A DNA stretch of 33,502 nt from Bacteroidales bacterium (GTDB taxonomy: Bacteria > Bacteroidota > Bacteroidia > Bacteroidales > VadinHA17). Under the pieces are notes generated by a model, which searched no databases, was not told where the DNA came from, and saw nothing but the letters and a program-made list of their open reading frames with translations. The position numbers and the translations under genes were made by a program. The stretch covers positions 1-33,502 of the forward strand of contig JAGGXD010000232.1 in the NCBI GenBank assembly GCA_021163295.1. Direction: 5' to 3'. Shown here one piece after another: positions 1 through 33,502 of the stretch; positions within the stretch are counted from its first letter, which is position 1; each line of letters starts with the position of its first letter.

Positions 1-156
1 GTCAAATAGATACATATTTTCAATTCAATTTAGCCTGATTTTATCTTCAAAAAATAAAAATACTAAAAAAACAGTAAATATCATAATTGTAATAATTGAT
101 TTTAAAAAGGAATGAAAATTGCTAAATTTGTTATTTGAGTTAGAGGGGAATTAAAT
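1..156. other. AT-rich left flank, no gene
   Basis: Very AT-rich leader before the first ORF. I see no coding potential and no strong hairpin. A TAAATTTG octamer near 123-130 matches the Bacteroidetes -7 consensus TAnnTTTG and lies about 27 bases before the ATG, but no well-spaced TTTG -33 box accompanies it. Confidence 0.5.
123..130 (+). promoter_or_regulatory. possible Bacteroidetes -7 box
   Basis: TAAATTTG fits the TAnnTTTG -7 element known for Bacteroidetes primary sigma factors. It is at a sensible distance from the start at 157. The -33 element is not convincing, so this is only a candidate. Confidence 0.3.
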
Positions 157-843
157 ATGTATAGGTTAGTGATTAATATAATTGGTATCTTTTTTCTTCT
201 TTCGACCATTCTTTACAGCCAGAATAGAGAGAATACTGTTGAATATACCCCTGATTTTAAATTTGCCGAAGGTGTCTTTTTTGATTTTGATCAGGTACGT
301 AATAATAATCCTATTCCAAAAGCCAGAATACTGACAGCAGTTGATTTTAATGATGGCGATTTTTTTAAGGAAGTTCTGGATAAAGATATTATTTATTATT
401 ATGATGAATTTGGAATGAGAAAAGAGATGAAGAAGGACAAAATATGGGGCTATTCACGAAATGGCGTACTTTATGTTCAATTAAAAGATGGTTTTCATCG
501 TATTACAATTGTTGGAGGAATATGTCATTTTGTGGCTTTTATTAAAACTTTTGAAACACGGTATTACGACCCCTATTTTTATCGCAGTTACTATTCTGAT
601 TATTATCGCTATCCTTCCAGAAGTTCCACTTACTCTAAAACAGAACTTCGCCAGTATATGCTCGATTTTGAGAGTGGTAAGATAATGGAATACAATTATT
701 CAAATGTTAGCCTGGCTCTTATGCGTGATGCCGAACTTCATGATGAATACATGCAACTTGGCAGAAAAAAAAGAAAACAACTGAAATTTATGTACATCAG
801 GAAGTTTAATGAAAGAAATCCTATTTATTTTCCAGCTAAATGA
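157..843 (+). CDS. exported protein of unknown function
   Basis: A 228-residue protein with an N-terminal hydrophobic segment (about residues 4-20, ending ..LLSTILYSQ) that looks like a Sec signal peptide, so it is probably periplasmic or surface-located. The body is rich in Tyr and Phe and has a cluster YYDPYFYRSYYSDYYRYP near residues 132-150, followed by a basic C-terminus. I do not recognise a named domain. It lies 38 bases upstream of another exported protein on the same strand and the two are likely co-transcribed. The internal ORF at 488-685 is a shadow frame. Function is unknown; the call of a real gene rests on length, signal peptide and context. Confidence 0.75.
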   Translation: MYRLVINIIGIFFLLSTILYSQNRENTVEYTPDFKFAEGVFFDFDQVRNNNPIPKARILTAVDFNDGDFFKEVLDKDIIYYYDEFGMRKEMKKDKIWGYSRNGVLYVQLKDGFHRITIVGGICHFVAFIKTFETRYYDPYFYRSYYSDYYRYPSRSSTYSKTELRQYMLDFESGKIMEYNYSNVSLALMRDAELHDEYMQLGRKKRKQLKFMYIRKFNERNPIYFPAK

Positions 844-881
844 AAAATTATTTCAATAACAATATATTAACCTAAAAAACT

Positions 882-1739
882 ATGTTCATGAGAACAATGA
901 TAATTAGCACTTGCTTAGCATTAATTGGTCTTCATAATGCTTTTTCCCAGATTACTTATCCAACCCCACGGGATGCCGGGAAATTAATGAATACAAAAAC
1001 CCTGGTGGTTCTTGAAGACAATATGTTTTCATCTTTTAATAGCCATATTAAAGCAGTAGTTAACGAATTTTGGAATATAACGGAATTCGAATTTGTATCA
1101 GCAAAAGAGTTTAATGAAAAAAGAAGGGATGAACAATACTCTTTCCTTGTTCCTATTCAAACAAGTTTTCAAAAAGACAAATCCAATACACAATGGGTTT
1201 TCCTGAATTTGTTATTGGGGGCTAAAACAAAAGCTATTGCAGGAATGCCTGAGTTTTGTTCAATACCACTCTATGTGATTAGTGAAGAGGAAGAAGAGTA
1301 TGGATATTATCTGCCCCTTATTATTCAGTTTATTCAGAAACGGGTAACTCAGATCATAGAGAATCCGGATGTGGAATCACTTGAAAATCTTACATATTAT
1401 AATAAAAACATTCCGATGTTAGAGAACAAAACAATTTATGTGCAAGAGAATGATCTTAGCCCGGAGATTAATACTATTGAAAAAATTGCTGAGTTTTATC
1501 CTTATAAGGTTAATATTGCGTCAGAGAGCGAAATTGAACAGGCAATAAAAGGGGAAATCGAGAATGTTGTTGTATTGCATCGTGTAGGGCCGGGTACTTC
1601 AGAAGATGCAGGCCGTTGCTACAAAATGCTTTTTGGTACTGATGATTCACAAATGTATTTTTATAACTACCATACAATTAATCCAAAAAGACCTGATGGC
1701 TTACTTTCAAGGGATTTGAAAAGGTTATGCAGGTTTTGA
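882..1739 (+). CDS. exported protein of unknown function
   Basis: A 285-residue protein starting with a signal peptide (MFMRTMIISTCLALIGLHNAFSQ); the true start could be the second ATG at 888. After the signal the protein is soluble, without membrane spans, and appears to contain two similarly built halves: a stretch on a named quantity ('KTLVVLEDNMFSS' near residue 45) and a later one ('NKTIYVQENDLSPEI' near 185), each followed by a helix and a 'F..V..A/I' strand. This hints at an internal duplication but the identity is low. It follows the preceding exported gene by 38 bases and precedes hisS by 53. I do not recognise the family. Confidence 0.75.
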   Translation: MFMRTMIISTCLALIGLHNAFSQITYPTPRDAGKLMNTKTLVVLEDNMFSSFNSHIKAVVNEFWNITEFEFVSAKEFNEKRRDEQYSFLVPIQTSFQKDKSNTQWVFLNLLLGAKTKAIAGMPEFCSIPLYVISEEEEEYGYYLPLIIQFIQKRVTQIIENPDVESLENLTYYNKNIPMLENKTIYVQENDLSPEINTIEKIAEFYPYKVNIASESEIEQAIKGEIENVVVLHRVGPGTSEDAGRCYKMLFGTDDSQMYFYNYHTINPKRPDGLLSRDLKRLCRF

Positions 1740-1792
1740 AGTACAGGCTTTAAAACATTTCTATCTATGTATACTGTAAAAAAAATTGCCTG

Positions 1793-3160
1793 ATGGTAAA
1801 AAATGAAGCATTAACACCAAAAGGGACCCGTGACTTTTTGCCCGGGGAGATGGTTAAAAGAAATTATGTTTTTAAAATCATCCGTAGCGTTTTCGAACGT
1901 TTCGGATACATCCCTATTGAAACTCCTGCTATGGAGCGAGTGTCTACTCTTACAGGTAAATACGGAGAGGAAGGTGACAGGCTGCTTTTCAGAATATTAA
2001 ATTCCGGAGATTTTCTTACCGGTATTTCAGATGATGAAATTCTCGAAAGGAATGTAAATAAACTTAAAAGCTCAATATCTGATAAAGGTCTTAGATACGA
2101 CCTTACAGTCCCGTTTGCGAGATTTGTTGTTCAGCATCTGAACGAGATCACATTTCCATTTAAACGATATCAGATACAACCTGTTTGGAGGGCAGACAGG
2201 CCACAGAAAGGGCGTTACAGAGAGTTTTTTCAATGCGATGTTGATGTTATTGGCAGTAATTCTCTTTTAAATGAGGCTGAACAGATTCAGATTATTGATG
2301 AGATATTTAAAAAGTTGGGAGTAAAAATATTAATCAGGATAAATAACAGGAAAATTCTTAGTGGAGTTGCTGAAGCGATTGGTGAAGCAGATAAAATGAT
2401 TCCTATTACTATTGCGATTGATAAGATGGATAAGATTGGGGCTTATAAAGTGAATGAAGAGTTAGCTGTGAAAGGGATTTCCGAAAAAGCTATCCGTGAG
2501 TTACAGCCCATACTTGGTCTTACCGGTTCTGTTGAGGAGAAACTAAATGAATTAGAGAATAAAATCCTTTTACACTCGAAGATTGGTAGAAAAGGAGTAG
2601 ATGAGATGAAAAAATTGTTTGATTATCTTACCACCTTTGATCTTAAAGTTGATCCGGTTTTTGACTTAACACTTGCCAGGGGACTGGATTATTATACCGG
2701 AACAATTATTGAAGCAAATTCAACTGAAATGAAGATTGGCAGCTTGTGTGGCGGGGGCAGATATGATGATCTGACAGGGGTCTTTGGGTTGAAGGATGTT
2801 TCAGGTATTGGTGTAAGTTTTGGTGCTGATCGTATTTATGATGTGATGGAGAAAATGGACAAGTTCCCTGAAGAAACTGCCTCTACAACAACCCTTATGT
2901 TTGTGAATTTTGGAGAAAAGGAAGAAATCCACTGCCTTTCCCTGTTAGCTGAAATTCGCAAATCAGGAATTAAAGCTGAATTATTTCCCGATAAGGTAAA
3001 AATAAAAAAGCAAATGAATTATGCCAATAAGAAGAATGTAGAATATGTTGCTTTAGTTGGGGAAGATGAAATGAAAAACGGGTTAATTACCCTGAAAAAT
3101 ATGAAAACCGGTGTTCAGAGTCAGATTACTCTTGATGAGTTAATTGAAGAAATATCATAA
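1793..3160 (+). CDS. hisS: histidyl-tRNA synthetase
   Basis: A class II aminoacyl-tRNA synthetase of 455 residues that charges tRNA-His with histidine in the cytoplasm. Seen in the sequence: the N-terminal 'PKGTRDFLP' typical of HisRS, motif 2 in '[21 protein letters not shown]', the histidine-specific '[10 protein letters not shown]' block, the 'GGGRYDDL' motif, motif 3 around '[11 protein letters not shown]', and a C-terminal anticodon-binding domain of about 90 residues. Length is normal for the bacterial enzyme. The start MVKNEAL gives the expected short N-terminal extension. It is adjacent to a histidine ammonia-lyase-like gene, but 190 bases separate them, so a functional link is not implied. 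Confidence 0.97.
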
Positions 3161-3290
3161 TTGTTTTATGTCAATTCTGAAATCAGGAATTTTACAATTT
3201 TCACGAAGGATTTTCTTTACAGGTAAAGCTTGCTTTATTTTTATTGGACGATTCTGATAATGAGTATGCTTTCCAACAGGAAGTATATTG

Positions 3291-3320
3291 ATTGCAATAT
3301 TTAATTAATAGCTACTTTTA
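3291..3320 (+). promoter_or_regulatory. candidate promoter of the ammonia-lyase gene
   Basis: ATTG at 3291-3294 and TACTTTTA at 3313-3320 are separated by 18 bases and resemble the Bacteroidetes TTTG / TAnnTTTG pair with one mismatch in each box. The rest of the 190-base gap between hisS and the lyase (3161-3350) shows no ORF. The lyase is therefore likely transcribed on its own. Confidence 0.35.
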
Positions 3321-3350
3321 GCCGGTAATTTTTACTTAAAACATTTAATT

Positions 3351-4874
3351 ATGTCAATAGTTATAACAGGTAATAACCTGACAATTGAAAAAGTTGTTAG
3401 AGTCGCGCGCAATAATGAGAAAGTTGAATTGCATCCGGAAGCAAAAGAAAAAATTAAAATTTGCCGGACTATGCTTGAAAAGAAAATTCTGGCACATGAA
3501 ATAATGTATGGAGTAAATACCGGTATAGGAGAATTTTCAGAAGTTGTCCTTGATGATAACCAGGTTAAGCAGTTTCAGAAATATCTGATATACAATCATG
3601 CTGCCGGAATAGGAGACCCGGCCCCTGTGGAATATGTTAGGGGAGCGATGCTTGGAAGGATAAATGTTCACGCTAATGGCAGATCAGGTTGCCGGCCCGT
3701 GATTACTGAAACTTTGGTTGAAATGCTTAATAAAGGTGTAACCCCTTTTGTTTGTCAAAAGGGCTCGGTTGGAGCATCCGGTGATCTTGCCCCGATGGCT
3801 CAAATTGCCTTGTTATTACTTGGTGAGGGGAAAGCATATTTTGGAGGTGAGTTGATGGAGGGAAAGAAAGCTATGGATAAGGCTGGGATTGTTATTCCCG
3901 GATTGGAAGCAAGAGATGGTTTAGCTACCATTAATGGTTCAAACTTATTAACTGCAATGAGTGCTTTATTTATATATGATGCTAATAATTGGCTTAAACA
4001 GGCTGAGATAGCAGCTGCTATGTCGCTTGAGGCTCTTAAAGCTAATATGAAACCATATACACCAAAATTGCATGAAGTCAGGGGCTTTAAAGGTGCTGTC
4101 CGAAGTGCCAAAGCAATTCAGAAAATCATTAAGGATGGCGATCTTATTAATGGAATTATAAAATGTAAGGTTCAGGATGCATATTCTATGAGATCAACTC
4201 CACAGGTGATTGGTACTGCTCATGATGCTCTTGCTTATGCTCGTTCACAAGTTGAAATTGAATTGAATGGTGTTGGCGATAACCCTGTTTTTTTTCCGGA
4301 GGAAGATATGCAACTTACAGGAGCTAATTTTCAGGGCACTCCGGTATCTTTACCTATGGATATGGCCGGAATAGCAATTACAATGGTTTGTGTTATGTCT
4401 GAAAGAAGAATGAACAGATTGAATAATCCTGCTCTTAGTGTTGGATTACCGGCTTTCCTTACAAAAGGAGCCGGAATGTTTTCCGGATTGATGCTAAGTC
4501 AGTATACCGCTGATATGCAAATTGTAGAACAAAAAATATTATCATCGCCTGCATCCATACAATCTATTCCGGCAGCTGCAGACCAGGAAGATTTTGTTTC
4601 AATGGGAATGAATACCGCAATTAAAAACTCACAAATACTTGATAACGCGTATGGAATATTAGGTATCGAGTTGATGGCTGCTGCACAAGCTCTTGATTTC
4701 AGAGAATATAAATTTGGTAAAGGTGTAAAAAAAGCAAAGGAAATAATTAGGAAATATGTTGATTTTCTTGAAACAGACAGACCTTTATACCCTGATCATA
4801 CAAGAATGAAAGAACTTGTTAAGTCGTGTGAAATTCTTTTTGAGGTGGAAAAAGTTGTTGGAGCCTTGGATTAA
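3351..4874 (+). CDS. hutH: MIO-dependent histidine/aromatic amino acid ammonia-lyase
   Basis: A 507-residue member of the HAL/PAL/TAL family, whose MIO cofactor forms autocatalytically from an Ala-Ser-Gly triad. The triad is present as A142-S143-G144 in 'GSVGASGDLAP', the same numbering as classical HAL. Other active-site elements are visible: Tyr in 'YGVNTG', Asn in 'TINGSN', Gln/Tyr/Arg in 'VQDAYSMRSTPQ', and Glu in 'DQEDFVSMG'. The His in 'YNHAAGIG' and the QED Glu favour a histidine lyase over tyrosine or phenylalanine lyases, which usually carry NQD. Differences from textbook HAL are QEDF instead of QEDH and 'NFQG' instead of 'NFHA/G'. No hutU, hutI or ftcD is adjacent, so the substrate is less certain than the fold. 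Confidence 0.85.
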   Translation: MSIVITGNNLTIEKVVRVARNNEKVELHPEAKEKIKICRTMLEKKILAHEIMYGVNTGIGEFSEVVLDDNQVKQFQKYLIYNHAAGIGDPAPVEYVRGAMLGRINVHANGRSGCRPVITETLVEMLNKGVTPFVCQKGSVGASGDLAPMAQIALLLLGEGKAYFGGELMEGKKAMDKAGIVIPGLEARDGLATINGSNLLTAMSALFIYDANNWLKQAEIAAAMSLEALKANMKPYTPKLHEVRGFKGAVRSAKAIQKIIKDGDLINGIIKCKVQDAYSMRSTPQVIGTAHDALAYARSQVEIELNGVGDNPVFFPEEDMQLTGANFQGTPVSLPMDMAGIAITMVCVMSERRMNRLNNPALSVGLPAFLTKGAGMFSGLMLSQYTADMQIVEQKILSSPASIQSIPAAADQEDFVSMGMNTAIKNSQILDNAYGILGIELMAAAQALDFREYKFGKGVKKAKEIIRKYVDFLETDRPLYPDHTRMKELVKSCEILFEVEKVVGALD

Positions 4875-4906
4875 CCCGGAAAATACACCCCCCGGCTTGT
4901 TTTGTT

Positions 4907-5376
4907 TTAAAAATTTTGTCTTCCTTGATTTTCACGCCTGTTCCTAAGTTGGCGGAGAAGAAGAATTTTATATTGTTCTTCTGCAATATATATCTTCATT
5001 ACCTTACCGATGGGAAGAACCTCTTTGAATTTCTCATGGTATGCTAATAACAGGTCAGATTCTTCTTTCATAAGACGAATGTACTTTCCTGTCATCTCTT
5101 CAATTTCCTTCTCAGATAAATTATTGAAATTCTGCATGTAATACCGTGTTAAATTTCTTCTGTCCTGGATGATTTTGTTTTTACGTACCTGGTAATATTA
5201 TATATAGGCCAGAATTCCTGAGCTTCCCTGGAGGTCAATTGTAGTTTCTTGGTAAAAAAGCCCACCTTTTGTGCCTGGAGTTCCTGAACTTTATCATAAT
5301 TCTGTGAAGAAACTGTCCGTGGTCCCAGGAAAAATAAAATAAGGCAATAAAATAGCAAATTCTTTGAAGTTTTCAT
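4907..5376 (-). pseudogene. frameshifted periplasmic Spy/CpxP-like sensor protein
   Basis: The two ORFs at 5149-5376 and 4907-5137 are one gene broken by a frameshift. The first gives a signal peptide (MKTSKNLLFYCLILFFLGPRTVSSQ) and the helical block 'KKLQLTSREAQEFWPIYN'; the second continues it with 'MQNFNNLSEKEIEEMTGKYIRLMKEE'. In the TATATATAATATT tract (5191-5208, read on the minus strand) the frame shifts by one base. Adding a single base gives 'FWPIYNxYQVRKNKIIQDRRNLTRYYMQNFNNLSEKE', matching the usual 'FWPxYNEY' pattern of these helical ECF-associated envelope proteins. Family membership is inferred from the pattern. The short ORFs should not be annotated as separate proteins. An assembly error at this base is the alternative. 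Confidence 0.75.
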
Positions 5377-5388
5377 CCGTTTAAAATT

Positions 5389-5679
5389 TTATAATTGATT
5401 TGCAATTTCCCGGTTCCTGATATTTGAATTTGAATTCCTGTTAATGAAGTATCTGAATCCGGTATATCCTATCAGGGCAAAGCCAAGAATAGCAGCAGCA
5501 AGTGCCAGGTGTGGTTTTAAATAGTCAATAATACGGGTAACAGGCATGCCGATTGCTTTTTTGTGTGCATGAATGTTAACCTGTATCTTCTCAGGTAGAT
5601 TATCGAAATATTTATCCGGAACCCTGAAAGGATTTTCCTTCTTCAACCCGGAAAATTTATGTTCAGATTGTGTTTTCAT
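5389..5679 (-). CDS. probable C-terminally truncated anti-sigma/membrane partner of the ECF sigma factor
   Basis: A 96-residue protein beginning with the conserved 'ENPFRVPDKYFDNLPEKIQ' block that I know from small Bacteroidetes membrane proteins encoded directly downstream of ECF sigma factors. One transmembrane segment ('LALAAAILGFALIGYTGF') spans about residues 58-75, with the N-terminus expected in the cytoplasm. The protein ends at 'RNREIANQL', soon after the membrane segment; related proteins as I remember them continue with an acidic tail of several tens of residues, so the C-terminus is probably lost. The stop lies 12 bases before the next gene start. The anti-sigma role is inferred from position only. 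Confidence 0.6.
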   Translation of the reverse strand: MKTQSEHKFSGLKKENPFRVPDKYFDNLPEKIQVNIHAHKKAIGMPVTRIIDYLKPHLALAAAILGFALIGYTGFRYFINRNSNSNIRNREIANQL

Positions 5680-5730
5680 GTGTTTATTGATCCTTCCTGC
5701 AATTGTTTGACAAAGAAAAGCCAGGAAGGT

Positions 5731-5973
5731 TTAATCATTAGTTAAAAATTCTTTTATCTTTTTTACAGCATGATGATACGAAGCCTTAAGAGCTCCGACT
5801 GAGGTGTCGAGGATTTCAGCATCAGCATCCTCATGTGAAATGACGATCTTACGAATATGCCAATATAATTTTTCCTGGTACCTTTTAACAATTAAGCCGA
5901 AAGCATAATCAGGATTTTCTCCGGCGTTAAATATTTGTAAAAGATCTTTGTCACTATAGCTGTTTTCTGCCAC
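5731..5973 (-). pseudogene. ECF RNA polymerase sigma factor with internal deletion
   Basis: The frame encodes the start of sigma region 2 ('DKDLLQIFNAGENPDYAFGLIVKRYQEKLYWHIRKIVISHEDAD') and then jumps straight to the last helix of region 4 ('EILDTSVGALKASYHHAVKKIKEFL'). The rest of region 2 (promoter melting and -10 recognition), the linker and most of region 4 are missing, some 80-90 residues compared with a normal ~180-residue sigma of this type. The join is in frame at GATGCTGATGCTGAA, so it is a true deletion rather than a one-base error. The listed ORF start (MQKAFI..., 6120) lies inside the upstream gene; a GTG at 5973 (V-A-E-N-S-Y) is a more likely start. The product cannot be a working sigma factor. 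Confidence 0.8.
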
Positions 5974-6040
5974 CCTGATATCTTTCTGAATAATAAATGC
6001 TTTACGACAAATGTATTCTTGGTTTGCAACCGTTTCCCTA

Positions 6041-7417
6041 TCACAATATCCTGATAGTCCCGGATTTTCCCGGTTCAATTTCAAAAGACTTATCAATAGT
6101 ATAATAAACGCTTTTTGCATTCCTGGGTTTAAAAATTACACGGTAATTACCGGGTAATAATACAAGATTAGTTACCTTGTTCTTAGTATCAATATTATAA
6201 ATCCACTCAAGATTGTTTTTCTTTTCCAGAAACAGGCCGCAATACCCTTCAGCACCAAAATTAAGAGTAATAATACCGGGACGGGGAATTTGAATAGTAG
6301 TGGTTTCGCTCTGAGAAATAACTACATCGTTAATAAGAAGCCGTGGGAGAGTTGGTATTTCTATGTCATACTTTCCTATTAAGTATTTTTCAGAATAATT
6401 TACTTTTTGATTGTTTAAAGTGGTTTTTTGACCGGCTTTCCTTACAAGAAAATCTAAATTTCTGAATTGATTGCCGTTTGGAGGCTTAATAATTAAGTTT
6501 CCCTGTGGAACATCTATAGCAATTATGTTGTGTTTCCCCTGATTTAAACGTATTGAATCAAGTGTTACAGGTGGTATTGAATGAACAACCATTTTGTATC
6601 TTATCATTGGGTCGAGATACAATGTATCCGGATTTCCACGGTGGTTAATTGCATGAATAAAATTATACATGATCCTTCCTGAATTAAGATCATAAAAGGT
6701 CATGTTTAAATTTGTTTCGCTGGGATACCCAAAAGAGTCAAGCAGGTTCACCTGGGCGGTAGTTTTATTAAGTGTTTTTGAAATTATCAAATTCAGAGCA
6801 TCTTTGAAGTTAGACTCCTTTTGTGTATTAATATAGGTGCCAACACAATTCAGGGATTTTTCAAATAGTGGGTCAATTCCTATTCCAATTATAAAAGGCT
6901 CAAGATATATTCCGTTTTTTTGCAGCCGTTTTGAAATTTCACAAGGATCACCATCACATGCTTCAATACCATCAGTAATCAAAATAATTATGTTCCTGCA
7001 ATTATCACATTCCGGAAAATCATTCCCGGCTTGCTCAAGAGAATATGCAATGGGTGTAGTCCCCTTAGGGATAAGATATCTCATGAGATGTTTAATATTC
7101 TTCCCGTTTTTTGGTGCGAAAGGAACCTCAAGCTTTGTATCACTGCAGTCCTGAGGCGGAACCACACTTTGATGTCCATATACTCTTAATGCCATTTGAA
7201 CATTGGGGATTTTCTCAAGACTGTCAATGGTTTGATAAAGGAATTCACGTGCAACATTGATCTTTTTTTCATTTTGCCACACACCGGCCATGCTTTGTGA
7301 ACAATCAAAAATAAACAGGATACGGGTCAAAGGTTCCCTGCTAATTTTAGTTTGTGATTGTAACGGAAGTATTACAAGGGTTGAGAAAACCAGTGCGAAA
7401 AATGGTGTTTTGATCAT
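6041..7417 (-). CDS. exported von Willebrand factor A-domain protein
   Basis: A 458-residue protein with a signal peptide (residues 1-22, ..LVILPLQSQ) and a VWA domain at about residues 32-215. The MIDAS metal site is intact: D38-x-S-x-S in 'FDCSQSM', Thr in 'GTTPIAYSLEQ', and Asp in 'LITDGIEACDGDPC'. Several Cys residues near the MIDAS (C39, 'QDCSD', 'ECDNC', 'EACDGDPCE', 'LNCVG') suggest disulfides outside the cytoplasm. The C-terminal half is beta-rich with PEGA-like repeats ('GKYDIEIPTLP', 'LPGNYRVIFKP'). The fold normally mediates metal-dependent protein binding. It lies 67 bases upstream of the damaged sigma gene on the same strand. Confidence 0.85.
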   Translation of the reverse strand: MIKTPFFALVFSTLVILPLQSQTKISREPLTRILFIFDCSQSMAGVWQNEKKINVAREFLYQTIDSLEKIPNVQMALRVYGHQSVVPPQDCSDTKLEVPFAPKNGKNIKHLMRYLIPKGTTPIAYSLEQAGNDFPECDNCRNIIILITDGIEACDGDPCEISKRLQKNGIYLEPFIIGIGIDPLFEKSLNCVGTYINTQKESNFKDALNLIISKTLNKTTAQVNLLDSFGYPSETNLNMTFYDLNSGRIMYNFIHAINHRGNPDTLYLDPMIRYKMVVHSIPPVTLDSIRLNQGKHNIIAIDVPQGNLIIKPPNGNQFRNLDFLVRKAGQKTTLNNQKVNYSEKYLIGKYDIEIPTLPRLLINDVVISQSETTTIQIPRPGIITLNFGAEGYCGLFLEKKNNLEWIYNIDTKNKVTNLVLLPGNYRVIFKPRNAKSVYYTIDKSFEIEPGKSGTIRIL

Positions 7418-7506
7418 ATATATTGAAATTAATCCTATCTCAAATATAGGATATACTTTGTAAATTTAAAGGAAAATCAATAATAATTAATTCAAAACCA
7501 GGATCC

Positions 7507-7534
7507 GGCACCTGGCACCCAGCACCCAGATACT
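7507..7534. repeat. degenerate heptamer tandem repeat
   Basis: GGCACCT GGCACCC AGCACCC AGATACT: three to four consecutive degenerate 7-base units in the intergenic region before ychF. The repeat is GC-rich in an AT-rich spacer, which makes it stand out. Comparable 7-mer strings are common between genes in Bacteroidetes genomes; the function is unknown. Confidence 0.7.
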
Positions 7535-7632
7535 TAGGTTAATTAATACAAACCAATAAATTTATAGCTTGCAAAAAATGACTGAGGCTGAAAAAAGCTA
7601 AAACACACTTTTTTTTGTGTCAGTATAAAATG

Positions 7633-7640
7633 TAATTTTG
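7633..7640 (+). promoter_or_regulatory. -7 box of the ychF promoter
   Basis: TAATTTTG matches TAnnTTTG exactly and sits 23 bases before the ychF ATG. A TTTG at 7614-7617 could be the -33 box, although the 15-base spacing is shorter than the usual 19-21. Confidence 0.45.
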
Positions 7641-7663
7641 TGTATTAAATAAAAGAATGAAAC

Positions 7664-8761
7664 ATGGCATTGAACTGTGGAATAATAGGGATAACAAATA
7701 CAGGAAAAACAACCTTATTTAATTGTATTTCACCTGTTAAAGGCGAAATAACAAATTTTGCATTCAGTGCAACAAAATCAAATATTGGAATTATTAAAGT
7801 TCCGGATCCCAGACTTCAGGAACTTGAAAAGTTTCAACCAACGGAAAAGATTGTTCCAACTACAGTAGAGATTGTAGATATACCTGGTCTTACAAAGGGT
7901 TCAAGCAGGGGTGAAGGTGTTGGAAACAAATTCCTGAATGATATTCGCAATGCCGATGCACTAATACACCTTCTCAGATGTTTTGATGATGAAAATCTTC
8001 CTCATACCGAAGGATCTGTTGATCCTGTCCGGGACCTTGAAACCATTGAACTCGAACTCCAGATCAAGGATCTTGAATCTGTCGAAAAAAAGCTGGGAAA
8101 AATTGAGAAATTGGAAAGATCAGGTGATAAAGATGCAGGAAAAAACGCTGATGTTCTGCGTACAATTAAAAATCATCTGGAAAATTTTCAGCCTGCAAGG
8201 TCATTGGAATTAAGTGATGAAGAAAGTAAATATGCTGAAGATTTGTTTCTGTTAACTGCAAAACCGGTTATGTACGTGTGTAATGTGGATGAAAAATCGG
8301 CAGTTTCGGGAAACAAGTATGTGGATAAGGTGAAGGAAGCACTAAAAGAGGAAGAAGCGGAAATACTTGTTATTGCTGCGGGCCTGGAAGCTGAAATTGC
8401 TGAATTAGAGGAAAAAAATGACAGGAATGATTTTCTTAATGATATCGGCCTTTCTGAACCCGGTGTGAATAAATTTGTAAGGGCAGCATACCAAATACTC
8501 AACCTGAAAACATTTTTTACGATTGGTCCTGATGAAATTAGAGCCTGGACTATTAAGGAGGGAGATAATGCCCGTAAGGCGGCAGGTGTTATTCATAGCG
8601 ACCTGGAAAGGGGTTTTATTAGGGCTGAGGTAATGAAATATGATGATTTTATATCACTGAAATCTGAACATAAATGCCGTGAAGCAGGAAAATTACATAT
8701 TGAAGGTAAAAACTATATTGTTGAAGATGGTGATATTTTGTTTATTCGATTTAATGTCTAA
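7664..8761 (+). CDS. ychF: redox-regulated ATPase YchF (Obg-family)
   Basis: A 365-residue Obg-family P-loop ATPase, conserved in nearly all bacteria and thought to act at the ribosome and in stress responses. Visible motifs: Walker A 'GITNTGKT' (residues 9-16), G3 'DIPG' (72-75), the non-canonical G4 'NVDE' that gives YchF its ATP rather than GTP preference, and a C-terminal TGS domain from about 280 ('LKTFFTIGPDEIRAWTIKEG'). Length is typical. The frame at 8188-8502 on the other strand is a shadow. The stop at 8761 is 13 bases before the likely start of the peptidase gene. Confidence 0.97.
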   Translation: MALNCGIIGITNTGKTTLFNCISPVKGEITNFAFSATKSNIGIIKVPDPRLQELEKFQPTEKIVPTTVEIVDIPGLTKGSSRGEGVGNKFLNDIRNADALIHLLRCFDDENLPHTEGSVDPVRDLETIELELQIKDLESVEKKLGKIEKLERSGDKDAGKNADVLRTIKNHLENFQPARSLELSDEESKYAEDLFLLTAKPVMYVCNVDEKSAVSGNKYVDKVKEALKEEEAEILVIAAGLEAEIAELEEKNDRNDFLNDIGLSEPGVNKFVRAAYQILNLKTFFTIGPDEIRAWTIKEGDNARKAAGVIHSDLERGFIRAEVMKYDDFISLKSEHKCREAGKLHIEGKNYIVEDGDILFIRFNV

Positions 8762-8774
8762 GAACCTGAAACGT

Positions 8775-10496
8775 ATGAATATGTTTAAAAAATATTTTTC
8801 AGGACTTGTAATTATTCTGCTTGTAATGTATCCTGTTTATGGACAACCGGGTAATAAAGCTTCAGAAGCTGTAAAATACCTCGAAGAAAGGGGAGAGGTT
8901 GATTTTAAAATAATCAGCTATGATTCGCAATTAATCAATAAATTATCTGAAATACTCTCTGTTGTTAATGTCAATGGCAATGTTGTTACATGCAATGCTA
9001 ATGCGGATGAGTTTGTTAAATTCCTTGCACTTGGTAAAGAATATGTAGTAATCCATCCTGCCGGTTATTACTACAAACCGGGTGATAATAAAGGGGCTGT
9101 TGAGGATTGGCAAACCTATCCTACATATGAAGAATATGATTCATTAATGCATGTTTTTGTAACTAATTACCCCGATATCTGCAAAATTGACACAATAGGA
9201 TATAGCGTTGAGGACAGACTTTTATTGGGGATAAAAATTTCAGATAATGTTTCTGAACTTGAAAATGAACCTGAAGTATTTCTTACATCAACAATGCATG
9301 GTAATGAAACCGGTGGATATATCCTGATGCTCAGATTGATAGATTATCTGCTTGAAAATTATTCCAGCCAGACACGTGTTACTTCCCTCATTGACAGTCT
9401 TCAGATATGGATTAATCCCCTTGCAAACCCTGATGGCACATATACAGATGATAACCAAACTATTTCCGGCGCTACCCGCCGGAATGCGAATTCAGTAGAC
9501 CTGAACCGTAATTTTCCCGATCCGCAAGATGGTCCGCATCCGGATGGACATGAATACCAACCGGAAACAACTTCAATGATGGATTTTATGACAAAGCACA
9601 ATTTTGTAATATCGGTAAATTTCCACTCGGGATCTGAAGTTGTGAATTATCCCTGGGATACATGGTCCCGTCTGCATGCTGATGATTTATGGTTCAAATT
9701 TATTTCCCGCGAATATGCCGATACAGTTCATCAATATAGCTCCGGTTACATGACAGGTTTTAGTGATGGGATTACTAATGGTTATGCCTGGTATTCAATT
9801 AACGGGGGAAGACAGGATTATGTGACATATTTCCTCCATGGCAGAGAAGTAACAATCGAACTTGATTATTCATTCATAACTCCTGTAAATGACCTGGATA
9901 ATCTTTGGAATTATAACTACCGGTCGTTTTTAAATTATATATCCCAGGCTTTATATGGAATACATGGCGAAGTAACCGATTTTGTTACGGGGCAACCATT
10001 AAAAGCTGAAATCCGGATTGATGAACATGATCTGGATAGCTCACAGGTATTTTCCGATTCTCTTTCAGGAAAGTTCGTAAGGCTGATTAATGAAGGGAAA
10101 TATAATTTATGGATTACATCAGACGGGTATCAGGAAAAAAGAATTGACAGTGTAAGTGTGGAAAACTATCAAACAACTCATATCTCTATACAATTGGTGC
10201 CAATAGGGTACGGAATATCCGAAAAGTTAATTGATGAACAACAAATGATGAATCTTTATCCCGATCCGGTGTACGGAATACTGCATACCGAAATAAAACC
10301 TGAGAAGTCCGGATTATTTACCATTGAAATAATCAGTGTTGATGGAAAAACCTTAAAAACCATTGATGAAATTAATATTCCATATGGGGGAACTGTGGTA
10401 AACACTGATGTGAGCGAACTAAGCGGAGGTATCTATTTCATTCGTCTGAGAAATAACAACAAAGTTTGGGTTAGAAAGTTTATTAAATCAGAATAG
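8775..10496 (+). CDS. secreted M14 zinc carboxypeptidase with T9SS sorting domain
   Basis: The ORF track starts at 8679 inside ychF, but the ATG at 8775 (MNMFKKYFSGLVIILLVM..) gives a proper signal peptide and avoids the overlap, leaving 573 residues. The catalytic domain carries the M14 zinc ligands in 'TMHGNETGG' (HxxE) and 'VNFHSGSE', substrate-binding 'DLNRNFPD', and the catalytic Glu in 'VTIELDYSF'. It is followed by a carboxypeptidase regulatory-like beta domain ('GEVTDFVTGQPLKAEIRID') and a C-terminal type IX secretion sorting domain ('LYPDPVYGILHTEI' to 'GIYFIRLRNNNKVWVRKF'). The product should therefore be exported across the outer membrane, as for the P. gingivalis carboxypeptidase CPG70. 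It is 21 bases upstream of the next gene. Confidence 0.93.
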   Translation: MNMFKKYFSGLVIILLVMYPVYGQPGNKASEAVKYLEERGEVDFKIISYDSQLINKLSEILSVVNVNGNVVTCNANADEFVKFLALGKEYVVIHPAGYYYKPGDNKGAVEDWQTYPTYEEYDSLMHVFVTNYPDICKIDTIGYSVEDRLLLGIKISDNVSELENEPEVFLTSTMHGNETGGYILMLRLIDYLLENYSSQTRVTSLIDSLQIWINPLANPDGTYTDDNQTISGATRRNANSVDLNRNFPDPQDGPHPDGHEYQPETTSMMDFMTKHNFVISVNFHSGSEVVNYPWDTWSRLHADDLWFKFISREYADTVHQYSSGYMTGFSDGITNGYAWYSINGGRQDYVTYFLHGREVTIELDYSFITPVNDLDNLWNYNYRSFLNYISQALYGIHGEVTDFVTGQPLKAEIRIDEHDLDSSQVFSDSLSGKFVRLINEGKYNLWITSDGYQEKRIDSVSVENYQTTHISIQLVPIGYGISEKLIDEQQMMNLYPDPVYGILHTEIKPEKSGLFTIEIISVDGKTLKTIDEINIPYGGTVVNTDVSELSGGIYFIRLRNNNKVWVRKFIKSE

Positions 10497-10517
10497 GGAA
10501 ACATTAAATTATAAACA

Positions 10518-12173
10518 ATGCAAAAAACCCGGAACATATCTTATCTTGTTTTATTATTTTTCATAACATTATTTAATGTTTCAGCTCAGTCAGGGCCGAA
10601 GATACCTTCCGGGAAACCAAAGCTAATAGTTGGAATTGTGATTGAGCAGATGCGGTATGAATACCTGCCGAGGTACTGGGATAAATTAAGTGAAAATGGA
10701 TTCAAAAAGTTGATTAACGGAGGTTCATTTTGTCGAAATGCACGATACAATTATCTGTTCACACAATCAGCTCCGGGACATTCAACTATCTCTACCGGTT
10801 CATATCCGTCTGAACATGGTATTGTTTCTAACGACTGGTACAACAGGTTACTGGATAAAAAGATCTCGGCTACTTCAGATGTGCGGATGTTACCTGTGGG
10901 TGGAAGTTTTGAAACCGGACAAAACTCACCTGTTAACTTGTTGCCTTCTACTTTTTCTGATGAACTAAAATTATTTAACAATTCCCATTCCAAAATAATC
11001 GGCATTGGTATGGATCCTGATGCTGCAATTTTATCAACAGGGCACATGGCTGATGCTGCCTATTGGTATGATGATAAGACCGGTTCCTGGATGAGCAGTA
11101 GTTTCTATTTAGACTCCTTGCCTGGTTGGGTTAATGAATTCAATAATAAATCTTTATCTGATATTTATCTTGAACAGACATGGAAGCCTCTTTTTCCCAT
11201 TGATGAATATATTGAAAGCCAGCCTGATACAAGCCGATATGAAAAAGGGATAAAAAATCAGAGAATTTTTCCATACGATCTGGATATACTAAGCAGGATA
11301 GACAGGAATAAACGAGATTATTCTGTTTTAAGATGTACCCCTTTTGGTGACACATACATTAATGATTTTGCAATTACAGCAATTCTGAAGGAAGATCTCG
11401 GGAAGGATGATATTACTGATATGATAAATATAAGTTTTTCGGTATTAGATTTTATTGGACATGCTTTTGGACCAAATTCAGTAGAAATGGAAGATGCTTT
11501 CCTTGTTTTGGACAGAGACCTTGCACATTTACTTGATTTCCTTGAAGATACTTTTGGAAAGGAAAATATCCTGGTTTATCTTACTGCTGCACATGGAGTG
11601 TCTGCTTCCCCGGAGTTATTAGAGAGTAAAGGTCTTGCTACAGACAAATTTGCTTCATTAAAAGCTATTTCACTTTTAAGAAGTTATTTAAATGTTACCT
11701 ATGGAGAAGGTGACTGGGTGCTTGGTTATTATGGACAGCAAATTTTCCTGAATCGCAATTTAATTGAAGATTCCCGGTTATCACTTGAGGATTTTCAGAC
11801 CAGGGTAGCAGGTTTTATTATCCAGTTTTCGGGTATTGCTAATACGGTTACATCCTCAACTTTGCAAACAACGCAATTCACGGGGGGAATTTATGAAAAG
11901 ATCCAGAATAGTTTTAATCAGGCAAGATCGGGAGATGTAATTATCAATCTGAAACCCGGATGGATTGAAGAGAATGGAAGTGTTGCCGAACATAACTCTG
12001 CCTGGTCGTACGATGTTCATGTACCACTTATCTGGTATGGGTGGAAGGTGCTTCGAAAAGAAATTTACCGTAGGGTGGATATTATAGAAATAGCACCTAC
12101 ATTATCCTATATGCTTAATATTTCTTTTCCAAATGCGAGTACTGCCGATCCGATACAGGAGGTGATGAGGTGA
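10518..12173 (+). CDS. PafA-like alkaline phosphatase family protein with altered metal site
   Basis: A 551-residue exported protein (signal peptide 1-24) of the alkaline phosphatase / phosphodiesterase superfamily that resembles PafA phosphatases. One zinc site is intact: D311 and H315 in 'LDFIGHAFGP' and H501 in 'YDVHVPLIW'. The second is not: the first Asp of 'VDQMR' is Glu (E43 in 'VIEQMRYEY'), the nucleophile position holds Ser84 ('FTQSAPGH') and the Asp of 'TADHG' is Ala358 ('TAAHG'). The 47-residue spacing from D311 to A358 equals that from D305 to D352 in PafA, which supports the alignment. The protein may be catalytically impaired or use a single metal. Its last codons and stop fall in an 8-base tandem repeat. 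Confidence 0.85.
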   Translation: MQKTRNISYLVLLFFITLFNVSAQSGPKIPSGKPKLIVGIVIEQMRYEYLPRYWDKLSENGFKKLINGGSFCRNARYNYLFTQSAPGHSTISTGSYPSEHGIVSNDWYNRLLDKKISATSDVRMLPVGGSFETGQNSPVNLLPSTFSDELKLFNNSHSKIIGIGMDPDAAILSTGHMADAAYWYDDKTGSWMSSSFYLDSLPGWVNEFNNKSLSDIYLEQTWKPLFPIDEYIESQPDTSRYEKGIKNQRIFPYDLDILSRIDRNKRDYSVLRCTPFGDTYINDFAITAILKEDLGKDDITDMINISFSVLDFIGHAFGPNSVEMEDAFLVLDRDLAHLLDFLEDTFGKENILVYLTAAHGVSASPELLESKGLATDKFASLKAISLLRSYLNVTYGEGDWVLGYYGQQIFLNRNLIEDSRLSLEDFQTRVAGFIIQFSGIANTVTSSTLQTTQFTGGIYEKIQNSFNQARSGDVIINLKPGWIEENGSVAEHNSAWSYDVHVPLIWYGWKVLRKEIYRRVDIIEIAPTLSYMLNISFPNASTADPIQEVMR

Positions 12174-12186
12174 TGAGGTGATGAGG
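12159..12186. repeat. GAGGTGAT octamer repeat across a stop codon
   Basis: 3.5 perfect units of GAGGTGAT. The stop codon of the phosphatase-like gene (TGA, 12171-12173) lies in the second unit. Unit number changes would alter the C-terminus by a few residues. Confidence 0.8.
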
Positions 12187-12217
12187 GAAGAATGAATAGT
12201 TGAAATAAATACTTACT

Positions 12218-13327
12218 ATGCGAAGGGTTCTGATTTTTTTCATACTAACTTCTGTTTATTTCTCAGTATCCGTGGGGCAGGACAGGCTTATGGGGAACGA
12301 AGAAATGATGTCCGGAATAAAGCACGGACTGGACTATATGTATAACTACGAATTTGAAAAAGCTGATTCCCTGTTCTTGATAATTGAAAATAAAAATCCT
12401 AACCATCCGGTTGGTCCATTTCTCGATGGGCTAAATATTTATTGGCAAAATGCACCTCTTAATCCTAACAATTCAGATGAAGTGAATATGTTTATCCAAA
12501 AGATGAAAGAAAGTTCCGTATTATCTGTTGAAGTAATGAAAAGCAAGGATGATTATATTGAAGGTAGTTTTTTCAGTCTGGTTGCACACGCCATGCAGAT
12601 GATGTATTATGCTGATAATGACCAGATTGGCAAAGTGATAAAACATATCCCTTACTCCTATAGGTGTGTAGTGAAAGCCTTTGAATTAAAAGATACTTTT
12701 GAGGAATATAAATTTTTTACGGGTCTTTATAGTTATTATATTGAAGCGTATCCTGAAGCTCATCCGGCTTATAAACCTTTATTGATTTTTCTTCACAAAG
12801 GTAGCCGGACCGAAGGGCTAAAGGAACTTAATTGGATAGCCGATAATTCAGTTTTCATGAAAGCCGAGGGGCTGTTCTTTTTACATCATATCTATTTGAG
12901 TTACGAATGCAATCCTCAAATGGCTTTGAATTATGCAGAACGACTGCATAAATTATACCCGGATAACACTTTTTATCTTGTTCACTTAATTTTGAATCTT
13001 TTTGTTATTAATGACTATGAAAAAGCGGCTGAATTAATTCCTGAACTTGAACAGCAAAAGAAATCGGATGATTTTGCACAAATGATGGAATTGATTTTTA
13101 ATGGGATGATAGAAGAATTCGTTAGCGAGAACTATGAAGTGTCTAAAGAATTATATATAAAAGGTATTGAGATGGCTATTATGTTCAAGCCACGTGTAGA
13201 TACCTATATTGCTATGGCATATGCAGGATTAAGCAGGATATATGAAAGAGAAGGAATGGTTAAACTGGCAAGAGAGAATAAGAAAATTGCATTTGAGAAA
13301 ACAGATTATCCATGTATTTTGGAATAA
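12218..13327 (+). CDS. exported TPR-like protein of unknown function
   Basis: A 369-residue protein with a signal peptide (MRRVLIFFILTSVYFSVSVGQ) and an all-helical body. Repeat-like segments with the TPR signature spacing of small and aromatic residues are visible, for example 'GLDYMYNYEFEKADSLF' (residues ~37-53), 'NPQMALNYAERLHKLYPDN' (~230-248) and 'YIAMAYAGLSRIYEREGMVKLARE' near the C-terminus. Such proteins act as periplasmic scaffolds, but the partner cannot be read from the sequence. It follows the phosphatase-like gene by 44 bases on the same strand and precedes another TPR protein by 107. Confidence 0.75.
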   Translation: MRRVLIFFILTSVYFSVSVGQDRLMGNEEMMSGIKHGLDYMYNYEFEKADSLFLIIENKNPNHPVGPFLDGLNIYWQNAPLNPNNSDEVNMFIQKMKESSVLSVEVMKSKDDYIEGSFFSLVAHAMQMMYYADNDQIGKVIKHIPYSYRCVVKAFELKDTFEEYKFFTGLYSYYIEAYPEAHPAYKPLLIFLHKGSRTEGLKELNWIADNSVFMKAEGLFFLHHIYLSYECNPQMALNYAERLHKLYPDNTFYLVHLILNLFVINDYEKAAELIPELEQQKKSDDFAQMMELIFNGMIEEFVSENYEVSKELYIKGIEMAIMFKPRVDTYIAMAYAGLSRIYEREGMVKLARENKKIAFEKTDYPCILE

Positions 13328-13387
13328 ATTTTGTTTATAACAATTAAGCTTGTTTTATAGATTATTAGGTATAAAATATCTTTTTTA

Positions 13388-13395
13388 TATATTTG
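13388..13395 (+). promoter_or_regulatory. -7 box before the TPR gene
   Basis: TATATTTG, followed by C, is an exact TAnnTTTG match 39 bases before the ATG at 13435 in an AT-rich spacer. No clear TTTG -33 box is present. It suggests that this gene can be transcribed separately from the preceding TPR-like gene. Confidence 0.4.
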
Positions 13396-13434
13396 CATTT
13401 CTAAATATGAATATGTTTAATAAAATTATTTGTT

Positions 13435-14406
13435 ATGATGAAGTTTAAGCAGCTATTTTTGATTATTATGTCAGCTTTTATTTTGGTACCGTTTACTGGA
13501 GTTTCGCAGACAAACAACGATGCAATTTCGGCCTATAATGAAGGGGCTCAGTTAATAAAATCTGATCCCGCGGGTGCAATTGAAGCATTTAACAAATGCA
13601 TCAAATTATGTGATGCTGTAGGTGATGAAGCTGAGGAAACACGTGTTCTTGCTGAAACCCAATTGCCCGGATTGTATTATAAAATTGCAATGGGATCGTA
13701 TAAGCAGAAAAAAATTGAAGAGGCTATTGAAAGGTTTAAAGAAACCGAAGAGGTAGCAGGAAAATATAATAATAGTAATATTCAGGCAAAAGCAAATAAA
13801 ATTGTTCCACAACTTTATATGGTCCTGGGGAATTCATTAATGAAACAAAATCCGCAGGAAGCATTAAATAATCTGGATAAAGCTGTTGAATTGAATCCTA
13901 GCCTGGCCAAAGCACATTTATCCAAAGGATTAGTTTACAAAGGTCTTGGTGATGAGGTAAATATGAAAGCTTCTCTTTCAAAAACAATTGAGGTTGGGTT
14001 TGCCAGTAACGATATTAAAACAGCAAATACGGCTGAGCAGGTGCTCAGAACTTATTATTTTAATAAAGCTGTTAAATCTCTCCAGGCCGGGAATCTGACT
14101 GAGGCTGAAGCTGGGTTTAAAAGTTCTGTTGAATATGGATCAGAAAATCCAACGGTATATTTTCAGTTGGGGAAAATTTATAATTCTAAGAAGGAATACG
14201 ATTTGGCTGTTAAAACACTTAAGAGAGCTGAAGGATTTGAAAAGGGTGGAGATGTTGAGAAAGCAGGGATATTTTACGAGATGGGGAATGCTTATGTTGG
14301 TTTGGGAAATACCAGTGAAGCATGTATTGCCTTTAGAAAAGCATTGTTTGGTGACTATGCTGAGGGTGCTAAATACCAAATTGAAGAGGTACTTAAGTGT
14401 AAATAA
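13435..14406 (+). CDS. exported tetratricopeptide repeat protein
   Basis: A 323-residue protein with a signal peptide (ends near 'GVSQTNND') and at least five TPR-like helical hairpins: 'AISAYNEGAQLIKSDPAGAIEAFNKCI', 'LYYKIAMGSYKQKKIEEAIERFKE', 'YMVLGNSLMKQNPQEALNNLDKAVELNPS', 'YFNKAVKSLQAGNLTEAEAGFKSS' and 'YFQLGKIYNSKKEYDLAVKTLKRAE'. It is likely periplasmic and a protein-protein interaction scaffold. Its stop codon is separated by a single base from the stop of the convergent GGGP synthase gene, so there is no intergenic space for a conventional terminator. Frames at 14129-14413 are shadows. Confidence 0.85.
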   Translation: MMKFKQLFLIIMSAFILVPFTGVSQTNNDAISAYNEGAQLIKSDPAGAIEAFNKCIKLCDAVGDEAEETRVLAETQLPGLYYKIAMGSYKQKKIEEAIERFKETEEVAGKYNNSNIQAKANKIVPQLYMVLGNSLMKQNPQEALNNLDKAVELNPSLAKAHLSKGLVYKGLGDEVNMKASLSKTIEVGFASNDIKTANTAEQVLRTYYFNKAVKSLQAGNLTEAEAGFKSSVEYGSENPTVYFQLGKIYNSKKEYDLAVKTLKRAEGFEKGGDVEKAGIFYEMGNAYVGLGNTSEACIAFRKALFGDYAEGAKYQIEEVLKCK

Positions 14407-14407
14407 G

Positions 14408-15145
14408 TTATAAACCCCAATTCTTTGTGATATAACTTATCTTTTTCAGGAAGGAAGTATCTTTCTCAATTGCATTTCCAATAACAATAATATCAGCACC
14501 AGCATTTAGGATATTTTTGGCATCTTCAGGATTTCTGATACCACCGCCAACAACAAGAGGTACTTTAATATTCTTTTTTACCCGGGTGATCATTTCTGTT
14601 TTTACAGGATGTTGTGCACCACTGCCGGCTTCAAGATAAATTAGCTTTAAACCAAGCATTTCACCGGCAATAGCTGTGGCTGATGCAATATCCGGTTTAT
14701 CAGCCGGAACAGGATTTGTATTGCTAATATATTCAACCGAAGTGGATTTTCCATTCTCAACAAGGATGTACCCTGTAGAAATTACTTCCATCCCTGAACT
14801 TTTTATCATTGGAGCAGATGCAACATGATTACCTATGAGCAGATCAGGATTTCGACCAGAGATAAGAGATAAAAATAATATCCCATCAGCATTATTGCTG
14901 ATTTGAAGCAAGTTGCCTGGAAAAAGCAAAACAGGTATTTCTGTATTCTCTTTTATTTTCTGAACAAATGGGGCGATAGGATTAGTTACAAGGCTACCAC
15001 CAACAAGAATTAAATCTGTTTCTGATGTACCGGCTTCTATTAAGGTGTGCCTTAGCGACTGGTCATTATACTCATCAGGATCAAGAAGAAGAGCAAATAC
15101 TTTTTTCCCGTTTAAAACCTGCTTAACTATCCAATCGTAGATCAT
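14408..15145 (-). CDS. geranylgeranylglyceryl phosphate synthase-like (group II GGGPS)
   Basis: A 245-residue TIM-barrel prenyltransferase of the GGGPS/PcrB family, which joins a polyprenyl diphosphate to sn-glycerol-1-phosphate to give an ether-linked prenylglyceryl phosphate. Seen: 'ALLLDPDEYN' near the N-terminus, 'LILVGGSLVTN', 'PVLLFPGN', 'YLEAGSGAQHPV' and the phosphate-binding C-terminal 'VVGGGIRNPEDAKNILNAGADIIVIGNAIEKD'. Bacteroidetes are known to carry group II enzymes related to the archaeal lipid enzymes. It is the last gene of the ssb-gldE-gldD-PPTase string, starting 3 bases after the PPTase stop, so it is co-transcribed with it. Prenyl chain length cannot be told by eye. Confidence 0.92.
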   Translation of the reverse strand: MIYDWIVKQVLNGKKVFALLLDPDEYNDQSLRHTLIEAGTSETDLILVGGSLVTNPIAPFVQKIKENTEIPVLLFPGNLLQISNNADGILFLSLISGRNPDLLIGNHVASAPMIKSSGMEVISTGYILVENGKSTSVEYISNTNPVPADKPDIASATAIAGEMLGLKLIYLEAGSGAQHPVKTEMITRVKKNIKVPLVVGGGIRNPEDAKNILNAGADIIVIGNAIEKDTSFLKKISYITKNWGL

Positions 15146-15148
15146 AAA

Positions 15149-15784
15149 TTAAACTTTACTCGTATAAACGATAACATAATTATCATATTTAAAATAGTTC
15201 AAATCAAATTCTTCGTTAATCATATCACTGTTAACTTTTCCTTTAATAACACCTTTATTATTTACAGGAAATGGTTTAATGAATAAATTTAGTTTGAAAT
15301 TAATATCTTTTTTGTCACATATTTTGTACAGTGCTTCTTTGGCACACCAGTGAACATAGAGATGATATCTTTCAATAAGATCATTCTTATTGATTGATTC
15401 ACTATCGTTAATGAACTTATGAGCAACCTTCCTGATCCTGTGGGACATAAATTCAAGGTCAATTCCAACTCTTTTTGTTTTGTTCAAGAGGATGGAGGTG
15501 ATTTTTTTCGAATGAGAAATACTAATATTTTGGGATCCATCTTCAATGTAAGGCTTTTGATTACCATTATATATGATTTTTGCATCAGGGTTAATCATTT
15601 TTGCTAATAGTGCACGTACACTCAGGAATTCAAGTTTTCGTGCATGACTAAGGAACCCGTCAAAACGTTCAAGTTCAGTAGCGGAAAGTTTAACCTGACT
15701 AAGAAGTACATTAATATCTTCAGTTATCTCCCACATCCCAAGCAGACTTCCATCTTTCAGTTTTTTTTTCAGGATTATTCCCAT
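15149..15784 (-). CDS. 4'-phosphopantetheinyl transferase superfamily protein
   Basis: A 211-residue Sfp/HetI-type phosphopantetheinyl transferase that would activate carrier proteins with the CoA-derived arm. The magnesium and CoA-binding signature is visible as 'GIDLE' (with D and E ligands) and 'WCAKEALYK' about 50 residues later; 'NISISHSKK' corresponds to the conserved 'SxSHS' phosphate-binding stretch. The length suits the two-domain Sfp class. It is 63 bases downstream of gldD and 3 bases upstream of the GGGP synthase gene. The physiological carrier protein is not encoded nearby. Confidence 0.9.
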   Translation of the reverse strand: MGIILKKKLKDGSLLGMWEITEDINVLLSQVKLSATELERFDGFLSHARKLEFLSVRALLAKMINPDAKIIYNGNQKPYIEDGSQNISISHSKKITSILLNKTKRVGIDLEFMSHRIRKVAHKFINDSESINKNDLIERYHLYVHWCAKEALYKICDKKDINFKLNLFIKPFPVNNKGVIKGKVNSDMINEEFDLNYFKYDNYVIVYTSKV

Positions 15785-15847
15785 GATAAAATATCCATTT
15801 TTCTCAGATATACCGGCAAGTTAAAAAAATATCACCAAATCCGTAAT

Positions 15848-16450
15848 CTATTCTTTCCAGTTCATAGTTTCTATCAGGTGTATAATATCATCTTTGATAA
15901 AGGCTATTACAGGAGCAAGAGAATCTTCCGCAGGCTCAACCATGAAATACAAAGCGCCTCTTAAATAATGATTTGTGCTGTCGGTTAACCAGAACTGGGT
16001 AGATGAAGCAGCATCACCATGAATATCGTACAATATGCCAAAAACTTTTTTTTCAGGATTTTGAAACATCTCTTCGTTTATAGCATCAGCTTTAATGGTG
16101 TGTTTATAAGCTAATGCATGAGCATCTTCAATCATCTCATCAAGGTTATTATAAATTTTTTTATAGCTAATATGGATATTAGCATTATATGCCGGGTAAA
16201 ATATGTTTATCCAGCATGGTTCAGTATTAAAATCGGTGTCAGCTTCTATCCTGGAATAAACAGGGTACTCAAAACAATAAGGGCATACTGAATCAAAAAG
16301 CTGATATTTTTTTTGAGGCAGGTCGATCCTGAAATATCCCCGTGGTTTAGGGAAAGTCTGTTTTTTACATGCTGTTCCGCCAAACATACTCCCCAATATT
16401 AACAAAGTTAACAGGAATAGTATAGTTGATATGCTATTGTTTTTTTTCAT
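15848..16450 (-). CDS. gldD: gliding motility lipoprotein GldD
   Basis: An inner-leaflet-exported lipoprotein required for gliding and T9SS-linked motility in Flavobacterium. The ORF track starts at 16474, but the ATG at 16450 (MKKNNSISTILFLLTLL..) gives a clean lipoprotein signal ending 'GGTAC' with the lipidated Cys at residue 28, followed by the GldD hallmark 'FPKPRGYFRIDLPQKKYQ' and 'CPYCFEYP'. With this start the protein is 200 residues and overlaps the end of gldE by 17 bases, as expected for a translationally coupled pair. The last residues 'METMNWKE' match the usual end of the family. Confidence 0.93.
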   Translation of the reverse strand: MKKNNSISTILFLLTLLILGSMFGGTACKKQTFPKPRGYFRIDLPQKKYQLFDSVCPYCFEYPVYSRIEADTDFNTEPCWINIFYPAYNANIHISYKKIYNNLDEMIEDAHALAYKHTIKADAINEEMFQNPEKKVFGILYDIHGDAASSTQFWLTDSTNHYLRGALYFMVEPAEDSLAPVIAFIKDDIIHLIETMNWKE

Positions 16451-17786
16451 TTTTCGTCTTTGAGAAACCTTCAACCCTTACCTCTACTTCCTTAATGCGA
16501 CGGTTATCAACAGATGTAATATTGAATACAAAATTGGTGTACCTGATAACATCATCCTTCATAGGAATTTCCCCTTTTATTTCAAGAATAAGTCCGGCAA
16601 GTGTATCAGCTTCGCCTTTTACTTTATCGAAAACATTAATTTCTGATCCGGTAATCTTATAAAAATCATTAAGTTGTGTTTTCCCTTTAAAAAGAAAAAT
16701 ATTTTCACCAAGTTTTTTATAAGTTATCTCCTCCTCGTCATATTCATCTGTAATTTCACCAACGATTTCTTCCAGGATATCTTCAAGTGTTATTAATCCA
16801 TATGTTCCTCCGTATTCATCCAGAACAATTGCCATATGGATCTTTTTTGTCTGGAATTCTTCAAGAAGATCATCAATTTTTTTTGTTTCCGGTATAAAAT
16901 AGGGTGGACGAATAAGAGATTGCCACCTGAAAGTATTTGGTTTATGCATATGGGGCAGCAGGTCTTTTATGTACAACATTCCTTTTATGTTGTCGAGCGA
17001 TTCAATATAAACAGGTATCCTTGAATATCCTGAAGAGATAATTTCTGGCAGAACCCTGGTGAATTTTGTATCAATATTAATTGCAAAAATATCCATTCTT
17101 GCTTTCATTATTTCTTTTGCATCAATATTACCAAATCGGACAATGCTCTTGAGAATTTCTTTATCTTCAGTTATTTCGGTTGACGGAAGATCAAGAACTT
17201 CAGACAGATCATCCATAGAAATATCTTCCTTTAAACGAGAAAATTTTTTCTGAATAATAGATGTTGATGATATTAGAACCAGACTGATTGGTTTAAAAAT
17301 TTTATCAAGAATTGTGAGAGGCATAGCCATTACCCTGGCAAATTTAATTGCAAATTGTGTTGCATAAATTTTGGGCAGAATTTCTCCAAATAACAAGAGC
17401 AGAAACGTGATAATTACAACCTGTAAAACAAACCCAATTACCCTGGCTTCAGATAAATCCACTATTCTGTTAATAATATAATTTGATATGATAACAATTC
17501 CGACATTAACAAAATTATTAGATATGAGAATAGATCCAAGCAACCTTTCGGGCATGTCAATTAATTTCAGAATGCGGTTAGTTTTCTTGCTTTTTTCCTG
17601 TTTGAGTTTGTCTATATCTGAAGGTGAAAGTGAAAAATATGCCACTTCCGACCCGGAGATAAGTGCTGAACATATAAGAAGCAGGATCAGTACTGTTAAC
17701 CAGATAAAAAAAATGGGGTTAAAAGGATGGAAAGTGATATTGCTGCTTATTAGTTGCAACCACAAGTTAGGATCATCTGTTTCCAA
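16434..17786 (-). CDS. gldE: gliding motility-associated protein GldE (CNNM/CBS-type membrane protein)
   Basis: A 450-residue protein with an N-terminal DUF21/CNNM membrane domain (about residues 20-190, four hydrophobic segments), a CBS pair (about 205-335, with 'SRIPVYIESLDNIKGMLYIKDLL' and 'DEYGGTYGLITLEDILEEIVGEI') and a C-terminal CorC/HlyC domain ('KLGENIFLFKGKTQLNDFYKIT'). The family also includes Mg/Co efflux proteins, and GldE is its gliding-linked paralogue, generally encoded directly before gldD. It follows ssb by 36 bases and overlaps gldD by 17. The assignment depends on this gene order as much as on the fold. Confidence 0.92.
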   Translation of the reverse strand: METDDPNLWLQLISSNITFHPFNPIFFIWLTVLILLLICSALISGSEVAYFSLSPSDIDKLKQEKSKKTNRILKLIDMPERLLGSILISNNFVNVGIVIISNYIINRIVDLSEARVIGFVLQVVIITFLLLLFGEILPKIYATQFAIKFARVMAMPLTILDKIFKPISLVLISSTSIIQKKFSRLKEDISMDDLSEVLDLPSTEITEDKEILKSIVRFGNIDAKEIMKARMDIFAINIDTKFTRVLPEIISSGYSRIPVYIESLDNIKGMLYIKDLLPHMHKPNTFRWQSLIRPPYFIPETKKIDDLLEEFQTKKIHMAIVLDEYGGTYGLITLEDILEEIVGEITDEYDEEEITYKKLGENIFLFKGKTQLNDFYKITGSEINVFDKVKGEADTLAGLILEIKGEIPMKDDVIRYTNFVFNITSVDNRRIKEVEVRVEGFSKTKNEKKQ

Positions 17787-17822
17787 ACTAAATGAATATA
17801 TGTGAATAAATTATTTGCTTTA

Positions 17823-18308
17823 CTAAAATGGGAGATCGTCATTCTCTTCAGTGGTTGAAATATCCTGGTTATCAAAATTACCAGTGGCCTTGTCCATATT
17901 AGATGTTGTAACACCCTTAATGTCAGATTTTGCAACCGGAACGTCTTCTTCAGAAGGAGGAGGAATACTACTTCTGTCACCTTTGCGACCAAGCATTTGC
18001 ATATTGTCTCCAATAATTTCTGTCATATAACGTTTATTTCCATCCTTGTCATCATACGACCGTGTTCTGATTTTTCCTTCTATGTAAAGCTGAGACCCCT
18101 TGTTAACATATTTTTCAACTACTTCGGCTAACCCTCTCCACATAACAATATTGTGCCATTCAGTGTTTGTAACTTTTTCGCCTTGTTTGTTTTTATATGT
18201 TTCGCTTGTTGCAAAAGGAAAGTTGGCAACAGCTACACCGCTGTCAAGATATCTTACTTCAGGATCTTTTCCAACATTGCCTACCAGAATTACTTTGTTT
18301 ATTGACAT
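17823..18308 (-). CDS. ssb: single-stranded DNA-binding protein
   Basis: A 161-residue SSB with the N-terminal OB fold ('MSINKVILVGNVGKDPEVRY', 'EWHNIVMWRGLAEVVEKYVNKGSQLYIEGKI', 'YMTEIIGDNMQMLG') and a disordered, acidic C-terminal tail that ends in the protein-recruiting tip 'DDLPF'. It binds single-stranded DNA and recruits repair and replication proteins. It is the first gene of the ssb-gldE-gldD string. In Bacteroidetes the base-excision gene mutY often sits directly upstream; here it is absent and the upstream space has tandem repeats. Confidence 0.97.
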   Translation of the reverse strand: MSINKVILVGNVGKDPEVRYLDSGVAVANFPFATSETYKNKQGEKVTNTEWHNIVMWRGLAEVVEKYVNKGSQLYIEGKIRTRSYDDKDGNKRYMTEIIGDNMQMLGRKGDRSSIPPPSEEDVPVAKSDIKGVTTSNMDKATGNFDNQDISTTEENDDLPF

Positions 18309-18314
18309 AATAAT

Positions 18315-18363
18315 AAATGATTAAATACGTAAATGATTAAATGCATAAATGATTAAAATGTAT
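18315..18363. repeat. 16-bp tandem repeat upstream of ssb
   Basis: Three consecutive units AAATGATTAAATACGT, AAATGATTAAATGCAT and AAATGATTAAAATGTAT occupy the ssb side of the ssb/HU divergent intergenic region. They begin 6 bases before the ssb ATG and thus form its 5' leader. The gap shows no ORF. Confidence 0.8.
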
Positions 18364-18385
18364 ATTCTATCTTTCTTTGCTAGCC

Positions 18386-18424
18386 GACTACCAATTTTCA
18401 ATTGTGGACTGCCGATAGCAGACT
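18386..18424. repeat. GC-richer short intergenic repeat
   Basis: GACTACC..GGACTGCCGATAGCAGACTG contains related 7-mer units and a small CTGC-cgata-GCAG hairpin within the ssb/HU gap. It resembles the 7-mer intergenic strings seen in this phylum. Confidence 0.45.
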
Positions 18425-18471
18425 GAATATTTCCTTTTAATTACAAAAATAGTAAAAAAAATAGTTAAGTA

Positions 18472-18503
18472 TTTCGTTTATTGTTGGAAATCTTTTATAT
18501 TTG
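18472..18503 (+). promoter_or_regulatory. promoter of the HU gene
   Basis: TATATTTG (18496-18503) matches the -7 consensus and a TTTC at 18472-18475 lies 20 bases upstream as a one-mismatch -33 box. This is the best-spaced promoter pair in the window. It lies 53 bases before the HU start. Confidence 0.55.
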
Positions 18504-18556
18504 CACACTTGATATCGAAACCGATGTAAAATATTGATAACTAAAGATTTTAAAAA

Positions 18557-18844
18557 ATGACAAAAGCAGACATTGTAAACGAAATTTCGAAGAATACCGG
18601 TATTGAAAAGGTAACAGTACAAAAGACAATTGAAGCTTTCATGGAAACTGTTAAGGATTCACTTGTGAAAGATAAAAATGTATATCTTCGTGGATTTGGC
18701 AGTTTTATTGTGAAAAAGAGAGCTGAAAAAACGGCAAGGAATATTTCTAAGAATACTACATTAATTATTCCTGAGCATTTTATTCCTGCCTTTAAGCCTT
18801 CAAAAACATTTGTTGGTAAGGTGAAGAATAATGTTAAACACTAG
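18557..18844 (+). CDS. HU family DNA-binding protein
   Basis: A 95-residue nucleoid protein that dimerises and bends DNA. Seen: N-terminal helices 'MTKADIVNEISKNTGIEKVTVQKTIEAFM', the 'VYLRGFGSFIVKKRAEKTARN' beta-arm entry and an arm plus C-terminus ending 'IPAFKPSKTFVGKVKN'. The arm motif 'IPEHFIPAFKPSK' corresponds to the proline-tipped HU/IHF loop. It is the first gene of a plus-strand run with a 30-residue basic ORF and RNase G, a common order in Bacteroidetes. Confidence 0.96.
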   Translation: MTKADIVNEISKNTGIEKVTVQKTIEAFMETVKDSLVKDKNVYLRGFGSFIVKKRAEKTARNISKNTTLIIPEHFIPAFKPSKTFVGKVKNNVKH

Positions 18845-18883
18845 AAGGAATTTCTGAACATTACTTCGCAAATTAATGAATTT

Positions 18884-18976
18884 ATGCCTAGCGGAAAGAA
18901 GAAGAAAAGACATAAGATGTCAACCCATAAGCGGAAGAAGCGCCTGAGAAAAAACAGGCATAAAAAGCGGAAATAG
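18884..18976 (+). CDS. 30-residue very basic protein, AURKAIP1/COX24 (mS38)-like
   Basis: A short ORF absent from the supplied track: ATG at 18884, TAG ending at 18976, 30 residues starting MPSGKKKKRHKM and ending KNRHKKRK. Around two thirds of the residues are Lys or Arg. The 'KRHKMSTHKRKKRLRKN' core matches the pattern of small bacterial proteins with an AURKAIP1/COX24 domain, the family of mitochondrial ribosomal protein mS38. It is placed 39 bases after HU and before RNase G, the position I know for this tiny gene in Bacteroidetes. A ribosomal small-subunit role is inferred from the family. Confidence 0.8.
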   Translation: MPSGKKKKRHKMSTHKRKKRLRKNRHKKRK

Positions 18977-19015
18977 TCTTTCGTTTCCTAATTCATTTAT
19001 TGATAAGTTTTACTA

Positions 19016-19049
19016 CTTAACCTAAAGGTTTGTTAGCCTTTAGGTTAAG
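19016..19049 (+). terminator. 13-bp perfect hairpin between the basic ORF and RNase G gene
   Basis: CTTAACCTAAAGG, an 8-base loop, then CCTTTAGGTTAAG: a perfect 13-bp stem, with outer TACTAC/GTAGTA bases able to extend it after a bulge. There is no U-tract after it, so it may be a processing or regulatory structure in the RNase G leader (for example autoregulation by cleavage) rather than a standard terminator. Confidence 0.55.
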
Positions 19050-19103
19050 CTAGTTGTAGTATAATAGGGAATAGTGTAGTTGATAATTTAACATGAGGAT
19101 ATT

Positions 19104-20654
19104 GTGAGCCAGGATCTGGTAATTAGTTACTCTCCATATGAGATAAATAGTGCCTTTCTTGAGAATAAAAGATTAGTTGAATTTAAGAAGGAAAAGACTA
19201 ATCTTAAATTTTCAGTTGGTGATATTTATCTTGGAAAAGTAAAAAAGATAATGCCCGGACTGAATGCTGCATTCATTGATGTAGGGTATGGAAAAGATGC
19301 TTTCTTGCATTATCTTGACCTTGGTCCACAGTTCCTTTCATTAAAAAAGTATCTCGATACTGCTATTAGTCGTAAAGGTAAAGTTCCATCATTATACAGG
19401 TTCAGAAGGGAACAGGATATTGACAAAAACGGGAAAATCAGCAATTTACTGAAGGTTGGTCAACCCATTATGGTTCAAATAACAAAAGAACCTATCTCAA
19501 CAAAAGGACCCAGACTGAGTTCTGAAATATCTCTTGCAGGCCGGAATATTGTACTTATGCCTTTTTCTGATAAGGTGTCCGTTTCTCAGAAGCTGGAATC
19601 ACCCGAGGAAAAAAACAGGTTAAAAACCCTTCTGCAAAGTATTAAACCAAAGAATTATGGGGTGATAATCAGAACTGCTGCTATTGGTAAAAAAGTGGCA
19701 CTTCTTGACTCAGAATTACGTGATCTGGTTGTTAAATGGGAAAAAGCTTTTTCTCAGCTTAACGAAGTTTCTTTCCCGAAATTGATGATAGTAGAGATTA
19801 ACCGTACAGCTGCTCTTCTTCGTGATAATCTGAATGTTGGTTTTTCCAGTATCAATATAAACGACTATTCTCTCTACAGGGAAGTGAAAGAATATATTAA
19901 GACGATTGCACCTGAGAAAGAAAAGATCGTAAATCTTTATTTGGGTAAAACACCTATTTTTGACCAGTTTGGAGTTACTAAACAAACTAAGGCTCTTTTT
20001 GGCAAAACGGTTAATTTTAAAAACGGCGCTTATCTTATTATTGAACACACTGAAGCTTTACACGTTATTGATGTGAATAGCGGAAATCGTTCAAAATCAG
20101 GAAATGATCAGGAAACAAATGCCCTTGAAGTTAACATAGCTGCTGCTATTGAGATAGCAAGGCAGTTACGTTTGCGGGATATGGGTGGGATAATTGTTGT
20201 CGATTTTATTGATATGCTTTCTGCCGGAAACAGGAACAAGCTGTTTGAGAAGATGAAAGAAGAAATGAAGGACGACCGTGCAAAACATAATATCTTACCG
20301 TTAAGTAGATTCGGGCTTATGCAAATCACCCGTCAGCGCGTGAGACCCGAGATGAGTATTACTACAATAGAACATTGTCCTACCTGCCATGGTACAGGAA
20401 AAATTACCCCTACATTGCTGTTTGCTGAAAAACTCGAGAATGAAATTGGTTATATTATAAAAGAGCATAAGTCGTCAAAACTCACATTAAAAGTGCATCC
20501 TATTATTGCAGCTTATTTAACCAAAGGTATTTGGTCATTGCGTTTAATATGGCGAGTAAAATATAAATGCAGAATAAAAATTAGAGAAATGCAAACTTAT
20601 AATTTCCTGGAATATCATTTCTTCGACAAATTTAATGACGAAATTACAAAATAA
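19104..20654 (+). CDS. rng: ribonuclease G (Rne/Rng family)
   Basis: A 516-residue single-strand-specific endoribonuclease of the RNase E/G family, active in rRNA maturation and mRNA turnover. An N-terminal S1 domain (about residues 35-130, 'VGDIYLGKVKKIMPGLNAAFIDVGYGKDAFLH') is followed by the 5' sensor region, the DNase I-like catalytic core ('DVNSGNRS' and 'VVDFIDML', whose Asp residues bind Mg) and the Zn-link CPTC motif ('EHCPTCHGTGKI'). The C-terminus is the normal RNase G ending, without an RNase E-type scaffold. The start is GTG at 19104; a close upstream ATG at 19093 is out of frame and runs into TGA at once. The strong hairpin lies in its leader. Confidence 0.95.
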   Translation: MSQDLVISYSPYEINSAFLENKRLVEFKKEKTNLKFSVGDIYLGKVKKIMPGLNAAFIDVGYGKDAFLHYLDLGPQFLSLKKYLDTAISRKGKVPSLYRFRREQDIDKNGKISNLLKVGQPIMVQITKEPISTKGPRLSSEISLAGRNIVLMPFSDKVSVSQKLESPEEKNRLKTLLQSIKPKNYGVIIRTAAIGKKVALLDSELRDLVVKWEKAFSQLNEVSFPKLMIVEINRTAALLRDNLNVGFSSININDYSLYREVKEYIKTIAPEKEKIVNLYLGKTPIFDQFGVTKQTKALFGKTVNFKNGAYLIIEHTEALHVIDVNSGNRSKSGNDQETNALEVNIAAAIEIARQLRLRDMGGIIVVDFIDMLSAGNRNKLFEKMKEEMKDDRAKHNILPLSRFGLMQITRQRVRPEMSITTIEHCPTCHGTGKITPTLLFAEKLENEIGYIIKEHKSSKLTLKVHPIIAAYLTKGIWSLRLIWRVKYKCRIKIREMQTYNFLEYHFFDKFNDEITK

Positions 20655-22646
20655 ATGATGAAAAGAAATTATACTTTGGTACTGGTTTTGTTTCTATTAT
20701 TCTATTCAAATCCATTGTTTTCACAAATTCTTGATCCGGTTAGTTGGGAATTTGGTTATAACAAAACGGGAGAAATGCAGTATGAATTGGTTTTTACTGC
20801 TACAATTGAGAACAGTTGGCATTTATATTCGCAGGATATCCCTGACGGTGGACCAATACCTACTTCTTTCAGCATAAATGAATCAGATAATTTTGAGTTG
20901 GTTGGAAACGTAGAAGAAATTTCTGAACCAGAAGAGAAATACGATTCCAGCTTTGATATGAACCTTAAGCTTTTTAGTGATAAAGCGGTTTTTATTCAGA
21001 AGGTTAAACTAATTTCAGACGAACCTGTTACTATTTCAGGAAGCGTTGAATTTATGAGTTGTGATGATCAAAGATGCCTGCCTCCAAAAGATAAAGAGTT
21101 TGAATTTGTGCTTGAACCAAATGATGTATCACAGCCTAAGACTACAATTGACTCTTCTGAATCTCAATCATCAGGTAACATGTCATCACTATTAGGATTT
21201 TTCTTTCTGTCAATACTTGCAGGTTTTGCCGGTATTCTAACTCCTTGTGTATTTCCGATGATACCAATGACGGTTGCTTTTTTTAGTCGTGGTAATATAA
21301 GCCGGGGTAAATCACTTGCCCAGGCAATTATTTTTGGACTTTCGATAATTATTATCTATACATCAATAGGTCTTATCGTATCGCTTACAAGTGCGGGGGC
21401 TGATTTTGCCGGTAATATTAGTACACACTGGATCCCTAACTCGATATTCTTTTTGCTTTTTATTGCATTCGCAGCTTCGTTTTTTGGAATGTTTGAACTG
21501 ATTTTACCTAACAAATTATTAAATAAGGCAGATAAACAAGCTGACAAAGGAGGTTTGATAGCTGCATTTTTTATGGGACTTACTACCGTTCTGGTATCAT
21601 TTTCCTGCACCGGTCCTATTGTGGGTGCTCTTTTGGTGGAGGCAGCAGGTGGCGAGGTTATTGAACCTGCCCTGGGTATGTTCGGATTCTCTTTAGCATT
21701 TGCCTTGCCTTTTACCCTTTTTGCAATTTTCCCATCATGGATAAACAGTTTACCTAAATCAGGTGGCTGGCTTAATTCTGTTAAAGTTGTGCTTGGATTT
21801 ATTGTGCTCGCTTTTAGTTTAAAATTTGTCTCAACTATCGATCAGGGTTACCATCTGGGTATTATGAGCAGGGATATTTATATTGCTATATGGATAGTGA
21901 TTTTTAGTTTGATGGGATTATATTTGCTTGGGAAAATAAAATTTGCCCATGATAGCGATGTCCCTTTTCTTAGTGTGCCGAGACTGGTTTTGGTTCTGGC
22001 TACTTTTACTTTTGTGGTTTACCTTATTCCCGGGTTATTTGGTGCACAACTAAAACCTGTTTCAGGTTTGTTGCCTCCGAAGGAAGCACAGAAATTTGAT
22101 ATTTTATCAACTGCTTTGCAGACTTCACTGCCTCCAGTTACCCTTGGCACCAATGAAACAAATATATTATGTGAGAATCCAAAATATGCCGATTTCCTGC
22201 ATCTGCCATACGGATTAACAGGATATTTTGATTACCGGCAGGGACTTGCCTGTGCAAAAACATTAAACAAACCGGTGTTTCTTGATTTCAAAGGCCATGC
22301 CTGTAGTAATTGTAAAGAGGTGGAAGCTAAAGTGTGGTCTGATCCCGATGTGCTGAAACGATTAAAAGAGAATTTTGTAATTATTGCTCTTTATATTGAT
22401 GATCGCACAAAGTTGCCTGAGGATGAATGGATTACCTCTGATTACGACGGGAAGATAAAAAAAACCATAGGTAAAAAGAATGCAGATTTTCAAATTTCCC
22501 GATTCAAAATAAACTCACAACCTTATTATGTTATACTGGATCACAAAGAGAATGTACTAGTCTCTCCAATGGCTTACAACCTGAATATAAAGGAATATAA
22601 CGATTTTCTGGATGCCGGTTTGAAAAAGTTTGAAGAGGGGAAATAG
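20655..22646 (+). CDS. dsbD: thiol:disulfide interchange protein DsbD
   Basis: A 663-residue membrane protein that carries electrons from cytoplasmic thioredoxin to periplasmic partners. Domains in order: signal peptide (1-24), periplasmic immunoglobulin-like domain with a redox Cys pair in 'SCDDQRCLPP' (~133-142), eight or so membrane segments (~175-460) with the two Cys in 'LTPCVFPMIPM' and 'SCTGPIVG', and a C-terminal thioredoxin domain with CxxC in 'KGHACSNCKEVE'. All redox cysteines are present. The ATG follows the RNase G stop codon directly (TAAATGATG), so translation is likely coupled. Periplasmic protein folding or cytochrome maturation is the likely role. Confidence 0.94.
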   Translation: MMKRNYTLVLVLFLLFYSNPLFSQILDPVSWEFGYNKTGEMQYELVFTATIENSWHLYSQDIPDGGPIPTSFSINESDNFELVGNVEEISEPEEKYDSSFDMNLKLFSDKAVFIQKVKLISDEPVTISGSVEFMSCDDQRCLPPKDKEFEFVLEPNDVSQPKTTIDSSESQSSGNMSSLLGFFFLSILAGFAGILTPCVFPMIPMTVAFFSRGNISRGKSLAQAIIFGLSIIIIYTSIGLIVSLTSAGADFAGNISTHWIPNSIFFLLFIAFAASFFGMFELILPNKLLNKADKQADKGGLIAAFFMGLTTVLVSFSCTGPIVGALLVEAAGGEVIEPALGMFGFSLAFALPFTLFAIFPSWINSLPKSGGWLNSVKVVLGFIVLAFSLKFVSTIDQGYHLGIMSRDIYIAIWIVIFSLMGLYLLGKIKFAHDSDVPFLSVPRLVLVLATFTFVVYLIPGLFGAQLKPVSGLLPPKEAQKFDILSTALQTSLPPVTLGTNETNILCENPKYADFLHLPYGLTGYFDYRQGLACAKTLNKPVFLDFKGHACSNCKEVEAKVWSDPDVLKRLKENFVIIALYIDDRTKLPEDEWITSDYDGKIKKTIGKKNADFQISRFKINSQPYYVILDHKENVLVSPMAYNLNIKEYNDFLDAGLKKFEEGK

Positions 22647-22685
22647 GGAGGAGATAGAGTCGCAAAATCCTTTTTTACCTTAACA

Positions 22686-23483
22686 TTAGTATATACTTCT
22701 AACTATCCTTGTCATTGTGGTCTCCGCGTAAGCATGGAAAAACCCGAGGGCACCTCCTTTTATATTTGTTTCCGGATTTGCCGGGGCAGGTTCAAACGGA
22801 CTATCACTGAATTTCGTTTCTTTCAATATTGCAAGGCAATAGTTAAAATAATCTTCGGGAATAGATGCCATAATTAATGTCACGCGACTTCCGGGTTCTG
22901 CTTCAATCGCTTGGGCTTTCAATCCTGACAGGTAATTACCGTTTATAAGATCATCATTTGCAAATCGTAATTTGTCCAGACTTGTGGTAACCGGATAGTA
23001 ATCCTTCATAAGACCCCAGTAGTAATAGTTGTCTTCCGGTGGTTCCTGCGTATATAATAATACGTCAAATACTCTTAACTCATCTTCATTTTTCCTGAAT
23101 TTGATAGAATCAATAACAGGCTCAGGCGGCATGGTTGATTGAGCAGTAAATATGTTATCATCTATATTTACCATAAGAGTATAAGTGTTGCCGGGAACGC
23201 CTCTTAAATTTCCGGTCACATAAACCCCTTCACTAACTTCAAATAAATTAAAAGTGTCTTGTTGGGATATAATTTGAACCTTAGCATTTTCTACCGGTTC
23301 AGGCAAGTTAGAGTTGTAATAGCCCTGACTTTTAGTGATAGTAACCCGGTGATTATCAAAGTAATTTGATATCGATCCTTCAATGATAATTTCAGGAGTA
23401 GTGTTATCAAGGTCAAGTTCAATCTTTTCGGTACATGAACCAAGAAAAAAAAGTGCTAATATGTAGAAAACCGGACTCTTCAT
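22686..23483 (-). CDS. DUF4249 lipoprotein, partner of the TonB receptor
   Basis: A 265-residue lipoprotein (signal ending 'FFLGSC', lipidated Cys at 17) starting with the family block 'CTEKIELDLDNTTPEIIIEGSISN'. Extended beta segments follow ('VENAKVQIISQQDTFNLFEVSEGVYVTGNLRGVPGNTYTLMV'). Bacteroidetes carry this family next to TonB-dependent receptors, and here it begins 3 bases after the receptor stop codon, so it is presumably a surface or periplasmic partner in uptake of the receptor ligand. The ligand is not known from sequence. It ends with 'MTRIVRSIY'. Confidence 0.87.
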   Translation of the reverse strand: MKSPVFYILALFFLGSCTEKIELDLDNTTPEIIIEGSISNYFDNHRVTITKSQGYYNSNLPEPVENAKVQIISQQDTFNLFEVSEGVYVTGNLRGVPGNTYTLMVNIDDNIFTAQSTMPPEPVIDSIKFRKNEDELRVFDVLLYTQEPPEDNYYYWGLMKDYYPVTTSLDKLRFANDDLINGNYLSGLKAQAIEAEPGSRVTLIMASIPEDYFNYCLAILKETKFSDSPFEPAPANPETNIKGGALGFFHAYAETTMTRIVRSIY

Positions 23484-23486
23484 CTA

Positions 23487-25829
23487 TTAAAATTTAAAAT
23501 TATAACTTATTGAAGGAATTATCGGGAACAGATACATTTTTACAGCTTCGGTAACCATGTGATTTTCTTCATCCGTTTGAAAATATATCATCCATGCATT
23601 CTTCCGGTTGTATGCGTTATATACTGAAAAACTCCATTCTCCGCTTATTTTTCTGTCTGATTTTTGTTTGCCCCGTAAGATAAATCCTAGGTCAAGCCGG
23701 TGATAATCAGGCATTCTGTATGTATTCCTGCCTGAATATAACGGAACAACCATATTTCCATAAATATATCTTCCAACCGGAAGGGTTAAAGGAGAACCAC
23801 TCAGATAGATCCAGTTAACTGAAAATCTCATCCTTTTATTGATGTTACAATTGAGATTAACTGACACATTATGTCTTCTGTCAAAATTTGACGGGAATGG
23901 ATTCCCGTTATTAAGGTCGGCGAATTCTTTTTCCGCTTTTGAAAGAGTATAACTGATCCACCCATTAAATTTTCCTTTGGTTTTATTTATCATTAGTTCC
24001 AGTCCATAGGAAGTTGTCTTTCCAAATCTCAACTGTCCTTCAACTTCAGGATTAAGTATCAGATCAGCATGTTCTTTATAGTCAACCTGGTCATTCATCC
24101 ACTTATAAAATAATTCCGTTGAGAAATCCAAACCTGCTTCTTTTAACGTTTTAAAAAACCCAAAAACTACCTGGTCGGCAGATTGTGGTTTAATATTCGG
24201 ATTTGAAGGGATCCAGATATCCAGAGGAGTACCTGTTGATGCGTTGGACAGTAGATGCATATACTGTTTTGTGCGTGTATAACTACCCCTGATAGAATTT
24301 TCCGGATTTATCAGATACTTAAGACTTATTCGTGGTTCGATACCTGCAAAAGAATTGAATATTTCTCCTTTTTTATAGACAGTTGAGTCAGTTTTTTCAT
24401 AGTTCTCATCAAAATTATATATCAAAGCTTTTCCCATATTTTGGAAAAAAGAAAAACGTAGTCCCCAATTAAGGGTAAGCTTAGTTGATAAAGTGAGATT
24501 ATGATCGAAATACAATGCATGATCCAGTGCCTTTGATCCGGGGATTGTAAAATTGCTAAAGATGGAAGAGGGGTCAGTGGCTTTAATGAAACCCGGCTTA
24601 AATGAATGAAGACAGGATGCCACACCAAATCTGATAGTGCTGTTAGGATTGTGATAAAAAGTAAAATCGTATTTCAAACTAACGTCTGCCAGTGAAGAAT
24701 TCCATTCAATTCCTGCAATATCAACTGCTTGTCCGAGTCTATAATCGTACTTGCTGTAGATAGCTGAAAGGTTAGAGAATAGTTTGCTTGAAAAAACATG
24801 ATTCCATCGAAATGTCTGGGTCAGGTTACCCCATGTCAGATAATATTGATTCCTGAACTTAAAAACATCCCTGCCATGATAAGTTGAAAGATAAATTTTG
24901 TTTCGTAGGTTAATACGATAATTCATTTTAAAATTAAGATCGTAGAAATACAGATGATTGTTTTTCACTTCTTCATTATCAGAGAGAGAAAGGAAAATGT
25001 CAGCATACGATCTTCTGCCGGATACAAGAAATGATCCTTTCTGTTTCAACATTGGGCTTTCAATGGTTAACTTGCTTGAAATAGTACCAATACCTCCCGA
25101 ACTGCTAAACTTATTATAATTTCCTTCTTTCATTCTAACGTCGAGTAGTGATGATAATCTGCCACCATAAATAGATGGCATATATCCTTTATAGAATGTA
25201 GCATCATTTACTGCCTGATTATTAAAAACCGAAAAGAATCCCATAAGATGGGAAGCATTATAAACAGGAGCTTCATCGAGCAGGAAAAGATTCTGATCTG
25301 TATTTCCACCCCTGACAACAAGTCCTGAAAGACCTTCGCCCGGAGCCTGCACACCGGGAAGAAGCTGAATAGCTTTGAGTATATCAGGTTCACCTAACAG
25401 AACAGGAATTTCATTTACAACAGGAGCAGGTATTTTATATGAGTTTAGATCAGTTATTTGTATTTGGTTTTGTATAGGTTCAGCAACTATTTCAACACCA
25501 TCAAGATTCTCTCTGACAGAGGAAAGGTTTATGTTACAGTCCAGGTCTTTGTCAAGAATAACCTGTTTTGTTTCTGTATTGAAGCCAATATAAGAATAGG
25601 TAAAATTATAAATACCTTTTGGTAGAGTAAGGGAGTAGAAGCCATAATTATTTGAGGATGTTCCGGCATTTAGTTCTGAAACATAAATATTTGCTCCAAT
25701 AAGCGATTCTCCATGGTTATCAGTAATATTACCACTAATTGAATATTTTTCAATAGATTTTTCAGGCAGTATCTGTCCGTTTATTAAACCGGCAATAAAG
25801 AAAAATATGAAAATGATAATAAATCTCAT
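23487..25829 (-). CDS. TonB-dependent outer membrane receptor with carboxypeptidase-like N-domain
   Basis: A 780-residue outer membrane transporter. Order: signal peptide (1-20), a carboxypeptidase-D regulatory-like domain (~28-110, 'SISGNITDNHGESLIGANIYVSE'), a plug domain (~125-240, 'LLPGVQAPGEGLSGLVVRGGNTDQNLFLLDEAPVYNASH') and a beta-barrel to the C-terminal Phe ('PSISYNFKF'), the terminal aromatic expected for outer membrane assembly. The receptor and the DUF4249 lipoprotein form a pair of the SusC/SusD-like kind but with another partner family. No glycan or iron cluster is adjacent, so the substrate is open. Confidence 0.93.
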   Translation of the reverse strand: MRFIIIFIFFFIAGLINGQILPEKSIEKYSISGNITDNHGESLIGANIYVSELNAGTSSNNYGFYSLTLPKGIYNFTYSYIGFNTETKQVILDKDLDCNINLSSVRENLDGVEIVAEPIQNQIQITDLNSYKIPAPVVNEIPVLLGEPDILKAIQLLPGVQAPGEGLSGLVVRGGNTDQNLFLLDEAPVYNASHLMGFFSVFNNQAVNDATFYKGYMPSIYGGRLSSLLDVRMKEGNYNKFSSSGGIGTISSKLTIESPMLKQKGSFLVSGRRSYADIFLSLSDNEEVKNNHLYFYDLNFKMNYRINLRNKIYLSTYHGRDVFKFRNQYYLTWGNLTQTFRWNHVFSSKLFSNLSAIYSKYDYRLGQAVDIAGIEWNSSLADVSLKYDFTFYHNPNSTIRFGVASCLHSFKPGFIKATDPSSIFSNFTIPGSKALDHALYFDHNLTLSTKLTLNWGLRFSFFQNMGKALIYNFDENYEKTDSTVYKKGEIFNSFAGIEPRISLKYLINPENSIRGSYTRTKQYMHLLSNASTGTPLDIWIPSNPNIKPQSADQVVFGFFKTLKEAGLDFSTELFYKWMNDQVDYKEHADLILNPEVEGQLRFGKTTSYGLELMINKTKGKFNGWISYTLSKAEKEFADLNNGNPFPSNFDRRHNVSVNLNCNINKRMRFSVNWIYLSGSPLTLPVGRYIYGNMVVPLYSGRNTYRMPDYHRLDLGFILRGKQKSDRKISGEWSFSVYNAYNRKNAWMIYFQTDEENHMVTEAVKMYLFPIIPSISYNFKF

Positions 25830-25841
25830 TCAGTGAGCAGG

Positions 25842-27458
25842 TTAAGATTTTCCGGGTTTCCTGGCTATCAGGATATTTACCAGGGTATATGCTAACAGAA
25901 TTATTGAAAAGAAATCAGATGTTCTGCCAATGTAATCACCATATTTTACATAGAATGTAATTTTCTCGTTCAGGTTTAAAGTTGATTTAATAACATCGGG
26001 TACCCACCATTCAGTTGGCTGTTTTATCTCACCCTGCTGGTTGATAAAACACGAAATTCCCGTATTTGCTGAACGGGCAATACTTCTCCGGGTTTCAATT
26101 GCCCTTATACTGGAATATGTCAGGTGTTGCTTATATCCTGACGTATTCCCCCACCATCCATCATTTGTGATTACAAAAATTATATTTGCACCATTGTGGA
26201 TATAACGTGTCACATACTCTCCAAAAATGGACTCATAACAGATCAATGTAGCAGCTTTTAGATCTCCACGGGGCTCATTAAGTGTTGACCTCTCTTTTTG
26301 AGTGCCGTAACTTCCGGTTGTCCCTCCAAGATCAATAATTATATTTTCCAGAAATTTAAACAGATGAGGGTAAGGCATTTTTTCTACACCTACAACTAAT
26401 TGCGACTTATGATATAGCTGGATATTTTCGGTGCTGTCCATCTGCATTCCGGTGTTATATACATCATAATACGAATCAACACCGGTAAATTTCCTTGCAG
26501 TAGGTGAAAGTTTTTCTCCTTTTTGATATCTTTTATAAGAGGTTATGCCAGCTACAAATTTTACATTTTGATGCTTTTCAATAAATTGTTTTACTCTTTT
26601 AATGCTGGAGTTTTCTGAGATGGTGTTTTCCCATATGTAATCGTTTATTGATGTTTCCGGTCCAATAACATAATCGGTATTCTCATCAACTAAAGAGTCA
26701 GCAAGATGCAGGATAATACTTAATTGCTCATAATTGGAAAGACCTCCGAATTTTTCATTATATGGATCGATATTAGGCTGAATTATAACAATGTCATATG
26801 GGTCTTCTGCCTCTTTGTAGGAATAAAATATAATAGTTGAAATAACCATAGGAATGAAAATAAAACCTGCAGTAAATAGGATTTTAGCAATCTGTTCGCG
26901 TAAAGTCCTGCCTGCAAGGTAATTATTAATGATTTTGAACAGGAGGATATTTATTATAATAACCCACAATGTGCCTCCAAAAGTGCCTGTATATTCATAC
27001 CATTGAATAAAAAGGATATCTTTCGCCAGTCCGTTTCCAAGGTTAAGCCATGGAAATGATATCTCAGCATTCAGGTAAAAATGCTCAAACGCCAACCAGT
27101 AAATAACAAGGCTGAAATACCCAAATTTATCTCCTAACCGCCTGTGGGTTACATGAAAAAGCCAGATAGCTACTGATAAAAGTGTTGTATTTATTATTAT
27201 GGCACCAATAGCACCCGGTATTGTTGCATTGTATATCCAGAAAATCGATAATAGGTTCCATATTGTAAATGAAAGTGATAAATAGAGAAAAAATGTTCTT
27301 GATTTGAATTTATTTCTGTTCCGGTAAAGATATTTTTCAACAAATAATAACGGAATTATCGCAATAAACAGTACTAATCCTGAGAACCATCCCGACCAGG
27401 CAAGGCTTAACAGTATCCCGCTGATAACCGAGTTGAGAATAATTGTTTTTTTATTCAT
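25842..27458 (-). CDS. lnt: apolipoprotein N-acyltransferase
   Basis: A 538-residue inner membrane enzyme that adds the third acyl chain to the N-terminal Cys of lipoproteins. About six to eight N-terminal membrane segments precede a periplasmic carbon-nitrogen hydrolase domain (~200-500) with the catalytic triad: Glu in 'VIGPETS', Lys in 'VAGITSYK' and Cys in 'ICYESIFGEYV', plus 'FVITNDGWWG'. A final membrane segment follows. It is 12 bases upstream of the TonB receptor and 19 bases downstream of the EamA gene. Lipoproteins GldD and DUF4249 in this window would be among its substrates. Confidence 0.94.
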   Translation of the reverse strand: MNKKTIILNSVISGILLSLAWSGWFSGLVLFIAIIPLLFVEKYLYRNRNKFKSRTFFLYLSLSFTIWNLLSIFWIYNATIPGAIGAIIINTTLLSVAIWLFHVTHRRLGDKFGYFSLVIYWLAFEHFYLNAEISFPWLNLGNGLAKDILFIQWYEYTGTFGGTLWVIIINILLFKIINNYLAGRTLREQIAKILFTAGFIFIPMVISTIIFYSYKEAEDPYDIVIIQPNIDPYNEKFGGLSNYEQLSIILHLADSLVDENTDYVIGPETSINDYIWENTISENSSIKRVKQFIEKHQNVKFVAGITSYKRYQKGEKLSPTARKFTGVDSYYDVYNTGMQMDSTENIQLYHKSQLVVGVEKMPYPHLFKFLENIIIDLGGTTGSYGTQKERSTLNEPRGDLKAATLICYESIFGEYVTRYIHNGANIIFVITNDGWWGNTSGYKQHLTYSSIRAIETRRSIARSANTGISCFINQQGEIKQPTEWWVPDVIKSTLNLNEKITFYVKYGDYIGRTSDFFSIILLAYTLVNILIARKPGKS

Positions 27459-27477
27459 TTTTACTGGTTTCTTTCAA

Positions 27478-28365
27478 TTAATGAATTGCAATTAACTTTC
27501 GTTTGTTTACAAGATATATACCCACCAGGATAACAGTGAACCATAATAAATGATTAAATGTAAACTGTTCTCCGTCAACAACTCCCCACATAATTGCAAT
27601 TAGTGGAATTGTATATGTAACAGATGAGGCAAAAATTGCCGATGTGTGTTTTATTAATGTATTGAATAACATAACCGCAAAAAATGAACCGAAGATTGCC
27701 AGAATAGCAATATATCCAAGACCTGGAAGGAATAGCCCTGAATTTGTTGCACCTGAGAAGTCAGTGAATAACAAATATATTCCGGCAAACGGACCTATAA
27801 AGAAGAATGACAAGGCTGCAATGGCAATGCCGCTCATGCCGGGAAGTTTAAACTTAATTTCATTAGCACTAATACCGTAAAAAATAGTTGCAACAACAAT
27901 AAAGATTGCATAACTATTATCCCCGGACAAAATGTTTTGTCCGTTATTTACCAGCCCGATAGCACTAATTAATCCAAGAAGTATCCCCGCGATATTTATT
28001 AACAGTATCTTGCTTTTATAAAACAATAATCCAACAAAAAGAGTAAACATAGGAGTAAGGGAATTCAGCATGCCGGCGAGTGAACTGTCAATTCTGGTTT
28101 GCGCTTTTGTGAATAACATGGCAGGAATGGCATTGCCGATAAAACCCACAATTAATAATGAAATAATATTTTCTTTTTTTATTTTTTTGAAGTGTTTAAA
28201 TGCAATAGGAAGAAAAGCAAGGTAAGATATAAAAATGCGAAATGCCGCTACCTGATTACTTGTAAAAGCATCAAGTCCTTTTTTCATCAGTATGAATGAT
28301 GAACCCCATATCAAAGACAAAATCAGAAAAATAATCCACTGCCAGATTTTTTTGTCAGGATCCAT
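27478..28365 (-). CDS. EamA/DMT-family transporter
   Basis: A drug/metabolite transporter-type permease with about ten membrane segments in two EamA repeats ('LILSLIWGSSFILMKKGLDAFTSNQVAAFRIFISYLAFLPIAF' and 'ISANEIKFKLPGMSGIAIAALSFFFIGPF'). The track begins at 28398 with MALCYLSLL..., but a TAnnTTTG-type box (TATCTTTG, 28375-28382 on the minus strand) lies within that extension. The start MDPDKKIWQW at 28365 gives 295 residues, a normal N-terminus, and leaves room for the promoter. It is the first gene of a four-gene string. The substrate cannot be told; export of small metabolites is the usual role. Confidence 0.88.
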   Translation of the reverse strand: MDPDKKIWQWIIFLILSLIWGSSFILMKKGLDAFTSNQVAAFRIFISYLAFLPIAFKHFKKIKKENIISLLIVGFIGNAIPAMLFTKAQTRIDSSLAGMLNSLTPMFTLFVGLLFYKSKILLINIAGILLGLISAIGLVNNGQNILSGDNSYAIFIVVATIFYGISANEIKFKLPGMSGIAIAALSFFFIGPFAGIYLLFTDFSGATNSGLFLPGLGYIAILAIFGSFFAVMLFNTLIKHTSAIFASSVTYTIPLIAIMWGVVDGEQFTFNHLLWFTVILVGIYLVNKRKLIAIH

Positions 28366-28374
28366 TTTTTTAAG

Positions 28375-28382
28375 CAAAGATA
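28375..28382 (-). promoter_or_regulatory. -7 box of the EamA-lnt-TonB-DUF4249 string
   Basis: Minus-strand TATCTTTG, an exact TAnnTTTG match, lies 9 bases before the proposed EamA start at 28365. A TTTG lies upstream with a shorter than usual spacing of about 15. Confidence 0.45.
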
Positions 28383-28398
28383 AATAACATAGTGCCAC

Positions 28399-28561
28399 AA
28401 AGTAATTAAAAAATGGAAAAATGAAAGAATGGAAAGATGCCTACCTGACAGACGGGCAGGGAATAATGGAATTGTATTGAGCTTGATGCGGGCTGCAAGT
28501 CCTGAATTTACTACTATCTCGGCAATTATTTATGAGCACGTATGGCTAAGTGCATATTTCA
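28399..28561. other. repeat-rich spacer between core and accessory DNA
   Basis: No ORF. It holds short degenerate A-rich repeats (AATGGAAAAATGAAAGAATGGAAAG), a GC-richer imperfect palindrome CCTACCTGACAGACGGGCAGG near 28440-28460 that resembles other Bacteroidetes intergenic palindromes, and an AT-rich tail up to the lipoprotein stop. It may mark the edge of the accessory block. Confidence 0.5.
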
Positions 28562-29434
28562 TCAATATTTTATTCTAAATGGCTCTATGTCTTTTCTTTC
28601 TTCATAATATTCCAAAAGTGAATTTTTAAGTGTTCCTTCCTCTAAAAGCAGTCTATAAAGTTCTTTTTCGTACTTATTACAAACTTCCTCTACATTTTTA
28701 ATTTCTTCTCCATTCTCTTCCCTAACTTTCTCATTAAGAAACCTTATTATCTTTTTGGTTGTAGTATACATCTCTTTGTTTCTAAGTGCCTCCTGACAAA
28801 AACCCGGAATTAAAAACCGCTCTTTATTTTCATAATTATAGTCAAATGGATTTACCCCACAGACAAAATGGAAAGCGAAACCTTTCTCAGGATCATATTT
28901 CACAATGTCAAACTGAAGTAACGCAATTTGAATTAAGCTGTCCATCTTGAAGTCAATTTTGTCTATCTTGAATATTTCATTATGTTCGGTTACTCTTTCC
29001 TTATTGGTATAGAAACTAGATAAAGCCGTTTTGAATATTCCTGCGAAAACTCTGTCATTACAATAATGGTTAATAATAATTTTCCTAACATCATCACAGT
29101 TACAGCTTTGTGAAATAAATAAGGAATCAATTAATCTGGTACTATCTATATCTCTGCTCTTATAATAAGCATCAACGATCCTGCCAGTATAAGCATTATA
29201 AAAATCTGAGTATTCAATACTGTCAGGGATATTAAACTCAATAGATATTATTTCCATGTTCCAGCTTATGTTAAGGAATTTTAACTGAACGACTCCTTTT
29301 GTACTATCAGCACATGTAAACTGTGCTTGTGTTTCAAAGAAGTGTTGAATATACATATTGCATTTCTCTTCTGATGGCTGACAACCATAGATAATAGATG
29401 AGACAATCAATGAAATAAAGATTAGGTTTTTCAT
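28562..29434 (-). CDS. lipoprotein of unknown function
   Basis: A 290-residue protein with a lipoprotein signal ending 'IIYGC' (Cys at residue 18) and no further membrane segment. The body is mainly helical and charged, with 'QSCNCDDVRKIIINHYCNDR' as a Cys-bearing motif and a long charged C-terminal helix ('NEKVREENGEEIKNVEEVCNKYEKELYRLL'). I do not recognise a family. Its base composition is like that of the flank. It stands alone between the core operon and the intron-containing region, as cassette genes do. Confidence 0.7.
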   Translation of the reverse strand: MKNLIFISLIVSSIIYGCQPSEEKCNMYIQHFFETQAQFTCADSTKGVVQLKFLNISWNMEIISIEFNIPDSIEYSDFYNAYTGRIVDAYYKSRDIDSTRLIDSLFISQSCNCDDVRKIIINHYCNDRVFAGIFKTALSSFYTNKERVTEHNEIFKIDKIDFKMDSLIQIALLQFDIVKYDPEKGFAFHFVCGVNPFDYNYENKERFLIPGFCQEALRNKEMYTTTKKIIRFLNEKVREENGEEIKNVEEVCNKYEKELYRLLLEEGTLKNSLLEYYEERKDIEPFRIKY

Positions 29435-29743
29435 GTTGGTATGATTATTAGGTTAAAGTTGACTTCTAATTTCTTCTTAATTAACCAAGGTCTCAAGGTA
29501 TTCCTTTCTAATAAATGTCTTACATTATGTATTAGCTAAAACGTTTGGCTATAAATTCCAGGCGAGTATTTGCTTGCACTTTTCTTTCAGGTTGCACTGT
29601 TGTTTTTTGCTTGTAATTTGTTTCATATTAGCACTTTCCGCCCGCTTGAATTTATAGCGTGTGTGTGTCCAGCATGAGCATGAGCACAGCCACCGGAAGC
29701 TCTATAAAAATGTTAAAAATACAAATTAATATTAAAGAGCGAA
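29435..29743. other. spacer with inverted-repeat element
   Basis: 309 bases with no gene. It holds the inverted-repeat element at 29547-29658, a GTGTGTGTGTCC run and a GCATGAGCATGAGC direct repeat, then an AT-rich stretch (29700-29735) up to the intron. Confidence 0.7.
29547..29658. repeat. ~112-bp element with inverted ends, cassette-like
   Basis: Left arm GGCTATAAATTCCAGGCG (29547-29564) and right arm CGCCCGCTTGAATTTATAGC (to 29658) share an 11-base perfect inverted match GCTATAAATTC plus further GC pairs, enclosing about 75 bases. The plan (two-part inverted arms with a central loop) resembles integron attC sites but without the perfect RYYYAAC/GTTRRRY pair. Confidence 0.6.
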
Positions 29744-30274
29744 GTGTACGGTGGGTTATTTATTCCAGAGGGTGCAAGTCCCTTACGGGCGGGGGTAACT
29801 CCCCGAACCGTTAGTAAGTCGCAAGGCTTCGGCGTGAGCTCAGCCGAACGGTGGTTTACCGCGAGGTATGCACTAAAGGAAGCGAGACTACAAATTTCGG
29901 TACTGACGAATCGGAACGATGCTGTACCGATGCGTCAGCACAGAAACTGGATAAGAGGCTGTAAGACGAGGATAAGCAAGCACATCATTGTAACGTCCGA
30001 AATGAATTTATCGTTTTACAGTAGATCCAGCAGGGATTGGAAGAAGGAATATGCTCTTACCGGGGGGAGATCTCCCTGACCACGGGATGAACAAGGAGAA
30101 GTCAGCAGAAGCCATAGTAGGTACAGGTAACGAGCCACGAATAGAGACCGTGGAGGACTCACAGCGTACTGAAGGGCTGAACGTTAAGTTGTTCCAAATA
30201 TTGTAAGGAAGCTCTCGCACCGCGGGTCTAGCCTTACAATAAGCGGAACAGGGAAAGAAGAAAAGTACACTAAA

Positions 30275-31591
30275 ATGATTGAACAGATCCTTACCCGGAA
30301 GAACATGTTGCAGGCAATGCGACAAGTCCAGAAGAACCACGGTTCGGCAGGAGTTGACCATATGCCGGTAACCAAGTTGTCAGAACTATGGTCAATAGAT
30401 AAAGAAGAACTGACAGCGGAGGTTCGTTCAGGGAAGTATTTGCCACAACCCATTTTAGGGATAGAGATTCCAAAGGGAAACGGGAAGATGCGCCTTTTGG
30501 GCATTCCGACCGTAACCGACCGATTGCTTCAGCAGGCGGTATTGCAAGTCATAATGGCACGGTTCGAGTTTGAATTTTCGGAATCCAGTTTTGGATTCCG
30601 GCCAAACAAGAGCCTCCATCAGGCAGTCCTGAAAGCGCAGGGTTACATCAACGAGGGATATCAGTATATCGTAGATATAGACCTGAAAACCTTTTTCGAT
30701 GAAATAGACCATTGCTATCTGGTACAATTACTCTACCGCAAAATCAAATGCCTGGAAACCTTACGTCTAATCCGTAAATGGCTACGTTCCCCGATTTCAA
30801 TAAAAGGGAAACTTGTCAAACGCAGAAAAGGCGTACCACAGGGTAGTCCACTCAGTCCGCTACTGTCCAATATCATATTACATGAGTTGGATAGGGAACT
30901 GGAAAGACAGGGATTGCGATTTGTCCGTTATGCCGACGATTTTAGTATATATACCAAAACCAAGGCAAATTCCCGAAAGGTTGGTAACGCTATTTTCAAG
31001 TTTCTTAGAAACAAGCTAAAACTGACTATTAACCGGGAGAAAAGCGGAATCCGCCGACCAGTACAACTCACAATTTTAGGATTTGGTTTTGTACCCACCT
31101 ATGTGAAAGGAGAAAAAGGCAAATATCAATTGGTAGTTTCGGAAAAGAGTTGGAAGAAGCTAAAGCAAAAGCTCAAAATCCTTACTCGAAAAACTACTCC
31201 AATGAGTTTCGATGAACGTATCGAAAAACTCAATCAAGTTCAAAGAGGATGGGTGAATAATTTCCGTATGGCAAGTATTCAAAACAAACTCAACGAACTG
31301 GATGGATGGTTACGAAACCGTCTTCAGTATTGCATCTGGCATCACTGGAAGAAATCCGAACGGAAAAGGAAAAACCTGATTCGGTTGGGAGTCGAACAGG
31401 GACAAGCCTATGCATGGAGTCGGTCACGAATGGGTGGTTGGGCTATTGCTCAAAGTCCAATTCTTGGGACTACTATCACAGTTGATAGATTAAAGAAGCG
31501 AGGATATGTATCTCTACTCGAGATTTACCGAAAGATTTCCCCACAACTTAACGAACCGCTGCTTACGAGACCCGTACGGGCAGTGGTGTGA
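30275..31591 (+). CDS. ltrA: group II intron reverse transcriptase/maturase
   Basis: A 438-residue intron-encoded protein that splices the intron RNA and reverse-transcribes it at target sites. The seven RT blocks are visible, including 'GFRPNKSLHQAV', 'VDIDLKTFFDEIDH', 'GVPQGSPLSPLLSNI' and the catalytic 'RYADDFSIY' (Y219-D222). A maturase X domain follows ('FDERIEKLNQVQRGWVNNFRMA'). The protein ends with 'NEPLLTRPVRAVV' and lacks the C-terminal HNH endonuclease, so it should move by a nuclease-free route. The last codons lie in domain V and the stop codon sits right after it. No lesion is seen, so the element may be active. Confidence 0.95.
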   Translation: MIEQILTRKNMLQAMRQVQKNHGSAGVDHMPVTKLSELWSIDKEELTAEVRSGKYLPQPILGIEIPKGNGKMRLLGIPTVTDRLLQQAVLQVIMARFEFEFSESSFGFRPNKSLHQAVLKAQGYINEGYQYIVDIDLKTFFDEIDHCYLVQLLYRKIKCLETLRLIRKWLRSPISIKGKLVKRRKGVPQGSPLSPLLSNIILHELDRELERQGLRFVRYADDFSIYTKTKANSRKVGNAIFKFLRNKLKLTINREKSGIRRPVQLTILGFGFVPTYVKGEKGKYQLVVSEKSWKKLKQKLKILTRKTTPMSFDERIEKLNQVQRGWVNNFRMASIQNKLNELDGWLRNRLQYCIWHHWKKSERKRKNLIRLGVEQGQAYAWSRSRMGGWAIAQSPILGTTITVDRLKKRGYVSLLEIYRKISPQLNEPLLTRPVRAVV

Positions 31592-31637
31592 GAGGTTCTC
31601 CCCGTCAGTGTTTACTGGCGGGGCAGCCTACTCGATT
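31553..31637 (+). ncRNA. domains V and VI of the group II intron
   Basis: Domain V: ACCGCTGC...GGGCAGTGGT pairs CCGCTGC with GCAGTGG, has a CGC catalytic triad and a distal TACG/CGTA stem with a two-base CG bulge. Domain VI: CCCCGTCAGT-GTTT-ACTGGCGGGG, a 10-bp stem (31600-31623). The bulged branch-point A is not identified with certainty. Confidence 0.75.
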
Positions 31638-31651
31638 GTAGGGCGTTTTTC

Positions 31652-32965
31652 TCAATTTCTTAACTTTTCAAGTGTTGTTGGATTGTAATTAACCTTTGAA
31701 ATATTATTTGTGAAAAATATAGCATCAAACGATCTCTTTGGAATACAAGTCATTTCAAAACCTTGTGCTTGAATTACTTTATCTGTATTGAGCCACTTTT
31801 CAACTTCCTTATTTTCCGATTTTCCTTTTAGGTCAAGTAAAAAGTATTTCCTTTTTAATTTAGCAAGTGTGCCGTCAATGGTATTTTCTTCGGCAGGTTC
31901 AAAAGTTATATTTTCATTTTGAAAAACTCCTTGATTAAATGAAGCACCAATAGAAATCATTTTATCTTTAAGTTCTTGATGTAAAATATATCCCATTCCT
32001 TGAATTCTGTTTTCAGGAAACATATTCATAGTAAATTCTGACTTGGCTATATGAACATTATGAGCCCAAATAATTAATTTCTCATTTCTCTCGTTTATCC
32101 ATAAAGCGATATTTGCCATTGCATTATCTCGAATTAATCCCATTTTAATCCTATCTGTCTCAGTAAACATTTTATTCGCTTCATTTGCAGAATAAGAGAG
32201 TTTTAAAATCCAGTTGTATTCACTTTCAGTTGAGTTACCAATATATCGCTTTTCATTTTCTTTTATCTGCTGAAATAATTCATTATAGTTTTTTATCAAA
32301 ATTTGTTTTTCTTCTTCTCCAAGTTCTGAATAATGTTGCAAAGATGTTTGCCATTGATTGTCTTCAATTATATTTCGAGCAAAATTTTTGCCTTGAATAT
32401 TCCCATAATAAGTTTTATCTACTTTTTGTAAGTATTCAAATATTTGGTCAATTGCATTATTTGGTGCAACAATATCAATTCCATAAAAATTTACTTTCTT
32501 TTCATTTTTAGGATTTTGATTAAAATCTTTTAACCAATTTAATATTTTCGTCATTTCTTGTGTGTCCCACAAAAACCACCCAGGCATATTTGACATTATC
32601 TCGTCAATGTTACCGTTGCCATTAAGAATATAGTCATTGATTTTATTTGAATATGGAAAACTTGCTTCTAAAATAAATGTGGTAAAGTTCATTTCTTCAA
32701 CGAGATATTTTATAAAACGATGTTTCAATTGAAATTGTTCGTGAATATCGTGGCGACTTTCTCCAAGACAAACAACTTCTGCTTTTCCGACAATTTGCTT
32801 TAACAGTTTCAAATCGTCTTGTTTTTCCGTTACTTCAAGTGTCTCGATTTTTTGTGAGTTTTTTAATGCCCAGTCCGTGAATTTGTCATTCTTTTCTTGC
32901 GAAGATGAGTTATTGCAACTTACAGTTACTAATAAAATTATAAATGCTCCTAATACTCTTTTCAT
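31652..32965 (-). CDS. erythromycin esterase-family lipoprotein
   Basis: A hydrolase of the EreA/EreB fold. The track start (32986) overlaps the upstream gene; MKRVLGAFIILLVTVSC at 32965 gives a lipoprotein signal and a protein of 437 residues, 10 bases after the zinc-ribbon stop codon. Family motifs seen: 'CLGESRHDIHEQFQLKHRFIKYL' (His and Glu of the active site), 'FILEASFPYS', 'FYGIDIVAPNNAI' and 'IIWAHNVHIAKS'. Most members of this large family do not inactivate macrolides, so resistance is not claimed. The outer surface location set by the lipid anchor is unlike the cytoplasmic Ere enzymes. The gene ends 14 bases from the group II intron. Confidence 0.85.
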   Translation of the reverse strand: MKRVLGAFIILLVTVSCNNSSSQEKNDKFTDWALKNSQKIETLEVTEKQDDLKLLKQIVGKAEVVCLGESRHDIHEQFQLKHRFIKYLVEEMNFTTFILEASFPYSNKINDYILNGNGNIDEIMSNMPGWFLWDTQEMTKILNWLKDFNQNPKNEKKVNFYGIDIVAPNNAIDQIFEYLQKVDKTYYGNIQGKNFARNIIEDNQWQTSLQHYSELGEEEKQILIKNYNELFQQIKENEKRYIGNSTESEYNWILKLSYSANEANKMFTETDRIKMGLIRDNAMANIALWINERNEKLIIWAHNVHIAKSEFTMNMFPENRIQGMGYILHQELKDKMISIGASFNQGVFQNENITFEPAEENTIDGTLAKLKRKYFLLDLKGKSENKEVEKWLNTDKVIQAQGFEMTCIPKRSFDAIFFTNNISKVNYNPTTLEKLRN

Positions 32966-32975
32966 AATATTGCCT

Positions 32976-33227
32976 TTAAATTTCAATGTCCTTCCAAGCA
33001 GGAAATTGTTTCAACCTTTCTTTTGCTATTTTTTCGGCTTGTTCTTCACCAAAATCATTGGTTTCAATTATCATATTTTTAAAATCCTTTACTTTTTCAG
33101 TGTAAGATTTTAAATTCCCTTTATTGTCAGTGCAATGGTTGCAATATTTATTTTCTGATTTTTTACCACCAAAATCTTCAATGCTTTTCATTGGCATTCC
33201 GCAACTTTCACATATTTTTTGTTTCAT
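32976..33227 (-). CDS. zinc-ribbon domain protein
   Basis: An 83-residue protein with a four-Cys zinc ribbon (CESC at residues 6-9 and CNHC at 29-32) and a helical tail ('EEQAEKIAKERLKQFPAW'). It matches the small 'putative zinc ribbon' family common in bacteria, whose function is unknown. It ends 10 bases before the proposed esterase start, so the pair is likely co-transcribed. It lies in what looks like a cassette unit with the esterase. Confidence 0.82.
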   Translation of the reverse strand: MKQKICESCGMPMKSIEDFGGKKSENKYCNHCTDNKGNLKSYTEKVKDFKNMIIETNDFGEEQAEKIAKERLKQFPAWKDIEI

Positions 33228-33295
33228 AATTTCACCTATTTTTAATATGACGATTTATTTTGTTTTATGTTACTTCAATTTTCGTTTTCTCTAAT

Positions 33296-33431
33296 GCCCT
33301 ACAACGGACCGGCGCTAAAATTTAGTTGCCGTTTTTTGGCAATGTCCTTTCAATTTATTAATACATTTTACCAAATGTACAAAACTCTTAAAAAGCACCA
33401 AACCGGCAATTAATTTTAACGCCTGTTGAAC
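33296..33431. repeat. ~135-bp attC-like imperfect palindrome
   Basis: GCCCTACAAC is followed by the arm GGCGCTAAAATTTAGTTGCCG (33311-33331); the partner CGGCAATTAATTTTAACGCC (33404-33423) is its near-perfect inverse with one extra T and two mismatches, followed by GTTGAAC. GTTGAAC fits the integron R-box consensus GTTRRRY. The enclosed loop holds TTTTGG...CCAAA. Two-part arms with one extra base and R-box ends are the hallmark plan of attC sites; no integrase lies in the window. Confidence 0.6.
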
Positions 33432-33502
33432 AAAACCTTCGGTAGCTAATTTTCATAGTTTACGTATAAGCTTTCATAATCCTCTTATTATTAATTAAAA
33501 AC
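33432..33502. other. AT-rich right edge
   Basis: No gene or motif recognised in the final 71 bases. Confidence 0.6.

Follow-up and report, generated by a model that had tools for sequence, protein, structure and literature searches.

Probable recent pseudogenisation of an ECF sigma factor and its putative membrane anti-sigma and periplasmic sensor partners in a Bacteroidales genome

We consider it highly probable (roughly 0.88) that positions 4,907 to 5,973 of the DNA analyzed here carry a recently pseudogenised module comprising an ECF sigma factor, a single-pass membrane anti-sigma factor and a periplasmic sensor. The gene loss is real but ordinary, and it is recent. Of two marks of a pseudogene, inactivating lesions relative to intact close orthologues were found, while neutral dN/dS along the lineage was not. 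The locus thus presents a complete signaling unit caught during its loss, in a datable state: all of its genes are broken, yet past selection on them is still readable.

The window, i.e., the whole stretch of DNA analyzed, is an entire contig (C259; 33,502 bp) of a MAG-like genome assembly of 3.49 Mb in 272 contigs (G000; 96.6% complete, 0.03% contaminated), and its sequence contains no N at any position. It was compared with six congeners (G001–G006), and lesions were called by nucleotide alignment of the window with these genomes. The names of the congener MAG records (CSMAG_..., B79T3L11) suggest that the window bacterium and its congeners inhabit sediment. The features discussed below are the following:

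7664–8761, plus strand: YchF-type GTPase gene, flanking, intact
7492–7547, minus strand: 56-bp insertion made up of GGGTGCT-type heptamer repeats, situated between ychF and the vWA gene, on the upstream side of the latter
6041–7417, minus strand: gene for a secreted vWA-domain protein, intact, adjoining the sigma remnant on its upstream side
5731–5973, minus strand: remnant of the ECF sigma-factor gene, GTG start (from nucleotide alignment with congeners)
5817–5824, minus strand: site at which 312 bp of sigma were deleted in frame; the junction reads GATGCT GATGCT, with TGCT microhomology at both parental ends
5389–5679, minus strand: remnant of the single-TM membrane partner gene, a putative anti-sigma factor (from nucleotide alignment with congeners)
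5402–5407, minus strand: junction of the in-frame 156-bp partner deletion between AATTGC direct repeats; the original stop codon stays in frame
4907–5376, minus strand: remnant of the gene for a secreted helical sensor (CnrX/Spy-like), split into ORFs 5376–5149 and 5137–4907
3351–4874, plus strand: HutH-type aromatic amino-acid lyase gene, flanking, intact, 93–95% identical in congeners

Lesions in the three module genes

The original prediction, which had been made from this DNA alone, held that three neighboring same-strand genes each carry a lesion of their own, and the alignments bear this out, with 312 bp, 156 bp and 1 bp missing relative to the congeners. The sigma gene retains 80 codons, as compared to 183–184 in the congeners, owing to the in-frame loss of 104 codons; codons 1–49 and the final ~29 codons remain, and most of region 2, the linker and the start of region 4 have been removed. 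The product of the remnant has no Pfam match, and its NCBIfam matches are weak and to separate ends; the intact congener sigma factor matches both PF04542 (Sigma70_r2; E 7.7e-17) and PF08281 (Sigma70_r4_2; E 5.5e-16). Judged by its sequence, the window product is a descendant of an ECF sigma factor and not a working one, the combination of regions 2 and 4 having been lost.

The membrane partner measures 96 amino acids in the window and 148 in the congeners, since 52 codons are gone at the 3' end of its gene. The N-terminal motif and the transmembrane segment are retained, while the acidic C-terminus, including the motif DYLxxExI, is gone. Among about 109 relatives, this motif is conserved and the partner is nearly always 120–179 amino acids long. 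In the sensor gene, a single base that does not lie in a homopolymer has been deleted between 5197 and 5196. The reading frame ends shortly behind FWPVYN, a near-invariant motif and the best-conserved stretch of the sensor among 34 relatives, and the remainder is read in another frame. With the core of the sigma factor, the periplasmic domain of the putative anti-sigma factor and the sensor frame removed, the switch cannot work. Two of the three window deletions preserve the reading frame, for which the chance is about 1 in 9; this counts against pseudogenisation, as a short functional product would show the same.

The flanking genes had also been predicted to be intact, and hutH, vWA and ychF are indeed whole; none of the eight flanking genes that we compared with the congeners is broken in the window. 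The 56-bp insertion is specific to the window and missing from the congeners; repeats similar to its GGGTGCT-type heptamers match at seven more sites of the genome, on six other contigs. The insertion is possibly a further lesion, in the promoter region of the module operon.

Selection on the remnants

Selection on the 325 codons still present was estimated with an MG94-type codon model in which the window branch had an omega of its own. This omega was 0.243, as compared to 0.357 for the background, and the log likelihood fell from -2338.09 at the best fit to -2339.83 at an omega of 0.40, -2340.74 at 0.45 and -2351.43 at 1.0, which places the 95% upper bound between 0.40 and 0.45, at about 0.41. 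The full-taxon fit gave a similar result (omega 0.247 vs. 0.318; omega = 1 worse by 13.3). In the reduced five-taxon set, the window-branch omega was 0.111 for vWA and 0.076 for ychF. The relaxed selection that the original prediction had read into the locus, and which it had proposed to measure as dN/dS on the fragments, was therefore not recovered on the window branch, where the fragments evolved at a lower omega than the background and an omega of 1 was rejected. Rather, these values indicate that purifying selection acted over most of this branch and, hence, that the decay is recent.

Had the module instead decayed neutrally long ago, under selection relaxed along the whole lineage, lesions in all three genes would be expected, and all three have indeed been hit. 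However, this reading scarcely accords with a branch omega of 0.24, at which neutrality is rejected by 13 log units, and we regard it as very improbable. Calculated from the fits and the upper bound of about 0.41, the share of the branch that can have drifted neutrally is at most about 8% assuming that omega stood at 0.357 before the decay, and about 30% assuming a value as low as 0.18.

The low omega of the fragments, and especially that of the sigma fragment (0.11, the lowest value, although estimated from few codons), might also be taken to mean that the module has been miniaturized and still functions, its short sigma-like, membrane and sensor peptides serving a new purpose, e.g., as a decoy for sigma or as a tether in the membrane. 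In favor of this, the deletions in the sigma and partner genes both preserve the frame, and translation would still end at the native stop codons. However, a long functional period before the lesions arose explains the low omega equally well. Moreover, the sigma remnant is devoid of nearly all of region 2, which binds core polymerase and the -10 element, the sensor is frameshifted inside its conserved core, and the same short forms were seen in no other surveyed genome. We therefore give this alternative little weight and retain recent pseudogenisation as the explanation of the locus.

Congeners, family distribution and remaining copies

The original prediction had also proposed a survey of close relatives for intact copies, and these exist: in G001, G002, G003 and G004 all three module genes are open and full length (sigma 183–184, partner 148 and sensor 153–156 amino acids). 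In a tree of the flanking genes and the module, the window genome is sister to the intact G003 with 100% support, and G005 is placed elsewhere. In G005, the 5' end of the sigma gene has been lost, which leaves ychF at a distance of about 50 bp from sigma codon 59, the partner gene has suffered an out-of-frame loss of 178 bp between GCAAATCA repeats, and the vWA gene is missing from the whole genome; the sensor reading frame is still open. The fragments of this lineage, like those of the window, have a low omega (0.231; omega = 1 worse by 16). Since the lesions and repeat junctions of the two genomes differ, as do their positions in the tree, inheritance of the lesions from a common ancestor was ruled out, and G005 broke its module independently of the window lineage. 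Of the six species of the genus that could be assessed, two have thus suffered independent damage to the module. Together with the intact orthologues of G001–G004, these lesions uphold the claim that a whole functional unit is decaying. Pseudogenes that arise by short-repeat deletion likewise show direct repeats of 4–9 bp, several lesions per unit and few substitutions; the present case is unusual only in the independent hits on the same unit in two of the six species.

In G006, the sigma gene is intact, and contig C380 breaks off within the partner gene, precisely where GCAAATCA ends (L050:1-20); the remainder of the partner region beyond this contig end was not found in the G006 assembly. 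Such a contig end is what coexisting full-length and deleted alleles would give.

An assembly or strain-mixture artefact, i.e., an intact population collapsed into a damaged consensus, might be suspected in a MAG-like assembly of 272 contigs, the more so as the G006 contig breaks precisely at a repeat in the partner gene and as the partial sigma genes of G057 and G065, which we had considered as further decayed copies in the family, proved to be N-gap artefacts. However, three separate lesions lie within 1.1 kb of an N-free window, and none in the eight neighbors compared; junction repeats of 4–6 bp would not be long enough to confuse an assembler working with k-mers, the lost single base lies outside homopolymers, and the same kind of loss recurs in G005, which comes from another record set. 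We therefore judge such an artefact unlikely, and the lesions are best read as real products of pseudogenisation.

Both G000 and G005 have lost the C-terminus of the partner, and each has also lost an essential part of the sigma factor. The AATTGC junction of the former, the GCAAATCA junction of the latter and a possibly segregating allele in G006 raise the rather doubtful prospect that, in this genus, deletions recur at a hot spot in the sequence for the anti-sigma periplasmic C-terminus, so that the module, instead of decaying a single time, would be switched off or re-tuned again and again through repeat-mediated deletion.

Within the family, the sigma factor was detected (E <= 1e-40) in 82 of 117 genomes, and in 44 of the 65 genomes of good quality. 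Its absence from about a third of the latter fits a dispensable accessory switch, and, together with the second independent loss in the genus, the frequent absence in the family marks the sigma module as conditionally dispensable. Among loci with the module sensor, the sigma factor is full length in 70 of the 71 examined, i.e., those with enough upstream sequence. The arrangement of the genes, with sigma first, the single-TM partner second and the secreted sensor third, all on the same strand, is conserved in the genus, in the family and beyond, across the order and the phylum; outside the family, a genome scan found sensors of the module in Bacteroidales, Flavobacteriales, Saprospiraceae and Hymenobacter.

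A search for a second ECF module in the window genome, which had likewise been proposed, gave a divided answer. Sensor and sigma profile searches (sigma cut-off E <= 1e-40) yielded no second orthologous copy, and the other ECF sigma factors of G000 are at most 32% identical. The nearest, on contig C61, heads an intact paralogous operon of four genes (L178:1742-3915):

sigma factor, 185 amino acids
TM anti-sigma-like protein, 139 amino acids
membrane-anchored Spy-like protein, 156 amino acids
Metal_resist/LTXXQ protein, 196 amino acids

The same operon is also intact in G005. The loss of a "complete envelope-stress pathway" that the original prediction had described is therefore borne out for one module and not for the genome as a whole, as a paralogous ECF/anti-sigma/Spy-like operon remains and only one envelope-sensing branch has been lost. 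That the functions of the lost module and the C61 operon overlap would be a guess. Phocaeicola vulgatus, too, has two sigma/anti-sigma/Spy loci (PMC13114119).

Predicted function and related systems

The module is of a known kind (ECF sigma factor, membrane anti-sigma factor, CnrX/Spy-like periplasmic sensor), which is widespread in Bacteroidota and often missing in this family. The anti-sigma and sensor functions are suggested by the order of the genes, by topology and by a weak similarity of fold, and a role in envelope stress by comparable systems. The intact 148-residue partner has no Pfam or NCBIfam match above cut-off, and a class I anti-sigma domain or zf-HC2 was not recognized in it; its position and topology point to an anti-sigma factor. 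It has one transmembrane segment followed by an acidic C-terminus (3 basic, 18 acidic residues), which, by positive-inside reasoning, probably lies in the periplasm.

The intact congener sensor has no match to PF07813 (Spy/CpxP/LTXXQ) or PF13801 (Metal_resist) above the gathering score. The sensors of 34 relatives match these families only weakly (LTXXQ in five, best E 8.7e-5; Metal_resist in three, best E 2.3e-4), and sequence searches against Pfam and PDB families gave no convincing match. An AF2 model of the sensor (pLDDT 90.5) has CnrX as its sole functionally coherent fold match in the PDB; the Foldseek probabilities are mostly 0.93–0.99 and the TM scores about 0.44–0.50 (query) and 0.59–0.70 (target), but the E-values are weak (0.25 and above), and we therefore term the sensor CnrX/Spy-like rather than a proven family member.

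In the intact module, the cytoplasmic N-terminus of the partner (ENPFxVPDxYFxxLP) would hold the sigma factor at the inner membrane, and the helical-hairpin sensor would act on the acidic periplasmic C-terminus, so that an envelope signal would lead to release of the sigma factor, which may then transcribe its own operon. Once the window lineage had split from G003, short-repeat deletions and the loss of one base disabled this switch. An unrestrained sigma factor is usually costly. For this reason, and because the anti-sigma gene of the P. vulgatus EcfO system could not be deleted alone but could be deleted together with the sigma gene as a pair in a 2022 study (PMC9308784), the sigma factor was probably lost first or together with the anti-sigma lesion. 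This order is not a firm rule, since deletions of reo and of cirZ were both employed in later work (PMC13114119).

Among known systems, CirY/CirZ/Spy of P. vulgatus is likewise a Bacteroidales operon in which genes for an ECF sigma factor and an anti-sigma factor are followed by one for a secreted, helical, Spy-like protein; there, deletion of the anti-sigma gene turns on sigma and spy, and the operon is dispensable under the colitis condition tested (PMC13114119), which fits an easy loss of the module. The likeness considered here is one of architecture. Unlike that operon, the present module has a vWA gene upstream in many relatives, and its copy in the window is broken. CnrH/CnrY/CnrX of Cupriavidus metallidurans also comprises an ECF sigma factor, a short single-TM anti-sigma factor and a periplasmic helical-hairpin sensor, although the fold match of the present sensor to CnrX has weak E-values and no sequence match was obtained. 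EcfO–Reo of Bacteroides/Phocaeicola is a further Bacteroidales pair of ECF sigma factor and membrane anti-sigma factor, responsive to envelope stress; however, Reo is far larger and reaches the outer membrane with a C-terminal beta-barrel, whereas here a single-TM partner is accompanied by a separate sensor (PMC9308784, PMC13114119).

In 29 of 71 loci, vWA is found upstream of sigma, on its strand and no more than about 1.3 kb away; in 11 of them it is directly adjacent, and otherwise it lies about 1 kb away by tblastn. As the same-strand upstream neighbor of sigma in many relatives, it is probably an ancestral operon partner, and the arrangement represents a conserved synteny in many Bacteroidota, of which our literature search found no description.

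Three minor observations concern the surroundings of the module. In G003, hutH and hisS are separated by an additional HutH-like gene (L047:7491-8969; diverged, 35%), which is missing at that place in the window. The ychF gene of G003 (L047:1670-2764), otherwise 95% identical, has one internal stop codon that is either a sequencing error or a real lesion. At the right end of the window contig, a GC-richer patch contains a reverse transcriptase/maturase-like ORF (30275–31591), by eye of the group II intron type, beside an erythromycin-esterase-like ORF (31652–32986).

Follow-up and report, generated by a model that had tools for sequence, protein, structure and literature searches.

Split and single-domain sigma factors, such as SigO/RsoA of Bacillus subtilis, retain one complete domain per subunit. 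Bacterial pseudogenes that arise through deletion at short repeats show breakpoints within genes at imperfect repeats and can carry several lesions in one operon, with the orthologues of sister species intact. Full-length ECF sigma factors (TIGR02937; e.g., Escherichia coli RpoE, structure 1or7) carry both region 2 (PF04542) and region 4 (PF08281). We compared with these systems a locus in a window of 33,502 nucleotides, the whole stretch of DNA analyzed here, which is one contig (C259) of genome G000 (3.49 Mb, 272 contigs, 96.6% complete). An earlier note on this DNA had described an ECF sigma factor gene from which an internal segment is cleanly missing, in frame. Full-length orthologues bear this out and mark the short form as derived. 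The deletion very probably belongs to the recent pseudogenization of a dispensable three-gene ECF sigma/anti-sigma operon, a case of ordinary gene loss. A literature search returned no report of this locus.

The sigma factor remnant and its orthologues

The remnant is an open frame of 80 codons on the minus strand, with a GTG start at 5973 and a stop codon ending at 5731; the plus strand of 5731–5973 contains several stops. Its N-terminal part is 71–79% identical to five congeners and synteny is kept, which marks descent from an ECF sigma gene. The alignment with full-length relatives that the earlier note had called for places a complete ECF sigma gene at the same locus in five of the six further congeneric species compared, where an open frame of 193 codons lies between a von Willebrand factor A-domain (VWA) gene and a probable anti-sigma gene. 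These five genes are ∼90–92% identical to one another and encode canonical ECF sigma factors, with PF04542, PF08281, and TIGR02937 all above cut-off.

Against the five congeners, exactly 312 bp (104 codons, D51–I154) are missing in frame, more than the 80–90 residues first estimated, and the best breakpoints are identical in every comparison. The lost segment runs from region 2.2 through region 2.4 and the linker into region 4, taking region 4.1 and the first half of the helix-turn-helix in region 4.2; very little of region 2 beyond 2.1 survives. The C-terminal helix of that helix-turn-helix, the recognition helix (SVGALKASYHHAVKKIKEF), is retained, as is the C terminus. The description of the product as devoid of promoter-recognition surfaces, therefore, holds for most of region 2 and the remainder of region 4 but not for this helix. 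Neither PF04542 nor PF08281 matches the remnant, as compared with E values of 7.7e-17 and 5.5e-16, respectively, for the orthologue; it reached no Pfam family and passed no NCBIfam cut-off. Upstream of the start, at 5974–6120 on the minus strand, the same frame is open into the 3′ end of the VWA gene; this is due to an extra T ahead of the sigma start relative to the congeners and is probably meaningless.

We searched for the missing segment in the rest of G000 and obtained no significant match, neither an intact copy nor a trace on other contigs; the next best sigma factors in this genome are paralogues at ∼30–33% identity. Across 117 genomes of the family, ∼80 orthologues are full length. 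Homologues that are naturally short, which the earlier note had named as evidence that would overturn its reading, are absent among these ∼80 family orthologues, one independent decay (G005, below) aside. Two apparent short forms, in G065 and G057, were rejected on account of runs of N in the stretches concerned.

Features of the sigma factor operon and its upstream neighbor in the window
Feature	Position	Strand	Details
Secreted VWA-domain protein, 458 aa, intact	6041..7417	-	Upstream of the sigma gene; same order in congeners
ECF sigma factor gene remnant	5731..5973	-	Residues 1–50 and 155–183 of the 183-aa orthologue left
Sigma deletion junction, GATGCTGATGCT	5818..5829	-	Breakpoint 5822/5821 to 5820/5819, equivalent placements; 312 bp lost
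Probable membrane anti-sigma gene, 96 aa (orthologue ∼147 aa)	5389..5679	-	Assigned by position and architecture
Secreted Spy/CpxP-like third gene, split	4907..5376	-	ORFs 5149–5376 and 4907–5137

The deletion junction

In the intact relatives, the lost segment is flanked by GATGCTAATG on the left and GATGAAATTG on the right, which are alike at 7 of 10 bases in register. The junction product GATGCTGATGCTGAAATC is best explained as the left flank, with one A-to-G change, joined to the right flank (CTGARAT). The first GATGCT copy and the GATG that follows it correspond to the left flank with this one substitution, and the final CT corresponds to the right flank. The GATGCT GATGCT repeat to which attention had been drawn at the join is present at 5829–5818, but the origins of the flanks, as seen in the relatives, make the duplication a product of the join rather than its cause or substrate. 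The recombination or slippage proposed on the basis of that repeat nevertheless fits the junction: the deletion probably arose by replication slippage or illegitimate recombination between the short imperfect direct repeats GATGCTAATG and GATGAAATTG.

Lesions in the partner genes and in a congener

Two lesions that the earlier note did not mention lie downstream of the remnant. The probable anti-sigma gene carries a 156-bp in-frame deletion near its 3′ end (junction ∼5402/5401), as seen in a junction comparison with congener G003 and in the gene alignment; it takes ∼50 residues after the transmembrane helix, and there is AATTG microhomology at the site. The Spy/CpxP-like gene is frameshifted by a 1-base deletion near 5196/5197 and is a single intact frame in G001–G004 and in G005. 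Neither protein has a Pfam or NCBIfam match above cut-off, and both are putatively labeled on the basis of their order in the operon, one central hydrophobic stretch, and a start resembling a signal peptide. The VWA gene (458 codons), hutH (507), and ychF (365) align codon for codon with no indels. The two larger deletions, of 312 and 156 bp, and the frameshift of 1 bp fall in three consecutive genes, and the flanking genes are clean. In G003 (L064 7491–8969), a second hutH-like gene, 35% identical, adjoins hutH.

Congener G005 (L109/L022) has lost the VWA gene, and its sigma gene is missing the first 58 codons. Its anti-sigma gene also has a tail deletion, which is out of frame, lies between GCAAATCA repeats, and has breakpoints different from those in the window; its third gene is undamaged. 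In a tree of hutH and ychF, G005 groups with G004, G001, and G002, and the window is placed beside G003, with 95–100% bootstrap for the splits that separate the window from G005. Given this separation, the sigma/anti-sigma losses in the two lineages are most simply explained as independent.

Operon decay and its alternatives

The loss of the sigma factor's middle, the damage to both partner genes, and the different breaks in a cousin point to ordinary decay and not to a new short protein. The relatives have intact orthologues, and the lesions in the window are derived and disabling, as in a pseudogene. In the course of events that we infer, a three-gene ECF operon (sigma, membrane anti-sigma, and secreted Spy/CpxP-like protein) is disappearing from the window's lineage: the 312-bp event would have cost the sigma factor most of region 2 together with the linker, region 4.1, and one half of region 4.2; an event of 156 bp at the AATTG microhomology would have cut away the anti-sigma factor's extracytoplasmic tail; and a single-base deletion would have split the third gene. 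Two observations count against decay. Of the three lesions, two preserve the frame, for which the chance is ∼1/9, and dN/dS of the remaining sigma codons, at 0.09–0.13 against the congeners, is not raised, which would fit either a very recent loss or continuing constraint on the remnant.

An assembly or strain-mixture artifact, in which the contig skips sequence that the organism has, is an unlikely explanation. G000 is fragmented into its 272 contigs and is most likely a metagenome bin, like the named congeners (Bacteroidota bins), which would make such an error conceivable. However, three lesions of different kinds lie within one operon while every neighboring gene checked is clean, the missing sequence is on no other contig, and the same genes are independently damaged in the related genome G005. 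We consider it very improbable that the 80-aa product is instead a selected mini-protein with affinity for the anti-sigma factor or for RNA polymerase, as a decoy working with a shortened, signal-blind anti-sigma factor. That both larger deletions are in frame, that the transmembrane and cytoplasmic parts of the anti-sigma factor are kept, and that dN/dS of the remnants is low would all suit such a protein, but the remnant has lost region 2.2, which binds core, a frameshift interrupts the third gene, and the short form occurs in no other genome searched.

The anti-sigma contacts also argue against a mini-protein. In RpoE numbering, the class I anti-sigma contacts tabulated in PMC7406223 include positions 31, 35, 47, 51, 54, 58, 131, 135, and 149–151. 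On alignment with 1or7, positions 51, 54, 58, 131, 135, and 149–151 fall in the lost segment, and of those given here only 31, 35, and 47 are kept, although this map describes class I anti-sigma factors, and the partner here, with no family match, may not be class I. With most of these listed contacts lost, the C-terminal part of the partner missing, and a frameshift in the third gene, the earlier suggestion that the remnant could still bind its anti-sigma partner is not supported. A decoy role is unlikely, since the remnant falls below the sigma domain cut-offs and keeps few of the known anti-sigma contacts. Lowest of all we would place the proposal that the shortened sigma factor and the tail-less anti-sigma factor are both kept by selection and form a pared-down regulatory pair, in which, for example, a decoy peptide acts on a constitutive membrane anti-sigma factor. 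Judged from its sequence, the remnant could not act as a sigma factor and is most likely without function. Decay of the whole operon is a better frame for the locus than one unusual protein.

The locus offers a clear example of the decay of a sigma/anti-sigma module, caught early enough for its breakpoints to be legible and seen twice independently within one genus, which suggests that this ECF regulon is dispensable in these lineages; the remnant does not indicate a new regulator. Compared with full-length ECF sigma factors, the remnant is orthologous to the 183-aa form of the same genus, with both ends conserved, but it lacks 104 internal residues comprising regions 2.2–2.4, 4.1, and half of 4.2. 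Like SigO/RsoA, it is a sigma-like protein without some of the canonical regions; unlike them, it keeps neither domain whole. The operon resembles bacterial deletion pseudogenes in its deletions at short imperfect repeats, its several lesions, and its intact sister-species orthologues and differs from them only in that two of its deletions are in frame.
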